DNA of 64,000 bases, from assembly GCA_003326205.1 (NCBI GenBank), contig LWTK01000036.1:496001-560000 (forward strand). Reading direction: 5' to 3'. The notes beneath the pieces are model-generated. The model searched no databases, was not told the origin of the DNA, and saw only the letters and a list, made by a program, of their open reading frames with translations. This document shows, piece by piece, positions 1 through 64,000 of the stretch. This DNA comes from Nostoc sp. ATCC 43529. GTDB lineage: Bacteria; Cyanobacteriota; Cyanobacteriia; Cyanobacteriales; Nostocaceae. Both the position numbers and the translations under genes were made by a program. Positions within the stretch are counted from its first letter, which is position 1, and each line of letters begins with the position of its first letter.

Positions 1-607
1 CACTTAAATTGTAGGGTGCGTTATAGCAACACTTAACACACCATGTTTCTCAGTGTCCTGGGGCTAATTCTCACTGTCTCGAACTCCTAAATTTTTGCAT
101 AGCCGTAACACAAGTTCTGAGGCTGAGTGTAGAGATGCAATGAATCGTATTTGTACGGAGTAGGCAATAGGGAGTAAGGATATAAGTAGAAGCCAGGAGG
201 CAGGAGGGAAAAGCCAGTTTTTATCGGGGTTTTAAACTTTTGTCTTTTACATTTAATTATGTTTACCTACTTACTGTTGCAATGCAACTTAGTATGAAAC
301 CGATTTATTGAAGAAGTAGCAAACCCAAATAGCCATAATTGTTTGAAACGCGCATTACTGAATCAATAGGAGATAAAACAGATGCTGTAATCGTAGATAT
401 CGAAAATTCGTCAATATATGTTCAAATATTCTAAATATTTTCAAAAACGCTAAATATTGACCATACCTGCTCTAGGGTATTCTCATATCTAAAAAAAATA
501 GAAGATTTTATATCTACCTTGAGAAACAAAAATGCAATTTTCAATTATGTCTCAAGATTTATGAAATCCTGACAAACAATCCCTATAGTTGGGTCTTAGG
601 TGGTCAA
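1..607. other. intergenic stretch without a recognisable gene
   Basis: No convincing coding sequence was found on either strand. It holds a degenerate copy (about 130-160) of the GAGACGCGAT..ATCGCGTCT palindrome seen elsewhere in the window, a GGAGGCAGGAGG purine-rich heptamer-like tract (about 190-210), and an AT-rich stretch at 400-560 that probably carries the promoter of the peptide gene starting at 639. The window edge at base 1 cuts nothing that can be recognised. Confidence 0.5.
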
Positions 608-641
608 ACACCTGATTTTGTAAGTGAGGCCAAGAATCATG
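608..641 (+). promoter_or_regulatory. duplicated 5' leader/RBS module, copy A
   Basis: This 34-bp block ends in the ATG of the peptide gene at 639. It matches 7244-7277 at 28 of 34 positions. Both read ACACCT, three variable bases, TTTGTAAG, then K-GAGG-Y-CA-W-GAATCATG. The GAGG serves as the ribosome binding site. Upstream sequence shared between two precursor genes with unrelated cores shows that the untranslated leader and the coded leader peptide were copied as one unit. Confidence 0.7.
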
Positions 642-905
642 TCATATCAAATAATTGCATCAGAGTTGCTACTCGATTTATCTGATGAGCAACAACAGCT
701 CTTAGCTGGGGGCGTTGACTCAGAGAATAGTCGCAGTATCTACGGTCAAAACCAGGGATTTATACAAGGAACAACTAGTTCCGGTCCCCAAGGCAGCAGT
801 TCTAATTCCCTAGCCAGTAAGAATAAGTTAATTACTGGGGCACAAGATACTCTAAGCTTGGGAGGAGAAGGTTACCCTCGTCTTTTGAAACGCTTTGCTA
901 GGTAA
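639..905 (+). CDS. double-glycine leader precursor peptide (bacteriocin-like)
   Basis: This is an 88-residue precursor with a 25-residue N-terminal leader ending DLSDEQQQLLAGG, a typical GG cleavage site for C39-peptidase exporters. The predicted core of 63 residues is rich in Gly, Ser, Gln and Asn and has no Cys. An upstream in-frame GTG (624) exists, but the ATG at 639 is preferred: it lies after a GAGG and gives a leader of exactly the same length as the paralogue at 7275. The C39 exporter and HlyD adaptor at 2206-6189 are the likely exporters. Function is unknown; a secreted toxin or signal peptide is plausible by analogy with cyanobacterial GG peptides. Confidence 0.82.
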   Translation: MSYQIIASELLLDLSDEQQQLLAGGVDSENSRSIYGQNQGFIQGTTSSGPQGSSSNSLASKNKLITGAQDTLSLGGEGYPRLLKRFAR

Positions 906-1925
906 CTCGTACAAATCATCTGTTAAACTAGGGCGCTTCAGATAAAGCAGCTAATTGCGAGTAGTGAGTGTCAAAAATTTAAGAGTCGAGAACGAATCAA
1001 TGTTTCTATCAGACCATTGTTTGTTTCCACTCCTTTCCAGTACCAAAATCTGGAATTTTGACCCCAATAATTGATATTCCAGGTGTTAGCCTACTCTCAT
1101 CTTTGGAACACACTGCGAACTCTACTATCGTAATAGTGATAAGCAATCTAGGCGCTCAAGTTTCTTAGTTGTTAAGCTCTGGAATCACTTACTGATTCCA
1201 GTGCTTTTCTCGAATTTTCGCATTTGCATAACCCAGGAATTCGGCGAAATGCCTTCGGTAAAATGGAACTAATAACTTAGCCTCTAAAATCTTTTATTTT
1301 CAGAGGTAAGTTAAACAAGTATTTGTCACCTCTTAAGCAAAACTGCCACCTTTTCGGTCTACAGAAATAACATTAGTAACACTTCACAAAATTCTTGAAG
1401 CTTGAGTTAAATTATTCTTGCCAGCGTCACAAATTTGAGTTCTGTATTACTCTAAAATGGTGGAATAAAAACTCCAATCTTCCTAACTCGCTCATTTATC
1501 ACTATCAAAAACTCAGGTTAAGTCAGCGCTATTATCAAAATTTGCTGTTACACCAAGATGCTTTACATATCTCAAACTAATTTAGGGATAGACTCATAAG
1601 TCAGACTTTTCAAGTACTCAAGATTTAAGGATGAATTTTTACATCTTCCTTCTTCTTTGCCTAACTGAAAATCTTCAAGTTCGTAGCTATGATACTCAAA
1701 AATTCCAAAGCTTTTGTGTAATTTCCATTTTTGCACCTATAAGACTTTGGTTGAGTGCTTTTTGGAAAATTGATTCTGTAAGCAAGCAAATATCTGAAAT
1801 TTTCTGTTTTGCAAATAAAAGGGGGACAGAAGATTTTTATGACTCGCTCAATGTAAGTGAGGACTTTGAGAGAGTTTGAGCGTTCTTCTTGATTTTATAA
1901 ACGCGTTGTCGGCGTCAAAAATATG
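906..1925. other. 1.0-kb spacer between peptide gene and HlyD gene
   Basis: Only weak open frames occur here: 61 codons from a TTG at 1395 and 82 codons from an ATG at 1631. Neither has a double-glycine leader, a clear ribosome binding site or a recognisable motif, so neither is called as a gene. The stretch contains the terminator hairpin at 1180-1200. Confidence 0.45.
1180..1200 (+). terminator. hairpin downstream of peptide gene
   Basis: A perfect inverted repeat TGGAATCA-cttac-TGATTCCA is followed after three bases by CTTTT. It lies 275 bases past the stop of the peptide gene at 639-905, so it would end a monocistronic peptide transcript. Confidence 0.5.
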
Positions 1926-1961
1926 AAAAAGGCGATTCTAGCGCATCGCAGTGGCCTTTTT
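1926..1961 (+). terminator. Rho-independent terminator
   Basis: AAAAAGGCGAT pairs with ATCGC..GGCCTTTTT around a short loop, giving a stem closed by an A-run on one side and a T-run on the other. It could work in either direction. It separates the spacer from the HlyD gene at 2206. Confidence 0.6.
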
Positions 1962-2205
1962 CTTCCCCCTTCATTGATTATAAACAATTATAGAAAATCA
2001 TGTTGGTTACTATGGAGAATATATGTTAAAGTTTGAGTCTTTTGTAAAAGTTTGTAGTCACCAATTAAGGGCTTGAAATCGAGCGGTAAGTCCATCACAA
2101 AGAGTATTGCACAATTAGTCAAACACACTTCAAGGGGCGACAATAAAATTGGCCGGGTAATGAGTTGGGATTTGAAGTATCTATTAATACAAAAGGTGTA
2201 ATGTT

Positions 2206-3870
2206 GTGAGCTTGTCACGTCCCAAAGAAAACTATTTTTGGAATAGGTTTAATGAACCATTACCAGAGCAACTCCATCTAGTTGAAGCTAACGAGTTTCT
2301 CCCTCGTATCAGCAAGTGGACTAGCATAGGTGCGGGAGTTCTGCTGACTACTTTTGTAGTAGGGGTGACTTTAACATCTGTTCTGAATTACAACGTTACG
2401 GTCAAAGTTCCTGCAACTATTCGACCGGTGGGAGAATTACGGGTTGTTCAGTCTGCGATGACTGGAAGCATTCAAAACATTAATGTTCAGGAAAATCAAG
2501 TGGTGACTCAGGGGCAAGCTATTGCGACTATTGATGATTCCCGCCTCCAGACTCAAAAGAGTCAACTAGAAAATAGTATTAGGCAGAGTAAATTGCAACT
2601 AACTCAAATTGATGCTCAACTGCGTGAAATTGAGATTCAGATTGCAGCGCAGATAAGTTTAAATAACCGCTCGATTATAGCTGCACAAGCCCAATTAGAT
2701 GGTACACAACGCAACTATGAAGATCGGCAAGTTATAGCTACAGCTGAAATGGCACAAGCACAAGCAATCTTGACTTTTGCTAAGGCGCAACAAGAGCGAT
2801 CGCAACAACAAAAACTCTTCACAGCAACTCTAGAAGAAGCTAAAACTGCTTTGACTTTAGCTAAAGTTCAACGCGATCGATTGCAACGAGAAAAAGTTTT
2901 AACCGCAACTGTACAAGAAGCGGAAGCTGCTTTAACTTTAGCTAGGGTGCAACGCGATCGCTTGCAGCCAATAGTAGCATCGGGGGCTGTTCCTCAAAAT
3001 CTATTTGAGGAAAAAGAACAAGCAATTATATCTGCTGAGGCGAAACTAGAACAAGCTAAAGCTAATGCTAAAAATCTCCAGGAGGAAAAAGAACAAGCGG
3101 TTAAAACGGCTCAAGCGAAGCTAGAACAAGTCAAAGACAGTGGTAAAAATATCCTGGAGGAAAAAGAACAAGCCTTGAGGGTCGCCGAAACAAACCTAAA
3201 AAAGGCTAAAACCGCCATTAATCCTACTAATGCTGGTGTAACCGTTGCATCTGAACGGATTAAGCAGGAACAGGCTAGAGGTGAGGCTACCTTAGCTGCT
3301 TTGAAAAAAGAACGAGAAACTCTACTCCAGCAGCGCCTTGAACTTCAAAAGGAAATCGATCGCACCACTAAAGAACTGCAACAGCTCAAAACAGACCTCG
3401 ATCGAAGTATAGTGCGATCGCCAATCACCGGAACACTGCTGCAATTGAATCTTCGCAACCCAGGACAGGTAGTACAGCCAAGCGAAGCCATTGCTCAGAT
3501 TGCTCCTCTTAATGCACCTTTACTTATTAAAGCTCGTGTACCTGCTCAAGACATTGACAAGGTAAAACCAGGACAACAAGTCAAAATGCAGGTTTCTGCT
3601 TGTCCCTATCCAGACTACGGTACCCTCAACGGCAGCGTCAAAACCATTGCCCCAGATGCCCTACCAATTGTCAAAAACAATCAAAATCCAAGTGTAGTCC
3701 AAGTAGTTGCCTACGAAGTAACTATTGAACCCCAAACTCGATATGTTGCTAGAAGCGATCGCAAATGTTATCTCAAATCTGGCATGGAAGGTAGATCTGA
3801 TATTATTTCCCGCCAAGAAACTGTACTTCAATTTATTCTCAGAAAAGCCAGATTTATTACGGAATTTTGA
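2206..3870 (+). CDS. HlyD-family membrane fusion protein of a peptide exporter
   Basis: This 554-residue adaptor links an inner-membrane C39 ABC exporter to the outer envelope. One N-terminal membrane segment (about residues 38-60) is followed by a biotinyl-lipoyl half motif (GSIQNINVQENQVVTQGQ), a long coiled coil (about 115-390), the second lipoyl half (IVRSPITGTLLQL) and a beta-barrel domain. It ends in ETVLQFILRKAR, as is usual for cyanobacterial members, so the C-terminus is complete. The coiled coil is built from internal copies (VQRDRLQ twice, EEKEQA three times). It starts at GTG 2206 after AAAGG. The ABC partner lies 150 bp downstream. Confidence 0.9.
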   Translation: MSLSRPKENYFWNRFNEPLPEQLHLVEANEFLPRISKWTSIGAGVLLTTFVVGVTLTSVLNYNVTVKVPATIRPVGELRVVQSAMTGSIQNINVQENQVVTQGQAIATIDDSRLQTQKSQLENSIRQSKLQLTQIDAQLREIEIQIAAQISLNNRSIIAAQAQLDGTQRNYEDRQVIATAEMAQAQAILTFAKAQQERSQQQKLFTATLEEAKTALTLAKVQRDRLQREKVLTATVQEAEAALTLARVQRDRLQPIVASGAVPQNLFEEKEQAIISAEAKLEQAKANAKNLQEEKEQAVKTAQAKLEQVKDSGKNILEEKEQALRVAETNLKKAKTAINPTNAGVTVASERIKQEQARGEATLAALKKERETLLQQRLELQKEIDRTTKELQQLKTDLDRSIVRSPITGTLLQLNLRNPGQVVQPSEAIAQIAPLNAPLLIKARVPAQDIDKVKPGQQVKMQVSACPYPDYGTLNGSVKTIAPDALPIVKNNQNPSVVQVVAYEVTIEPQTRYVARSDRKCYLKSGMEGRSDIISRQETVLQFILRKARFITEF

Positions 3871-4020
3871 ATTTATGGGTCAGGAGTCAGAAGTCAAAAT
3901 TCAAAATTCAGAATGAATAATATTTTTAGACTCAGGCTTAATTGAATAAAAATCTTTCCTCCTGCCTCCTGCCTTCTGCCTCCTGCCTTCTCTTGTAATT
4001 ACGAATTATTAAAGGTTAAC

Positions 4021-6189
4021 ATGTTTAATCTATTCAAACTCGGTAAAAATTACGAGTGTGTTTTACAGTTGAGTGAAGAAGACTGTGGAGCAGCTTGTCT
4101 GGCTGCAATTTGTAAACATTATGGACGTTTTTTAAGCATTAATCGTAGTCGAGATGCAGTTGGAACTGGACAGTTAGGAACAACTTTGCTGGGTTTAAAA
4201 CGTGGGTCTGAGGCTTTAGGTTTTAATGCTAGGGCAGTTAAAGCTGCACCTGCCATCGTAGACAGAATTAAAGAAATACAACTACCAGCAATTATCCATT
4301 GGCAGGGTCACCACTGGGTTATTTTATACGACCAGCGGGGGAAGAATTATGCGATCGCAGACCCAGCAGTGGGTATCCGTTATATCAGCCGAGAAGAGTT
4401 GACAACAGCCTGGAATGGCGTAATGTTATTAGTCGAACCAGATCCAGAGCGCTTTTTTGGGCAACCCCAAGAAGAAGCAAAAGGTGGTTTACTACGCTTT
4501 TTTCATCGGATATTGCCTTATCGTTGGTTGTTGACTCAGGTTTTAGCACTCAATATTGTCCTGGGTCTACTAGCTTTGGGTACTCCGGTTTTAATCCAAC
4601 TGCTCACAGATGATGTCCTTGTACGCGGCGATACTCAGTTACTTACTGTTGTCGTCTGTGCCGTTGTAGTCATGAGCTTATTCAGCAGTTGTCTGCAAGT
4701 ATTACAAAGCACCATGATTGCTCATTTTGGTCAACGAATACAATTAGGCTTAGTTTTGGAGTTTGCCCGAAAAATTCTTCAGTTACCCTTAAATTATTAC
4801 GAAGCTCGCCGCAGTGGTGAAATCACTAGCCGACTCAGAGATATCAATGAAATCAACCAGTTGGTATCGCAGATTGTGGTTCTTTTACCCAGCCAATTTT
4901 TTATTGCAGTTATATCTTTCTGCTTGATGCTGTTTTATAGCTGGAAACTGACACTAGCAGTGATTTTGTTTGCAGCGTTAATGACTTTATCCACCCTACC
5001 TTTTTTACCTATCCTTCAACAAAAAACCCGCAGTTTGTTGGTTTTAGGAGCAGAAAATCAAGGTGTTTTAGTAGAAACTTTTAAGGGAGCACAGGTACTT
5101 AAAACCACAAATGCTGGGCCGCAATTTTGGGATGAATTCCAAAGCCGTTTTGGCCGCCTGGCAAATTTGACTTTCAGCACCATTCAAATCGGAATAATTA
5201 ACGGTACAATTGCTAAACTTTTAGCTACTCTCGGCGGTGTGATTTTACTTGGGTTAGGGAGCATTTTGGTAATTCAAGGAGAATTGAGCATCGGTCAAAT
5301 GCTGGCTTTTAATGCCCTACAGGTGAATGTCCTAAATTTAATTGACTCATTAATTAACTTTGTAGATGAATACTTTCGCTCTCAAACAGCAGTCTCTCGC
5401 TTACTAGAAGTTATCGATGCTACACCGGAAGTAGTTGGAGGTAGTCAAAAGCCAGTTGCTCAAATCGCTGGGGATGCAGATATTCGCTGTTCTCATCTGC
5501 AATTTCACCACGCTGGAAGAGTTGATTTATTAGAAGATTTTTCTCTCAAACTTCCTGGGGGGAAAGTAACTGCTTTGATTGGTAAATCAGGCTGTGGTAA
5601 AAGTACTCTGGCTAAAGTGATTGCAGGTTTATATCAACCTAACTCTGGCAATATTCGCATTGGCTTCTATAACATTCAAGACCTTTCGTTGGATTGTTTG
5701 CGACAACAAGTAGTTTATGTGCCCCAAGAACCTCATTTCTGGAGTCGGTCGATTTTGGAAAACTTCCGCTTAGGAACCCCTTATATTTCCTTTGAAGAAA
5801 TCGTCAAAGCTTGTCAGATTGCAGATGCAGACGAGTTTATCAGTCAACTTCCAAATCAGTATCAAACTGTTTTGGGGGAATTTGGGGCGAATCTCTCTGG
5901 TGGACAAAGACAAAGACTAGCGATCGCTAGAGGCATTCTTACTAATCCACCCATACTCATTTTAGACGAAGCAACCGCCGGACTCGATCCAGTCAGCGAA
6001 TCTCACGTACTAGACCGACTCTTGGAATACCGACAAGGCAAAACCACAATTTTAATCACCCATCGTCCCAGCGTAGTTAATCGAGCCGACTGGATTGTAC
6101 TGCTAGATAAAGGTCAGGTGCAAATACAAGGCACTCCTGAAACTTTTCTCTCTCAACAAGGAGAGCATTTAAAGTTTTTATCCCTGTAA
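4021..6189 (+). CDS. C39 peptidase-containing ABC exporter
   Basis: This 722-residue transporter cuts double-glycine leaders and exports the core peptide. The N-terminal C39 peptidase has the oxyanion Gln (about residue 16), catalytic Cys22 in EEDCGAAC, His98 in GHHWVIL and Asp114 in ADPA. A six-helix ABC transmembrane domain (about 165-460) follows, then the nucleotide-binding domain with Walker A GKSGCGKST, signature LSGGQRQRLAIARG and Walker B ILILDEATAGLD. No cyclic-nucleotide-binding domain precedes the peptidase, unlike longer cyanobacterial relatives. An AAAGG lies just before the ATG. The precursor gene at 6216 follows 26 bp downstream, so the two are probably co-transcribed. Confidence 0.95.
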   Translation: MFNLFKLGKNYECVLQLSEEDCGAACLAAICKHYGRFLSINRSRDAVGTGQLGTTLLGLKRGSEALGFNARAVKAAPAIVDRIKEIQLPAIIHWQGHHWVILYDQRGKNYAIADPAVGIRYISREELTTAWNGVMLLVEPDPERFFGQPQEEAKGGLLRFFHRILPYRWLLTQVLALNIVLGLLALGTPVLIQLLTDDVLVRGDTQLLTVVVCAVVVMSLFSSCLQVLQSTMIAHFGQRIQLGLVLEFARKILQLPLNYYEARRSGEITSRLRDINEINQLVSQIVVLLPSQFFIAVISFCLMLFYSWKLTLAVILFAALMTLSTLPFLPILQQKTRSLLVLGAENQGVLVETFKGAQVLKTTNAGPQFWDEFQSRFGRLANLTFSTIQIGIINGTIAKLLATLGGVILLGLGSILVIQGELSIGQMLAFNALQVNVLNLIDSLINFVDEYFRSQTAVSRLLEVIDATPEVVGGSQKPVAQIAGDADIRCSHLQFHHAGRVDLLEDFSLKLPGGKVTALIGKSGCGKSTLAKVIAGLYQPNSGNIRIGFYNIQDLSLDCLRQQVVYVPQEPHFWSRSILENFRLGTPYISFEEIVKACQIADADEFISQLPNQYQTVLGEFGANLSGGQRQRLAIARGILTNPPILILDEATAGLDPVSESHVLDRLLEYRQGKTTILITHRPSVVNRADWIVLLDKGQVQIQGTPETFLSQQGEHLKFLSL

Positions 6190-6215
6190 AAAATAGCCTC
6201 TAAGCAAATAAAACT

Positions 6216-6545
6216 ATGTCTGAAAATATCAAATCCAAAAATTCTCAATGGTTCAGAGATTTGTCACCAAAAGAACAGGAAACTGTAGTTGGTGGGCAGA
6301 TTACAAATATACCAAGTGAGAGTAATTTTTTACTCCAGCAAACTAAAATCGAAACTACAGCAAACAACACATTAATAACTGCAAATGGTGATATTTCTTC
6401 ACAAAATACTAAATATCTTTCATCACAACTTAGCCTAGCGTCTTCTATAAACCTAAACCTGGCAATACCCAATTTTAGTTCATTGCGTAATCTAATCAAT
6501 AACCCGATTGTAAATATTCTCAATAAAATCTTGGCAAATAAGTAA
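6216..6545 (+). CDS. double-glycine precursor peptide next to the exporter
   Basis: This 109-residue peptide lies 26 bp behind the C39 exporter. Its leader, about 27 residues ending DLSPKEQETVVGG, is a GG leader of a different subtype from those at 639 and 7275 (ETVVGG instead of QQLLAGG). The 82-residue core has no Cys, is Asn/Ser/Thr-rich, and becomes hydrophobic near its C-terminus. A perfect terminator follows at 6557. Position makes it the most likely dedicated substrate of the exporter. The core is not recognised. Confidence 0.8.
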   Translation: MSENIKSKNSQWFRDLSPKEQETVVGGQITNIPSESNFLLQQTKIETTANNTLITANGDISSQNTKYLSSQLSLASSINLNLAIPNFSSLRNLINNPIVNILNKILANK

Positions 6546-6556
6546 ATCATTTATTG

Positions 6557-6598
6557 AAAAACATTTTAATTTTACAGACGTAAAATTAAAATGTTTTT
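6557..6598 (+). terminator. strong terminator of the exporter-peptide operon
   Basis: A perfect 19-bp stem (beginning AAAAACATTTT and ending AAAATGTTTTT) surrounds the loop AGAC and is followed by ATTTTA. It lies 11 bp after the stop codon of the peptide gene. Confidence 0.8.
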
Positions 6599-6774
6599 AT
6601 TTTAAGGAATTAAATAAAATTGATTTACTATTCTGCCGAGTATTTTATTTTATAAAAACGATTTCATGAACCAATAGTAGTAAATTTATAATTAATATTT
6701 ATAACTTTAGATTAGTTTTTCATCAATATAAATAATTAATAATGAAAATATAGGCATTCAGTCCTAAATAAGTA

Positions 6775-7021
6775 AGAGGCTATTTATAAAGTAAAAATCC
6801 AATTATTGTAGGGGAGCCAGTGCGCCCTTGTGGGTTAAGAGACTTGTACCGCTAACGCGGAACCCGCTTTCTTAGCAACTGGCGTTGTGTTAGGCGCATA
6901 TTTTGAGATTACTTGTCACCAAAAATATGATCTGAACGCCTAACGCAGCCGCTTGTATAGCGTTGCATTAGGCTAAAGCCGTAACGAACCCTACTGAAGA
7001 TTGACTTTATAAATAGCCTCT
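6775..7021. mobile_element. 247-bp MITE with TA target duplication
   Basis: Perfect 18-bp terminal inverted repeats (AGAGGCTATTTATAAAGT at 6775-6792 and its reverse complement at 7004-7021) are flanked on both sides by TA (6773-6774 and 7022-7023). There is no internal reading frame of note, and the interior is GC-richer than its surroundings. TA duplication and short perfect ends fit a non-autonomous element mobilised by an IS630/Tc1-mariner-type transposase; the family is inferred. It sits between two precursor peptide genes. Confidence 0.8.
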
Positions 7022-7243
7022 TAACATCTATCTTTTTATTTTTGCTTTAATTGATTGGATTAAAAAATGAAGTTGGGTTGAGCAACAGTGAAACCCAAAA
7101 AATCTTAATGCCCTCTTATTTTGCTATTCAATATAGTCTGTTTATTATTAATCTATAACTTTAGGATAATTAAATTTTTAAAAAAGCAATCTATAAAAAA
7201 AAGTATGGTGATTGACACCTATGTTTAAAGCACATATGTGTAC

Positions 7244-7277
7244 ACACCTACATTTGTAAGGGAGGTCATGAATCATG
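7244..7277 (+). promoter_or_regulatory. duplicated 5' leader/RBS module, copy B
   Basis: This is the counterpart of 608-641, identical at 28 of 34 positions and ending in the ATG at 7275. The GGGAGG at 7260-7265 is a strong ribosome binding site about 9 bases before the start. An upstream ATG at 7268 is out of frame. Confidence 0.7.
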
Positions 7278-7466
7278 TTGAATCAAGCTATCCAATCTGA
7301 CTTACTTGTGGATTTATCCACAGAAGAACAACAGCTTCTGGCTGGGGGACAAAAAGACAAAGACATAGACTTCAAAAAAGGCTATTTCTACTTGTTCCCT
7401 AGAGGTGAGGACTTCTACTACGAGGGCAGAGCCAGAAGGAGAAGGTTAGAAAATAATAATGACTAA
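7275..7466 (+). CDS. double-glycine leader precursor peptide, paralogue
   Basis: This 63-residue precursor has a 25-residue leader ending DLSTEEQQLLAGG, close to that of the gene at 639 in sequence and equal in length. The 38-residue core is unrelated: strongly charged, with Tyr/Phe-rich GYFYLFPRGEDFYYEGR and a basic ARRRR run near the end. It has its own ribosome binding site and a terminator-like hairpin downstream, so it is probably expressed alone. It is a likely substrate of the C39 exporter at 4021. The activity of the core is unknown. Confidence 0.82.
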   Translation: MLNQAIQSDLLVDLSTEEQQLLAGGQKDKDIDFKKGYFYLFPRGEDFYYEGRARRRRLENNND

Positions 7467-7648
7467 TCTGGCTTATAGTCAGTGTCAGTCTGTCAAATCT
7501 AACTAGTAACTAGTCTTGTAGTTTAAACTTTGCAATTAGTAGAGAAGAAGCAAACTCACATAGCTCGTTGAAAGTAAATCAGAGTTTGAGAGCATTTAGG
7601 CGGTCTACTATGTCTGATAAAGGCATTAAATTAATAGACCAGAGGTAA

Positions 7649-7684
7649 TAAAGGTGAAGGCTAAAGTTAGCACTTACCTTTTTG
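7649..7684 (+). terminator. hairpin after the second peptide gene
   Basis: AAAGGT..GCTAA pairs with TTAGC..ACCTTT across a four-base internal loop and is followed by TTTG. It lies about 185 bp after the stop at 7466. Confidence 0.5.
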
Positions 7685-7774
7685 TTTCTCTTTCTTACTC
7701 TATATCCAAATCCTTTTAACTACTCGACTAGTAATTTTTGGATTGAATAATTCAATGTTGCAGCTTGAATTTAG

Positions 7775-7805
7775 CACCCATGAAGGTATTTTGCCAGTAT
7801 GGGTG
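7775..7805. terminator. hairpin between convergent genes
   Basis: CACCCAT and ATGGGTG form the arms around a 17-base loop, followed by TTTACTTATTT. It lies between the peptide gene (plus strand) and the hydrolase gene (minus strand), so it could serve either. Confidence 0.4.
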
Positions 7806-7941
7806 TTTACTTATTTATCAATTAATGCGGTTCATTTAAGCAAAAAAATAGGTGCGATCGCTAACACCTATCTTTCTACTCCTTCTCATTAATTTCAGCA
7901 GAATCAATATTCGGAAAATTTTGGGAATTGCTGGGCACAAA

Positions 7942-8868
7942 TTATGCTTCTAATTTTGTCGAGTCTATTAACTGCGATCGCTCCCAAATCCAATCTTGTA
8001 AAATCGGGTTAACTAACTCTGGTGCTTCGTCTTGGGGACAATGCCCCACTCCTTCTAAAGGAATAAATTTTTGTACTTGCTCAAAGTTAGCTAATTCTCT
8101 ACCTAATTCAATAGGTTCCCAAGGATCGGCCGCTCCCCACAAAATAATTGCCGGACAAGGTAACAACGGTAAAAGGTCTTCTGGTAAAGGCCCTGTGGAA
8201 TAAGAAGTAAATGCCAGAAACACAGCCACAGCACCAGGATCGCTGGCTGGGGAAGTTAGAATATCTACTAATTCATCTGTAACTACTTCTGCGTTGGCAT
8301 AGGCTTTGAGTAGAATTTTCCGCACTGTTTTCGGTTTGGCAACTTGATTGAAAAAGAACTCGCCAACAGGTTTAATAGATAACACCTGTTGCAGTAAAGG
8401 CGCTCCTGCGCGACGAACCCAGGGTAAAGTTGCCCGTTTGCGATCGTGTAACAACCGTAGAGAACAGTTGAGCAAAGCAACTCCCAAAGCAATATCTGGC
8501 TGACTCACTGCTGCTTGCATGGCTACAATACAGCCAATGGAATTTCCCACTAAAAAAGCTGGTTCACCCACTACTTCGCGACAAAAATCTGCTACCTGCT
8601 GTCCCCAGGTTTCTAGGGTATAGGCAATTTTTTCACCGGGTTCGGGTTTGGCTGAAGCACCAAAACCAATCAAATCAATAGCATAAACACGGCAATTCTC
8701 TGCTAGTACAGGAATATTTTTTCGCCAGTGCCACCAAGAAGCCCCAAATCCATGCACCAGAACAACAGCAGGCCCGGTGGTTCCTTGGGTTTGATAGCAG
8801 ATAGTAAAACCTTGCCAAATCCAGGTTTTGGTAGACGTAAGCGCTGTTTTTGAACTTGAGGTTGTCAT
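7942..8868 (-). CDS. alpha/beta-fold hydrolase
   Basis: This 308-residue soluble hydrolase has the oxyanion motif VLVHGFGASWWHW (about residue 38), the nucleophile elbow GNSIG (Ser about 110), a late acidic residue in WGAADPWEP and the catalytic His in GVGHCPQDEAP. This full Ser-Asp-His set indicates an active esterase- or lipase-like enzyme. It resembles plant and cyanobacterial proteins of the pheophytinase-like group, but its substrate cannot be read from sequence. It is transcribed alone. Confidence 0.88.
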   Translation of the reverse strand: MTTSSSKTALTSTKTWIWQGFTICYQTQGTTGPAVVLVHGFGASWWHWRKNIPVLAENCRVYAIDLIGFGASAKPEPGEKIAYTLETWGQQVADFCREVVGEPAFLVGNSIGCIVAMQAAVSQPDIALGVALLNCSLRLLHDRKRATLPWVRRAGAPLLQQVLSIKPVGEFFFNQVAKPKTVRKILLKAYANAEVVTDELVDILTSPASDPGAVAVFLAFTSYSTGPLPEDLLPLLPCPAIILWGAADPWEPIELGRELANFEQVQKFIPLEGVGHCPQDEAPELVNPILQDWIWERSQLIDSTKLEA

Positions 8869-9451
8869 AGGGAATTTGATGAACGCAACGGTATAAGATT
8901 TTCAGCTGTAAACTCAAGCAAAATTATTTTGATTTTGAGTAAAATTTATCAGATTTTCAAACTAAATCTTTTGTCCTGGTGATAACTTAGACATACAACA
9001 CAAAAGCTTCTAGGCATTTAATACTAGCGTTATGCTAATAGTTTTATCTAGCATAGGCAGTGTTCATATTGTTGATAAAGCTAATTTACTCACAAATTAG
9101 ATTATGTCAGTATTAGGAGCCACAGTTTCTGTCATCTGAATTAAATTCTCGCCATGTTGGCACACATTTATACTCTGATGCTATCCTTGAGCTTTAATAA
9201 CCATGCTACTTACGATACTTCAAATTCAGTAATATTATTTACTAGTTTAGTAATATATAACCAAGGTACTAATGATAAATGTGATGGAATTAGCATCAGT
9301 GCTAGATTCAGTAGTTTCACAATTTACGATCGCCAACCTGGTTTATAAAATTGTTGGACATGAGGCATCGGCTAAGGGGTGGTTTGCAACTGGAAACTGA
9401 CGCTGAATTTAACAATATTTTTCTTGTTCCTAGTCCTGCGAGCCAGAAAAG
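8869..9451. other. 583-bp divergent intergenic region
   Basis: This AT-rich stretch lies between two divergent genes. A 64-codon frame at 9154 and a 31-codon frame starting at ATG 9359 have no motif or ribosome binding site and are not called. It probably holds both promoters. Confidence 0.4.
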
Positions 9452-9994
9452 ATGAATATAGTAGAAACAATTGATACTCCCATCGGCAGCTACGCACCAG
9501 ATTTTGAACTTCCAGGAATTGATGGTCAAGTTCACCATCTTAGCCGTTATCTTGAGAAGTTCCGTGCAGTCGGTGTTGTTTTTATATGTAACGACTGTCC
9601 TTATGTAGAGTTGTATGTAGACAGACTCAAAAACATTCAAGCCGAATTTGCTCTTTCAAGCTTTACCTTGATTGCCATGAATGGTAGCGACTCAGGGTCA
9701 ACCTTTGAAAATATGAAAGCTTTTGCCCAGCGTCATGAGTTGAATTTCCCTTACTTGTGGGACCCAACTCAAGATGTAACCCGGAGTTTTGGCGCTACAA
9801 AAACACCAATGGCATTTTTGATAGATAGTACAGGCATAGTACGCTACAAAGGTCAAATTGACGATCGCCCCCAAGATCCAGCATCTGTGGGACAGGATTA
9901 TTTGAAAACTGCGATCGGGTGTTTGTTTGCTGGTCAAGAAATAGTCATACCACAAACAGAACCAATAGGTACTACATTGATTTGGCGTAACTAG
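9452..9994 (+). CDS. thioredoxin-fold (AhpC/TSA-like) protein
   Basis: This 180-residue protein has a thioredoxin-like fold: an N-terminal [11 protein letters not shown] segment, the redox motif FICNDCPYV (CxxC, about residues 50-53) after the first long strand, and a cis-Pro loop [10 protein letters not shown]. The CNDCP variant is common in a cyanobacterial peroxiredoxin/thioredoxin-like subgroup. There is no signal peptide, so it is probably cytoplasmic. Partner and substrate are unknown. It lies 71 bp upstream of pyrH on the same strand but is probably a separate unit. Confidence 0.85.
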
Positions 9995-10065
9995 ACATAG
10001 ATAGTCCCTGTAACTGCTATCTTAAATTGGAGGCAATTGCAACTTTTTTGATAAAGCGTAACTTC

Positions 10066-10794
10066 ATGGGAACGAATTACCGACGGGTTTTACTCAAACT
10101 GAGCGGTGAAGCTTTAATGGGCAACATGGGCTATGGCATCGATCCAGAAGTGGTGAAAGAAATAGCCCAGGAAATAGCAGAGGTGGTAGCCACTGGGTCT
10201 CAAATCGCCATCGTTGTTGGCGGCGGCAATATTTTTCGTGGCGTCAAAGCAGCATCGGCGGGGATGGATAGGGCAACCGCTGACTATGTAGGAATGATTG
10301 CCACGGTAATGAACGCCATGACGCTGCAAGATTCGCTGGAGCGAATAGGAGTGCAGACGCGGGTGCAAACTGCGATCGCGATGCAAGAATTAGCGGAACC
10401 GTATATTCGTCGTCGTGCCATCCGTCATCTTGAAAAAGGGCGGGTGGTAATTTTTGGCGCTGGTTCTGGAAATCCCTTCTTTACCACAGACACCACTGCC
10501 GCATTAAGAGCCGCAGAAATTGAAGCTGAAGTGATTTTTAAAGCCACCAAGGTAGACGGAATATACGACGCCGATCCTCATATTCATCCTAACGCCAAGC
10601 GTTATAAGACCCTCACCTACGCCCACGTTTTGGCTCATGATTTGCGAGTAATGGATAGTACTGCGATTGCCTTGTGTAAAGAAAACAACATCCCAATTTT
10701 GGTATTTGACTTAACGGTGCGAGGTAACATCCACCGAGCAGTCATGGGAGAAACCATCGGCACCCTTGTGGGAGGTTCTTGTGAAATTAGCTGA
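10066..10794 (+). CDS. pyrH: uridylate kinase (UMP kinase)
   Basis: This 242-residue amino-acid-kinase-family enzyme converts UMP and ATP to UDP in pyrimidine nucleotide synthesis. It shows the N-terminal [13 protein letters not shown], the glycine-rich [11 protein letters not shown], the substrate loop [17 protein letters not shown] and [10 protein letters not shown]. The ATG at 10066 gives the usual MGTNYRR N-terminus; a TTG at 10027 would add 13 residues. The gene overlaps frr by 14 bp, the usual cyanobacterial pyrH-frr pair. No promoter was resolved. Confidence 0.97.
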
Positions 10795-11329
10795 AGCTGA
10801 GAGTACGATGCAAAAAACCGTTGAGGCGACTCAACGAGCTTTTAACACAATTCGCACTGGTCGCGCCAATGCGAGTTTACTAGATAAAGTCTTGGTGGAC
10901 TACTACGGTTCGCCTACGCCGCTAAAGTCAGTGGCAAACATTAGCACGCCAGATGCCTCGACAATTTTGATTCAACCTTACGAGCGCAACACTTTAAACA
11001 TCATTGAGAAAGCAATTTCTCTTTCAGATGTAGGTTTAACACCCAGTAATGATGGTACCGTAATTCGGCTGAATATTCCGCCTTTGACGAGCGATCGCCG
11101 GAAAGAATTTGTCAAAATGGCTGCTAAGTATGCTGAAGAGGGTCGTGTTGCCATTCGCAACATCCGTCGCGATGCCCTAGACTCTATTCGCAAACAGGAG
11201 AAAGCCTCTGAAATCTCCAAAGATGAATCAAAAGACAACCAAGACAAGTTGCAAAAGCTGACCAATGAATATATCGCCAAAATAGACGCATCGTTGGCAG
11301 AAAAAGAAAAAGACATCACGACTGTTTAA
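10781..11329 (+). CDS. frr: ribosome recycling factor
   Basis: This 182-residue factor splits post-termination ribosomes together with EF-G. Family features include [25 protein letters not shown], the hinge, and the helix [12 protein letters not shown]. It starts at GTG 10781, preceded by GGGAGG inside the end of pyrH; the TTG at 10766 would add five residues. Translational coupling with pyrH is likely. A strong terminator follows at 11349. Confidence 0.97.
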
Positions 11330-11348
11330 AGTCTGAGGTCTAAACCAT

Positions 11349-11383
11349 AAAGGCTGAAGAATTTATCCCATTCTTCAGCCTTT
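11349..11383 (+). terminator. terminator of pyrH-frr
   Basis: AAAGGCTGAAGAAT pairs perfectly with ATTCTTCAGCCTTT around a 7-base loop, giving a 14-bp stem with a T-tail. It lies 20 bp after the frr stop codon. Confidence 0.9.
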
Positions 11384-11391
11384 GTCTTACA

Positions 11392-11500
11392 GTAGGTTGG
11401 GTTGTAGCTTGCTTCCCCGTAGGGGTACGAAGTGAAACCCAACATTAGTGTCGGGTATTGTCACAGGTAATGTTGGGTTTCGTTCCTCAACCCAACCTAC
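11392..11500. repeat. intergenic nested palindrome (GTAGGTTGGG type)
   Basis: The outer arms GTAGGTTGGGTTG and CAACCCAACCTAC enclose inner arms GAAACCCAACATTA and TAATGTTGGGTTTC, so the 109-bp unit can fold into a long hairpin. Repeats of this type are scattered in Nostoc genomes. No coding potential. Confidence 0.75.
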
Positions 11501-11559
11501 GAATTACTTGAGTGATAAAAATTAGCTTAAACTAATTGAGAAGCAAAATTTCAGCCATT

Positions 11560-12681
11560 ATGTACGATTGCATCATTGTCGGTGCTGGGCCAGCTGGTGG
11601 AACGGCTGCATATCATTTAGCTAAACAGGGACGCTCAGTATTAGTTTTAGAAAAAGAATCTCTGCCAAGATATAAACCTTGTGGTGGTGGTGTATCTCCA
11701 GCGATCGCTCAATGGTTTGACTTTGATTTTAGCCCAGCAATTTCACTAAAAGCAGACTCGCTGCGCTTTACTTGGAAACTAGGCGACCCCGTGGAAGCGA
11801 AAATCGCCACAAAAGAACCAGTTTGGATGGTGCGGCGGGATGTTTTTGATTATTTCTTAGTCCAGCAAGCCCAAAAACAAGGCGCAAGGCTCCAAGATAA
11901 TACTGAAGTAACTGGTATCGAATTTCAAAGCGATCGTTGGCAAGTGAACACAGCCAACGAGCCAGTTACAGGTCGTTACTTAATTGCAGCTGATGGTGCA
12001 AAAGGCCCGATGGCGAAATGGCTAGGTTTCAAAGAACGTAAACGTCTCCTTACAGGAGCTTTGGAAGCAGAAATTCCTGGTATTGCAGAAAACAACCCTA
12101 CAATTCATTTTGATTTTGGCTTGGCTAAAAACGGCTATCTGTGGAACTTCCCTAAAGCTGATGGTTATTCAATAGGTGTCGGGACGTTTATCGGTCGTCA
12201 GCCCCAGAATTTCAAAAAGATTTTGGATGAGTACGCCAAATCATTAAATGTAGACCTCACAACCACCAAGCAATACGGTCATCCCCTTTGTATTTGGGAT
12301 GGTACTCAAAAGCTGCATACCCAAAATGCGCTTTTGGCTGGGGAAGCTGCTTGTTTAGTCGATCCGATGACAGCAGAAGGCATTCGCCCTTCAATTTTTA
12401 GCGGTTTACTCGCAGCTGCAAGCATTAATGAAGCACTTGCTGGTGATATTAACGCTTTAGAAAAATATAGCGAAGCCATTAATGAAGAATGGGGTACTGA
12501 AATGGCTTGGGCGCAAAAATTAGCCAAAGCATTCTATTTGTTTGCCAACATTGGCTACAAAGTTGGTATTAAGCACCCCTCTGCTCCCCAAGTTATGGGT
12601 AAGATTATGTGCGGCGAACTCCGCTATGGCGATATTGCCACTCGTGCGCTGAAAAAATTAGTTCCTGGGTTTAGTAATTGA
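11560..12681 (+). CDS. geranylgeranyl-reductase-family FAD oxidoreductase
   Basis: This 373-residue flavoprotein has an N-terminal FAD Rossmann motif IIVGAGPAGGTAAYHLA, the PRYKPCGGGV segment typical of geranylgeranyl reductases, an RRDVFDYFL motif, a mid-protein LIAADGAKG and the second FAD motif LLAGEAACLVDPMTAEGI. Family members reduce isoprenoid chains of chlorophyll, tocopherol or lipids. It is not chlP itself as far as can be judged, and the substrate is unassigned. ATG 11560 is preferred over TTG 11536 because MYDCIIVG is a normal N-terminus. Confidence 0.88.
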   Translation: MYDCIIVGAGPAGGTAAYHLAKQGRSVLVLEKESLPRYKPCGGGVSPAIAQWFDFDFSPAISLKADSLRFTWKLGDPVEAKIATKEPVWMVRRDVFDYFLVQQAQKQGARLQDNTEVTGIEFQSDRWQVNTANEPVTGRYLIAADGAKGPMAKWLGFKERKRLLTGALEAEIPGIAENNPTIHFDFGLAKNGYLWNFPKADGYSIGVGTFIGRQPQNFKKILDEYAKSLNVDLTTTKQYGHPLCIWDGTQKLHTQNALLAGEAACLVDPMTAEGIRPSIFSGLLAAASINEALAGDINALEKYSEAINEEWGTEMAWAQKLAKAFYLFANIGYKVGIKHPSAPQVMGKIMCGELRYGDIATRALKKLVPGFSN

Positions 12682-12689
12682 GAGTGCAA

Positions 12690-12715
12690 AGAGACGCGAT
12701 GAATCGCGTCTGTAC
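12690..12715. repeat. dispersed palindrome, GAGACGCGAT family
   Basis: AGAGACGCGAT..ATCGCGTCTGTAC is an imperfect palindrome lying just after the oxidoreductase stop. The same repeat occurs at 46476-46502 and inside the P1B ATPase gene at 47790-47816; a related perfect palindrome lies in sufD at 58556-58583. Confidence 0.75.
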
Positions 12716-12744
12716 AAGAGTTATTTTCCCCCAGTCCCCAGTCC

Positions 12745-13842
12745 CTAATCTCCCAAATAAATACCCATACCACGGGCGGTTTTAACTAAAGTACCGTTGG
12801 GATCGACGGCGCTATATTGAGCGATCGCTTCTGTAATTGGTATGCTTAATACTTGGCGATTTTGCCAGGTAACCATGCGATCGTATTTACCCTCTGCAAT
12901 CAGATTAACTGCGGCTACGCCAAAGGCTGTTGCAACTAATCTATCCAGTGGCGAAGCAGTCCCGCCGCGTTGAATGTGTCCTAAAACGGTGACTCGCGTT
13001 TCCACACCAATGTGCTGAATAATTCGATCCGCTAAATATTCGCCAATTCCACCGTATCGAGATTGACCTAAGCGATTTGTAATTGTGACGTTTTCCCCAT
13101 CTTGGGTACGAACAGCTTCGGAAACAATAATCAAACAATAATTTTTGCCTTTCTCTTGGCGTTCTTTGATTTTGTGGCAAATGTGTTCGACTGTGTAGGG
13201 AATTTCAGGAATTAAAATGACATTTGCTCCGCCTGCAATTCCCGCAGCTATGGCTATGTGTCCTGCATCGCGCCCCATCACTTCCAAAATCATGACTCGG
13301 CTATGACTTGCAGCGGTAAAATGTAACCGATCTAATGCTTCCGTGGCAATATTTACTGCTGTATCAAAACCAATGGCATGTTCGGTAACGCCAATATCAT
13401 TATCAATGGTTTTGGGAATTCCAACTAAGTTAATACCGCCTTGTTGTGCGAGACGGCGGAGAATTGCCAAACTACCATCGCCGCCAATACCAATCAAAGC
13501 ATCTAATCCTAGTTCATGGTAACCTGCAATGATTTCTTCGGAGCGATCGCATACACTTCCATCCGCCATTGGAAAAGCAAAAGGGTCGCCTTTATTAGTT
13601 GTTCCCAACATTGTGCCACCCGCAGTTAACAGCGAATCAACTTTATCTATTTCCAAGTTCGTGAATTGTGGCGGACGGGCCATTAATCCGACAGTCGCTT
13701 GGTGAATTCCTAGAACTTCCCAACTGTAAGTACTCACCGCACAATTTACTACAGCCCTGATGGCAGCATTTAAGCCAGAACAATCTCCTCCACTTGTAAG
13801 AATTCCAATGCGTTTGGGTTCTCCCAGATCTTTGCTTGACAT
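12745..13842 (-). CDS. pfkA: 6-phosphofructokinase
   Basis: This 365-residue PfkA-family enzyme phosphorylates fructose 6-phosphate in glycolysis. It shows the N-terminal IGILTSGGDCSGLNAAIR, the nucleotide-site motif IGIGGDGS and the catalytic loop GIPKTIDNDI with the base Asp. Gly in GGDGS points to ATP use, while Lys in PKTIDND is the residue found in PPi-type and mixed-group enzymes, so this is an atypical (group III-like) PFK. Lengths and motifs are intact. It is transcribed alone, convergent with the preceding gene. Confidence 0.94.
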   Translation of the reverse strand: MSSKDLGEPKRIGILTSGGDCSGLNAAIRAVVNCAVSTYSWEVLGIHQATVGLMARPPQFTNLEIDKVDSLLTAGGTMLGTTNKGDPFAFPMADGSVCDRSEEIIAGYHELGLDALIGIGGDGSLAILRRLAQQGGINLVGIPKTIDNDIGVTEHAIGFDTAVNIATEALDRLHFTAASHSRVMILEVMGRDAGHIAIAAGIAGGANVILIPEIPYTVEHICHKIKERQEKGKNYCLIIVSEAVRTQDGENVTITNRLGQSRYGGIGEYLADRIIQHIGVETRVTVLGHIQRGGTASPLDRLVATAFGVAAVNLIAEGKYDRMVTWQNRQVLSIPITEAIAQYSAVDPNGTLVKTARGMGIYLGD

Positions 13843-14319
13843 TTCGATCCAAATATATCTATTAGCTGATTAAACTTAAGCCTGAGTAAGTAATAGATTA
13901 AACCCAAACAAACCTCTCTCTGTAAATGCAAAGGTAATTTTATGTTGCTTTTGTGTTTAAAAACAAAACTATGTTTAATAATTCATAACTCAAAAGCTAG
14001 GAGTCAGAATTCAGGAGTAAAGCTGAAGACTTTCGAGTAAAGCGTCAGAATCCGTCGAAAATCAAGGCTAGTATGGGTACTTGACTTTGTTCAAATTTAT
14101 CAAATTGGGGTTTCCAAGTCCGAGCAAAAATTCACCTATTCTGGATTCTGACTCCTGAATTGTGGATTCTGAATTCTGACAACTAACTGACCCCAGCTGT
14201 AAAATATGAGTGTGGAGGTAGTAGTAGATTAAACCTCAAAAGTAATCGCCGAAAATGCTAGGGTGATTCTATGTCTGTTTTCAAAACAAGAAAAAACCAA
14301 GTTATTCCAACTCTAAAAT
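13843..14319. other. 477-bp divergent promoter region with small repeats
   Basis: No gene is seen. It contains inverted and direct copies of a GAATTCAGGAGT / ATTCTGACTCCTG sequence (about 14005-14185), and a near-copy of the era start region at about 14202-14235 (AAAATATGAGTGTGGAG compared with AAAATATGAAGGTGGAG at 14313). Both the pfkA and era promoters must lie here. Confidence 0.4.
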
Positions 14320-15294
14320 ATGAAGGTGGAGCAAAAGGTGACTAGTATTGATAATTACACCTTCTCTTTTTCAGGAGAAGTAACAATCCCTGAGGCTCCT
14401 CCAGGTTTTAAATCAGGTTTTATCGGCATTATTGGTCGGCCAAATGTCGGTAAATCTACTTTGATGAATGAATTGGTAGGGCAAAAAATCGCTATCACAT
14501 CACCAGTAGCGCAAACCACACGTAACCGTTTGCGCGGCATATTAACTACACCAGAGGCGCAGTTAATATTTGTAGATACACCAGGAATTCATAAGCCCCA
14601 CCATCAATTAGGGGAAGTATTGGTGCAAAATGCCAAAATAGCCATTGAATCGGTAGATGTAGTGCTGTTTGTGGTAGATGGAGCAGTGGCTTGTGGAGCA
14701 GGCGATCGCTACATTGCCGATTTGCTCAGTCGCACCCAAACACCAGTAGTTATGGGTTTGAACAAAATCGACCAACAACCCGCCGATTCCCAGTTTTTAG
14801 ATGATAGTTACGCCCAGATGGCAAAGTCGCACGAATGGGAAATCGTCAAATTTTCTGCCAAGACGAGCGCAGGATTACCACAACTGCAACAATTATTAAT
14901 CGAACATTTAGAAATCGGCCCGTTATATTATCCGCCTGACTTGGTAACCGACCAGCCAGAACGCTTTATTATGGGCGAATTGATCCGAGAACAAATTATA
15001 CTTTTGACTCGTGAAGAAGTACCTCATTCAGTAGCGATCGCCATTGACCAAGTAGAAGAAACTCCTAACATTACCCGTGTACTTGCCACCATCAACGTCG
15101 AACGCGATTCCCAAAAAGGCATACTCATTGGTAAAGGCGGATCGATGCTCAAAGCAATTGGTAGCGCAGCCCGCGAACAAATTCAAAAATTAATCGCTGG
15201 CAAAGTCTACCTAGAACTATTTGTGAAAGTCGAGCCAAAATGGCGACAATCGCGTGTGAGTTTAGCCGAGTTGGGCTATCGCGTGGAAGAATAA
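14320..15294 (+). CDS. era: GTPase Era
   Basis: This 324-residue GTPase is needed for 16S rRNA maturation and 30S assembly. The G domain shows GRPNVGKST (G1), TTRNRLRG (G2 region), DTPGIHKP (G3) and NKID (G4), followed by a C-terminal KH domain with GKGGSMLKAIGSAAR. An N-terminal extension of about 30 residues precedes the G domain, as in other cyanobacterial Era proteins. ATG 14320 has a weak ribosome binding site. Confidence 0.96.
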   Translation: MKVEQKVTSIDNYTFSFSGEVTIPEAPPGFKSGFIGIIGRPNVGKSTLMNELVGQKIAITSPVAQTTRNRLRGILTTPEAQLIFVDTPGIHKPHHQLGEVLVQNAKIAIESVDVVLFVVDGAVACGAGDRYIADLLSRTQTPVVMGLNKIDQQPADSQFLDDSYAQMAKSHEWEIVKFSAKTSAGLPQLQQLLIEHLEIGPLYYPPDLVTDQPERFIMGELIREQIILLTREEVPHSVAIAIDQVEETPNITRVLATINVERDSQKGILIGKGGSMLKAIGSAAREQIQKLIAGKVYLELFVKVEPKWRQSRVSLAELGYRVEE

Positions 15295-15299
15295 AAAAT

Positions 15300-15360
15300 T
15301 GTCATTAGTCATTGGTCATTAGTCAAATGACCAATGACTAATGACTAATGACTAATAACT
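15300..15360. repeat. heptamer tandem repeat (TCATTAG/TAATGAC)
   Basis: Heptamer copies of GTCATTA run in one direction and then as their complement (AATGACT), so the block is both a tandem repeat and a potential hairpin. Short tandemly repeated repetitive (STRR) sequences of this kind are characteristic of heterocystous cyanobacteria. It may act as the era terminator. Confidence 0.8.
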
Positions 15361-15365
15361 AACTT

Positions 15366-15995
15366 ATGTTAAAAGTATTAATTGTTGAAGACGATCCAAT
15401 GATGCAACTGGGGTTAGAGCAATCTTTAATGGCTCATCCCGATTTGGAAATTGTTGGACAAGCCGAAGATGGGTATTTGGGCGTGCAAGCTGCACTGCAA
15501 CTCAAACCAGATGTGGTGGTTATGGACATTGGGTTGCCGCGATTAGATGGCATTGCAGCGACACAACAAATTAAGGCAGCACTACCAGCAACTCATGTGG
15601 TGATGTTGACATCCCATCAAACGGAGACAGAAATTATTGCTGCACTCTCTAGCGGTGCCGATGCGTATTGTATTAAAGGTGCAAGTGTGGAACGATTGTT
15701 AAATGCGATCGCTGCCGCAGTTGATGGTGCAGCTTATCTCGATCCGCAAATTGCCAGACAAGTAATTGACAATCTCAAACCGCCCTCACCCACCAACAAC
15801 ACCGCTAATTTATCTGCACGTGAATTAGAAGTATTGAAACTCATGGTAGACGGATTGAGCAACCCAGAAATTGCAAAAAAACTTTATCTCAGTCCCAATA
15901 CGGTCAAAACTCACGTCCGAGGGATTATGAATAAATTAGCAGTGGACGATCGCGTACAAGCTGCGGTAGTTGCATTGCGATCGGGTTTGGTTTGA
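15366..15995 (+). CDS. NarL/LuxR-family response regulator
   Basis: This 209-residue regulator has a receiver domain with the acidic pair EDD (about residues 8-10), phospho-acceptor Asp in VVMDIGLPRLDG (about 55), the Thr/Ser switch in VMLTSH and the conserved Lys in YCIKGA. A LuxR-type helix-turn-helix follows (LSARELEVLKLMVDGLSNPEIA..SPNTVKTHV). It is a phosphorylation-controlled DNA-binding protein. No histidine kinase is adjacent, so its partner and targets are unknown. Confidence 0.93.
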   Translation: MLKVLIVEDDPMMQLGLEQSLMAHPDLEIVGQAEDGYLGVQAALQLKPDVVVMDIGLPRLDGIAATQQIKAALPATHVVMLTSHQTETEIIAALSSGADAYCIKGASVERLLNAIAAAVDGAAYLDPQIARQVIDNLKPPSPTNNTANLSARELEVLKLMVDGLSNPEIAKKLYLSPNTVKTHVRGIMNKLAVDDRVQAAVVALRSGLV

Positions 15996-16052
15996 TTAAT
16001 AAACTTTCTGCTTTGTAGATTACTAATGACTACTTAAAATTTGATTTTTTTG

Positions 16053-16493
16053 ATGTCAGAACAAATCCAAACTTTCAGTACCGAATATTTAGATCGGTGC
16101 GCCTATTTATATGTTGAAGTATTTAATAGCGAACCTTGGAACGAGGAATGGAGTTTTAATACTGCAAGAACCCGCTTGTTTGAAATTATAAATACACCAG
16201 GTTTTGTGGGATTTGTATTTAAACAAGATGAATTGCTAGGGTTCCTGGCAGGTTATTGTCAGCAAGGGCAAAAAAGTAAAAGCTTTTATCTAGAAGAAAT
16301 CTGTGTCCGACCTGATAAGCAGCGTCAAGGAATTGGCACAAAGCTACTCAACAAATTAATGGATACTCTAATTTCTATTGAAGTCAACAGAGTTTATTTA
16401 TTGACCAATAAGGATGGACAAGCAGAGACTTTTTACACGAAACATGGTTATCAAAGAAATCAGCAAATGATTTTTATGAGAAAACAGTTTTAG
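16053..16493 (+). CDS. GNAT-family N-acetyltransferase
   Basis: This 146-residue protein carries the acetyl-CoA-binding motif A (EEICVRPDKQRQGIGTKLL) and a C-terminal YTKHGYQRNQQMIFMRK segment typical of the GNAT fold. The substrate is unknown; YLTNKDGQAETFY fits small-molecule or protein N-acetyltransferases. ATG 16053 is chosen over a TTG at 16041 that would add four residues. Confidence 0.88.
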   Translation: MSEQIQTFSTEYLDRCAYLYVEVFNSEPWNEEWSFNTARTRLFEIINTPGFVGFVFKQDELLGFLAGYCQQGQKSKSFYLEEICVRPDKQRQGIGTKLLNKLMDTLISIEVNRVYLLTNKDGQAETFYTKHGYQRNQQMIFMRKQF

Positions 16494-16654
16494 AAATGAG
16501 CAAAAACGATGGAAGTCAGAAGTAAAAAAACGTTTATAGCTGGCATGAATCGTTGTGTATTTCACCAAACTTTAAATCTGTATGGGTTAATTAACAATTT
16601 TAAACGTAGCTTGTTTCTTGCAGAACGAGTATAAATTAACTTCCTCTTACACCT

Positions 16655-16703
16655 TTTTAAATTTTGGATTTTGAAGTTTTAATCCAAAATCCAAAATTTA
16701 AAA
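16655..16703. repeat. perfect 19-bp inverted repeat
   Basis: The arm TTTTAAATTTTGGATTTTG (16655-16673) is matched exactly by its complement at 16685-16703, with an 11-base loop. It could terminate transcripts from either side. The same TCCAAAATCC-type motif recurs at about 31003-31030. Confidence 0.7.
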
Positions 16704-16743
16704 TCTAAAGTTTGGTGATTTATCTGGTTATTCATCTATCGAT

Positions 16744-16950
16744 TCAGTTTTGATGTCCGCGTTCAATGTCTTGTGATATCAAAACTTGGTGTAAATCCTC
16801 AGTATTTACCTGTTCTTTTTGCGACAGTTCTTCTCCTTTTCCTTCCCATGAGTAGTTGCAAATTTTAGTACTAAGTACTAAACCCAGCGTTTTGTTAATC
16901 ATAAAGGCGAAGCTATCGATAAAAATCAAGTCCAAAGTTCGACTAATCAT
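16744..16950 (-). CDS. small hypothetical protein
   Basis: This is a 68-residue frame with a good ribosome binding site (AAAAGGA six bases before the ATG). The N-terminal third is hydrophobic and the C-terminal half polar. No family is recognised. It is alone between a plus-strand gene and the DMT transporter. It may be a real short gene, but the evidence is only the reading frame and the ribosome binding site. Confidence 0.4.
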   Translation of the reverse strand: MISRTLDLIFIDSFAFMINKTLGLVLSTKICNYSWEGKGEELSQKEQVNTEDLHQVLISQDIERGHQN

Positions 16951-17140
16951 AAATTCCTTTTCAGCTTTGTAGCATCAACTAACATTTGTCTACACATGAG
17001 ACAATGTAGTTTCCAGAAATTTACTGTCTCAAAATTTGTAAATTTATAATTTCTCTAAACAAAAACTGCTGTGGTATACCTATATCTTTAGATATAGATA
17101 TTAGGGGGTGTAACCCTACACCCCTACTCCAGATTATGAA

Positions 17141-18142
17141 TTAATTAGTAGTAGACCGCGTGGAATCCTGCATGGTATTGTTAACACTAGATTTAATCGA
17201 TTCTTTGTTAGAAGTCGCTAGATAAATACCTCCTAAAATTAAAGCCAGCCCTAGCAAGTTAAAAATACTCAAATTTTCTGAAAAAAGTATCCAAGCAAGA
17301 ATCGCAACAATCACTGGATTGAGTAAGAGTAGTAATGAGATGAATCCTGAAGAAAAAGTTTTCAGGCTGTATACAATCAGCCCATGACCCAAGGCTTCAC
17401 AAATAGCGCCTAGAGCGAATACTACTAACCACCCTGATAAGGTAGCTGGGAAAACTTGTTTTTCAAAGATTAGCACTACTGGTATCATCAATGAAGTTGC
17501 GATCGCACAACGCCACACGAGTATAGTGAGAATTGAAAATTTATTGCGAATCTGCTCGATAAGTAAAAAGTTTGCGGCATAAAAAACCGATGAAATGACG
17601 GCAACAACATCACCTGTAATATTATTATTAGAGCGCAATAAATCTTCAAATCCAACAGCGATCGCACCCACTACAGCCAAAATCAAACCGATGATAAATT
17701 TGCGCCCAAAAATTTGACCAAAAAATAGCCATCCTCCTAATGTAGTAAATATCGGATTGAGACTACCTAAGGCATTAGCATTAGCAGCACCAGTTTGAGT
17801 TAGCGCCCAAGTCCAAGATAATCGACCTAATACATGAACTAAACCCACTGCTATTAAGAACGCTATTTCTTTAATTGCATAACGCTGCTCAGGTAAAATC
17901 GGTTTATCATCTTTAATTTGAGTACGTGCTTGGTTAATTCCAGTCCATAATCCAAAGATAATAGTTGCTATCCACAAGCGATTAAATAATGTAGCAACAG
18001 CACTCATTTGGCTAACAGCAATTTTGATAAATATTGCTGTTGTAGATAAAGCTAATAATGCACTTATGACTGTTATGATCGGCAGAATGTTTGAAGCTTT
18101 ATCAGATTTTTCTTGTGTTAGGCTTAATTTATTTTCTACCAT
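17141..18142 (-). CDS. DMT-superfamily (EamA) transporter
   Basis: This permease of about 333 residues has two EamA repeats and about ten predicted membrane helices, such as ILPIITVISALLALSTTAIF at the start and LLGLALILGGIYLA near the end. Such proteins export metabolites or amino acids; the substrate is unknown. An upstream in-frame ATG at 18193 exists, but its first codons (MTNDQ) come from the adjacent ATGACCA heptamer repeat, so the start at 18142 is preferred. No ribosome binding site decides the matter. Confidence 0.86.
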   Translation of the reverse strand: MVENKLSLTQEKSDKASNILPIITVISALLALSTTAIFIKIAVSQMSAVATLFNRLWIATIIFGLWTGINQARTQIKDDKPILPEQRYAIKEIAFLIAVGLVHVLGRLSWTWALTQTGAANANALGSLNPIFTTLGGWLFFGQIFGRKFIIGLILAVVGAIAVGFEDLLRSNNNITGDVVAVISSVFYAANFLLIEQIRNKFSILTILVWRCAIATSLMIPVVLIFEKQVFPATLSGWLVVFALGAICEALGHGLIVYSLKTFSSGFISLLLLLNPVIVAILAWILFSENLSIFNLLGLALILGGIYLATSNKESIKSSVNNTMQDSTRSTTN

Positions 18143-18180
18143 TTGATTATATTGATTAAACAAACTGCCAATTTTAAATT

Positions 18181-18238
18181 GGTCATTAGTCATTGGTCAT
18201 TGGTCATTGGTCATTAGTCATTAGTCATTGGTCATTTA
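18181..18238. repeat. heptamer tandem repeat (TCATTGG/TCATTAG)
   Basis: About eight copies of GTCATTR lie directly before the DMT transporter gene on its 5' side and reach into one possible N-terminus of that gene. Same STRR class as at 15300, 35437, 57450 and 62108. Confidence 0.8.
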
Positions 18239-18314
18239 GTGATAATAAAGGGTAAAAGACTGTCTTCTCCTATGGGAGATGCTGGGCTGCGCGAATACGT
18301 AGAAAATGTACAAT

Positions 18315-18992
18315 TTAGAGGCGTATCAAGTTATTACTATTGGCATTATTGAGGTAGTAGTGCCAGAGAAGTCTTGCAGCGATCGCTCTCCACGGTCGCC
18401 AGTGTTGGGTCATTGCTTCCAGTTGTCCTGGTGTTGGACGTGTTCCCAAGTTTTTGAGCTTTTGTAAAGCGATCGCTAATCCTAAATCGCCTTTGGGAAA
18501 GACATCAGGACGTTGCAGTGCCATGAGTAAATAAATATCAACTGTCCAATCTCCAATCCCTTTGAGACGTTTTAATTGAGTTCTGATAGCAGTTTCGTCC
18601 ATTTTTGAGAGCTTACTTAGGTCAAGTTGACCACTGGCGATCGCATCCGCCAACCCACGACAGTATAAAATTTTTTGGCGACTGAATCCAATCCCTCTTA
18701 GTTGAGCATCATCCAATGTGAGAAAATTTTCTGGCGTCAGCGTTACAACAACCCCACATAAACGTGTAAATACAGCTTTTGCAGCTGCTAAGGAAACTTG
18801 TTGTTCGAGAATTATGCACACAAGCGTTGCAAAACCCGGTTCTCTTGACCAAATTGGTGGAGGCCCCAGTGTTTCTAAAATCTGAGCCAAATCATTGTCA
18901 AGATTGGCAAGTACCATTAAACCACGGCTAAAACTTTCTTCGGTCAGCAATTCTAGTTCAGGTATTTGAGTCATGTTTGGAACAAGTCTCAT
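18315..18992 (-). CDS. DNA-3-methyladenine glycosylase (AlkA-like, HhH-GPD)
   Basis: This enzyme of about 225 residues removes alkylated bases in base excision repair. It has the helix-hairpin-helix motif LKGIGDWTVDIYLL and the catalytic Asp after a short spacer in VFPKGDLGL. The early segment LVCIILEQQVSLAAAKAVF is typical of the HhH-GPD fold. It lacks the longer N-terminal domain of E. coli AlkA, so it is the short bacterial type. Starts at TTG 19001, ATG 18992 and ATG 18974 are all possible. Confidence 0.9.
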   Translation of the reverse strand: MRLVPNMTQIPELELLTEESFSRGLMVLANLDNDLAQILETLGPPPIWSREPGFATLVCIILEQQVSLAAAKAVFTRLCGVVVTLTPENFLTLDDAQLRGIGFSRQKILYCRGLADAIASGQLDLSKLSKMDETAIRTQLKRLKGIGDWTVDIYLLMALQRPDVFPKGDLGLAIALQKLKNLGTRPTPGQLEAMTQHWRPWRAIAARLLWHYYLNNANSNNLIRL

Positions 18993-19032
18993 ATCTAGCA
19001 ACTACTAATGTATCAAATTGAACGCAAAGCAA

Positions 19033-19665
19033 ATGCAGCAAAATTCCCAGACAAATTCAATCAAAACGGAGAATATTGGTGTATCGAAACTGAATAATGA
19101 ATTTCCCACTTTTTGCCCCAATAACCGCGAAGAATGGCGAAAATGGTTAGAAAAAAACCATCTCACATCTTCTGGAGTGTGGCTCATCTACTACAAAGTC
19201 AAAAGTGGTAAACCAAGTGTTCGATATAGCGAAGCAGTAAAAGAAGCCTTATGTTTTGGTTGGATTGATAGTAAAGTCAAATCATTAGATGCAGAACGTT
19301 ATATGCAAATATTTACACCACGAAAACCAAAAAGTGTGTGGTCAAAATTAAATAAACAATATATTGAAGAACTTATCGAAGAAGGTTTAATTGCTAAAGC
19401 AGGCCTAGAAAAAATTGCAATTGCAAAACAAAATGGATCGTGGAATTCTTTAGATGCGATCGAAGCATTAACTATTCCCTCAGATTTAAATCAGGCATTA
19501 CAAGCAAACAAAACTGCCAAAGATTATTTTGAGGCATTTAGCAACTCATCCAAAAAGAATATTCTTTTTTGGATTGAGAGTGCTAAACGTCCAGAAACAA
19601 GATTGAAGAGAATCGAACAAACTGTTAATTCCGCAGTCCAGAACAAAAGCCCATTGGTACGCTAA
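19033..19665 (+). CDS. YdeI/OmpD-associated family protein
   Basis: This 210-residue soluble protein has the family pattern REEWRKWLEKNH..SSGVWLIYYK, YSEAVKEALCFGWIDSK and FTPRKPKSVWSKLN, with a C-terminal conserved segment around FWIESAKRPETRLKRI. The family is linked to outer-membrane or bacteriocin protection in other bacteria, but its biochemistry is unclear. It is divergent from the AlkA-like gene with only about 40 bp between the starts. Confidence 0.87.
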   Translation: MQQNSQTNSIKTENIGVSKLNNEFPTFCPNNREEWRKWLEKNHLTSSGVWLIYYKVKSGKPSVRYSEAVKEALCFGWIDSKVKSLDAERYMQIFTPRKPKSVWSKLNKQYIEELIEEGLIAKAGLEKIAIAKQNGSWNSLDAIEALTIPSDLNQALQANKTAKDYFEAFSNSSKKNILFWIESAKRPETRLKRIEQTVNSAVQNKSPLVR

Positions 19666-19755
19666 AAATTTATAAAAAAGGCGTACCTGTGTACGCTTAT
19701 ATAGTCAATTGATTGATTAAAAAATATTTTTCAAAAATGGTTGAACTAATGCATT

Positions 19756-19995
19756 TTAATTAAAAGATCTTGAGAATTGATTAGGATCTAAATCAGTAGG
19801 AAATATTAAAATTTCCATACCTTCTAGTTTTGCTTTGTGACACAATAAAATTGCCTTTTGTAAAGAACAATATTTAATTGGAACCCACCCGTCGCTATAA
19901 AAGTAGACAGTCACTCGGCTCATTGCATACTCTTTCAACGGTAGTGGAAGATGCCAGGACGAGTCCACAATTTGACCCTTACCTGTTGAGTCCAT
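19756..19995 (-). CDS. small conserved hypothetical protein
   Basis: This is a 79-residue frame preceded by AGAGG nine bases before the ATG. The body SRVTVYFYSDGWVPIKY..AILLCHKAKLEGMEILIF reads like a compact alpha/beta fold and has typical cyanobacterial codon use. A second start at 19923 (MSRV) also has an AAAGAG. No function is recognised. Confidence 0.55.
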   Translation of the reverse strand: MDSTGKGQIVDSSWHLPLPLKEYAMSRVTVYFYSDGWVPIKYCSLQKAILLCHKAKLEGMEILIFPTDLDPNQFSRSFN

Positions 19996-20293
19996 GCTTT
20001 GAACCTCTATTACTAAGTATATTTACCTCACCGACTTCTCCCACTACTTTCGCTGATTCAGGTGAGTATTAGTAACTATCATAGGTAATAAACCAATTTG
20101 TCTTAAAGTCGCAACTTTAAGGCTCTCAAGGAATGTTAATGCCAGGAAGAGAGGCAGAGGAGCAGGGAGCAGGGGGGAAAGAATTAGAGACTAATCATTG
20201 GTATCGAGTATTTTGTAAAATGCTATCACTTGTAAAAGTTTTAATACGATTGTCTCGTCCCTCTGTTTTAAGATTGCGATCCTCGTTGGCGAG

Positions 20294-20365
20294 TATCAAA
20301 GCCTCATTAATAGAGTTCAAAGGCTGATTAATGAAGTTCAGATACTCATTAATAGAGTTCAAAAT
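20294..20365. repeat. three short direct repeats
   Basis: Two copies of CTCATTAATAGAGTTCAAA flank a diverged third copy TGATTAATGAAGTTCAGA, all on the plus strand with a spacing of about 25 bp. They lie on the 3' side of the DUF3611 gene. The role is unknown. Confidence 0.55.
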
Positions 20366-20393
20366 CAGAAATTACGAACTACTTAAAGCGGTG

Positions 20394-20975
20394 TTAGTGT
20401 TGGTGGACTCGCTCCAGCAACCATAACGAGGTGACAGTACCTAGATAGTGAGCGGCAAGTCCGGTGATGTCTGCCACAGCAACAAAAACATCCATCGGCC
20501 GAATAATCCTGTAGGGGTCAGTGATTGCCACTCCTGGGGGTTGAGATATAGATTTTGCTACTAGGACAAATATAGTTGAACTAGCACCTAAAAGAGTTAA
20601 TAATATTCCTACTAAACTTATAATTATCCCTAAACGGAGGATTTTAGTTGTATCTGGCTTACTAGGATGTAAAGCTGGATTGCGATTTTCTAGAGCTTTG
20701 CCTATGCGAGTGTAACGAAAATCCAAATAGAGACTAAATAACAATAGTACAATTCCGCATATAGCCCAAAATACGCCAATTCCAAGACCAGTATTCTGTT
20801 GTTGAACGAAGCCACGACCAGTCAAGGCAAACAACAAAGCTAAGACAGAAACCGCTCCAATTGCCAATTGGAGCCACAGAGTAACCCAGCCTGTCAGGCG
20901 AATAGTATTACCAATTCCTCGCGTTTCTGGTGCTAGTGAGCGCATTTCCGATTCAGTTTGCATATCAATTACCAT
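20394..20975 (-). CDS. DUF3611 family membrane protein
   Basis: This 193-residue protein has four predicted membrane helices (about residues 30-50, 68-85, 112-135 and 165-185) and the family-type segments LTGWVTLWLQLAIG and RYTRIGKAL. DUF3611 proteins are found mainly in cyanobacteria and plastids; their function is not known. Transcribed alone. Confidence 0.85.
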   Translation of the reverse strand: MVIDMQTESEMRSLAPETRGIGNTIRLTGWVTLWLQLAIGAVSVLALLFALTGRGFVQQQNTGLGIGVFWAICGIVLLLFSLYLDFRYTRIGKALENRNPALHPSKPDTTKILRLGIIISLVGILLTLLGASSTIFVLVAKSISQPPGVAITDPYRIIRPMDVFVAVADITGLAAHYLGTVTSLWLLERVHQH

Positions 20976-21239
20976 TATTGAGTTTAATTACCTTATCCCC
21001 CTATTGCTCAGAATATTTCCCCTCTCTACCGTATACCCCCACCTTGAGACAGAATCGGGTTGTCATCTTGGGGAATAAATGGGAAGTGGGGCATACCAAT
21101 ACCCATAATTTAAAATCCTGCCAAACGATGAAAAGTTATCAAACTCAAGGATGATGAGTGATTAACAGCTAAATTGACAAAATAACACTATAAAGAGTGA
21201 TATTTCAGCGATAGATAGCGCTTGTAGAGGATAAGGGGC

Positions 21240-21713
21240 ATGATTAAATCTTGGATGGTAATTGGGGGTGTGGCTTTCTTAGTTGCCTTGGCGGCTAACG
21301 CGATTACACCTGGCGATCGCCAATGGTTCAAGCGCTTACAACGGCCCAGATGGCTAACTTTTGAAGGCGCGATTCCAATTATTTGGACTGTAATATTTAT
21401 TTGCGGTGCTTGGTCAGCTTATATTGTTTGGGAAAAAGACCCAGGAAGCACTTCAACGTGGTTAATCATGGGTTTATATTTGCTATTAGAAATTGTGACT
21501 ATTGCCTATACGCCTGTAATGTTTAGGCTTCGTAGCTTGAAAATAGGCACAATTCTTGGTGGTACAGGTTTTCTCATTGGTGCTTTGTTGATGCTTGCAG
21601 TCTTAAGTATTTCTGGTTGGGCAGCACTGTTACTAATTCCTTATTTGCTTTGGAGTCCCATCGGAACTTATACCACTTGGCAGATGATTAACCTCAATCC
21701 CCAAGATGCCTAG
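21240..21713 (+). CDS. TspO/MBR family protein, copy 1
   Basis: This 157-residue membrane protein has five predicted helices. Family-like features are QRPRWLTFEGAIPIIWTVIF in the first loop and second helix and the C-terminal LLIPYLLWSPIGTYTTWQM. TspO proteins bind tetrapyrroles and other small hydrophobic ligands and act in stress responses. The protein is about 60% identical by eye to the gene 120 bp downstream, so the two form a tandem duplication. Confidence 0.85.
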   Translation: MIKSWMVIGGVAFLVALAANAITPGDRQWFKRLQRPRWLTFEGAIPIIWTVIFICGAWSAYIVWEKDPGSTSTWLIMGLYLLLEIVTIAYTPVMFRLRSLKIGTILGGTGFLIGALLMLAVLSISGWAALLLIPYLLWSPIGTYTTWQMINLNPQDA

Positions 21714-21833
21714 TATTATTTTAGATTTTTGATTTTTCTATTAAGATTAGCACCAGCGAATGATTTAACCTATCTTCTAAATTGTCAAACTTGCAGTGTA
21801 TGACTAGACAAAATACACAAGCAGGAGTGCAGT

Positions 21834-22307
21834 ATGATTTCATCTTGGATAGTAATTGGGGCTGTAACTTTTTTCGTTGCCCTTGGTAGTTTCTTCATTA
21901 CACCCCGCGATGTTAAATGGTTTGCAAAGTTAAGCCGCCCTCGATGGCTAGTTTTTGAGCCGCTGATTCCATTCATCTGGACTGTGATTTTTATTTCTGG
22001 TGCAGTTTCAGCCAATATTGTCTGGCAAAAAAACCCAGGAGGCGTAATTACTTGGCTGTTAATGGGTTTGTACCTTTTCGTGGAAATTATCACAGTCGCC
22101 TACATACCCTTAATGCTGAGGTTTCGCAGTCTTAAAGTAGGAGAAATTCTCGGACTAGTTGGTTTGATTTCTGCCGTTGTCCTTGCTATCTGCGTTTTGC
22201 CGATTTCTCCAGTAGCAGCGTTTTTACTCCTTCCTTATCTAATTTGGACTCCCATAGGAACTTACACCACAGAGGAGTTAAGAGAGTTAAATCCCCAAGA
22301 TGCTTAG
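21834..22307 (+). CDS. TspO/MBR family protein, copy 2
   Basis: This is the tandem paralogue of the gene at 21240, also 157 residues, with the same helix layout and the same last four residues (PQDA). Differences cluster in helices 1 and 4 (GSFFITPRDVKWF; LVGLISAVVLAICVLPISP), which suggests a changed ligand or partner. A GCAGGAG precedes the start. It may be co-transcribed with copy 1. Confidence 0.85.
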   Translation: MISSWIVIGAVTFFVALGSFFITPRDVKWFAKLSRPRWLVFEPLIPFIWTVIFISGAVSANIVWQKNPGGVITWLLMGLYLFVEIITVAYIPLMLRFRSLKVGEILGLVGLISAVVLAICVLPISPVAAFLLLPYLIWTPIGTYTTEELRELNPQDA

Positions 22308-22316
22308 TCAGCAAAC

Positions 22317-22411
22317 CTCTGCGTCCCTTCGCGTTGACTCTGCGTCCCTTTGCGTTGAAAAAATAGTGTTTTAACGCAGAGTCACGCAAAGGTTAACGCA
22401 GAGTCACGCAG
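22317..22411. repeat. inverted CTCTGCGT repeat
   Basis: CTCTGCGTCCCTTTGCGTT units face their complements AACGCAGAGTCACGCAAAG about 40 bp away. This forms a hairpin between the convergent TspO and VanX-like genes and is likely to act as a two-way terminator. Similar CGCAAAGG sequences recur at 27885-27910 and 35830-35855. Confidence 0.65.
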
Positions 22412-22429
22412 AGTTTTCCCCTGAGGTAT

Positions 22430-23134
22430 CTATATAACACGTCCATAACGTGCAGTAACGGGATCGATCTGAGATTGATTATTCAGCCAAGCCCACATTT
22501 GATCGCCAAAAGAAAAATGCCACCATTCTTTAGGGTTGCGTTGAAAGTCGGCTTTTAACATTACATCTCGCAATAGCTGACGGCGATTATGATATTTTTG
22601 TGCTTGTGAGTCGTCGCTATTGGCATAATAATCGGGATGCGATCGCCCTGACATTTCATCAATGGGCGAACCCATATCCACAATTTCCCCAGTATCATCT
22701 ACCAGCGTCACATCCACCGCAGCGCCGGTGCTGTGAGGAGGGGGAGTTTTTTCGTCAAAACTCGGTACAGCCCAAATTTCATAAACCGCCTGCCAAATTT
22801 CTTGGCGTTGGTTTGCTGATAATTCCGCCTCAATCAGTCCCCTTTCTCGTACTGCTTGCGCGAAGCTGTAATCTACCATAAACTGCTGGACTGCTACTGG
22901 GCGATAGGCATCAAATATTTGAATCCGCCACTTGGGATACAACAATTCAAGATAATTTTGCGCTCGAATCAAATTTTCAATGACGCTTTGACGGAGATAA
23001 TAAGGAGAGCGATCGCCATAAGGCGCACCTAACTTTTCATAAGGATGGGGAGATTCCACCGCAAACAATTCCAAAGGAATCTCCGCCAACGTTTCGCCAC
23101 ACTCAAAAATCGGGATTTGATGATAAGGTCTCAT
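22430..23134 (-). CDS. VanX-like D-alanyl-D-alanine dipeptidase (M15D)
   Basis: This 234-residue zinc peptidase hydrolyses D-Ala-D-Ala. It shows QIFDAYRP, the zinc motif HSTGAAVDVTL (HxxxxxxD), and the C-terminal EWWHF carrying the catalytic Glu and a zinc His. No signal peptide is visible, so it is cytoplasmic, as VanX is. No vanA/vanH-type partners are adjacent, which suggests peptidoglycan recycling rather than glycopeptide resistance. Confidence 0.92.
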   Translation of the reverse strand: MRPYHQIPIFECGETLAEIPLELFAVESPHPYEKLGAPYGDRSPYYLRQSVIENLIRAQNYLELLYPKWRIQIFDAYRPVAVQQFMVDYSFAQAVRERGLIEAELSANQRQEIWQAVYEIWAVPSFDEKTPPPHSTGAAVDVTLVDDTGEIVDMGSPIDEMSGRSHPDYYANSDDSQAQKYHNRRQLLRDVMLKADFQRNPKEWWHFSFGDQMWAWLNNQSQIDPVTARYGRVI

Positions 23135-23342
23135 CTAGTCAGCCATGCAGGACTTACGGATTTTAACGCAAGCATAACATTTAGCGTAACGATTCTCTTC
23201 TTCCTCTGTGTTCTTTGCGCCTTTGCGTGCAATACCAATTTTTCTCAAATTAATCGCGCTCGAAAAATGTAACAATACCATATACCTTCTTCTCATTATT
23301 TAGGAAGATCCTTGCACGAAAAATTAACAGAAAAAATCAAGT

Positions 23343-23654
23343 ATGGCAGATAGAACCAAAATTATTTCCTTTCAACTTTCTGACGGCAAAATAATTAAAG
23401 TAGAGGTTACGCCTATAGGGGAACAACCTGTTTCTGATGAAACCAGAGTTTTTAAACAAGCCACGGAAATTATTAAATCCATTGCTGAAGATGTCGCAAG
23501 TACATTAAAAGATATTAGCGAGACAGTCAAACCAGATAAATTTAGTGTCAAACTAGGTTTACAAATTGGAGTTGAGTCAGGACAACTAACCGCTTTAATT
23601 GTCAAAGGAACAGGCACAGCTAACTTAGAAATTACGATGGAATGGGGTAAATAA
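23343..23654 (+). CDS. CU044_2847 family (Trypco1-type) protein
   Basis: This 103-residue protein has the pattern of the CU044_2847/Trypco1 family: an N-terminal beta-rich KIISFQLSDGKIIKVEV, a central helix (residues about 42-65, ATEIIKSIAEDVASTLKDI) and a C-terminal SVKLGLQIGVESGQ..ANLEITMEWG. Trypco1 (trypsin co-occurring domain) proteins are described next to trypsin-like proteases and STAND ATPases in predicted conflict systems. Here the next gene begins 4 bp after the stop and is a STAND-like ATPase. It is probably the sensor or effector-coupling part. Family assignment is from memory of the pattern. Confidence 0.75.
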   Translation: MADRTKIISFQLSDGKIIKVEVTPIGEQPVSDETRVFKQATEIIKSIAEDVASTLKDISETVKPDKFSVKLGLQIGVESGQLTALIVKGTGTANLEITMEWGK

Positions 23655-23657
23655 AAG

Positions 23658-24794
23658 TTGATTGTCTTACACAATTTACTAACAGGTAAAGTTTGTGGAA
23701 TTGTGCATCTTTCCCGTGATGAGGGTAACGATTTAGGTGGGCGGGCAGTTTCGGCTCAAATGATTGTAAAACACTTTCCCGAAATTGCGTTGCTTAATAA
23801 ACAATTGCATCAGTCAAAGCCCGAAGGGGATAATCCATTTGAATATGGTCTTCCTGTTCCTCCACAACGTTTTTACGGACGGAGAAAAGAGATTTTAGAG
23901 ATTAAAAACCGCATTGGCGCGATTAGTCCTCAATGTGTCAATTTGATAGGCTTGCGGCGCAATGGAAAAACCTCTATATTGCGATATATCAAAGAAAAAA
24001 TCAGCGAATTTTGTTCGCCACAACAAAAGCCTTTAGTTGTTTTTTTAGATTTAACGAGTAAGAATTTTCATACTCCAGAGGGGATTATTGAAGGCTTAAG
24101 GCGAGGGATTCAGAAACTAACAGGGAATTATCCTTGGTTAAAGGAAGATAATGAAGATGGCTTTGCAGTAGAAGATGGCTTACAGGTGTTAGTAGATGAA
24201 GGGTATCGTTTAATTATTTTATTGGATGAATTTGAAGCCATTGCTAGTAAAAAAGATAGATTGGAATTGTTTCAGGATTGGGGAGAAGATTGGCGTTCTA
24301 AGGCTTGTGCGGGTTTATTAACAATGGTAATTGCCAGCAAACGCCCTCTTAATGAAGTTTACGAAACTTTGAGTATGGGTTCACCCTTTGCCAATATTTT
24401 CAGTACGACTATTTTAGGGGCATTAGAGGAGGAAGCTTGGCAAAGCATCATCCAGAAAGGATTTCCGGCTAATTCTGCGCTATTGGAATGGGTGGATGAG
24501 TTAGCAGGAGGGTTGCCCTATTATGTGCAGATGATGGGGGCGATGTTGTGGCAATATGGGAATCAAGAAATAGCTAAAAATGAGTTTAATTTTCAAGCAA
24601 AGCCTCGTTTTGAAGAACTTTGGAAAGATTTAACCGAAGTTGAACGTTTAGCATTGTGTTATGAGTTGGGAGGGGGTAATTTACCTATTAGCGATCGGGC
24701 AATTGTAGATAGGCTTCAGCGTCATGGGTTATTACGGAAGAATGGGGGTTTATTTAGCAGTGTGTTTGCAGAGTTTGTGAAAGGTCAAAGATAA
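23658..24794 (+). CDS. STAND/AAA-type ATPase with trypsin-like-domain tail at its N-terminus
   Basis: The 378-residue frame has a P-loop ATPase module: NPFEYG..RFYGR before Walker A LRRNGKTSIL (about residue 100), Walker B LIILLDEFEAI (about 190), a sensor-like VIASKRP and a C-terminal winged-helix-like part. The first 45 residues (TGKVCGIVHLSRDEG..NDLGGRAVSAQMI..FPEI) look like the C-terminal end of a trypsin-like effector domain, but the segment with the catalytic His, Asp and Ser is absent. The frame opens at TTG 23658; a later ATG at 23760 would skip most of the tail. A 5' deletion is therefore inferred. Confidence 0.75.
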   Translation: MIVLHNLLTGKVCGIVHLSRDEGNDLGGRAVSAQMIVKHFPEIALLNKQLHQSKPEGDNPFEYGLPVPPQRFYGRRKEILEIKNRIGAISPQCVNLIGLRRNGKTSILRYIKEKISEFCSPQQKPLVVFLDLTSKNFHTPEGIIEGLRRGIQKLTGNYPWLKEDNEDGFAVEDGLQVLVDEGYRLIILLDEFEAIASKKDRLELFQDWGEDWRSKACAGLLTMVIASKRPLNEVYETLSMGSPFANIFSTTILGALEEEAWQSIIQKGFPANSALLEWVDELAGGLPYYVQMMGAMLWQYGNQEIAKNEFNFQAKPRFEELWKDLTEVERLALCYELGGGNLPISDRAIVDRLQRHGLLRKNGGLFSSVFAEFVKGQR

Positions 24795-24831
24795 AGCAAT
24801 AAACCAAATATTCAAACATTAAAGATAAAAA

Positions 24832-27759
24832 ATGTTGCTGTTTTTGCGAGAAACTTGGGAACTATTTTGGTGGGCGATGTTTTGTCCTTCAAGGCTTCAG
24901 CACCGAATGAATGAATGGTTGCCTCAAATAGAAAAATATGGACGCAGACCAGACACAAGTTTTTTTGATACTTTATTTTTCGGAAATGTACGATTTATAA
25001 GTCAGTATTTATTATTATTATTTATTTTTAATATCCCTCTTATTTTAAGACTGATTGAGGGTAATCAATTGTTAGATTGGTTACAGTTACCTTGTGTAAT
25101 ATTAATTGCTTATCTGACAGGATTTTTATTTTTACCTTTAGGACTGCTTATTTCCTTTTTGTGGTTGATAGTTATATTAAATCAGCCTGATAGCTGCTTA
25201 AAGGGCTTAATAGAAGCTATTAAAGTTTTACCTCCTTTACCTCAAATAGGGATAGGTCTTGCAGTTTTGGTAGTATCTTTATCATTAACTGTTTGGTTAG
25301 CGTTCCAACGGTTAGAAAAAAAACATCTTTCCCTTGCACATAATGTGATGGTGATAGGGGGAACAATCAGTGTGATGTTAGGTGCATGGTTAGCAACTGA
25401 AAATTGGTGGTTTCTGTTGTTAACCAGTGGGATTACAAGCATTGCCTTATTTTCCTTAAAAAAAGAGATTACCGATAGTGATGATGTATTTATCGTGGCG
25501 GGAGTCGTGGCGTTTCTCGTAGCGGCAGCCGTAGCGGGAGTCGTGGCGTTCATCGTGGCGGCAGCCGTGGCGGGAGTCGTGGCGGGAATCGTGGCGTTCA
25601 TCGTGGCGGGAGTCGTAGCGGGAGTCGTGGCGTTCATCGTGGCGGCAGCCGTGGCGGGAGTCGTGGTAGTAGGCGTGGCGTTCATCGTGGCGGAAGTCAT
25701 GGCGGAAGTCGTGGCGTTCATCGTGGCGTTCGTCGTGGCGGGAGTCGTAGCGGGAGTCGTGGCGGGAGTTGCTACTTTACCGCTTACTTGGTTTTCCGTT
25801 GTTGCAAGTTTAATAGCTTTTGCTCTTGCACCAGCAAAAGACAACAGAGTTTTTATCACCGCTACAGTGATTTTAATAGCTGTTTCTGTCCAAAATTTAG
25901 GATGGCTTTCAGCATTAATCATCCCTTTAACCTTAGTCAGCTATTACAGAATATTTCCTGATTATTACTTTATCTCTTCAGCTTGTTATTATAAATTTCC
26001 TGATTATTCACTAAAAATTTTCAGAGTTCCAGATTCAATCATTAGGCGGTTACGTGCCCAAACAGAAAAAATATTTTTTCAATTACCTCAATTACCTCCT
26101 TACACTAGCGAACTCCTGTGGATACCTTTACCTAATCATACTCAACTTCTTGTTTCTGAATTTCGTGAAAGACCTCAACAAGCCTTAACAATCTTTCAAT
26201 ATACCCAAACTTTTTCCTTACCAGGATTTCAAATAACCTTGGAAAATGCCTTACCACAAATTGTCGCTGACCAACTCAAGCAAATTCAAAGTATTCCAGA
26301 ACTAATCTTTACTGCCAACTCAGACCATCCAATATTACCCTTCCTCATTTCTCCCTTTTATCACCTCAATTCTGACAGCTATACTCCCACTCCAGAAACA
26401 CCTTTACCAAAGATTAAACCCGAACTTTCTATCCTTCTTCCTCGCTTGCAAACTATTATTCAAGATATTCAATCTGCACTTGAAAATAAAAATATACCCC
26501 TACGGGAACGAGGATTAGAAAAAATCAATAACAAGCTTGTTCAATTACAATCTCAATTACCCTCTCTTGGACTTAAAGACGAAGCCATCAAACGCTGGAC
26601 ACCTGTACTGGAACATTGGCAAAGGGTTATTGAACTGGAACAAAATGAACAACGCAAACTCTCTCAAGGCGAACTAATCAACCCGTTCCAATATGGAAAT
26701 CCGGTGCGACTTGAGCAAAAAAACTTGTTTAAAGGTCGTCAGAGATTTGCTAATGAAATTGTCCGTCGAGTTTTAGACCGTGACCGACCTACCCTTGTGC
26801 TGCATGGCCCCCGTCGCTGTGGTAAAACTTCCTTTTTGTATAACTTTCCCCGCCTGCTTCCCAGTGATATCCTCCCCGTATTTCTGGATATGCAAAGTTC
26901 CGCCATTACCACCAGCGAATCTGACTTTTGCTTTGGCTTAGTCCGTGCAATTCATAAAGACTGCAAAAGTCAAGGGGTTCAATTACCAAACATTCCTAAA
27001 CGCAATGATTTTCAACCTACTCCCTATACCACCTTAGAAGATTGGTTGGATGAAGCATTTGACCAAATCGGAGAACGGCGCATCCTTCTCAACCTTGATG
27101 AATTTGAAAAAATCGGTACTGCCATCCAAAAGGGACAGATAACTTTACGTTTATTTGACCAACTACGCCACTTAATTCAACATTACGAACAACTCGGTTT
27201 TCTGTTTTCTGGTGTGCAAACTTTAGAGGAATTAGGGCCGAATTGGAGTAGCTATTTTATCAGCGTTGTCCCGATAGAAATGCTTTATCTTGAACCTAAC
27301 GAAGCCGAGGAATTACTCCTTAATCCAGATCCATATTTTGCACTGCGTTACGATTCAGGGATTGTAGAAGAAGTATTAAAGCTTACCAATTGTCACCCTT
27401 ACTGCCTACAATTATTGGGCGCATCAATGGTGAATCAAGCTAACTTTAACCATACTGATTTGATTACTGCTGAACTCTTGCAAGCTTCTATTAATGACGC
27501 ATTTATTTCCGGTCAGCCTTATTTTACAAATATTTGGACAGAGTTTACAGGAACTACACCAGAAGAAATTGTAATTGGTCAAGAATTATTATTACAAGTT
27601 GCCAAGACAGATATTTTATTAGCTATAAGTACTGAAATTGTTCAAAAAGTCTTAACCCGTTTGTTGCGTTATCATATTTTACACGAAATTAATGGAGGAT
27701 ATGATTTTGAAATTCCTCTGTTAAAACAATGGGTGAGAGAGCGTGCAATAAAAAGCTAA
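24832..27759 (+). CDS. membrane-anchored STAND-like ATPase with repeat-encoded membrane region
   Basis: This 975-residue protein begins with an aromatic-rich N-terminus, then about five membrane helices (55-210), a 92-residue uninterrupted hydrophobic stretch (222-313) made of 23 VA-x-x tetrapeptides, further helices (about 315-365), a linker (about 390-610), and a C-terminal P-loop ATPase. The ATPase has [13 protein letters not shown], Walker [14 protein letters not shown] (about 658) and Walker [12 protein letters not shown] (about 750). The ATPase resembles that of the preceding gene. Gene order suggests one operon with 23343-24794. A defence or signalling role is inferred, not shown. Confidence 0.8.
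25495..25770 (+). repeat. 23 tandem 12-bp units inside the membrane ATPase gene
   Basis: The unit is GTGGCG plus a variable hexamer (GGAGTC, TTCATC, GCAGCC, GAAGTC, GGAATC and others), 276 bp in all with no interruption. Since 12 is divisible by 3, gain or loss of units keeps the frame and adds or removes Val-Ala-x-x tetrapeptides. The GC content is much higher than in the flanking gene. The antisense strand is also open over this stretch, but only as a result of the repeat. Confidence 0.95.
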
Positions 27760-27772
27760 TTATTTAAACTTA

Positions 27773-27808
27773 GGATGGTGCGTTAGCCTTCGGCATAACA
27801 CACCCTAC
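27773..27808. repeat. intergenic palindrome (GTAGGGTG type)
   Basis: GGATGGTGCGTTAGCC and GGCATAACACACCCTAC form an imperfect hairpin around TTC, 13 bp after the membrane ATPase gene. This repeat type is common in Nostoc; a fragment is also present at 12-25 of the window. It may act as terminator of the 23343-27759 operon. The rest of 27760-28068 shows no gene. Confidence 0.7.
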
Positions 27809-28068
27809 TAGCTGTATTGATTTTATTATGATAAATAATTGTTAATTAGGTGGATAATAGATGCGATCGCAAAATAACGAAAAACGAACCGCAAAGGACG
27901 CAAAGTACACAAAGAAATAAGAGTTTCAGAGAGTTTTTGCGTAAGTCCTAAATAACTTATTAGCTCTTGCATAGAAATTTATGCTTGCTCGCTGTTGGGT
28001 AATTTCATCGTCTATGAATATGCCCTAACAGACTTGAGATTTTATCATTAACGGTTCTTTTTCTCCAA

Positions 28069-29547
28069 ATGCTCGATCAAAGCCAAACACCCCTATTAGA
28101 TGCTTTAAAAGCCAATGCAACACGGTCTCATGCTCCTTTTTACATGCCAGGACACAAACAAGGCAAGGGCATCTCTCAACCTCTAGCGGATTTACTTGGC
28201 AAAGCTGTCTTTCGCGTTGACTTAACCGAATTAGGAGATTTAGATAATCTTTCTGCACCCCAAGGCGTAATTCAAGAAGCACAACAATTAGCAGCCCAAG
28301 CATTCGGCGCTTCGCAAACATGGTTTCTTGTTAACGGTTCTACCTGTGGGGTTGAGGCGGCAATTCTCGCTACTTGTGGCACAGGGGATAAAATCATTCT
28401 GCCTCGAAATGTGCATTCTTCTGCGATCGCCGGCTTAATTCTTTCTGGTGCAATACCAGTTTTTCTCAATCCTGAATATGACCCAATTTTAGATATTGCC
28501 CACAGCATCACGCCTGCTGCTGTAGAATCTGCACTCCAACAACATCCTGACGCCAAAGCTGTATTGACAGTCTACCCGACATATTACGGTGTTTGCGGAA
28601 ATTTGAGGGCGATCGCCAATATTACCCATCAATATAATATTCCTCTACTGGTAGATGAAGCACACGGCGCACACTTTAACTTTCATCCCGAATTGCCCAC
28701 TCCAGCTTTAGCCGCAGGTGCAGATTTAACTGTACAATCCATCCACAAAGTACTCGGTGCCATGACACAGGCATCAATGCTGCACATCCAAGGTAATAGA
28801 ATAGATAGCGATCGCATTAGTAAAGCCTTGCAACTCCTACAGTCTACCAGTCCCAGTTATATACTTTTAGCTTCCCTAGATGCAGCGCGTCAGCAAATGG
28901 CACTCCACGGAAAAACGCTGATGTCTCACACTTTGGAACTTGCCCAAGAAGCCAGAACCAAAATCAGCCAACTTCCTGGATTATCTGTCTTAAGCCCCCC
29001 TTCTCAAGGGGGGTTGGGGGGATCTGCTGGCTTTGTGGCTTTAGATCAAACGCGATTAACTGTGACTGTTTCTAATTTAGGTTTAACCGGATTTGCCGCA
29101 GATGAAATTCTAGATGAAAAGTTTGCGGTGACTGCTGAATTTCCCTCCCCGCAGCACCTTACTTTTATTATTAGTTTGGGCAATACCGCAGCTGATATTC
29201 ACCAATTAGTCCAAGGTTTTACCATTCTCGCCAAAGAATATCGCCCAACTAACGCTACTGTTAAAAACTATATTTTGCAGGATTTTTCCACAAAATTCGA
29301 TACTAATTTACATTTGTCTCCCCGTGAAGCTTTTTTTGCTGTTAGTGAAACATTACCTTTAGCAAAGACTTGCGATCGCATTTGTGCCGAAATCGTGTGT
29401 CCCTATCCTCCAGGAATTCCCGCGTTAATGCCAGGGGAACTCATCACCAAACCCGTTCTTGACTACTTGCAACAAATCCAGGCGATGGGAGGATTTCTCA
29501 GCGGTTGCAATGACACTACCCTCAAAACGTTAAAAGTTGTTAAATAG
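28069..29547 (+). CDS. Orn/Lys/Arg decarboxylase-family PLP enzyme
   Basis: This 492-residue PLP enzyme of fold type I shows FYMPGHKQGKG, VNGSTCGVEAAI, DEAHGAHF and the PLP Lys in VQSIHKVLGAMTQA. The C-terminal PYPPGIPALMPGE is typical of the short Orn/Lys/Arg decarboxylase subfamily found in cyanobacteria, which probably decarboxylates a basic amino acid in polyamine metabolism. The insert LSPPSQGGLGGS (28994-29021) is a repeat read in frame and is not expected in homologues. No partner genes are adjacent. Confidence 0.88.
   Translation: MLDQSQTPLLDALKANATRSHAPFYMPGHKQGKGISQPLADLLGKAVFRVDLTELGDLDNLSAPQGVIQEAQQLAAQAFGASQTWFLVNGSTCGVEAAILATCGTGDKIILPRNVHSSAIAGLILSGAIPVFLNPEYDPILDIAHSITPAAVESALQQHPDAKAVLTVYPTYYGVCGNLRAIANITHQYNIPLLVDEAHGAHFNFHPELPTPALAAGADLTVQSIHKVLGAMTQASMLHIQGNRIDSDRISKALQLLQSTSPSYILLASLDAARQQMALHGKTLMSHTLELAQEARTKISQLPGLSVLSPPSQGGLGGSAGFVALDQTRLTVTVSNLGLTGFAADEILDEKFAVTAEFPSPQHLTFIISLGNTAADIHQLVQGFTILAKEYRPTNATVKNYILQDFSTKFDTNLHLSPREAFFAVSETLPLAKTCDRICAEIVCPYPPGIPALMPGELITKPVLDYLQQIQAMGGFLSGCNDTTLKTLKVVK
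28994..29021. repeat. CCCCCTTCTCAAGGGGGG repeat inside a coding region
   Basis: This GC-rich palindromic repeat (CCCCCC, TTCTCAA, GGGGGG, TTGGGGGG) lies inside the decarboxylase gene and is translated as PPSQGGLGG. The same sequence is commonly seen between genes in cyanobacteria (general knowledge). The frame stays open, so it is tolerated, probably in a surface loop. Confidence 0.75.
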
Positions 29548-29597
29548 CGTGCTAGTTTCGTAATTTTCCCACATCTACTTAAGTTAATACAAAACTA

Positions 29598-29669
29598 GTC
29601 ACAAAAGCTGCTTTTAAAGTCACAAAAGCTGCTTTTAAAGTTACAAAAGCTGCTTTTAGAGTCGCAAAA
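29598..29669 (+). repeat. 21-bp tandem repeat, 3.4 copies
   Basis: The unit GTCACAAAAGCTGCTTTTAAA occurs three times (29598-29618, 29619-29639 and 29640-29660) and is followed by a partial copy. Each unit contains the self-complementary core AAAAGC-T-GCTTTT, so the array can form serial small hairpins. It lies between the decarboxylase and the ABC transporter gene. Confidence 0.85.
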
Positions 29670-29858
29670 TTATAGTATTTGGTATATTTCGCCACAAACG
29701 CAATCAAACAACTTGCTTAAAATGATCCCAAATTTTTGGCAGCATAGCGCATGAAGCGAACTTATTTACATATTTTCGCTCATGCGCTATTTCCTTGTCC
29801 CCACCTTCTACAATAAAAATAGATTTATTGAGATTTGTATAGTTGGGGAAAAGCTGTC

Positions 29859-30878
29859 ATGGCTCCCGCCGTTTTAATTCAAAATTTGCAAAAATCCTAC
29901 GGCACGGTGGTTGCCGTTAAGGATGTTTCCTTTCAGGTAGAGTCAGGAGAAATCTTTGGTTTACTTGGCCCCAACGGTGCTGGCAAAACTACCACCTTGC
30001 GTGCCTTGTGTACCCTCACCACACCGGATGCTGGCAAAATCGAAGTATCTGGGATCTCTGTCTTAGATAATCCGAGACTAGCAAGACAAAAACTAGGCTA
30101 TGTAGCTCAGGAAGTCGCTATAGATAAAGTGTTGACTGGACGAGAACTGCTGCAATTGCAAGCAGCACTTTATCACATCCCAGGCGCAGTAGCCAAACAG
30201 CGTATTGAGACAGTATTGGATTTACTCGGTTTACAAGAATACGCCAATAAAAAAACCGGAACCTACTCTGGCGGTTTACGCAAACGCCTTGATTTAGCTG
30301 CTGGGTTACTCCACGCACCGGATGTTTTAGTCTTAGACGAGCCAACTGTAGGGCTTGACATAGAAAGCAGATTCGTGGTATGGGAGTTTTTGAGAAAATT
30401 ACGTGCCTCTGGGACGACGGTAGTAATTACCAGCCATTATTTAGAAGAGATTGACGCCCTAGCCGATCGCGTGGCAATTATCGATCGCGGCGTTGTGATT
30501 GCGGCTGGGACACCTTCCCAATTGAAAGATAAAGTAGGTGGCGATCGCATCACTTTGCGAATTCAGGAGTTTTCCCCCATTGAAGAAGCAGAAATTGCTA
30601 AAAACCTCCTCCAATCTTTGCCCTTCGTCCAAGAAGTCATCATCAACAGCGCCCAAGGTAATTCTCTCAACTTGGTGGTGACGCCCCAAAATGACGTTCT
30701 CATCAACATACAGCAAACCCTAAATACTGCTGGCTTGCCCATATTTGGCATCGCCCAATCTCGCCCCAGTCTCGATGACGTTTACCTCGCCGCCACAGGA
30801 CGCACCCTGATGGATGCAGAACTAGCAGCGATCGCCACTCGCGATCCCAAAGCTGAGAAAAAGCAGAATATGAGATAG
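29859..30878 (+). CDS. ABC transporter ATP-binding protein (DrrA-like)
   Basis: This 339-residue ATPase subunit of a drug- or lipid-exporting ABC system has Walker A GPNGAGKTTT, signature YSGGLRKRLDLAAG, Walker B VLVLDEPTVGLD, switch His in TSHYLEE, and a C-terminal extension as in DrrA/CcmA-type proteins. The permease is encoded 156 bp downstream on the same strand. ATG 29859 (MAPAVL) is preferred over TTG 29835. Confidence 0.92.
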   Translation: MAPAVLIQNLQKSYGTVVAVKDVSFQVESGEIFGLLGPNGAGKTTTLRALCTLTTPDAGKIEVSGISVLDNPRLARQKLGYVAQEVAIDKVLTGRELLQLQAALYHIPGAVAKQRIETVLDLLGLQEYANKKTGTYSGGLRKRLDLAAGLLHAPDVLVLDEPTVGLDIESRFVVWEFLRKLRASGTTVVITSHYLEEIDALADRVAIIDRGVVIAAGTPSQLKDKVGGDRITLRIQEFSPIEEAEIAKNLLQSLPFVQEVIINSAQGNSLNLVVTPQNDVLINIQQTLNTAGLPIFGIAQSRPSLDDVYLAATGRTLMDAELAAIATRDPKAEKKQNMR

Positions 30879-30885
30879 GGGCTGG

Positions 30886-31019
30886 GGACAAGGAAGACAA
30901 GGAAGACAAGGAAGACAAGGCAGACAAGGGAGATGGGGAAAATAACTCCTAACTCCTAACTCTCAACTCCTAACTCCTAACTCCTAACTCCCAATCCCCA
31001 ATCCAAAATCTAAAATCCA
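30886..31019. repeat. tandem repeats between the ABC genes
   Basis: Four to five copies of AAGGAAGACA are followed by about six heptamers of the CCTAACT type and by AATCCAAAATC copies. This splits the ATPase and permease genes by 156 bp, although they probably form one operon. Confidence 0.75.
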
Positions 31020-31034
31020 AAATCCAAAATTCTT

Positions 31035-31922
31035 ATGAGTGTTACTCCTAAATCCGATCTTAATTGGCAGACATTGGCATCGCCCCAAGCAGATGCTAAT
31101 GCTGCTCCTAATTTTTTTGGTGAATTGGTACAAGAGACGTTGGCTTTAACTCGTCGCTTGTTTATTCAATTGCAACGTCGCCCTTCGACATTAATCGCCG
31201 GAATTATTCAGCCGGTTATGTGGTTGGTGCTGTTTGGCGCTTTATTTCAAAATGCACCCAAGGGCTTATTTGGCAGTACGACAAATTACGGTCAATTTTT
31301 GGCTGCGGGAGTAATTGTATTTACAGCATTTGCTGGAGCGCTGAATGCTGGTTTACCTGTGATGTTTGACCGCGAGTTCGGCTTTTTGAATCGTTTGCTG
31401 GTAGCACCTTTAGCATCACGGTTTTCCATTGTCTTTGCTTCGGCAATCTTCATCATCAGCCAAAGTTTACTGCAAGCAGCGGTAATTGTAGGAGCAGCGG
31501 CGTTTTTAGGTGCGGGAATACCTGATGCAGCTGGTTTAGGTGCGATCGCTTTAATCGTTTTCCTCCTAGCTTTGGGTGTGACAGCCATTTCCCTGGGCTT
31601 AGCTTTTGCTTTACCCGGTCACATCGAACTAATTGCGGTAATTTTCGTCACTAACTTACCACTATTATTTGCTAGTACTGCTTTAGCTCCTCTCTCGTTT
31701 ATGCCCCAGTGGTTGCAGGTTGTGGCTACCTTAAATCCTCTTAGCTATGCGATCGAACCCATTCGCTATCTCTATCTCCACAGCAGTTGGGCATTGGATA
31801 GTGTAGTTATGCAGGCTCCTTGGGGTGATGTTACCTTTGGGGGGGCGTTGTTGGTGTTGTTTGGCTTTGCCCTTGTCGCTTTAATTAGCATTCAGCCCCA
31901 ACTACGACGGACTCTTGCTTAA
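31035..31922 (+). CDS. ABC-2 type permease
   Basis: This 295-residue permease has six predicted membrane helices in the ABC-2 pattern: RRPSTLIAGIIQPVMWLVLFGALF, a long amphipathic loop with FDREFGFLNRLLVAPLAS, and a conserved ATLNPLSYAIEPIRY. It forms the membrane part of the exporter with the ATPase at 29859. The substrate is unknown. Confidence 0.92.
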   Translation: MSVTPKSDLNWQTLASPQADANAAPNFFGELVQETLALTRRLFIQLQRRPSTLIAGIIQPVMWLVLFGALFQNAPKGLFGSTTNYGQFLAAGVIVFTAFAGALNAGLPVMFDREFGFLNRLLVAPLASRFSIVFASAIFIISQSLLQAAVIVGAAAFLGAGIPDAAGLGAIALIVFLLALGVTAISLGLAFALPGHIELIAVIFVTNLPLLFASTALAPLSFMPQWLQVVATLNPLSYAIEPIRYLYLHSSWALDSVVMQAPWGDVTFGGALLVLFGFALVALISIQPQLRRTLA

Positions 31923-31954
31923 GATAATAGAGAGCAATTTTCGAGTCAAAATCC

Positions 31955-32446
31955 ATGAAAAAACCATTTTTACAAATTACTAGACTCTTCTTGGCTACCG
32001 CAGCCGGAATTAGCTTCGCTCCCTTACTGATGGCTCAACCTAGTTTGGCTCAACTCAGTCCAGCCGATGCTTTTCCTAGTGGTAGTACAACAGACCAAAA
32101 TACCGATCCCTTTTCCCGCTCGAATTCAGATAATTTCAACATGTTCGATCTGATTCACCGGGCAAATTTCGGAACTCTCAACTGGAATTCTCAACAACAG
32201 AACGAACAACTCAACTCAACCGCAGAAGCTTTTAAAGCTAGACAGCAACAATTACTCCAATGTCGTCAGCAAGGGCAACTAACAACCCCAGGATCGACAT
32301 CGGTTGCATCAGCGTCGCCGACATCATCAACTCAACCAGCAACAGCAGCTCCTTTAAAAACAAATCAACAGCAACCACTCCAGTGCCAGCAAGCACAACA
32401 AGCGAACCCACAGTTACCATCGTTTAAATTACCATCAGGTAACTGA
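31955..32446 (+). CDS. exported Gln-rich hypothetical protein
   Basis: This 163-residue protein has a clear Sec signal peptide (KK near the N-terminus, hydrophobic core, cleavage after AQPSLA about residue 32). The mature part is rich in Gln, Ser, Thr and Pro, with two LQCRQQ/LQCQQ motifs that each carry one Cys. It is probably periplasmic, and it lies 32 bp behind the ABC permease, so it may share that transcript. No domain is recognised. A strong terminator follows. Confidence 0.75.
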   Translation: MKKPFLQITRLFLATAAGISFAPLLMAQPSLAQLSPADAFPSGSTTDQNTDPFSRSNSDNFNMFDLIHRANFGTLNWNSQQQNEQLNSTAEAFKARQQQLLQCRQQGQLTTPGSTSVASASPTSSTQPATAAPLKTNQQQPLQCQQAQQANPQLPSFKLPSGN

Positions 32447-32460
32447 ATTCAAATGAATAA

Positions 32461-32488
32461 TCCCAACCCCAAGCTTTTGGGGTTGGGG
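32461..32488 (+). terminator. terminator after the exported protein
   Basis: CCCAACCCCAA pairs with TTGGGGTTGGG around GCTT, an 11-bp GC-rich stem. It lies 14 bp after the stop codon and closes the ABC exporter unit. Confidence 0.8.
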
Positions 32489-32615
32489 TCAGACTTTTCA
32501 AAAATCCTTAGTTATAGCAGTTGCCAGCTAGGTTGTGACATAAATTAATTGTCAAACCCACACACCAAGAAACTTTTCAGCCTGTTGCCTATTGCCTGCT
32601 ATATGAGGCAAAAAA

Positions 32616-33053
32616 CTACAACCCAAGTGCAGCTAAAACATCCTCAGCATGGGTGGTAGTATTTACGCTGGCGTCAACATGGGTAATTTTGCCGTCCGGG
32701 CCAATTACGTAGGTGACGCGCTTGGCGTAACCGCCGCCATCCACATCAAAAGCTTTGATGAGGGATTTGTCGGTGTCAGCCAGTAGAGGAAAATTCAAAT
32801 TATATTTTTGGGTGAATGCCTGATGAGAAACTTCATCATCTGCACTAACTCCCAGAACTACAACATCTTGACTTTGATATTTAGATTGGGCATCTCGAAA
32901 ACTACAAGCTTGTTTGGTGCAGCCTGGAGTATCATCTTTGGGGTAAAAATACAAAACAACTGTCTTCCCAGCAAAATCAGATAAAGAGACTGTGTTGCCG
33001 TTTGTATCTTTGGCGGTAAATGCAGGTGCATCCGTACCAACTGCTAGAGGCAT
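32616..33053 (-). CDS. bcp: peroxiredoxin Q / BCP thioredoxin-dependent peroxidase
   Basis: This 145-residue atypical two-Cys peroxiredoxin has peroxidatic Cys45 in DDTPGCTKQAC and resolving Cys50 five residues later. It reduces hydroperoxides with thioredoxin. Family features include VLYFYPKDDTPGC, VLGVSADD and RVTYVIGPDGKI. No transit or signal peptide. Transcribed alone. Confidence 0.94.
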   Translation of the reverse strand: MPLAVGTDAPAFTAKDTNGNTVSLSDFAGKTVVLYFYPKDDTPGCTKQACSFRDAQSKYQSQDVVVLGVSADDEVSHQAFTQKYNLNFPLLADTDKSLIKAFDVDGGGYAKRVTYVIGPDGKITHVDASVNTTTHAEDVLAALGL

Positions 33054-33236
33054 AATTAACCTTTCCTGTTTCAGATTGTTGATGCACTTGAAATTTTACA
33101 ATAATTTATAATGATTAAATATATTTACTAAAAAACAACATAACTATACTATTCTGCTGTTAATGAGCTAACTGGTGCAAAAAAAATATATTCTGAAATT
33201 AATTTTTATTCCAAGAAAAATCTCTACCCATAGATA

Positions 33237-33638
33237 ATGCCTCCTGTTGTCCAAAACCCAAAAACTTTTGTCTATCCTCCTAGAACAATCGAAAGAGCCG
33301 AACGCTCCCTAAGATGTTCGCCCTTTAATCCATCTTTATTTAAACTCATGCGACACCAGAGTGTATCGTTGAGTGCGATCGCCTTGGAAAATGGATTTAA
33401 GCAGGGTTATACTCAGCGCCCTTTATCAGAATTAGCATGTGACGACGCCTTGGGTTGGCTGATTCAAGTGGGTGTATTGCGCCGAGAAGTCGATGGTCAG
33501 GGAATTACAGATAGTTTTCGCCTCACTCCCTTGGGACGCCAGTTGATAGAACAACATCAGGGGGAAAATTGGCGTACTCCTTCATGGCGCGATCGTTTAT
33601 ACAATGCAGTGATTCGTTGGTTGCGGTTACCCTTTTAG
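33237..33638 (+). CDS. Npun_F0494 family protein
   Basis: This 133-residue protein has a conserved cyanobacterial pattern: RTIERAERSLRCSPFNPSLF, SLSAIALENGF, LSELACDDALGWLIQVGVLRREVDGQGITDSFRLTPLG. The last part looks like a winged-helix DNA-binding fold. The function is not known; a regulatory role would be an inference from the fold. The family name is given from memory. Confidence 0.72.
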   Translation: MPPVVQNPKTFVYPPRTIERAERSLRCSPFNPSLFKLMRHQSVSLSAIALENGFKQGYTQRPLSELACDDALGWLIQVGVLRREVDGQGITDSFRLTPLGRQLIEQHQGENWRTPSWRDRLYNAVIRWLRLPF

Positions 33639-33947
33639 AACAGAAAACTAAAGAGTTAGGATTAGCGAATCAAAGGGAACAATTAATATACTGAAACATG
33701 ACACCCATTCATGAAGTCTTTACAATGTGGTGAGGTATTGGGATTGGGCATTGGGAGATAGGGGAGATGAGGAGCAAACGAGCAGGTAAGGCAGGGGAAA
33801 AGGTTAAAGGGAAAAGGGAAAAGGTATAAATTTAACCTTTCTCCTTTACCCCTTTCCCTTTTCGCATTTCCAATGCCCTATGCCCTATGCCCCATACCCA
33901 ATACCCGTAAAATTTCACCTTATATATTAAAAACCTGAATAGTGACT

Positions 33948-35426
33948 ATGAAATCAATTATGGTGGTGGGGACAACATCCCACGCAGGGAAATCACTCTT
34001 AACTACAGCTATTTGTCGAATTTTGTCGCGGCGTGGTTGGCGGGTGGCTCCCTTTAAAGGTCAAAATATGGCTTTAAATGCTTATGTCACTGCCAGTGGT
34101 GGAGAAATTGGTTACGCGCAGGCAGTACAAGCTTGGGCTGCGGGAGTCGTACCTTGGGTAGAAATGAACCCAATTTTACTTAAGCCCCAAGGGGATATGA
34201 CTTCGCAAGTAATTATCAAAGGTAGACCTGTGGGCAAAGTGGGTGCCGCAGATTACTACGAGCAATATTTTGAACTTGGCTGGCGGACAATTGAAGAATC
34301 GCTACAGCATTTAGGGACAGAATTTGACTTGCTGGTTTGTGAAGGTGCTGGTAGTCCAGCGGAGATTAACCTTAAGCACCGTGATTTAACGAATATGCGC
34401 GTAGCAAAATATTTGAATGCGCCAACTCTACTAGTAGTTGATATCGATCGGGGTGGCGCTTTTGCCCATGTGGTTGGCACTCTAGAGTTATTGGAACCTG
34501 ATGAACGCGCTTTAATTAAAGGTGTAGTAATTAACAAATTTCGAGGACAGCGATCGCTCCTAGAACCAGGAATAAAATGGTTGGAAGAACGCACAGGTAT
34601 TCCCGTTGTTGGCGTTATACCCTACTTACAAGAAGTATTTCCGGCGGAAGATTCCCTTGATTTACTAGAACGTCAATCAAATAAAGCCCAAACTGACCTC
34701 AATATTGCCGTTATTCGTTTACCCAGAATTGCCAACTTCACTGATTTTGACCCTCTAGAATCTGAAAGTTCAGTTTCAGTAAAATTTATCAGCCCTAAGC
34801 AAGATTTAGGACATCCAGACGCAGTAATTATCCCAGGTACAAAGACCACAATTGCAGATTTGTTACTGCTACAAAAAAGCGGTATGGCAGAAGCTATCCA
34901 ACATTATGCAGCCTCTGGGGGAACAGTTTTAGGCATCTGTGGTGGGTATCAAATGCTGGGACAAATCATAGCCGACCCAGAAGGAATAGAAGGACAAGCC
35001 GGTAGATTTCAAGGGTTAAATCTTTTACCAATCAGAACTGTAATTACAGGACAGAAAATTGCCCGTCAGCGGCAAGTCAGCTCGAATTATCCACAATTGG
35101 GCTTGCCAGTTAATGGCTTTGAGATCCACCAAGGGCGATCGCGCATTGAACAGCAAGGAATAGATAGTCAATCTTACCATGCGCTATTTGATGATATTAA
35201 CTTAGGGTTAGTGGATAGTTGTCAATCAGTCTGGGGTACTTACCTCCACGGAATTTTTGACAACGGGCCTTGGCGTCGGGCTTGGTTAAATCGCCTCCGC
35301 CAACAACGGGGTTTAAAATCTCTGCCCACTGGTGTTGCTAACTATCGGGAACACCGAGAACAGATTTTAGATTCCCTAGCTGCTGAAGTTGAAAACCATT
35401 TAGACTTAACTCCGTTTTTGTCTTAA
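33948..35426 (+). CDS. cobQ: cobyric acid synthase
   Basis: This 492-residue amidotransferase converts adenosylcobyrinic acid a,c-diamide to cobyric acid in B12 synthesis. The N-terminal ATP-binding domain has VGTTSHAGKSLLTTAICRIL, APFKGQNMALN and EGAGSPAEINL. The C-terminal glutamine amidotransferase has nucleophile Cys in LGICGGYQMLG and the His in WGTYLHGIFDN. ATG 33948 is chosen over the GTG two codons upstream. No other cob genes are adjacent, and no cobalamin riboswitch was seen. Confidence 0.96.
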   Translation: MKSIMVVGTTSHAGKSLLTTAICRILSRRGWRVAPFKGQNMALNAYVTASGGEIGYAQAVQAWAAGVVPWVEMNPILLKPQGDMTSQVIIKGRPVGKVGAADYYEQYFELGWRTIEESLQHLGTEFDLLVCEGAGSPAEINLKHRDLTNMRVAKYLNAPTLLVVDIDRGGAFAHVVGTLELLEPDERALIKGVVINKFRGQRSLLEPGIKWLEERTGIPVVGVIPYLQEVFPAEDSLDLLERQSNKAQTDLNIAVIRLPRIANFTDFDPLESESSVSVKFISPKQDLGHPDAVIIPGTKTTIADLLLLQKSGMAEAIQHYAASGGTVLGICGGYQMLGQIIADPEGIEGQAGRFQGLNLLPIRTVITGQKIARQRQVSSNYPQLGLPVNGFEIHQGRSRIEQQGIDSQSYHALFDDINLGLVDSCQSVWGTYLHGIFDNGPWRRAWLNRLRQQRGLKSLPTGVANYREHREQILDSLAAEVENHLDLTPFLS

Positions 35427-35436
35427 GCTAAAATGC

Positions 35437-35512
35437 TTTGAAATGTCATTAGTCATTAGTCATTAGTCATTGGTCAAAGAACGAAGGACAAATGACAAAT
35501 GACAAATGACAA
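35437..35512. repeat. heptamer tandem repeat (TCATTAG, then AAATGAC)
   Basis: GTCATTA copies face AAATGAC copies, giving a hairpin between cobQ and the ferredoxin gene. Same STRR class as the other blocks in this window. Confidence 0.75.
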
Positions 35513-35536
35513 TACTAAATCAAAAGCGTAAGATTG

Positions 35537-35773
35537 ATGATTGTTCGTGTCCGTTTTTTACCAGATGATGTCACAGTAGAAGCCGAAGTGGGAGAAGCCC
35601 TTTTGGATGTAGCAGACCGGGCTGGAGTATTTATTCCCACCGGTTGTCTAATGGGGTCTTGTTACGCTTGCACCGTGGAATTAGAAGATGGAGAAAACAT
35701 CCGCGCTTGTATCACTGCGATACCACCACGCGAAGAATTAACGATTAATTTGTTTAGCGACCCAACTTGGTAG
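35537..35773 (+). CDS. 2Fe-2S ferredoxin-like protein
   Basis: This 78-residue protein has the plant-type ferredoxin motif Cys-x4-5-Cys-x2-Cys (TGCLMGSCYACTVEL) and a fourth Cys in NIRACITAI, all four needed to bind a [2Fe-2S] cluster. It is shorter than photosynthetic PetF. Its electron partner is unknown; nearness to cobQ may suggest a cofactor-pathway role, but this is speculative. ATG 35537 is preferred over TTG 35534. Confidence 0.85.
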   Translation: MIVRVRFLPDDVTVEAEVGEALLDVADRAGVFIPTGCLMGSCYACTVELEDGENIRACITAIPPREELTINLFSDPTW

Positions 35774-35953
35774 TTTTTTAACCCTCTAATACTAACTCTC
35801 CATGAAGATGCACCTAATATTTTTTAAACGAACCGCAAAGGACGCAAAGGACACAAAGGAAGAGATAACTTACATTAATTATTCAGTGCAAGTTGACAGA
35901 GAATTGGTATAAGTGCAGAAAGTCAGATAAAGAAGTAGAAGAGAACAAACAAG

Positions 35954-36172
35954 GTGAGTAAGCTTAAATACCAAATGCTTATTCAATGGTCTGAAGAAGA
36001 TAATTGCTTCTTGGTAGGATTCCCTGATTTCGCAGGACAAAGCTGGCGGACTCATGGGGATACTTACGAGTTGGCTGTAGCAAATGGAATTGAAGCTTTA
36101 GAATCTCTAATTATTGCTTACCAAGCTGTAGGCGATTCACTTCCAAAACCATCTTATGAGGCTGGATTATAG
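35954..36172 (+). CDS. HicB-family protein
   Basis: This 72-residue protein is of the partial RNase H-like HicB fold: KYQMLIQWSEEDNCFLVGFPDFAG..THGDTYELAVANGIEALESLI. The HicB type normally works as antitoxin to the HicA mRNA interferase. No hicA gene lies next to it, so it may be an orphan. It starts at GTG with AAGG upstream, and its 3' end overlaps the disrupted minus-strand gene by 19 bp. Confidence 0.8.
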   Translation: MSKLKYQMLIQWSEEDNCFLVGFPDFAGQSWRTHGDTYELAVANGIEALESLIIAYQAVGDSLPKPSYEAGL

Positions 36173-36559
36173 GGAATTGAACTACCAAAAAGACTTTCAC
36201 TAAAAAGATTGTGCAAATTCACAGTTTCTATATCACCATTATCAAACTGAACAACAACGTCATGAGATAAAGTCTCTTTCAGAATTTTTGCAATCCTACC
36301 GGATGGATAAACTCTACATTTACCACCAATATAAAAATCGTGGCGTTGCTGAATTATGGGATGAAACCCGATCTATTGAAATCTTAAACTCCTTATTCTC
36401 TCTGCGCCTCTGCGCCTCTGCGTGAGATAAATCATCCCGCAATTATGCAACGCCAAAATCGTAAGTTCCTCTATCAGCTTTAGAGCAAGGTACTCCTTTA
36501 AAGAAAAGTGTATTTATACCAGATTCATCAATGATGTTCAAATTAATGTGACGACGCAT
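36154..36559 (-). pseudogene. small gene split by a MITE insertion
   Basis: The 5' part (from ATG 36559) reads MRRHINLNIIDESG..KADRGTYDF and then runs into the element and stops. The 3' part, in the other fragment, reads YIGGKCRVYPSGRIAKILK..NPAS and ends at 36154. Removing 36341-36455 plus one AAATCG copy joins GAT TTT TAT in frame and gives an uninterrupted 94-codon gene. Protein-like composition on both sides and the exact restoration support a recent insertion. The family is unrecognised. The gene is probably inactive. Confidence 0.82.
36341..36455. mobile_element. 115-bp MITE with 6-bp target duplication
   Basis: Terminal inverted repeats of 24 bp (TGGCGTTGC and GGGATGA shared; 20 of 24 positions match) enclose a small interior with TCTCTGCGCCTCTGCG units. 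The direct repeat AAATCG flanks both ends (36335-36340 and 36456-36461). No coding capacity. The transposase family is not determined; the ends and 6-bp duplication differ from the TA-flanked MITE at 6775. Confidence 0.82.
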
Positions 36560-36726
36560 TGAATTTTCACTTAATTTTTAACAATAAAGCAAATTATAAC
36601 ATCTTATAATAAGTGTTATAGTCTAAACAAGATTTTTGTGTATTAAAAATCTCTTAATCCCTAATCAGTAATAGAGATGTGCGATCGCATCTCCTTTAAA
36701 CCTTTAAAAATCCATATTGTCCCTAT

Positions 36727-36772
36727 CAGACAGCAAGAAACTTTTATACTTTGTTTCTTACTGCCTGTTTTT
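36727..36772. terminator. hairpin 3' of the SRPBCC gene
   Basis: CAGACAGCAAGAAAC pairs with GTTTCTTACTGCCTG around a 13-base loop; 13 of 15 pairs match. It lies just beyond the stop of the minus-strand SRPBCC gene and is followed by T-runs on the plus strand. Confidence 0.6.
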
Positions 36773-36782
36773 GCTATCTATA

Positions 36783-37226
36783 TCAATTACCTTTAACATT
36801 CAGCGCGTATTGTTTAAACCTTTCCAAATCAGCTTTGATTGTTGATTCAACTATCCGCCCCAAAAATAAGTTATCCATAATTTTGCCAATAATGCCAGGG
36901 ATGGCATAGGAAATAGTCATTTTGACGATAGTACTACTGTGGCGATCGTAAAAGCGAATCGCTCCCTGATTTGGCAAACCATCAATGGATTCCCATTGAA
37001 TAATTTGGTTGGGAATTACTTTGAGAATTCGGGATTTCCAAGTAAATTCCAGACCATTACTACTCAATTTCCAAAGAGATATATCTGGATTATCTGGTGG
37101 AACCTTGACTGAATCAATCCACTTCATCCATCGAGGCATTTGTTCTAAATCAGACCAGAGGCTCCATACTAAATCTATGGGAGCTTCTACTTCTATTTGC
37201 ACAGTATGTTCTAACCAATCTGACAT
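36783..37226 (-). CDS. SRPBCC family protein (cyclase/dehydrase type)
   Basis: This 147-residue START/Bet v1-like ligand-binding protein has the N-terminal HTVQIEVEAPIDLVWSLWSDLEQMPRWMKWI signature of the SRPBCC cyclase/dehydrase group. It follows the zeta-carotene desaturase gene on the same strand (53 bp gap). The arrangement suggests a helper in carotenoid metabolism, but binding of a carotenoid is an inference. Confidence 0.87.
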   Translation of the reverse strand: MSDWLEHTVQIEVEAPIDLVWSLWSDLEQMPRWMKWIDSVKVPPDNPDISLWKLSSNGLEFTWKSRILKVIPNQIIQWESIDGLPNQGAIRFYDRHSSTIVKMTISYAIPGIIGKIMDNLFLGRIVESTIKADLERFKQYALNVKGN

Positions 37227-37279
37227 TATTTTTTCTTCCTTGGCGTCTACTCTTTGGCAAAAGTCACTGGGTGTCTATG

Positions 37280-38719
37280 TCAATTTTTCAAACTCTCCAA
37301 AATCACTTTTGCTGCACGCCGTCCAGAAATGGTAGCCCCTTCCATGCTATCTATGTAGTCTTGCTGAGTATAACTTCCTGCAAGGAAGAAATTATGCACT
37401 GGTGTTTTTTGGTTGGGACGATACACATCCATTCCTGGCGCTTCTCGGTAGAGAGACTGAGCAAGTTTTACCACGCTGTACCAAGTCATATTTAACTCCC
37501 GCGATGAGGGAAAGAGTTCGTGGACTTGCTTGAGGACATGTTGAGCGATCGCTTCATTACTTTGTGCAATAAAGGGATCTCCCGGCGTCAGCACTAGTTG
37601 TAATAAAGATCCCTGTCCTGGGCGATAATAATCGGCAGGGCTAGTCAACGCTAAATCGGCAAAACAAGAAAAGTCTGCGTCGGCTGTGTAAAGTAAATTA
37701 TCTATTCCAGCTGCTCGATCTAGCTGTTTACGCTGTTGGGCATCGTTTAGTTCTGTCACCCAACCATCGAAGCGTAATTGCACTGTTGCCACTGGCACTG
37801 CATCAAGTTTATAAATGTTGTCAAATTCTGACCACTTACGCCATTCTTGGGGTAAGATCCGCTGAATGCCTGGAACATCACAGGCAAAGACATAAGCATC
37901 AGCAGTAATAGTTTCTACTGTATCACCTTGGGCAACTATTATGCCTGTGACGCGGGTTTGTTCGTCAGATTCTGTAAACTGAATTTCCCGGACTTGCCGA
38001 CGGGTGTAGACTTTAGTGCCTCTAGCTTCGAGATATTCCAGAATTGGCTTGTGCAAATACTCAGCTGGAGAACCTTCCAGCATTCGGAGGATTGAAGCTT
38101 CAGTTCTGACTGCAAAGAACTGGAATATTGTTAACATACACCGAGCAGAAATGTTTTCGCAATCAATAAATCCCAGCGCGTAGGCGATGGGGTTCCACAT
38201 GCGTTTGATGCTACCATTACTGCCACCGTGGCTGCGGAACCAGTCGGCAAAGCTAATTTTATCTAAATTGCGGATGGTTTTCATCGCCCCGTTAAAGTCC
38301 ACTAAGCCGCGAACTATCGGACTAGTACCCAAGGCGATCGCATTTTGCAATTTATCCTGCAATGATAATTGAGAAGTTGTAAAAAATGCTTTTAATCCAT
38401 TAAAAGGCGCACCTGTAATAAAGCGAAAATCTAAAGCACCAGTTCTGCCTCCTTTGTTAATAAAAGTGTGGGTATGTTCTTTGAGGCGTAAGTTTTCTAA
38501 CACCCCCACTTTCTTCATTAAGTCAAATAATTGGTAGTAGCACCCAAAAAATACATGCAACCCCATTTCTAGATGGTTGCCATCTCCATCAACCCAGCTA
38601 CCGACTTTACCACCCACAAACGGACGAGACTCAAAAATCTGTACTTCACAACCAGCATCGGCTAGATCCACTGCGGTTGCTAGCCCAGCCAGTCCCGCAC
38701 CTACAATTGCAACACGCAT
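37280..38719 (-). CDS. zds: 9,9'-di-cis-zeta-carotene desaturase
   Basis: This 479-residue FAD enzyme converts zeta-carotene to lycopene through neurosporene. It has the N-terminal FAD motif [60 protein letters not shown], and a C-terminal [25 protein letters not shown] motif typical of ZDS/PDS. It is membrane-associated (thylakoid or cytoplasmic membrane). Probably co-transcribed with the SRPBCC gene. The cyanobacterial name crtQ is also used. Confidence 0.95.
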
Positions 38720-38993
38720 TCCGTCGTTCCTTTTCAGTTTCTTTACAGATTGTAACTGGGTTGGCGTCGGAATTTGCTACTTAATATCAACTCACCAGCA
38801 TATTAAGGCTAGGCAATGTCAATACTAAAACGTCTTTGATTACTCCTTCTAGCCCCAGCAAATGACCAGACGCGAGAAAAACGCGCCTGTATCGATTGGA
38901 CAAACTCTTGTCCCTTGCAGTGGACTCAAAAAAGCATCACAGTTATTTTTTTGCTCGCAAAGCAGTTATCTGGTAAGTCGTAAAAGCATTCTC

Positions 38994-39164
38994 TTACTTA
39001 TTTACATCTTTGCCATCCTCAGACATAGGCAAACTTCTAATCAGTTCGCGAATAACATCAGTTGCGGGTCTACCTGTTTGCTGACAATATTTTTCTAGTT
39101 TTTCCGCTTCCTGTGTTGCGAGGTTGACAGTTATACGTTTTACGGCCCATTTTTTATTTGTCAT
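38994..39164 (-). CDS. small CopG/ribbon-helix-helix-like protein
   Basis: This 56-residue gene is read on the minus strand. The sequence KRITVNLATQEAEKL (beta strand and helix A) followed by CQQTGRPATDVIRELIRSL (helix B) is the ribbon-helix-helix pattern of small DNA-binding antitoxins or regulators. A second ATG lies two codons upstream. No strong ribosome binding site is visible. Its partner, if any, is not adjacent. Confidence 0.7.
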   Translation of the reverse strand: MTNKKWAVKRITVNLATQEAEKLEKYCQQTGRPATDVIRELIRSLPMSEDGKDVNK

Positions 39165-40730
39165 TATCATGCTATTTGCTATGTATTTACATCATCGAAA
39201 AAAGTCTAACTAAAGAGGAAAACGATAAGATTATCAGAGTTTGTGTCATGAAACAAGTAATACCATTAATATTAAGATTGTTCGTTTTGTCAAAGGTTTC
39301 ATCATTTTCTAAAAAAATCAAAAAACTACACTTTTTGTTACCATTGTGACAGCATAAAAAGCACATACTTGCTTGTGCAAATAATAACCTCAGTAACAGT
39401 ATGAGTAAACCCTGACGATGAGATTTTCAATAGTAAATTTGAGATATCTACTATTGACCCAATCAAGATTTCCAAAACTATTTTCCAGCCAAAGCATTTG
39501 AGCTTCGTTTTAGCGAAGTTTACCCAACATCCTTGGAGATAACATCTGAAACTCCAGCTTGAGAATCATTTTCGTGCTTAAATGCTGACCATGATGTAGG
39601 TTGGAATGGTATATATAACTAGAGAATATTTACTCAAAAAGTAGGTAAATAAGCGATCGCTCTAGACCAAACGCCCATCTACACGCATTACTGTAACCAA
39701 TCAGCTAATATTTACTTCAAGCGTTATAATTTTTGGTTTTTGTCGATGGAACTGATTTATTTGTCCTGTGAATTTTGTAGTCAAAAAATCTGTGGTGTAA
39801 ATATTTAAGATTTGCTGGTAAATTTTAACAACATTTTCTGTAATATTACACAGATTAATTAACTCAAAAATGTGATGTTAATTGAGTGTTCGCTCTAATA
39901 AGATTTTAGTTTTGTTTCATACTTTTACATTAACTCCCCGTAAAGATAAGATGAATTTTTGGATGTTTTTTCTCTTCCCTCTAACGATATAATTTGCTGT
40001 GATATCAACAAATTATTTTTACCTTTGTTATCTTCATCTATCTGAAGGTACTAGAAATTGTTTTTATGCGATTATTTTCTTACATATTGGCGAGTTAATT
40101 TTTGCTCATAGTTGAACTAAAATAAAAATGATTTACCAAAAATATTCGATTTGAAATTCAATCATTATTTAAAAGTAAATATACTTATTAACAATGATTA
40201 TATATTTCATTTCGTTTTTTAGGTATTGTGTTTATTATAGCCGTAATATACGCACTTTAAGTAATCTTTATTTAGACAAAAAAGCCGATTTTTTCTTCTT
40301 TATAAAAAACTTATAAAGTAAAATATGTACACTGAAGTTTTTGCTTAATAATAGCAATACAAAAGAAGATACTAAGCTCAAAAAATTGTGAAAAAAAAGA
40401 TTTTGATATTTAAGGGCATCAGCTAGGTTGAATTAAACAAAGGCCAATTTATAACTAGTATTGATTAAAACCTAATAATCTAATTAAAAAATGTATAAAT
40501 TCAAAGATCGGTAAATTTGAGAATATCGCTACTTCATGAAATTTGCGTAAAGTAAACCTCTAATACCGTTTCACTGAATGGAAAACGGTAAAGCCTTAAC
40601 CATTTTGCTTTTTTTTCAGGCATTTTCTCTAGGAAGTGCTGCTCCGGTCAAATATGTGTAAGTTCTGTAGAGATAAACTCAATCTCTCAGAATTACAATC
40701 TAATATTGAGGATTACCGCCAGAATAGCAA
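39165..40730. other. 1.5-kb AT-rich region without a recognisable gene
   Basis: No frame above about 60 codons with protein-like content was found. It is strongly AT-rich and holds a hairpin TACCGTTT..AAACGGTA at 40564-40590, followed by a T-run at about 40610, which might end a plus-strand transcript. It could carry a small RNA, long untranslated regions or a fully decayed gene; the sequence alone does not decide. Confidence 0.4.
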
Positions 40731-42371
40731 CTATTCAAATTTTAGTTGGGGCATGAGTTGGAGAGTGCCAATACCCAAATCTTTAGGTGAGAGCGATCGC
40801 GCTTCAAACAAAGCCATCATATCTCGTAATTGAGGATTCCCGCGGGAAGCTCCAGTCAGTCCTTTGGCAATGATTAAACCACAGTAGCCCTTAGTATTTT
40901 TACACCGCTGATTCCATTTTTTCCGCGCTTCTACATGAATTGGATCTTCGTCTAAAAATTCGCCAAAGAGGAATAATTCGCCATTTTCAGTTTGCAATAA
41001 ACCGAGGTCGTAGCGATCGCCATCAAAGGGATCGGCGCCTGGATTAAAGCAAATTGCTTTGAGACCGCCTGCTGCTTCAATTCTTTCAATTACAGTTTTA
41101 GCCTTAGGCCGGGAAGTTTGAATTAAAATCACCGGCAAACCGTCACCCACTTGTTTGATTTCACCAGCCTTATGGTAGTTGACACCTTTACGCAGATACT
41201 CCAACATTTCCCAAGAGACCACACCTAAACTCAGGAAAGAATCTTCTGGTATCAAGTCATCTTGTAACGAGCGGAAAGTCGCAGAGTTAAGATTGTCAAT
41301 TTCTTCATCCTCAACACCAAAGCCAGCCATTTCTTCTAATTCTGCTGCTAACTCCGGCATGGTAGAGACTGTCACAGCCACAGATTTAGTTGATTCTTCA
41401 GACTGTGGCGGAGAAATCCGATAGCGACGGCTGAGGGTGGGGAAGGGTTCAGAATGCAGCTGGCGTCGGTGGTCGCGAAGAAAGCGGCTCAAGCTTTCAA
41501 TGGCAACATAAATTACCAGTGCTTCCTCATCATACAAAACAGAACGCAGTCCTTCTAAAGGGTGGATATTACCGAAAGTGGGGTCTATATCTGAAAGTGG
41601 CAAATCTGCCAAATCATCCATATCATCTTCATCTTCGTCGGTTTCGTCAGCACTCTCAAAAGTCAGAAACAGACAATCTTGCTTGAGGAAAGCTTCTTCT
41701 AAACGCTCTTTTGATTCTTCATCTCTTAAAACTGCCGCCCGAAACCGCTTGAGGGACTCTTCTGAGCGATAGAATAAAATTCCATACTCCATTCCCAGCA
41801 TTCCCATAATGGAGGCGTAGAGCGTACCAACATCCCACTTATTAATTTCTATTGATAAAATTTGCTGTTCTTCCAAAAATTCCCAAGGTGCCGCTTGCCA
41901 AATTGCAAATGCCTTCTCTCGCAAAATTTGTGCGTACTGTGGGGGTAAGTCGGGGGTTTGGCTATCAAGGATATCAGCAAAACCGCGAAACAATTCGTCA
42001 ATTAAAGGTAATTCTGGTGCGTAGTCAATGGCGATATCCAAATCTTGCAGTACCCCTCGCAGGTAAAATTGGATCTCGCGGTCTTTGACTACAATTCTTT
42101 GAGGTCTAGCGGGTTTTGCTGGGCTGTGGGGATGTTCCATTGCTCGCATCAAGGTGCGAACTATTGCTTCCGGGCCGATATCTGAAGCTACCACATCCAT
42201 ACCCCGGACAATACCTTGGGAGTAATCTACCCAAAGAATGCACTCTCCCTTAGCTTCCGAGTCTGCATGTTGGCTTGGTGATGACAACGGACGACGATCG
42301 CCCTCCCATACAGAAGGAATTTGAGTTAATTTCTTCAACCGACGACTGGTAGAGCGATTAAAACTTGTCAT
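40731..42371 (-). CDS. conserved cyanobacterial protein, unknown function
   Basis: This 546-residue protein has no visible signal or membrane segment. Recognisable pieces are CILWVDYSQGIVRGMDVV near the N-terminus, RIVVKDREIQFYLRGVLQDLDIAIDY, a very acidic stretch (about 245-265, DETDEDEDDMDDLADLP), and a C-terminal CGLIIAKGLTGASRGNPQ. It is a long-known cyanobacterial hypothetical type; a DUF6930-like annotation is possible but not verified. Transcribed alone. Confidence 0.8.
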   Translation of the reverse strand: MTSFNRSTSRRLKKLTQIPSVWEGDRRPLSSPSQHADSEAKGECILWVDYSQGIVRGMDVVASDIGPEAIVRTLMRAMEHPHSPAKPARPQRIVVKDREIQFYLRGVLQDLDIAIDYAPELPLIDELFRGFADILDSQTPDLPPQYAQILREKAFAIWQAAPWEFLEEQQILSIEINKWDVGTLYASIMGMLGMEYGILFYRSEESLKRFRAAVLRDEESKERLEEAFLKQDCLFLTFESADETDEDEDDMDDLADLPLSDIDPTFGNIHPLEGLRSVLYDEEALVIYVAIESLSRFLRDHRRQLHSEPFPTLSRRYRISPPQSEESTKSVAVTVSTMPELAAELEEMAGFGVEDEEIDNLNSATFRSLQDDLIPEDSFLSLGVVSWEMLEYLRKGVNYHKAGEIKQVGDGLPVILIQTSRPKAKTVIERIEAAGGLKAICFNPGADPFDGDRYDLGLLQTENGELFLFGEFLDEDPIHVEARKKWNQRCKNTKGYCGLIIAKGLTGASRGNPQLRDMMALFEARSLSPKDLGIGTLQLMPQLKFE

Positions 42372-42699
42372 AGAGTAACTTAATCAAAAGAAGCAATTTG
42401 GGAAGTAAACTTTTGGGGATGGCTAGCCTCTGATAAAATTTTCATGGCTGCACCAGAACAGTGGTTGCATCTGTGGCTGCCAAAAGGCTTGAACTCCAAA
42501 AATACGAATCGATAAAATACAGTGAGTCTCTCAATTCTAGAATAAAAATCTTTGGCCGCTTTTGACGGAGTGTTTACAATTTGGCACTTAGCAACATCTA
42601 TGCCGCTAGAATGGATACAAAAACACCAAGGGCAATCCAGAGGCAATAACAAGCCTACACTGGGTAACGCTTGGAATAATTAAGGAGTTGAAAAACCAG

Positions 42700-43056
42700 A
42701 TGACACAAGCAACTGTGCCACAACAACGCGGAATTCTGTTGAGCGAAGCCGCACTGCGCCAGGTAAAATTCCTCCAGGAAAGGCAAGGCAAAGACTTATG
42801 CTTGCGGGTAGGAGTACGCCAGGGTGGCTGCTCTGGGATGTCTTACATGATGGACTTTGAAGACGCAAGTAAGATCGGCCCTCAGGATGAAATTTTCGAT
42901 TATGACGGCTTCCAAATTGTTTGCGATCGCAAGAGCCTATTATATCTCTACGGCTTAATGCTCGACTACAGCGATGCAATGATTGGCGGCGGTTTTCAAT
43001 TTACTAACCCCAACGCTAGCCAAACTTGCGGTTGCGGTAAGTCGTTTGGGGTGTAA
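42700..43056 (+). CDS. HesB/IscA/SufA-type iron-sulfur carrier
   Basis: This 118-residue A-type carrier has the three conserved Cys: one in [12 protein letters not shown] and two in the C-terminal QTCGCGKSF. Such proteins accept [2Fe-2S] or [4Fe-4S] clusters and pass them to apo-proteins; in cyanobacteria IscA/SufA are non-essential and linked to iron and redox sensing. It is 14 kb from the suf operon in this window. AAGGAG lies before the ATG at 42700; a TTG at 42688 is too close to it. Confidence 0.92.
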
Positions 43057-43064
43057 TATTGTCA

Positions 43065-43125
43065 TTTGTTAGTTGTCGTTTGTCATTTGTCCAAAGCAAA
43101 TGACCAATGACGGATGACTAATGAC
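43065..43125. repeat. heptamer repeat (TCATTTG, AATGACC)
   Basis: Imperfect GTCATTTGT copies are followed by complementary AATGACC/GATGACTA copies, forming a hairpin after the IscA-type gene. Confidence 0.6.
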
Positions 43126-43205
43126 CAAGCGCAAAGTCTGAGCGGAGGTTTCCTTCGATCATAACTTTGTAAGAAAAGACTAATGACTATTGACTAAATT
43201 TTAGT

Positions 43206-43628
43206 ATGACTCAAACAGTTGAATCCCTGTTTGACACAGGTTTAGAACGTTATAAAGCTGGAGAACCAGTAGAATCTTTAATTCCTGTGTTTAAAGAAGT
43301 GTGCGATCGCGCTCCCAGAACTAGTTCAGCTTGGATTTGTTTGGCGTGGTTATATCTACTCAATAACAAACCCAACTTGGCCTACAAAGCTGCAAATAAA
43401 GCAGTCAAGTTAAATCCACAAGACCCACAAGGGAGAATTAATCTTGCCCTAGCAATGCTGGAAACAGGTCAAAAAGGTTTGCGGGAACACATTGACTTTG
43501 CACAACAGTTGATTTTTGTCAACCAAGAATGGGCAGATGAAATAAAAAATAGTATTGAAGATGGTTTAACCAGGAAACCAGATTGGCAGAATTTGATCAA
43601 AGTCAAAAAATGGCTGTTTGAAGAATAG
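43206..43628 (+). CDS. TPR-repeat protein
   Basis: This 140-residue all-helical protein contains at least two tetratricopeptide repeats (SAWICLAWLYLLNNKPNLAYKAANKAV followed by NPQDPQGRINLALAMLETGQ). It probably mediates protein contacts. The conserved C-terminal LTRKPDWQNLIKVKKWL helix is often seen in this cyanobacterial group. Partner unknown. Confidence 0.85.
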   Translation: MTQTVESLFDTGLERYKAGEPVESLIPVFKEVCDRAPRTSSAWICLAWLYLLNNKPNLAYKAANKAVKLNPQDPQGRINLALAMLETGQKGLREHIDFAQQLIFVNQEWADEIKNSIEDGLTRKPDWQNLIKVKKWLFEE

Positions 43629-43826
43629 TGACTGGGGACTGGGGACTGGGAAATGGGGAGATGGGGAAGTGTGGGGAGTGTGGGGGGAAAGAGAATGTAT
43701 GCTTCCTCTTCCTCCCATATCTCCCACACTCCTTGCTTGCCCAATCCCAATGCCCCAATCCCAATGCCCCAATCCCCAGTCCCCAGTCCCCAGTCCCCAG
43801 TCCCCAGTCCCCAGTCCCCATCCCAA
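43628..43826. repeat. long inverted array of ACTGGGG/CCCCAGT heptamers
   Basis: GACTGGG heptamers (43630-43655) and a GTGTGGGG block face about seven CCCCAGT/CCCAATG heptamers (43740-43822), so the 200-bp unit can fold back on itself. It separates the TPR gene from the small membrane protein gene at 43829. Open frames on both strands here are products of the repeat. Confidence 0.85.
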
Positions 43827-43828
43827 TC

Positions 43829-44077
43829 ATGAAAGATAAGTTATTAAATTGGCTAAACCTGGTTTTAGTGGCAGATGTGTTTTTAGTTTTGTTTGGCTTT
43901 GGTTGGTTAGCGATCGCGGCGATCGGTGATGCTGCTGGAGTCAACCTGGGTTTAGATTTGTGGCATCAATTGTGGCAACCCTTATTTAATCCGGCAATTG
44001 GTATCCTAATGGGCGGTGCCATTCTCAGCGGTATTATCAATTGGGCTTCCAAAAAATTTTTCTCTTCTAGTCAATAG
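43829..44077 (+). CDS. small two-helix membrane protein
   Basis: This 82-residue protein has two predicted membrane helices (WLNLVLVADVFLVLFGFGWL and GILMGGAILSGIINW) joined by a linker. Starts upstream in the same frame run through the heptamer repeat and are rejected; ATG 43829 opens a natural MKDKLLNWL. No function is recognised. Confidence 0.7.
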   Translation: MKDKLLNWLNLVLVADVFLVLFGFGWLAIAAIGDAAGVNLGLDLWHQLWQPLFNPAIGILMGGAILSGIINWASKKFFSSSQ

Positions 44078-44180
44078 TCAGGAACTGGGAATTGCCTATG
44101 GGGAGGTGGAAACAAAGGAGAAAAATTGCTACCTTGTCCCCCTTGTCTCCCTATTCCCCACTCCCCAATATCCCTAATCC

Positions 44181-45101
44181 CTATTGAAGAATTTCTTTTA
44201 GTGCTGATTGTAAATTTGGATAACGGTACTCAAAGCCTGTTTCTACGCTGCGCTTGGGTAAGACTTTTTGACCTTCTAAAACTACTATTGCCCCGTCTCC
44301 TAAAAGGGCTTCGATCGCAAAACTAGGAACGGGTAACCAAGAAGGACGATGCATCACTTCTCCTAAAGAATGACTTAAGTCTGCCATCCGCACTGGATTA
44401 GGGGCTGTGGCATTATACACCCCTTCAATTTCTGGTTTGGTTAAAGCTTGCAGAATCAGGTTAACTAAGTCGTCTATGTGAATCCAAGAGAACCACTGAC
44501 GACCATTACCAATGGGACCGCCAGCAAAAAGTTTAAATGGTGGAATCATTTTAGCCAAAGCACCGCCGTTGCCTAAAACAATACCGAAACGCAGAATTAC
44601 TAAGCGCACACCAGCCTCTTTGACTTTTGTAGCTTCTGCTTCCCAGGCTTGGCAGACTTGGGCGAGAAAATCGTTACCAGATAAACTTGTTTCATCAAAG
44701 GTAGCCGTTTCGCTGGTGCCGTAGTAACCAATAGCCGAAGCGTTTATTAACACAGTTGGTTTTGGATTAGCACTAACTATCGCTTCTACGATTTTTTGTG
44801 TACCTAACTTCCGACTATTGAGGATTTCTTGCTTGCGTTCTGGTGTCCAGCGTCCCTCACCAATGGGTTCTCCTGCTAAATTAACTACCGCATCACAAAG
44901 GGCGATCGCACTTTGCCAAGATCCGGATTGAGTCGGCGTATAAGCAACAATTTCCAGATTAGGGAAAGCCCCAGATGGAAAAACTTTTTGAGCAAAAGTG
45001 GTGTTCCGAGTTAACACCAGTATTGTGTGCCCTTCTCGGTGGAGTCGTTGTATCAAACGACTACCAACAAATCCTGTTGCTCCAGTAACTGCTACTTTCA
45101 T
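44181..45101 (-). CDS. TIGR01777-type epimerase (SDR family)
   Basis: This 306-residue NAD(P)-binding protein is of the extended SDR family. It has N-terminal VAVTGATGFVGSRLIQRL, VNLAGEPIGEGRWTPERKQEI, SAIGYYGT (active-site Tyr) and FSWIHIDDLVNLI, the layout of TIGR01777 (YfcH/SulA-like) proteins. The plant relative acts at chloroplast division, but the bacterial substrate is unknown. The C-terminal DUF1731-like segment (PSWLPVPSFAIEALLGDGA) is complete. Confidence 0.92.
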   Translation of the reverse strand: MKVAVTGATGFVGSRLIQRLHREGHTILVLTRNTTFAQKVFPSGAFPNLEIVAYTPTQSGSWQSAIALCDAVVNLAGEPIGEGRWTPERKQEILNSRKLGTQKIVEAIVSANPKPTVLINASAIGYYGTSETATFDETSLSGNDFLAQVCQAWEAEATKVKEAGVRLVILRFGIVLGNGGALAKMIPPFKLFAGGPIGNGRQWFSWIHIDDLVNLILQALTKPEIEGVYNATAPNPVRMADLSHSLGEVMHRPSWLPVPSFAIEALLGDGAIVVLEGQKVLPKRSVETGFEYRYPNLQSALKEILQ

Positions 45102-45441
45102 TTTTTACCTCTGCCAAAGCCTCATTTTAAAGTTTTTTATCAAATTTTAAGCTTAGGTTACAAGGCAGCAAAGTCATAGTCTCTGTCCCAGACAACTCCT
45201 TGCAACCAATCTCGGTATAAATTTTTATTTTTCTTCATCAATGAATTTATTGCCTGCCAAACCCTCAAAATAAAAGGACAAAGGGACAAAAGTGAAGAGG
45301 ATAGGAAGACAAAGAAAATAAGACACAAGGCGAAATACTTGCTGCAACTTTCTCTTCCTTGTCCCCTTGTCCTCTTGTCCCCTTCGGTCACATGCTTCGG
45401 TATTATAAGATGGACGGAGTGTTGCAAGGCGTGGGGCTATT

Positions 45442-45789
45442 ATGGGTCGCTATACCTGTTCATTTCTTGTTTCTGTTCCTAGTGACCATCTCCAGCCGTT
45501 ACTTGTAGAACTTCTACAGGACTGTCAGTTGGATGTTCAATACCAGACAAGCGATTATATTATCGCTCGTGAGTTTCCTGGTAATGTTCCTTTTTCTAAA
45601 TTAGTCACAGTGGAAGTACTGATTGATAAATCAAAAAGTACTGAAACAGAAACCCGGATGAGTATTGTGATTAAAAATGAAGAATTGCCATTACAAGTGG
45701 ATAATTACTGCCGACAAATGTTTGAATTCATTAAGCAGGCGATCGAAAGCAGCCGTCATTGGCATTTGATTGAAACTCTTGCTGGATAA
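45442..45789 (+). CDS. conserved hypothetical protein
   Basis: This 115-residue soluble protein has the segments TCSFLVSVPSDHLQPLLVELLQDC and SDYIIAREFPGNVPFSKLVTVEVLI. It resembles a small alpha-beta protein of unknown function found in cyanobacteria. No membrane or signal sequence. It is single, between the epimerase and the FHA gene. Confidence 0.7.
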   Translation: MGRYTCSFLVSVPSDHLQPLLVELLQDCQLDVQYQTSDYIIAREFPGNVPFSKLVTVEVLIDKSKSTETETRMSIVIKNEELPLQVDNYCRQMFEFIKQAIESSRHWHLIETLAG

Positions 45790-45879
45790 CTTCGATGCTA
45801 ATTATTGATGTTCCCACAGCCCAAAGCTGTGGGATTCTCAAACTTTTATTGATGTGCTTTCCACTTTAATGGTTGTAAT

Positions 45880-46320
45880 TCAGTCTCCTAAATCCTCTAA
45901 ATCCTCAGTCATACCGGGGTTTATTAATGTAATATCATACTCACTTGAGTCTGTTTGCCCCAAACGCTGAGTATTTCTTAAGAGGTAATAAATGGCACGC
46001 ACTTGAGGCCCAAAAACGATCTCGTCTTCATTTTTTAGATCGTGGGCTGGCATTTTGCGTCCATTAATCATCAAACCGTTGGAACTAGGCTTTCCTTTGG
46101 CATCGCCATCTACTATTCGGTAATAGTAGCTATGACTATTATGCTCTCGTGGCAACCTCACTAATGTGGCATGACGGCGAGAGACAAACTGCGACATCAA
46201 ACGGATATTACATTCGCGGTCTCTACCAATAGAATAGACGGGCTGCTCTAAAGAAAATTCCTTGCGACCTTGATCGTCTTCAATAATCAGTAGATGGTTT
46301 TCATTGATTTCTGCTGCCAT
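45880..46320 (-). CDS. FHA domain protein
   Basis: This protein has a forkhead-associated domain that binds phosphothreonine: YSIGRDRECNIRLMSQFVSRRHATLVRL carries the conserved Gly-Arg, Ser-Arg-Arg-His and Arg residues, and SSNGLMINGRKM the SxNG motif. Its C-terminus is acidic. ATG 46320 (MAAEIN) gives the usual short N-terminus; the frame stays open upstream to 46464. Likely a scaffold for Ser/Thr kinase signalling; no kinase is adjacent. Confidence 0.87.
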   Translation of the reverse strand: MAAEINENHLLIIEDDQGRKEFSLEQPVYSIGRDRECNIRLMSQFVSRRHATLVRLPREHNSHSYYYRIVDGDAKGKPSSNGLMINGRKMPAHDLKNEDEIVFGPQVRAIYYLLRNTQRLGQTDSSEYDITLINPGMTEDLEDLGD

Positions 46321-46475
46321 TGACAAATCGTTGCTAAAATCGGTGGAACTTTGATTAATCAAGATTTGTTTAGTATCGTATCGTACCATTCTCACGCACC
46401 GTAGTTTGTGGTGGCGATTTAAATCAGCTTTAAAACTGCATAATACCTTGAAAGAGTAGAACATTGGTCATTAGT

Positions 46476-46502
46476 AGAGACGCGATTAATCGCGTCTGTA
46501 CA
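46476..46502. repeat. dispersed palindrome, GAGACGCGAT family
   Basis: TAGAGACGCGATTAATCGCG is followed by TCTGTACA, between the FHA gene and the P1B ATPase gene. The same family is found inside the ATPase gene at 47790. Confidence 0.75.
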
Positions 46503-46545
46503 ATAATCATTAGTGAATAACAAATGCCCCACGCCCAATGACCTT

Positions 46546-49047
46546 TTACGGATGATGAGCTAAGCGCCGTAATAATATTGAATTTGTAACGACGCTAACA
46601 GAGCTAAAAGCCATTAACGCGGCAGCACCCGATGGGTTAAGAACAAAACCGAAAGTGGGGAGTAAAACACCTGCTGCTAAAGGAATACCAACTGTATTAT
46701 ATGCAAAAGCCCAGAATAGATTCTGGCGAATTTTGTTGAAGGTGGCGCGGCTGAGTTGAATAGATTCGACGACATCGTTTAGCCGATCGCGCATTAGCAC
46801 AATTTCAGCAGTTTCCATCGCCACATCTGTCCCAGAGTATAAAGCAATTCCGACATCGGCTTGGGATAAAGCTGGAGCATCGTTGATGCCATCGCCGACC
46901 ATTGCGACAAAGGATTGGGGAGTGGGGAGTGAGGAGTCAGGAGTCAGGAGTGAGGAGTTTTCCTGGTCTCCTTGTCCCCGCGTCCCCTCGTCCCCGCGTC
47001 CCCGCGTCCCTTCTAACTGGAGGGCTTGTATTGCAGCGGCTTTTTTAGCCGGGGGGACACCTGCGATGACATCGGCGCTATCTAATCCTAATTGTTGGGC
47101 TATGGCGTTGGCTGCTTCTGGCCGATCGCCACTGAGCAGCATTACCCGTAACCCCATGTGACGTAATTTGTCAACGGTGGTTTTGGCATCTGGTCTAAGG
47201 CGATCGCTAACAGCAATCAGTCCGGCTAAAGTTCCTCCAACTGCCACGAAAACCACTGTTTTACCTGCTGTTGCCCAATCCTCTGCCACCTGTTGTGCAG
47301 TGGCGTTTGTGGCAATTCCATGCCAACTCAACCAGTCGGAATTACCCAACAGCACAACTGTGTCCTCTACCACTGCTGATACCCCTAGTCCCGGTTCCGT
47401 GTGAAAGTCCACAGCCTCTGGAATCGATAGCTCCTGCCGCTGTGCTTCTTGCTGAATCGCTTTTGCTAGGGGATGATGAGTTCCACTTTCTACGGCTGCG
47501 GCTAGTTGTATTAGGGATTGGGAATTGCCAGTACCTAGTCCTTCAATTAACAAACAATCTGTGACAACGGGTTTACCCGTGGTTAATGTGCCGGTTTTAT
47601 CAAAAACTACGGTCTTTAGCTTGTGGACTTTTTCTAAAACATCACCGCCTTTGATTAACAGACCTCGTTCTGCTCCCATACCAGTACCGACAAGAATGGC
47701 TGTTGGTGTGGCGAGTCCCAAAGCACAGGGACAGGCGACTACCATGACGGCGATCGCTAATTTTAAGCTAATTAATAAAGGGGAGTGGCTAGAGACGCGA
47801 TTCATCGCGTCTGTACTCATTGCTGAATGGTGAGCCATTTCCATGCTGCCAGACATGGTGACATCAGGCCAGATGTGAGTGCCAAAAAAGTACCAAAAAA
47901 TAAATGTCAATACAGATGCTGTCAATACACCGTAGGTAAAGTAACCTGCTACTGTATCTGCTAGTTTTTGTACTGGGGCTTTGCGGGTTTGGGCGGCTTC
48001 TACCAGGGCAACAATTTGAGCTAAAGTTGTATCACTGCCGACACGTGTTGCTTGAATAGCGATCGCTCCTGACTGATTTAGTGTCCCGGCGGTTACTAGA
48101 TCTCCTGGCTGCTTGCTCACTGGTACTGCTTCCCCAGTCAACATGGACTCATCCACTGTTGTTTGACCCGCTACCACTTCACCATCAACGGGGATTTTAT
48201 CACCAGGCAGCACCTGTAACCATTCCCCAACCCGCACCTGTTCGGCGGGAATTTCTACACTAGAAGACCCAATTCCTGTTTTCTCTGGGTTGGCAATCAA
48301 CCGCGCTAAGAGTGGCTGGAGTGCCAACAATTGCCTAAATGCTGCGGCGGCGCGACCCCTAGCTTGTTGCTCTAATGTCCTTCCTAATAAAATAAAGCCC
48401 AGCATCATTACTGGTTCATCAAAAAAGCACTCCCAACCCATTTGGGGAAAAAGCAGCGCTACTAAACTCGCAAGGTAGGCTGTCAGGGTTCCCAATCCCA
48501 CCAGGGTGTTCATGTTAGGTGCGTTTCGCCGCCACCCCAGCCAACCATCTACTAAAATCACGCGGCCGGGAATTAGTATGGCGATGGTTGCCAGTCCACA
48601 GTGGAACCAGATGTTATTCAATATTGGCAATACTGAACTACCAATATTACCAAAATGTCCACTTGCCGACAACACCAGCAACAGTGCAGCAATCAGCAAC
48701 TGTCTTAGTGATGAGTGCATTTGTTGGCGTTGTCGTTCTGCTGGGTCTGGTAAGTTAGATATCTCGCCTGCTACTGTACCACTAGCTTTTCGAGGTTGAG
48801 TCGGGAATCCAACGGTAGTTAATTGCTTTGCCAGTGCTTCTGCATCTACCGTACCTGCTTCTGACTCTACAACTGCTACCTCTGTCGCTAGGTTCACACA
48901 GGCACTTTTGACTCCCGGATGCTGGGTTAGCTGTCGTTCTACTGCCTTCACACACCCGGCACACTTCATACCTCCAACATCTAGAATAATTTTTTCTAAG
49001 ATTGGGGTAAATTCTCGGTCTACCTTAGTTTTGGGAACAAGTTGCAT
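46546..49047 (-). CDS. copper-type P1B heavy-metal ATPase
   Basis: This 833-residue metal pump has an N-terminal heavy-metal-binding domain with GGMKCAGC, the A-domain MLTGEAVPV, the transmembrane CPC motif in VACPCALGLATP (copper type), phosphorylation site DKTGTLT, HP motif THHPLA, and GDGINDAP. It pumps copper across the cytoplasmic or thylakoid membrane (PacS/CtaA-like; which one is undecided). Two repeat-derived inserts lie in frame: about 33 residues before GDGINDAP and STDAMNRVSS in a loop between membrane helices. Confidence 0.92.
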   Translation of the reverse strand: MQLVPKTKVDREFTPILEKIILDVGGMKCAGCVKAVERQLTQHPGVKSACVNLATEVAVVESEAGTVDAEALAKQLTTVGFPTQPRKASGTVAGEISNLPDPAERQRQQMHSSLRQLLIAALLLVLSASGHFGNIGSSVLPILNNIWFHCGLATIAILIPGRVILVDGWLGWRRNAPNMNTLVGLGTLTAYLASLVALLFPQMGWECFFDEPVMMLGFILLGRTLEQQARGRAAAAFRQLLALQPLLARLIANPEKTGIGSSSVEIPAEQVRVGEWLQVLPGDKIPVDGEVVAGQTTVDESMLTGEAVPVSKQPGDLVTAGTLNQSGAIAIQATRVGSDTTLAQIVALVEAAQTRKAPVQKLADTVAGYFTYGVLTASVLTFIFWYFFGTHIWPDVTMSGSMEMAHHSAMSTDAMNRVSSHSPLLISLKLAIAVMVVACPCALGLATPTAILVGTGMGAERGLLIKGGDVLEKVHKLKTVVFDKTGTLTTGKPVVTDCLLIEGLGTGNSQSLIQLAAAVESGTHHPLAKAIQQEAQRQELSIPEAVDFHTEPGLGVSAVVEDTVVLLGNSDWLSWHGIATNATAQQVAEDWATAGKTVVFVAVGGTLAGLIAVSDRLRPDAKTTVDKLRHMGLRVMLLSGDRPEAANAIAQQLGLDSADVIAGVPPAKKAAAIQALQLEGTRGRGDEGTRGQGDQENSSLLTPDSSLPTPQSFVAMVGDGINDAPALSQADVGIALYSGTDVAMETAEIVLMRDRLNDVVESIQLSRATFNKIRQNLFWAFAYNTVGIPLAAGVLLPTFGFVLNPSGAAALMAFSSVSVVTNSILLRRLAHHP
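46913..47012. repeat. heptamer-type repeat inside the P1B ATPase gene
   Basis: About 100 bp of GGACGCGGGGACGA-type and GGAGTCAGGAGTGA-type tandem sequence is translated as a Gly/Arg/Ser/Pro-rich segment (EGTRGRGDEGTRGQGDQ then NSSLLTPDSSLPTPQ) between the conserved PPAKKAAAIQ and VAMVGDGINDAP. Same sequence type as intergenic repeats at 30890 and 43630. Confidence 0.85.
47790..47816. repeat. GAGACGCGAT palindrome inside the P1B ATPase gene
   Basis: The 27-bp dispersed palindrome is read in frame as STDAMNRVSS. It lies between MAHHSA and HSPLLISLKLAIAVMVV, a loop before the CPC helix. It is the coding copy of the repeat at 12690 and 46476. Confidence 0.85.
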
Positions 49048-49182
49048 GGCAAGTTTTTAAATTCGCTACGAAAATTCAACGCTTAACTAAAAGCGCCTCT
49101 AATTCGAGCGTAGGCGAAATATGGAACTACGACTTAATGTCAACCATATTAAATTTATTAATTTATCGTACCGCGCTGAGTG

Positions 49183-49362
49183 TCAATCACGGCTCCACCG
49201 TAAATAAGTCACATAAACAATCGCCGCAACCTGCATTGGCATGAGGACAATCAGGCTTTTCCAAAAATTGTCAATTTCCAAATTAGACATGGCGCTGAAA
49301 TAGCCAAAGCCCAAGAACAAGAGAAAGATCCAGATTAGATGTTTACGTTTGATAGGTAGCAT
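49183..49362 (-). CDS. small one-to-two-helix membrane protein
   Basis: This 59-residue gene is read directly from the minus strand. The N-terminus is basic (MLPIKRKH), followed by the helix LIWIFLLFLGFGYFSAM, a short polar loop and a second hydrophobic stretch (SLIVLMPMQVAAIVYVTYL) ending in RWSRD, a normal membrane-protein layout. Codon choice looks coding. No clear ribosome binding site. Function unknown. Confidence 0.65.
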   Translation of the reverse strand: MLPIKRKHLIWIFLLFLGFGYFSAMSNLEIDNFWKSLIVLMPMQVAAIVYVTYLRWSRD

Positions 49363-49453
49363 AGTAGTAGAATTGAGAATTTTTTTAGCAAAAATATCTA
49401 GTTATACCTAGAGAGCCTTTACAAAATACCTGATAACTTTAATTACTAGTTAT

Positions 49454-49933
49454 TCAAAAAAGAAGTTTGCCCAAAGGTGAGTTAATAAAAGAAAAATAAA
49501 TTTCTCCAGTCTGTGATAGGTTATACAACCGGATAATATAGTAAGTCAAAACTATAAATAACCCTATAATTTGTAACTTTCTTTGTTTTAATAGCTGGCA
49601 ATACAATGCTATAATCCGGCGTTTAGTGACTAGTTCTACACTAATATGAATTACCACAATTCCAAAACTAACAAATAAAATTGGGCCGAATAAATTTTCA
49701 GCTACTGCTTGAGCCAAATTTCCTTGGGCAATAGCCATAAAGGAGCGAGTCATGCCACAAGTTGGACATGGAATTCCAGTCAAATGCCGTATTGGACAAA
49801 CTAAGAATCCTACTCTATAACCTTGGCGATAAAAATAAGTACCAAGTAGGGGCGTACAGGAGAATCCTAGTAAACCCCAGCGAAATAATTTACCGTGGCA
49901 TGACAAAGGATAACGAGATAATTCAAACACCAA
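49454..49933 (-). CDS. DUF2752 family membrane protein
   Basis: This 159-residue protein has the DUF2752 core CPIRHLTGIPCPTCGMTRSFMA (two Cys as CPxCGMTR) between membrane helices, about three to four helices in total. The function is not known. Its neighbours on the same strand are two TM2-domain proteins, an arrangement often seen with DUF2752. Confidence 0.88.
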   Translation of the reverse strand: MVFELSRYPLSCHGKLFRWGLLGFSCTPLLGTYFYRQGYRVGFLVCPIRHLTGIPCPTCGMTRSFMAIAQGNLAQAVAENLFGPILFVSFGIVVIHISVELVTKRRIIALYCQLLKQRKLQIIGLFIVLTYYIIRLYNLSQTGEIYFSFINSPLGKLLF

Positions 49934-49956
49934 TGCACATTAAATTAAAACGGCAA

Positions 49957-50223
49957 TTAAAACCAGCCTTTCTTCTGGATCATGTAAGCACTGACAAATT
50001 CTTCATCAGTTTTAGTTAAGTAAATGATACCTTCAACCAAACCAACAATCCCCATTACTGCCCCACCAATACCACATGTGAGTAAGGTAACAAGCAGCAT
50101 AATCACACCTTCAGTAGTGTAACCAAGAATAAACTTGTGAACACCTAAGGCTCCTAGCAAGATAGCGCAGATGCCAGCTGCAATTTTTTTGCTACTAGCA
50201 TCACCTGGGTTAATATTAGACAC
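49957..50223 (-). CDS. TM2 domain protein, copy 1
   Basis: This 88-residue protein has two membrane helices joined by a tight turn and the TM2 pattern KKIAAGICAILLGALGVHKFILGYTTEGVIML. It ends in IQKKGWF. Paralogous to the gene at 50456 and next to a DUF2752 gene. Function unknown. Confidence 0.88.
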   Translation of the reverse strand: MSNINPGDASSKKIAAGICAILLGALGVHKFILGYTTEGVIMLLVTLLTCGIGGAVMGIVGLVEGIIYLTKTDEEFVSAYMIQKKGWF

Positions 50224-50338
50224 TATGAGGGATACTCCTCAACTATAAATGACATCCTAGATTCTAATGTAGTTATTCTTACTTGGCATCTGCATATCTC
50301 TCACAGTAATAAATTGTCAAAATTTAACCCTCATGCTA

Positions 50339-50376
50339 TTGACTGTTGAGGGTTAGCTGTTAACCATCAACAGTCA
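50339..50376. repeat. inverted repeat between the two TM2 genes
   Basis: TTGACTGTTGAGGGTTA faces TAACCATCAACAGTCAA around GCTGT; 15 of 17 pairs match. A similar inverted repeat built on GTTGACCG lies at 62664-62711. Confidence 0.6.
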
Positions 50377-50455
50377 ACACAGAAATATTTGCTGCGTTAA
50401 ATGGGCAAGACTTTATATAACTTCACACAGTAACCCAAGTGTGAAAAATAACTTT

Positions 50456-50731
50456 TTAGAACCAACCCTGCTTATTCACAAAGTAGATGTTTACAAATTC
50501 TTCAGGGGACTTATTCAAGTAGATCATGCCTTCAATTAAACCTACAAGTTGCATAATTAATAAGGCAACGCCATAGGTGAAAGAACCGCCAACTACGGAA
50601 ATCGCCAACATGATAAAGCCTTCTGGGGCATATCCTAGAATAAACTTATGAACGCCAAATCCTCCCAAGATAATGCCACAGTAACCAGCTAAAAGTTGTT
50701 TGGTAGGATGACTGGGATTGAGATTTGCCAT
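50456..50731 (-). CDS. TM2 domain protein, copy 2
   Basis: This 91-residue paralogue of the 49957 gene has TKQLLAGYCGIILGGFGVHKFILGYAPEGFIML and ends in VNKQGWF. It has its own GGAG ribosome binding site. Probably a tandem duplicate; the 230-bp gap and the inverted repeat suggest separate transcripts. Confidence 0.88.
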   Translation of the reverse strand: MANLNPSHPTKQLLAGYCGIILGGFGVHKFILGYAPEGFIMLAISVVGGSFTYGVALLIMQLVGLIEGMIYLNKSPEEFVNIYFVNKQGWF

Positions 50732-51418
50732 ATGAGTGCTGCTCCTTAATTAAGTGAGGTATAAAAATAAAGTCTTTATTGTAATAAAAGTGAGTAAATA
50801 TATTTGCTAAACAAATATATTTTTAAGTTTTTGAGTATGAATAAGCGCTAGGATACATAACCACAATCAGCGTGCTTATAGTCTAGAAAAGACGTTGGCA
50901 AGATAAGACATCAAATGTCTTAAAAATTTGTAGTTCGTTGAGGGCTTTTGATGGATTTGATTACAAACCCTGGTGCGGGAATTGTCCAGATTTTCCGTCA
51001 AGACATTTATTCTCGATCGCAATGAACCTTAACGCTCGAAAACAATTGCTATGCACACCACTTTTTACAAATCCATCAGTATTATTTCCGGAGTTTTTTA
51101 CGATCGCATCAATCACAAGTATTGGTTGTGTGGGTAGTACAAATGCAAGATTGTAACTCCTGTTTAGTTATCAATCACTACTTGCACAAGTGGAAACAAG
51201 ATTTGCAATCCAATTAATTACAGACACAAATAACTTTGTAAGCCAATTAAAATCTCGAAAATGGCTAAAATCACCCAGAGCATTATTTAATTTGCTTTTG
51301 CCGTTGTTTGGCTTTTAGCTAGTATTTATGCTTACAACCAATTATAACCAGTAAATTATTGCTATCTATGGAGATAAAATCAGATATTTCAATTTTTAGC
51401 AACCGTACATCTTAAGTT
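50732..51418. other. 687-bp stretch without a confident gene
   Basis: Short frames at 50950 (24 codons, starting MDLITNP) and at 51050 (28 codons, MHTTFYKSISII) look faintly protein-like but lie in different frames without ribosome binding sites. They may be the remains of a decayed gene. A small palindrome AAGACAT-caa-ATGTCTT is at about 50908-50925. Otherwise nothing is recognised. Confidence 0.35.
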
Positions 51419-52996
51419 TTAATTACTACCAAGTACAAAAAGACTTAATAATGTACCGCTATTCCAGAGGCTGTGGAGGAGTATGGGAGCCAGGAGATTG
51501 CGCGATCGCGTGTAGACTACGCCCAATACAATGCCTAATGCGGTGAGCGGGAGAATTTCCGATAAGCTCAGGTGAGCAATGGCAAACAACAGGCTACTGA
51601 TCGTAATTGATGCCCAAACGGGTAAATAGCGAGTCAGGGAGGGTAACAAAAAGCCCCGAAATAGAAGTTCTTCAAAAAATGGAGCTGCGATCGCCGCTGT
51701 AAAGAAAAACATCCCAAGTGCCACAGTATCTTGGCTTTCGAGGGCTAATTGCAACAGGGGATTGCTACCACCTTGTCCTTGCCAAAGTTGTTGATTAATT
51801 AAAGATACTATTACAACTATGGGTAAAGCAGCGCAATAGCCCCCCAGTCCCCACAAAAACCACTTATCTTGAAAACGGAAGCGAAACCAGAATTCTGGTA
51901 GTGGAAAAAAGCGTTTAATAGAGAAATACAGTACTAGCAAAGCTCCTGATGCTACCAGTACGTAACTAACTAAAACTGAAAAAGCCTGGAGTCGCACATC
52001 AGTAAGGGGACGCGGGATAGGAAGCAGCGATATTAGTGCAGGTACAAAAAGTTGTCCCATGAAGAAAAAGCCGACAACAAAAACCTGCAAAACCGTTTCC
52101 ACATCCCAAGGCGTTGACCAAGCTAAATCAGCATTTTGACTTAATAAAGAGGCTTTTCCTTTGAGTAAGCGTTGAGCAAACAAGAAAATCAGCAATATTA
52201 GACCAATTAATGCTGCCAAAGTTGGAATAGTACCAATAATTGCTAACTTCAACACTGCACTAGTAGCAGTTTCTTGTTGTGCCGCTTTAACTGCCGCTAG
52301 AGCTTCTTCTCGCTGCTGGAGTTGATATAGCCGAACCAAAGCAGTAGAGCGAAACCAACCTTCTAAATTCTTTTGAATCGGTTGTTGAGCATCGGGAAGC
52401 AGCTGGGGAGGATTGCTCCACAACCCACTCAATACAGCAGCAGTTTGTCCAAATTCTGGATTGATATCTGAGCGCTTTTGTAATTCGCTCCAACTTTTGA
52501 GAGCTGCATCCGTCTGTCCTTGCTGTGCTTGTAAGATTCCTAGTCGCAGGTCTAATTCAGCTAGTAATTTTTGTAGTTCCTTAAAGGATTTTTGTAACTG
52601 TTGCTGCTGTGGTTGTTGAGAAGTTTTAGTAGTAGGAGAAACATCTGGTAGAGGTTTAGGAGGTGTGGGAGCGATTTCAGATTGAGAGCGTAACTGTGCA
52701 AGTTTGTTGTTAACTTTGTCTAAATTAGTTTGAACAGATTGACGCGCTTCTTGATACTGCTTTGTAGCGCTTTCTAGGGGTTGCTCGCCAAGTATTGCAC
52801 CTCGAATAGTCTGGAGGTTGTCATCGCTACTATTTTGCGATCGCCAAGCTTGGGCTTGTAGAGCGATATTAGTTTGGTACAGTTCTAGGCGGCTTTGAAA
52901 CTGAGGTTCTTGCCAACTACCGAATAAAGACAAAACTGCCAACAGAACTGCCATTGGCGTCATAATGAAAACTAAAATCAACCGCTTGAGTGTCAT
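51419..52996 (-). CDS. CPBP-family intramembrane metalloprotease
   Basis: This 525-residue protein has an N-terminal membrane anchor, a long periplasmic or lumenal coiled-coil part (about 30-230), then about eight membrane helices holding the CPBP (Abi/CAAX protease-like) motifs: FFEELLFRGFLLPSL (motif 1, two Glu and an Arg), FAIAHLSLSEILPLTALGIVLGVVY (motif 2 His) and LLAPILLHSLWN (motif 3 His and Asn). Catalytic residues are all present. Substrate unknown. Confidence 0.9.
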   Translation of the reverse strand: MTLKRLILVFIMTPMAVLLAVLSLFGSWQEPQFQSRLELYQTNIALQAQAWRSQNSSDDNLQTIRGAILGEQPLESATKQYQEARQSVQTNLDKVNNKLAQLRSQSEIAPTPPKPLPDVSPTTKTSQQPQQQQLQKSFKELQKLLAELDLRLGILQAQQGQTDAALKSWSELQKRSDINPEFGQTAAVLSGLWSNPPQLLPDAQQPIQKNLEGWFRSTALVRLYQLQQREEALAAVKAAQQETATSAVLKLAIIGTIPTLAALIGLILLIFLFAQRLLKGKASLLSQNADLAWSTPWDVETVLQVFVVGFFFMGQLFVPALISLLPIPRPLTDVRLQAFSVLVSYVLVASGALLVLYFSIKRFFPLPEFWFRFRFQDKWFLWGLGGYCAALPIVVIVSLINQQLWQGQGGSNPLLQLALESQDTVALGMFFFTAAIAAPFFEELLFRGFLLPSLTRYLPVWASITISSLLFAIAHLSLSEILPLTALGIVLGVVYTRSRNLLAPILLHSLWNSGTLLSLFVLGSN

Positions 52997-53019
52997 CTAT
53001 ACCTCTTTTACCGTACTCA

Positions 53020-53105
53020 GTGCTGAGTTAAGAGTTAGGAGTTAGGAGTTAGGAGTTATTCTTCTCACACTCCCCATCTCCCCATCTCCCGCATCCCCAC
53101 GTGCC
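53020..53105. repeat. heptamer repeats upstream of the Uma2 gene
   Basis: Copies of GAGTTAG (about 53026-53056) and CCCCATCTC (53082-53098) lie between the divergent CPBP and Uma2 genes. Confidence 0.6.
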
Positions 53106-53150
53106 TTCTCTTTACGTCCCCTTGGGAATTATCGCAAGAAAAAGTCAGAG

Positions 53151-53915
53151 GTGGATAGATATTATCAATATTATGAGTCTGCGATGTCTACGATGGGCTA
53201 CGCCTACGCACCCGCTATGTTAAATTACAACCCATTGCACTGCTTACCCTCCGCTGAGGATCTGCTCGATTCTGACGACGAACCTGTGGATAATCAACTA
53301 CAACACTTGATTCCTGGCTTGCTAGAAGCCACCTTAGCTTGGCTGTGGGCAAACCGTATGGATTGGTTTTTTGGCGTTGATATGGGGATTTATTACGATC
53401 CCGAACTGCCTCCAATTGTCCCAGATGGGTTTTTAAGCTTGGGAGTCGAGCGAGTTTTTGATGAGAACTTGCGTTTAAGTTATGTATTGTGGGAAGAAAA
53501 TGTGATGCCAATTATGGCATTAGAAGTTGTTTCTCACAGACGGCGTGGAGAATACACCAGTAAAAAGAAACTTTATGCTGAGATGGAGATTTTGTATTAT
53601 GTTGTCTACAATCCCCAACCCCGAAGAAAACCGCCTTTAGAAGTTTATCGTTTTGTAAATGGCGAATATGTATTGCAACCTGGAAATCCGGTTTGGTTAC
53701 CAGAAATAAATTTAGCAATTGGTCACGAACGCGGAACTTATCAGGGAATTACGCGGGATTGGTTGTATTGGTATGACAAAGAAGGAGTCAGATATTTAAC
53801 ACCAGAAGAACGCGCTAATGCTGCCGAACAACGTGCTACCACCGCTGAACAACGCGCTCAAAGATTGGCAGAAGAATTGCGAAGATTGGGGATAGATCCA
53901 GATGGTTTGAGTTGA
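53151..53915 (+). CDS. Uma2 family (DUF820) putative endonuclease
   Basis: This 254-residue protein has the Uma2 fold, a PD-(D/E)XK nuclease relative: YNPLHCLPSAEDLLDSDDEPVDN at the N-terminus, the acidic PPIVPDGFLSLG, MALEVVSHRRRGEYTSKKKLY (ExxxK-type) and a C-terminal coiled helix of AEQRA repeats. Uma2 genes are very abundant in cyanobacteria; their role is uncertain. The first 20 residues include an in-frame repeat (53181-53209). Confidence 0.88.
   Translation: MDRYYQYYESAMSTMGYAYAPAMLNYNPLHCLPSAEDLLDSDDEPVDNQLQHLIPGLLEATLAWLWANRMDWFFGVDMGIYYDPELPPIVPDGFLSLGVERVFDENLRLSYVLWEENVMPIMALEVVSHRRRGEYTSKKKLYAEMEILYYVVYNPQPRRKPPLEVYRFVNGEYVLQPGNPVWLPEINLAIGHERGTYQGITRDWLYWYDKEGVRYLTPEERANAAEQRATTAEQRAQRLAEELRRLGIDPDGLS
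53181..53209. repeat. GGGCTACGCCTACGC repeat inside the Uma2 gene start
   Basis: GCGATGTCTACGATGGGCTA followed by CGCCTACGC is a dispersed Nostoc-type repeat (known from general experience of these genomes). It is read in frame as AMSTMGYAYA just before the conserved Uma2 N-terminus, so the natural start may have been replaced. Confidence 0.65.
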
Positions 53916-54019
53916 TTTGGTGAGGGGGCGATCGCTCTGTTTATACTCTTACTAGTTATTAATTCTATAACGCGAATCATGAATAGTTAAAGTAATTGAA
54001 CGTAAGATAATACAAGCGT

Positions 54020-54320
54020 TCAAATATTTCTGTTTTGCCATTGTTTAGGATTGCGTTTGACGTGATAGCAAGCAATTACAGTGATGACATTTTCTTCTAC
54101 AAGATAAATAACACCATAGGGAAACCTACGTATTAATACTCGTCGTGCTTGTCGATACACCACAGGATAAGCTAAGGGGTTACGTCCGATTAAAGCTAAA
54201 CAGCTATCAACTGCACGTACAAATTCCGAACCTAAATCTAGGATCGCGTTGCTCGTACCATTCAAAAGCATCTTGAATATCTAGTTCTGCTTCTGGGCTA
54301 ATTATTAACTGATAGCTCAT
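54020..54320 (-). pseudogene. ParE/RelE-type toxin with a frameshift
   Basis: The gene starts at ATG 54320 with MSYQLIISPEAELDIQDAFEWYEQRDP. The reading then shifts by one base near 54238-54244, and the rest continues in another frame as LGSEFVRAVDSCLALIGRNP..RRVLIRRFPYGVIY, the usual ParE ending. Removing one base between GATCCT and GATTTAGG joins the parts. The ATG overlaps the antitoxin stop (ATGA), as in an operon. The toxin is probably inactive unless the base is a sequencing error. Confidence 0.82.
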
Positions 54321-54538
54321 TCAGATAAACCTAGTCTTTGCTTGACTGATTGCCAGCTTGAACCTCGGTTTGGGTCTTGGCGATGCATTTCCAAACGTCT
54401 ATCTAATTCGTGTTTTTGCTCATCGCTGAGAAGAACTTCATCGGGTGTGGCAAGAATGCTGTCCCATAAATCTTCGGCAAGTTGTATACGTTCGGATACA
54501 CTTAGTTCAGAAATATCGACTTTTAATATTGGGTGCAT
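54317..54538 (-). CDS. addiction-module antitoxin (TIGR02574-like)
   Basis: This 73-residue antitoxin has LKVDISELSVSERIQLAEDLWDSI and the helical C-terminal DEQKHELDRRLEMHRQDPNRGSSW typical of the small family that neutralises ParE/RelE-type toxins. It is the first gene of the pair; its stop overlaps the toxin start by 4 bp (54317-54320). Confidence 0.88.
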   Translation of the reverse strand: MHPILKVDISELSVSERIQLAEDLWDSILATPDEVLLSDEQKHELDRRLEMHRQDPNRGSSWQSVKQRLGLSE

Positions 54539-54654
54539 CGTGATTGTTAATTTATTTGCTCAATCTAGTCTTATCTTAAATTATAAATTATTTATCTTTT
54601 TCCTCAATTACAGTAAAGCATCAGGTTTAATAACTAACCTATTCTATCCTCTAA

Positions 54655-54796
54655 CAAAACACGAAATAATTGAAGCAAAGCAATTTCACCCATGCTTTTA
54701 CTTTGTTCAATAAATCTACTTATCTCACTCACTAAAATTATAAGAAAGGCAATACTAAAGTTACCTTTCTTCAGCAGGTGTTGATGGGACAAGCAT
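54655..54796 (-). pseudogene. internally deleted Uma2 remnant
   Basis: On the minus strand ATG 54796 reads MLVPSTPAEER, nearly the start of the intact Uma2 gene at 55477 (MLVQSTPAEQR). Immediately afterwards come remains of its last part, LSIAFLIILVSEISRFIEQ, matching LSIAFPLISVNDMNRFIQQ. Thus only the ends of a former tandem copy survive. The frame is closed by stops. Confidence 0.78.
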
Positions 54797-54844
54797 ATCT
54801 TGGAAAAAATAAGCCATTAATTAGATTAGTGAATGAAGTATATT

Positions 54845-55477
54845 TTACCCTAATTTACCTTGCACCCAAGTGCGGAAAGATTCCACCAAATCGATTTCAT
54901 CCATAGTTTTGCTTTGCTGAATAAATCTATTCATATCGTTAACAGAAATTAAGGGAAAAGCAATACTTAAATTAATTTCAATATACTGGCTTTCCATTAA
55001 TTGATAAAATTTTAAAACCTGACCGTCGTATCTCCACAATTCTGTTACGCCTAAATCTGCATAAATATTAAACTTATTAACAGAAGTACTAGTAATATCA
55101 ATTTCAATTGCTAAATCTGGCGCTGGATCTGTTCTTAAATCTAATTGTTGTTTTTCTCTAATTGCTGGCTCATTTTGAATATAATAGGAACTATCTGGTT
55201 CTATTCCTTTGGATATTGGTTGACGTTTTAATGTTGTAGAACCAGCACTTCTAATTTTAATTTTTAATTCCACTGCTAAAGCGAATATCAATCTGTCAAA
55301 CTGAATTTTGGGGTTTTCATGCTCAAACAGTGGTGTCATAATTTCTAAAGTGCCGCAGTCATAAGCAAACCGAGAACCTCTATCTTCACCTGTATCTCTC
55401 AGCAAGGCTTCAAAGGTTTCCCAGCTAATGTTGTGTAGGACTGTTCTTTGTTCAGCAGGTGTTGACTGGACAAGCAT
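54845..55477 (-). CDS. Uma2 family (DUF820) putative endonuclease
   Basis: This 210-residue Uma2 protein has SWETFEALLRDTGEDRGSRFAYDCGTLEIM, HENPKIQFDRL, EPDSSYYIQNE and the catalytic-like APDLAIEIDITSTSVNKFNIYADLGVTELWRYDG. Complete. Followed by the related remnant at 54655-54796. Its start lies 1 bp after the preceding minus-strand gene (55479), so the two are probably co-transcribed. Confidence 0.9.
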   Translation of the reverse strand: MLVQSTPAEQRTVLHNISWETFEALLRDTGEDRGSRFAYDCGTLEIMTPLFEHENPKIQFDRLIFALAVELKIKIRSAGSTTLKRQPISKGIEPDSSYYIQNEPAIREKQQLDLRTDPAPDLAIEIDITSTSVNKFNIYADLGVTELWRYDGQVLKFYQLMESQYIEINLSIAFPLISVNDMNRFIQQSKTMDEIDLVESFRTWVQGKLG

Positions 55478-55478
55478 A

Positions 55479-56087
55479 TTAAAATACTTCTTCTGTCAGG
55501 ATGTTAGATAAAATTCCTAAAATTTTACCTATGTCACTAATATAATATTCGCCTAAGTCAATTTCAACGACTTGCCCAACCAGCTTTAAAAATTTCCAGA
55601 TGGTTCCAGTGGTAACAGTACCATAAATTGTTTTAATGTTATTTCCTTCACGTTCATTAAACAATTTAGCTGCTAACATCTCTGCTACACACTGACCTAA
55701 TCCTGCATTGATATTTTCCTTTTTTGCTTCTACAATCGTTACTACTGGTGCGTTAAGAATTAATAGTTCTGGCGAACGGCTAATAATAAAGTCGCAATTT
55801 CCATTTAATCCCTGTGGTGCATCTACAGTAAAATCGATACCCGAAAATAAACTTATTTGATTATTTAAAGATTTTCTTATAGCAATTAAAATAGGTGCAA
55901 TAATCATTTCTGAACGCGACTTTTCTGTATTACTTGCTAAAGCTAAAGGTATATTTTCTTGTAATATTTCTGCAAGTAATGGTGGGCATTTTATTGGTGG
56001 GGTAGATGCAAATATATCAATTTTGTCAGAAATGATTAGATCGAAGGTTTTTCTAACTTTATCGAGAGTAAAGTCACTGTAAGACAT
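55479..56087 (-). CDS. PD-(D/E)XK nuclease-like protein
   Basis: This 202-residue protein carries the restriction-type motif: [14 protein letters not shown] (Asp) followed by [18 protein letters not shown] (Glu-x-Lys), with the Gln seen in many such folds. It is a common small cyanobacterial protein with an unproven nuclease role. It lies one base before the Uma2 gene on the same strand. It may belong to the Uma2/toxin-antitoxin patch. Confidence 0.7.
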
Positions 56088-56181
56088 TTTAGCTACTCCT
56101 GTAAATAATCCAGGTAGTGAAATTGTGCCAAATATTATTACTTAATAATTGACACAATCAGTATCTAAACATTGTCTACTT

Positions 56182-57444
56182 TTAACTAGAGAATTCAGCA
56201 AAAAAGTCTAGGGTTTCCTTTAGTGCTTTGATGAAAATATCAATTTCCTCGCGGGTATTGTAGAAGGATAAACTGGCCCGTGCGCTTGCAGGAATTCCTA
56301 AGTAGCGGTGTAATGGTTGAGTGCAATGGTGTCCAGAGCGAATGGCAACGCCTTCTTGATCTAATAATGTAGATAAGTCGTTGGCGTGGACTCCTTCGGC
56401 GGTGAATGTAGCTAAGGCGGCTCTACCTTCTCCTTGAGCATTTGGTTTGGGGCCGTAAAGTCTTATTTGGGGAATTTGCTCTAACTGTTGGAACAAATAA
56501 GCTGTTAATTCGGCTTCGTAGGCGTGGATTTTATCCATACCAATACTACTAAGATAATCTATAGCAGCACCTAAAGCGATCGCTTCCCCAATTGCAGGCG
56601 TACCAGCTTCAAATTTATGCGGTAATTCTGCATAGGTGGAATGGTCTAAATACACCTCTGCAATCATTTCACCACCGCCAAAAAATGGCGGCATTGAATT
56701 TAACAATTCCAACTTGCCATACAAAAATCCGATGCCAGTTGGAGCGCACATTTTATGACCGGAAGCAACCAACCAATCACAATCTATTTTTTGTACATCA
56801 GTGGGGAAGTGGGGTACACTTTGACAAGCATCGACTAAGAATTTCGCACCGTATCTGTGAGCAATACTAGCAATTTCTTGCACTGGATTAATACAACCCA
56901 AAGCATTAGAAATATGCACTACTGACACCAGTTTTGTTTTTTCGGAAATCAGCTTTTTAAACTGTTCTAAATCAAAAGTTTGTTCTGGTGTCAATTCGAC
57001 AAATTTCAACACTGCGCCAGTTTTTTGTGCCACTAATTGCCAAGGCACAATATTACTGTGGTGTTCCATCACCGAGAGAATAATTTCATCTCCCGGCTGT
57101 AAATTGTTCATTCCCCAACTGTAGGCTACTAAGTTAATTGCCTCGCTAGCGTTGCGGGTGAAGACGATTTCTTGACGAGATGCAGCATTAATAAATTTAG
57201 CAACTTTGTCTCGCGCACCTTCATAAGCATCGGTAGCTTTTGCACTGAGAGTATGGGCACCACGATGCACGTTGGCATTATATTGCTCGTAATAATCCCG
57301 TAGGGTATTTAATACGAGTAAAGGTTTTTGGGATGTTGCAGCATTATCGAGATAAACTAGGGTTTTCTCATTGACTTCCTGATGCAAAATCGGGAAGTCA
57401 GCGCGAACTTTATCGGCAAGGGTTTTAGTAGTGGTGAAAGTCAT
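56182..57444 (-). CDS. sufS: cysteine desulfurase SufS
   Basis: This 420-residue PLP enzyme takes sulfur from cysteine for Fe-S cluster assembly. It has [13 protein letters not shown] at the start, the substrate-site HHSNIVPW, the PLP Lys in [19 protein letters not shown] and catalytic Cys in [12 protein letters not shown], the group II (SufS) pattern. Last gene of the sufBCDS cluster, 36 bp after sufD. Confidence 0.96.
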
Positions 57445-57449
57445 TGGTA

Positions 57450-57494
57450 GATTAGTTATTAGTCATTAGTCATTAGTCATTAGTCATTAGTTAG
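57450..57494. repeat. heptamer repeat between sufD and sufS
   Basis: Five to six copies of GTCATTA (57463-57491) lie in the sufD-sufS gap and overlap the last codons of sufD. Confidence 0.75.
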
Positions 57495-58832
57495 AGACTT
57501 TAGACTATTGACTGTGTTTAGTAATATTTCTCTCAGAGAAGGAACGGGTATTTGGTTGATAATTTCAGCGGCGAAGGCGTTAATTAACAATTTGCGAGCA
57601 TCATTTTCATCGATTCCTCGGCTTTGGAGGTAGAAGATTTCATCATCTTCCAATTGACTGACGGTAGCGCCGTGAGCGCATTTGACGTTATCGGCAGTAA
57701 TTTCTAATTGGGGTTTAGTATCGACTCTGGCTTTTGATGATAGCAGCAAATTCCGATTTAGCTGGGCTGCATCTGTCAGCTGCGCCGGCTTGGGAACAAA
57801 AACTTTACCATTGAACACTGCATGAGCGCGATCGCCGACAATACACTTATGTAACTGTTTACTTGTACCATAAGGATAATTCAGAGCGATCGCACTGTGA
57901 GTATCTGCCAACTGCTTGCCAGAAATCATCGTCAACCCATTGAGAGTAGTTTGGGTTTGTTCGCCAGTTTGCAAAACTTCCAAATTGTGGCGCGATAATT
58001 TTGCACCGAAAGTAATGGCATGACAAGTATATCGACTATCACGGGACTGAGCGATCGCAGTTTTCCCAATATGAAAAGCCTCTGCACCTTCTCGTTCAAC
58101 CCTAGTGTGACTCACCTCGGCATTTTCACCAAGCCAAATTTCCGTTACCGCATTCGTAAAGTAAACCCCTTGTGTGAGGTTACTATACTCTTCTACCAAA
58201 GTTACCTGCGAACCACCTTCAGCCACCACCAAACAACGCGGCTGTGAAATCGTCGCACTCTCACCCGTAACCGCAACAAACACCAGATGAATTGGTGTCT
58301 CCACTACCACATTCTTCTTTACCCAAACCAGTGCTACATCAGTGATTCCAGCAGTATTGAGGGCTGTAAAAACTTCTTGCGCTCCCTCAGCTTGAGCTAG
58401 ATACTGTTGTACAGCTTCCTGTTCGGCGACAGTTAACCCAGCTAAATTACTCACCACTACCCCAGCGGGTAAATTTGCGACTGCGGATAACTCCGGCGCG
58501 TAAACGCCATTCACAAAAACCAAACGACTGTTAGCCGTTTCTGGCAAAATCTCTGGTAGAGACGTTACATGTAACGTCTCTACATTAAATTGCACTTGTC
58601 GCAGAGAAGATAAATCAGTAAATCGCCATTCTTCTTCGCGGGTTTTGGGAATAGTAGAGTGGCGTACCACATTAGCGGCGCTTTCACGTAAACCTTGCAA
58701 CCACCCTTCTGTTTTTGATGCGGTTACTTGATTTAACAAGCCAATTAAATACGCATCTTTATCCAACAGAGTCGCCGTCAAACTCACTGCATCCGAGTTA
58801 GGAATTGGACTGGGAGAAACTTGAATAGTCAT
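57480..58832 (-). CDS. sufD: Fe-S assembly protein SufD
   Basis: This 450-residue scaffold partner of SufB has the beta-helix core and the C-terminal SQLEDDEIFYLQSRGI motif of the SufB/SufD family, with the conserved His in DNVKCAHGATVSQLEDD. Its start shares one base with the stop of sufC (TAATG). A 28-bp palindrome (58556-58583) is read in frame near residue 90 and adds about nine residues (NVETLHVTS). Confidence 0.95.
   Translation of the reverse strand: MTIQVSPSPIPNSDAVSLTATLLDKDAYLIGLLNQVTASKTEGWLQGLRESAANVVRHSTIPKTREEEWRFTDLSSLRQVQFNVETLHVTSLPEILPETANSRLVFVNGVYAPELSAVANLPAGVVVSNLAGLTVAEQEAVQQYLAQAEGAQEVFTALNTAGITDVALVWVKKNVVVETPIHLVFVAVTGESATISQPRCLVVAEGGSQVTLVEEYSNLTQGVYFTNAVTEIWLGENAEVSHTRVEREGAEAFHIGKTAIAQSRDSRYTCHAITFGAKLSRHNLEVLQTGEQTQTTLNGLTMISGKQLADTHSAIALNYPYGTSKQLHKCIVGDRAHAVFNGKVFVPKPAQLTDAAQLNRNLLLSSKARVDTKPQLEITADNVKCAHGATVSQLEDDEIFYLQSRGIDENDARKLLINAFAAEIINQIPVPSLREILLNTVNSLKSLTND
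58556..58583. repeat. perfect 28-bp palindrome inside sufD
   Basis: The 28 bases read the same on both strands (GTAGAGACGTTACA and its complement). This repeat type is usually intergenic in Nostoc. Here it is coding, with no frame change. Related to the GAGACGCGAT family at 12690, 46476 and 47790. Confidence 0.9.
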
Positions 58833-59620
58833 TAGACACCCACCTCAGCTGCGAATTCTGCCAGCACCCAGTCATAACCGCGAGACTCCAATTCTAGTGC
58901 CAATTCTTTACCGCCACTGGTTAGAATCCGCCCGTTGGCCATGACATGGACAAAATCTGGCACAATATAATCGAGTAACCGTTGGTAGTGGGTAATTAAA
59001 ATCGTAGAATTTTCTGGAGTTGCCAGTTGATTTACCCCATTCGCCACAATTCTCAGCGCGTCAATATCCAAACCCGAATCTGTTTCATCCAGAATTGCCA
59101 ACTTCGGTTCTAACAGCGCCATTTGCAGAATTTCATTCCGCTTTTTCTCACCACCAGAAAACCCTTCATTCAAACTGCGATTGAGGAAAGCAGCATTCAT
59201 TTTTACCACTTCCAGCTTTTCCTCAATTAAATCGTCAAAATCAAACGCGTCTATTTCTTCTAAACCCTGTGCTTTCAGCCGGGAATTGTACGCCACCCGC
59301 AAGAAATCCAAATTACTCACACCAGGAATTTCCAAAGGATACTGAAAAGCCAAAAATACACCACTTCTAGCGCGTTCCTCTGGTTCCAACTCCAGCAGAT
59401 TTTGTCCTTGGAAAATTATTTCGCCGCCAGTCACCTCATACGCCGGGTGTCCAGCTAACACCTTAGAAAAGGTACTCTTACCAGAACCATTGGGCCCCAT
59501 AATCGCATGAATTTCACCCGATCGCACCTCCAGGTTCACACCTTTTAAAATCGGTGTTCCATCAACATTAGCCGTCAGATCCTTCACTGACAGCACAACT
59601 TCACTATTTTCAATAATCAT
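58832..59620 (-). CDS. sufC: Fe-S assembly ATPase SufC
   Basis: This 262-residue ABC-type ATPase powers the SufBCD complex. It has Walker [11 protein letters not shown], the SufC signature [14 protein letters not shown] and Walker [17 protein letters not shown]. Complete length. Second gene of the operon after sufB, with a 129-bp gap filled by repeats. Confidence 0.97.
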
Positions 59621-59639
59621 CTTCTCTCCCTTCTCTTAA

Positions 59640-59745
59640 GTTCGTAGTAAGCGCTTTAGCGCTTTCTTTCAGCGCTAAAGTACTGACTACAAATGCTAAT
59701 CATCTCAGTTCCTAGCGACTTTCCAGCACTGAAGTGCTGACTACA
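59640..59745. repeat. palindromic repeats between sufB and sufC
   Basis: CTTTAGCGCTTTC..GCGCTAAAG and CAGCACTGAAGTGCTG form two hairpins, each followed by ACTACAA. They occupy most of the 129-bp gap and may affect the relative levels of sufB and sufCDS transcripts. Confidence 0.7.
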
Positions 59746-59749
59746 AGCG

Positions 59750-61189
59750 TTAACCAACACTGCCTTCCAACTTCAAACTCAACAACTTATCAGCTTCCAC
59801 AGCAAATTCCATCGGTAGCTGATTGAAAACATCCTTACAGAAGCCGCTAATCATCATCGAAATCGCGTCTTCTGAAGAAATACCCCGTTGAGCAAAGTAA
59901 AATAACTGGTCTTCCCCAATCTTAGAAGTAGAAGCTTCATGTTCTACTTTTGCAGTATTATTTTGCACCTGGATATAAGGGAAAGTATTGGCGTGGGCAT
60001 TATCCCCAATCAGCATTGAGTCGCACTGAGAATAGTTTCTCGCCCCTTTAGCAGTGGGGTTGATTTTCACCAAACCCCGGTAACTGTTACTGGATTGACC
60101 TGCGGAGATTCCCTTAGAAATAATTGTACTGCGGGTATTCTTACCAACGTGAACCATCTTTGTACCCGTGTCAGCTTGCTGCATATTATTTGTCAGCGCC
60201 ACCGAGTAGAACTCACCCACAGAGTTATCACCCACCAACACGCAGCTAGGATACTTCCAAGTAATTGCCGAACCTGTTTCTACTTGAGTCCAGGAAATCT
60301 TGGAATTTACGCCCTGGCACAAACCGCGCTTGGTGACAAAGTTGTAAATACCGCCTTTACCGTTAGCATCTCCAGCGTACCAGTTTTGCACGGTGGAATA
60401 TTTAATTTCGGCGTTGTCGAGAGCGACGAGTTCCACCACAGCCGCGTGCAGCTGGTTGCTGTCATACATTGGCGCGGTGCAACCTTCGAGGTAGGAAACG
60501 TAGCTACCTTCTTCAGCGACAATCAAAGTCCGCTCAAATTGTCCCGTGTCTCCGGAGTTGATGCGGAAGTAGGTAGACAGTTCCATGGGACATTTGACGC
60601 CTTTAGGAATGTAGACGAAGGAACCATCGCTAAATACCGCAGAGTTCAGGGCGGCAAAATAGTTGTCAGCTACGGGAACGACGCTACCCAGATATTTTTT
60701 TACGAGTTCTGGGTGTTCCTGCAACGCTTCGGAAATCGAGCAGAAAATCACGCCGTCTTTGGCTAGCTTTTCTTTAAATGTAGTGGCAACAGAAACGCTA
60801 TCGAAAATCGCATCTACAGCCACGTTAGCTAGTCGCTTTTGTTCGGATAAAGGAATCCCCAACTTTTCAAAGGTTTCCAGCAAAGTGGGATCGACTTCAT
60901 CTAAGCTGTTGAGTTTTTCTTTCTTGCGTTTTGGTGCTGAGTAATAAATAATATCTTGATAATTAATTGGCGGATACTTGACGTTCGGCCAAGTTGGTTC
61001 TGTCATTTTTTGCCACTGGCGATAAGCCTTGAGGCGAAAGTCCAACATGAACTCTGGCTCGTTTTTCTTCGCCGAAATCAAGCGGATAACGTCCTCGTTT
61101 AGTCCACGAGGGATAGTATCCGTCTCAATGTCGGTGACAAAGCCGTATTTGTAAGGTTGGTTGACTAAGGTTTTGACAGTGGCACTCAT
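59750..61189 (-). CDS. sufB: Fe-S assembly protein SufB
   Basis: This 479-residue scaffold protein builds [4Fe-4S] clusters with SufC and SufD. It has the typical [18 protein letters not shown] start, [35 protein letters not shown], and the C-terminal [28 protein letters not shown] region that carries the cluster-related Cys and the Glu. First gene of sufBCDS, divergent from sufR. Transcription is expected to be repressed by SufR. Confidence 0.97.
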
Positions 61190-61311
61190 CGGTAATAATC
61201 TCTCGCGTTCAGTTCAATCTCTTTAAGGATGGGAGACAAGATCTTTTGGCAACTCCCATCTGGCGTTACGGAATGGTTACACGACTGCTAGAATGGGTGT
61301 GGGGACTAAAA

Positions 61312-61325
61312 CAACAGCTATGTTG
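61312..61325. promoter_or_regulatory. SufR operator site 1
   Basis: CAAC-AGCTAT-GTTG fits the CAAC-N6-GTTG operator described for Synechocystis SufR. It lies inside the larger perfect palindrome AAAACAACA-GCTA-TGTTGTTTT. Located in the sufB-sufR divergent promoter region, 122 bp from sufB. Confidence 0.85.
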
Positions 61326-61356
61326 TTTTATGTATCTCCATTTTACGCTAAATTAA

Positions 61357-61370
61357 CAACAACAATGTTG
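61357..61370. promoter_or_regulatory. SufR operator site 2
   Basis: CAAC-AACAAT-GTTG is a second exact CAAC-N6-GTTG match. It lies 45 bp from site 1 and 60 bp before the sufR start, so it probably mediates autoregulation. Confidence 0.85.
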
Positions 61371-61429
61371 TCAAAGTCAAATTTTCCCAGAAATTTTTGG
61401 GGCGTTCCCGCAGCGTCTGACATCTGAAG

Positions 61430-62110
61430 ATGGCGACTATCAACCAGTCCTCAACCAAGCAAGAAATCCTAGAGTACCTGCACAAGCACGAAAAAGCAAC
61501 GGCTATTGAGCTAGCTGAAGTTTTGGAAGTCAGCAAGCAAGCGATTCGCCGTCACCTCAAAGATTTGGAGACGGACGAGTTAGTTTTGTTTTCGATATCA
61601 GAACAAGCCGGAATGGGGCGTCCGCAGCACGTTTATCAACTGAGTCGTCAAGGACGCGATCGCTTGCATCGGACAATGAGCGATAAATTTGGTGATGCTA
61701 GCGGCAATTTTGCGGTTTCACTGCTCGATACCTTAGCTGAAACCGTAGGATACGACCAATTTAAATCAATTTTACAAAAGCAGTGGGAGCGTAAAGCACA
61801 AGAATATCGCGATCGCGTGGGTAACGGTTCCCTAAAAGAACGTGTAGCCAACCTAGTAGAGTTGAGAAAAGCCGAAGGCTTCATGGCCGAGTATCACTCC
61901 GTTGATGTGCCTGACTCCTCTAGAGGTGAAAGCTTCATATTAATAGAACATAACTGCGCCATTTCCAACGTTGCTGAATCTTTCCCCACCATTTGCGGTC
62001 ATGAATTACAAATGTTTGCTGCTGTCTTACCAGACTGTACTGTAGAACGCACCCACTGGATTATCAACGGCGAACACCGTTGTGGTTATTTGGTGCAAGC
62101 TTGTAATTAG
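61430..62110 (+). CDS. sufR: transcriptional repressor SufR
   Basis: This 226-residue regulator has an N-terminal winged helix-turn-helix (EVLEVSKQAIRRHLKDLETDELV) and a C-terminal Fe-S-binding part with conserved Cys in EHNCAISN, TICGHEL, PDCTVERTHW and HRCGYLV. It holds a cluster and represses sufBCDS when Fe-S supply is adequate. Divergent from sufB over a region with two operators. Confidence 0.95.
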   Translation: MATINQSSTKQEILEYLHKHEKATAIELAEVLEVSKQAIRRHLKDLETDELVLFSISEQAGMGRPQHVYQLSRQGRDRLHRTMSDKFGDASGNFAVSLLDTLAETVGYDQFKSILQKQWERKAQEYRDRVGNGSLKERVANLVELRKAEGFMAEYHSVDVPDSSRGESFILIEHNCAISNVAESFPTICGHELQMFAAVLPDCTVERTHWIINGEHRCGYLVQACN

Positions 62111-62174
62111 TCATTAGTCATTAGTCATTAGTCATTAGTCATTAGTTATTAGTCATTAGTCATTAGTTATTAGT
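62108..62174. repeat. heptamer tandem repeat (TCATTAG)
   Basis: Nine or so copies of GTCATTA/GTTATTA follow the sufR stop. Same STRR class as at 15300, 18181, 35437 and 57450. Confidence 0.85.
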
Positions 62175-62229
62175 GAAAACTAATCTCCAATGCCCCATGC
62201 CCAATCAAATAAATTTGAGATAGCATTTT

Positions 62230-62490
62230 ATGGATGTAGCACCACAGCAACCGTCAACCCAATTTTTAACGTTGGAAGAGTCAGCACAAGTAGATGCGGC
62301 TTTGTTGTCTTCGCCAGAAAAATTTTTAACTAGATTAACACTTTCATCACTTAAACTTTTAAAATATATTGCTCAAGAATACGGTGTTGCTATTGAAGAT
62401 TTGACATCCCAACAAGTAATTGCTTGGTTTGAAAAAGATGGCAAAATTCGACGCGAACAAGGAATTGAAGCTTCATTTTTGAAGTGGTAA
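62230..62490 (+). CDS. conserved hypothetical protein
   Basis: This 86-residue soluble protein has LTLEESAQVDAALLSSPEKFLTRLTLSSLKLLKYIA and ends in FLKW. It is a plausible cyanobacterial hypothetical family member of unknown role. It lies behind sufR with the heptamer array between them and is followed by a strong terminator. Confidence 0.7.
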   Translation: MDVAPQQPSTQFLTLEESAQVDAALLSSPEKFLTRLTLSSLKLLKYIAQEYGVAIEDLTSQQVIAWFEKDGKIRREQGIEASFLKW

Positions 62491-62534
62491 TTGTGGTCAT
62501 CAAAGTTTAAATTCAGTAAAAAATAATCATACAC

Positions 62535-62582
62535 AATATCCCGCTTATAAAAAACAGAAATTTTTTTTATAAGCGGGATATT
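62535..62582 (+). terminator. strong terminator
   Basis: AATATCCCGCTTATAAAAAA and its complement form a perfect stem with a short loop; an internal run of eight Ts is present. It lies 45 bp after the hypothetical gene at 62230. Confidence 0.85.
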
Positions 62583-62663
62583 AACAGATAAGATATCTTG
62601 GCAACTGTCCCTAAAGGCTATTTATGGAAGTGAGAAATTTTAAATTACGCCCTCATTCATACT

Positions 62664-62711
62664 GTTGACCGCTGACCGTTAACTGTCAACCGTTAACCGT
62701 CAGCGGCCAAC
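62664..62711. repeat. GTTGACCGCTGACC inverted repeat
   Basis: GTTGACCGCTGACCGTTAAC faces GTTAACCGTCAGCGGCCAAC with only CGTCAAC-like loops; 18 of 20 pairs match. It lies 39 bp beyond the 3' end of the KGG gene and may terminate it. Confidence 0.7.
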
Positions 62712-62749
62712 ACGAAAATATGTGCAGGTTAAATGCAAGGGGAAATTAT

Positions 62750-63079
62750 CTATTTATTCTTGTGACTCTGGCGTCCTGCTTTAGCGTGTTGTTCTGATGT
62801 GCCTCCTTGGGTTCCCTTTTCTTCAGTATCAGAATCTTCATTACCTTGATTACGATTGCCTTTGTGGGAACTCTTGCCACCTTCACGGCCGATTTCAGCC
62901 ATGTGTTCTCTATCCTGACTTACAGCTTCGCCACCTTTGTGTCCAGCTTCACGAGCTTCTTCAGATGTAAACTCATGAGCAGTACCCTTCTCATGGGCAG
63001 CCTGTCCGCCCTTGCTGGCTATTTCACGTTGCTTGTCTTCATCCATCGAAGCAAAACCACGTTTGCTTGTATCTGACAT
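62750..63079 (-). CDS. KGG-repeat stress protein (GsiB-like)
   Basis: This 109-residue, very hydrophilic protein contains repeated KGG motifs: EIASKGGQAAHEKG, EAGHKGGEAVSQD and IGREGGKSSH. Such proteins are induced by osmotic, heat or desiccation stress and are thought to protect cell components. It starts at ATG 63079, after an AAGGAG, with the N-terminus SDTSKRGFASMDEDKQ typical of the group. Confidence 0.9.
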   Translation of the reverse strand: MSDTSKRGFASMDEDKQREIASKGGQAAHEKGTAHEFTSEEAREAGHKGGEAVSQDREHMAEIGREGGKSSHKGNRNQGNEDSDTEEKGTQGGTSEQHAKAGRQSHKNK

Positions 63080-63370
63080 GATAATACTCCTTGTAACTAA
63101 TTAAAGCTTTTACTTTTTCAGCCAATCAAAACCTTAAATCGGTTTTCCATTACATCAGTTATTGACCTTCTCTATTTAGCTACTAAAATCAGCTATCTTC
63201 ATGAACCTTAGGAGATAAAAGATTAAAATTTTTCCTCAACTTTTGGCGTACAACTAAAGTTGTTAGTTAATATAAAAATTCATATGTACAATACAGTTTC
63301 ATACTGCAAAAGCAGAATATTTATCCTGCTAGTTTTTTAAATACTAAAAATTCTGATATTAGGAATTTTG

Positions 63371-63502
63371 ATGGAGATAAAAATACAAAAATTGATATTC
63401 AAAGCTATCGTTATATTTTTGTTAATAGAATTATTCTTAGTTAGTTGTAGTTATGTTAATAACGCTAAGAAACTAATCAATTCTAGCAATAATAATCAAT
63501 GA
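63371..63502 (+). CDS. 43-residue putative lipoprotein
   Basis: This short gene was read directly from the sequence. MEIKIQKLIFKAIVIFLLIE continues into LFLVSC, where LVSC is a lipobox ending in the lipidated Cys, followed by a short polar tail of about 17 residues. A TTAGGA lies seven bases before the ATG. The gene ends 18 bp before the YbhB gene, so they are probably co-transcribed. Function unknown. Confidence 0.65.
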   Translation: MEIKIQKLIFKAIVIFLLIELFLVSCSYVNNAKKLINSSNNNQ

Positions 63503-63520
63503 AACAAGGAAGGAAAAACT

Positions 63521-63979
63521 ATGAAATTGGAAAGCAGTGCTTTTAACTTTAATGAATTAATTCCTGCTAAATACACTTGCGATGGTAAAGATGTTTCTCC
63601 ACCTCTGTATTGGGATGAAATCCCAATAGGAACGCAAAGTATAGCATTGATTGTTGACGATCCTGATGCACCAGGAAGAACATTTGTGCATTGGCTTATT
63701 TACGATATTCCAAATACAATTCGCCAACTACCAGAACATACTCCAATTGTAAAAACTCTACCTAATGGTGGAACACAGGGCAAAAATGATTTTGGCAAGT
63801 TTGGTTACGGTGGCCCTTGTCCACCAAGTGGTATCCATCGCTACTTTTTTAAGCTTTATGCTTTAGATAAAAGTTTGGCTTTAGGGGCAGGGGCTACAAA
63901 AAATCAACTTTTAGCAGCAATGGAAGGTCATATTTTGGCAACAGCAGAATTAATTGGACGATACAAACGCCAGTCTTAA
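63521..63979 (+). CDS. YbhB/YbcL family (PEBP-like) protein
   Basis: This 152-residue phosphatidylethanolamine-binding-like protein has the family pattern IPAKYTCDGKDVSPPLYW, IVDDPDAPGRTFVHWLIYDIP and GYGGPCPPSGIHRYFFKLYALD. Ligand and role in bacteria are unclear. A clear AAGGAAGG precedes the ATG. The gene is complete just before the window ends. Confidence 0.93.
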   Translation: MKLESSAFNFNELIPAKYTCDGKDVSPPLYWDEIPIGTQSIALIVDDPDAPGRTFVHWLIYDIPNTIRQLPEHTPIVKTLPNGGTQGKNDFGKFGYGGPCPPSGIHRYFFKLYALDKSLALGAGATKNQLLAAMEGHILATAELIGRYKRQS

Positions 63980-64000
63980 ATAATAAACAAAAAGCACCTT

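Follow-up and report, generated by a model that had tools for sequence, protein, structure and literature searches.

An in-frame 12-bp tandem repeat of variable length in the predicted membrane segment of STAND-like ATPases of cyanobacteria

A gene for a putative membrane ATPase with an internal tandem array of 12-bp units lies on a stretch of 64,000 nucleotides from Nostoc sp. ATCC 43529 (contig LWTK01000036.1, positions 496,001 to 560,000 of the forward strand), which is called the window here. It is the last member of a gene trio, preceded by a gene for a small Trypco1 protein and by another ATPase gene. The features of the locus, in window coordinates, are as follows.

23343-23654, plus strand: small protein with Trypco1 (trypsin-co-occurring domain 1), first gene of the trio (Pfam PF19493, E=2.9e-17)
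23658-24794, plus strand: AAA/STAND-like ATPase gene without its N-terminal trypsin-like domain (AAA_22, 2.7e-5, below the Pfam gathering score)
24832-27759, plus strand: predicted membrane ATPase gene with the array, 975 aa (open reading frame; AAA_22 match)
24832-25494, plus strand: N-terminal part with hydrophobic segments and the conserved start MLLFLRE...ELFWWA (alignment A2, hydropathy)
25495-25770, plus strand: in-frame array of 23 units of 12 bp, encoding Val-Ala-x-x (letters, Tandem Repeats Finder, codon shuffles)
25531-25578, plus strand: four-unit block of 48 bp, copy 1 (exact match to 25615-25662)
25615-25662, plus strand: four-unit block of 48 bp, copy 2 (identical to 25531-25578)
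25771-25950, plus strand: conserved hydrophobic segments after the array, limits approximate (alignment A2)
26419-27756, plus strand: C-terminal part with the ATPase domain, residues 530-975 (AlphaFold2, Foldseek)

The array had been described in a sequence-only reading as 23 uninterrupted 12-mers over 276 bp, in which GTGGCG alternates with a variable hexamer. Indeed, the 23 units are consecutive and in frame with the open reading frame 24832-27759, and GTGGCG opens 17 of them; the remaining first hexamers are GTAGCG (4), GTGGTA (1) and ATGGCG (1). The second hexamer is of nine kinds, namely GGAGTC (8), TTCATC (5), GCAGCC (3), GAAGTC (2) and five singletons. Tandem Repeats Finder gives two periods, 12 bp with 23.1 copies and 48 bp with 5.5 copies. 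Duplication of larger blocks, which had also been proposed, is borne out by the exact 48-bp duplicate; when the units were shuffled 300 times, about 1% of the shuffled arrays had a repeated block of this length (four units). Adjacent units are also more alike than shuffled ones. The array score is 34.4, against a maximum of 2.6 in 1000 codon shuffles of the open reading frame, and GC content is 67% in the array and 40% in the whole frame. With a stricter repeat pattern, the window array is the sole match in its own genome; another own-genome match (C34:194204) was, from its letters, taken as an unrelated simple repeat. An antisense open frame of 226 aa, rich in Thr, Ala and Pro, spans the array (25242-25922, minus strand) and is taken as a by-product of codon make-up. 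The window also has many 7-bp tandem repeats (18178-18236, 30943-30991, 43740-43828, 62106-62174 and others), of a kind common in heterocystous cyanobacteria, and imperfect tandem repeats of 81 and 75 bp at 2773-2966 and 3007-3173.

In the array protein, AAA_22 is matched at 3.6e-6 with 27.8 bits, just over the Pfam gathering cut-off of 27. ATPase_2 and nSTAND1 are below cut-off in this protein, and nSTAND1 is above it in the paralogues L092 and L100. The motif GPRRCGKT at residues 659-666 (26806-26829) is presumably the P-loop. An AlphaFold2 model of residues 530-975, for which an alignment of 39 diverse relatives was used, has pLDDT mostly of 74-94, with dips to 51 (residues 621-630), 69 (631-640) and 68 (801-810); a model from 13 close orthologues had a mean pLDDT of 37 and was dropped. 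The best Foldseek matches are the archaeal ATPase_2 proteins 2qen (E 1.4e-8) and 2fna (2.1e-8), and ORC/Cdc6, RuvB, clamp loaders and plant NLRs (NLR at about 2-3e-6) stand lower in the list. Whole-query TM-scores are at most 0.26, the match being limited to the ATPase part. Profile match and modelled fold place the array protein among the STAND/AAA ATPases, with a predicted P-loop domain of the ATPase_2/nSTAND type. Alignment A2, run as a profile against solved structures, gave no match at E up to 1, and the array protein of the window had no match in PADLOC or NCBIfam. Its partners and paralogues showed only weak partial matches in PADLOC, the best being 3e-5 over 40 residues of L091, and the best NCBIfam match among paralogues was 1.9e-4 to a model of a flagellar protein, whose cut-off it missed by far.

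The array is hydrophobic throughout, and hydropathy exceeds 1.6 nearly continuously across approximately residues 215-335. The hydrophobic segments are long enough for membrane spanning, and the protein is predicted to be multipass. Over the array, AlphaFold with the 39-relative alignment draws two long helices at a confidence (pLDDT about 32-54) too low for helices to be counted, be it the four membrane helices proposed in the sequence-only reading or another number.

The order Trypco1, ATPase and array gene is kept in all 14 related loci examined, each with Trypco1 upstream, and in 11 of the 14 the trio is flanked by the window's own neighbour genes. In relatives, the N-terminus of the partner ATPase is a trypsin-like domain (Trypsin_2, 1.6e-20 in L042). 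This domain is full-length in all 14 related loci besides the window, and a search of 15 loci, from 13 genomes other than that of the query, found it complete in each. In the window, the partner ATPase at 23658-24794 gave no trypsin match up to E 0.1. The domain has been deleted here, and its last 23 residues are left directly after the Trypco1 stop codon (23654-23735). The combination of Trypco1, trypsin-like peptidase and NTPase is thus found in the 14 related loci, and the window has it with the peptidase domain deleted. A smaller AAA ATPase gene, as in the window, is also found near the paralogues L091, L092 and L108, and a short weak match only near L100. According to the available part of PMC7159879, Trypco1 owes its name to being found together with trypsin-like peptidases in conflict systems, and modules of the Trypco1/trypsin type can be diversified by retroelements according to the accessible part of PMC10907252. 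The earlier suggestion of a probable immune ATPase therefore gains a plausible conflict-system context from the predicted Trypco1 and trypsin neighbours.

Close members of the array gene (subfamily A) were found by protein search in 12 of 53 genomes of the genus, its own included, and the remaining matches in the 53 genomes have 20-38% identity, mostly within the ATPase part. Named relatives include Nostoc foliaceum, Nostoc calcicola, Peltigera Nostoc, Calothrix rhizosoleniae and Cyanocohniella. The sequence-only reading had proposed looking for the same repeat at the same position in homologues. In subfamily A it is there in 13 of 13 genes measured, with unit counts that differ from 2 to 28. 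Fifteen genes were seen; the measurement omits that of G026, whose frame is broken in the array, and Calothrix L046, which has the array but carries its N-terminal piece in a different frame. In L046, the N-terminal piece (2625-2840) and the array-bearing frame (from 2795 on) are apparently in different frames, and in Cyanocohniella L045 (6043-8499) about 90-100 residues before the array are missing and the array is kept. The prevailing unit is VAGV in the window and VAVV, VAAV, VAFG or VGVA in relatives.

Genes of this build extend well beyond subfamily A. Three consecutive GTGGCG-N6 units occur in 33 of the 53 genus genomes, and the reversed pattern occurs once each in three genomes. When 20 of the pattern places were opened, 18 proved to be genes with the array in frame and with the same succession of N-terminal membrane part, array, hydrophobic part and ATPase. 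Further subfamilies, B, C, D and E, were defined by the N-terminus; their members have 22-29% identity to the window protein, and many carry arrays. The genome of the window itself has two array-ATPase genes, the one described above and an E-type gene on C32. Across the phylum, 386 genomes were scanned and four consecutive units were found in 25, of which 17 were classed as members of the array-ATPase family, one was placed by resemblance (L155) and seven were unplaced (G179, where no open reading frame passed the filter, and G114, G384, G152, G416, G418 and G062). With the C-terminal 352 residues as query, plasmids gave one weak match, from Acinetobacter, at 23% identity. Viral contigs have seven stretches with the GTGGCG pattern, known by pattern match only. 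Array-ATPases are far more widespread than one window could show. The C-type gene L100 and the D-type gene L092 lie in a common chromosomal neighbourhood and have different N-termini, as if gene parts had been exchanged.

Array length turns over between species. Across 57 non-redundant genes of the five subfamilies, a non-random sample, the number of units ranges from 2 to 37; it was taken as the longest in-phase run by motif score, by which interrupted arrays (L092, L014) are undercounted. Counts are equal in 11 of 323 within-subfamily pairs, and in none of the 32 pairs with at least 93% DNA identity in the 3' flank (up to 1.2 kb), which derive from 19 genes (22 pairs in A, 5 in E, 4 in C, 1 in B) and hence are non-independent. 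The closest pair, at 96.2% flank identity, has 28 and 21 units. Distances between anchors, which are independent of unit counts and for which anchors were absent in 21 of 65 genes, gave a similar result, with equality in 4 of 154 pairs and in 0 of 30 at 93% or more. Restriction to assemblies of at most 10 contigs left equal counts in 1 of 14 pairs. The trio and its neighbours are kept and the arrays differ, which suggests vertical inheritance of the locus and renewal of the array; the flanks are conserved, and the array appears to be remade quickly at a constant position. The proposal of copy-number change with the frame kept is supported between close relatives: number and order differ, and the frame is kept in most of them. 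Identical number and order in relatives, named beforehand as the outcome that would speak against it, is not what is seen. All of these differences at the same locus are between related genomes, one genome per species.

Changes of length go mainly in steps of four residues. Taken modulo four residues, the anchor distances of 32 of 44 genes belong to the class that prevails in their subfamily (A 8/13, B 7/10, C 7/7, D 3/4, E 7/10), and none of 100,000 simulations gave so high a number. Compared with a shuffled order, identity between units is in excess at lags 1-3 (z 10.2, 7.0 and 2.7) and less clearly so at lags 4-5 (1.4), and the repeated block is longer than expected at p <0.01 in 4 of 57 arrays, the window array being at 0.01. 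Such a pattern of lags and blocks would be expected if 12-bp units were gained and lost locally and some blocks were duplicated. Several observations count against reading the array as a coding repeat of variable number (VNTR). Twelve of the 44 genes measured have lengths off the four-residue class; the difference in count shows no correlation with flank divergence (Spearman 0.05, p 0.40); unit identity has no excess at lags 6-7 and is below shuffled at lag 8 (z -2.5); and one gene, L020 of G005, has only 2-3 units with the frame intact.

Certain relatives have no array. Among 20 loci chosen by protein match, nine have arrays, four have none (L169, L170, L174, L175), three have short or odd ones (L184, L186, L187), one is frame-broken (L182) and three are cut by contig ends (L176, L183, L185). 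L118 likewise is without array, and L112 and L117 have odd arrays; in the B-type gene L112 it is built of another unit, about GTGGTATTCGCC alternating with GTGCAATTTGCC. By hydropathy, non-repeat hydrophobic segments replace the array in the five array-less relatives, and in a tree of 72 ATPase domains these five rows are nested in array-bearing clades, which needs two changes. Ordinary helices at this position in homologues had been named as an outcome that would refute the sequence-only reading; non-repeat hydrophobic segments do occur there, in a minority of 5 of the 72 rows. The array-less relatives with their hydrophobic segments point to a membrane domain in which hydrophobicity matters more than the particular sequence. 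They support the place of the array in the membrane, and equally the view that it is filler. The frame is broken in or at the array in three genes of two genomes (G026, family A, L021/L115; G025, family B, L094; and G025, L113/L182). L094 retains an intact ATPase frame downstream, and its array runs on in the new frame after the shift. The two assemblies have 9 and 1 contigs, and the breaks are either mutations or sequencing errors. Arrays were sought within open frames, so that lack of stops in them proves nothing.

The composition of the arrays is in accordance with a hydrophobic segment: charged residues amount to 2.8%, against 24% in the C-terminal part. Transitions within GTGGCG, per possible change, number 56.5 for synonymous and 46 for conservative changes, and transversions number 4 for synonymous, 17.6 for conservative and 8 for radical ones. 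Since synonymous transversions within GTGGCG are no commoner than conservative ones, selection on the exact peptide looks weak. Judging from these substitutions, hydrophobicity is kept and the exact residues hardly. At the DNA level, array codons are more uniform than the protein requires. For example, Phe is encoded by TTC in 81% of cases inside arrays and in 27% outside them in the same genes. The genes were partly collected by the GTGGCG pattern, by which the biases at codon 1 and codon 2 of the unit are inflated and those of Phe and Gly less so.

It is probable that the array is a 12-bp coding minisatellite, that is an intragenic VNTR, encoding an extensible segment in the membrane domain of a STAND-like AAA ATPase. 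Tandem units that are in frame at the DNA level, their constant position, their turnover between species, the prevailing steps of four residues and the trio with Trypco1 and a trypsin-ATPase are direct observations. In the proposed mechanism, 12-bp units and blocks would be gained or lost by replication slippage or unequal recombination, and the hydrophobic Val-Ala-x-Gly/Val segment would become longer or shorter, four residues at a time. The segment has Ala, and in most subfamilies Gly, at every fourth residue, and may lie in the membrane as packed small-xxx-small helices. The array protein may act as the membrane partner of a two-ATPase conflict module, of which the assembly or a membrane-disturbing output would depend on the array segment. 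That array length tunes the output of the module is the weakest step. In its full form, this proposal holds that slippage-changed length of a Gly/Ala zipper sets assembly or membrane disturbance in immune-like cyanobacterial ATPases with a membrane-embedded VNTR, and that phage thresholds differ between related filaments. We consider this form doubtful, and variation that is tolerated without use is likelier than length tuning.

Tolerated variation is indeed a substantial possibility. If only hydrophobicity is needed, a slippage-prone, GC-rich 12-mer could change length neutrally, and the variation would be useless. The array-less relatives nested inside array clades, the spread from 2 to 37 units with no clustering visible by eye, the weak selection on the peptide and the differently built array of L112 all agree with this. 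However, GTGGCG-based arrays recur across five subfamilies, of which B-E have low identity to the window protein, and their hosts belong to at least three families of cyanobacteria (f1, f6, f20). A neutral array should also be lost more often, although this is an expectation only. Instead of the peptide, the GC-rich 12-mer itself could be functional, as a recombination or protein-binding site, with the peptide as by-product. The uniformity of codons across diverged subfamilies would suit such a DNA element, but the opened pattern stretches nearly all hold an array-ATPase gene with the array in frame, and a search for unit exchange gave no sign of it, as paralogues within a genome were no more alike in their units (cosine 0.280, n=11) than those from different genomes (0.329, n=889; permutation p 0.74). 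We regard this explanation as improbable.

Two further explanations are very improbable. The frame breaks in three genes of two genomes could be read as a phase-variable contingency switch by which the protein is turned on and off. Gain and loss of 12-bp units cannot alter the frame, however, isolated breaks in two assemblies could be errors of sequencing, and mixed populations were not seen, so that an on/off switch by the array is unsupported. The differences in count could also be made by short-read assemblers, which miscount tandem arrays; the window comes from an assembly of 113 contigs, and many of the related genomes are drafts. Against such an artefact, assemblies of at most 10 contigs have the same spread (A 2, 14, 22; B 15, 25, 32, 34, 34; C 27, 30). 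It is largely refuted for the gene family, and the exact number of 23 in the window rests on the 113-contig assembly. The coding minisatellite in a predicted membrane segment is the reading that we retain.

Surface genes and regulatory genes are well-known sites of repeat-length variation. In the present genes, it affects the membrane domain of STAND-like ATPases, over five cyanobacterial subfamilies. If the variation is used, it would be a route to diversify immune-like modules, unlike the published retroelement route. If it is merely tolerated, it shows how little sequence this membrane domain needs, and the arrays would still be fast strain markers. No description of the array was found in the literature searched, which covered few subscription papers, and four repeat peptides searched as literature text returned unrelated papers only.

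Among known systems, membrane helices of the glycine-zipper type (GxxxG) have a small residue at every fourth position. The array resembles them in sequence pattern alone, and its pattern runs up to approximately 148 residues (37 units) and varies in length. The archaeal ATPase_2 proteins (2qen, 2fna) and NLR structures have the fold of the C-terminal domain in common with the predicted window protein, of which only the ATPase part matches. Bacterial intragenic VNTR or contingency loci are generally known, and the available part of PMC12817950 belongs here; like the present gene, they have an in-frame tandem repeat of variable copy number. The present repeat is translated into a hydrophobic membrane segment and belongs to STAND-like ATPases of five subfamilies, and its variation is known between species. 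The targets of diversity-generating retroelements, as treated in the accessible part of PMC10907252, share with this locus a hypervariable part of a putative immune NTPase system and Trypco1/trypsin neighbours. There, a lectin-fold sensor is varied by retroelement hypermutation, whereas here repeat units are gained and lost. Closest in gene content are the Trypco1/trypsin/NTPase conflict systems, for which the available portion of PMC7159879 describes a Trypco1 gene adjacent to genes for a trypsin-like peptidase and an NTPase, hosts that are multicellular bacteria, and components that diversify fast, all as here. The systems treated there are of the vWA-MoxR and GTPase kinds and are diversified by retroelements or module swapping, whereas in the array-ATPases it is a tandem array in the predicted membrane domain that varies.
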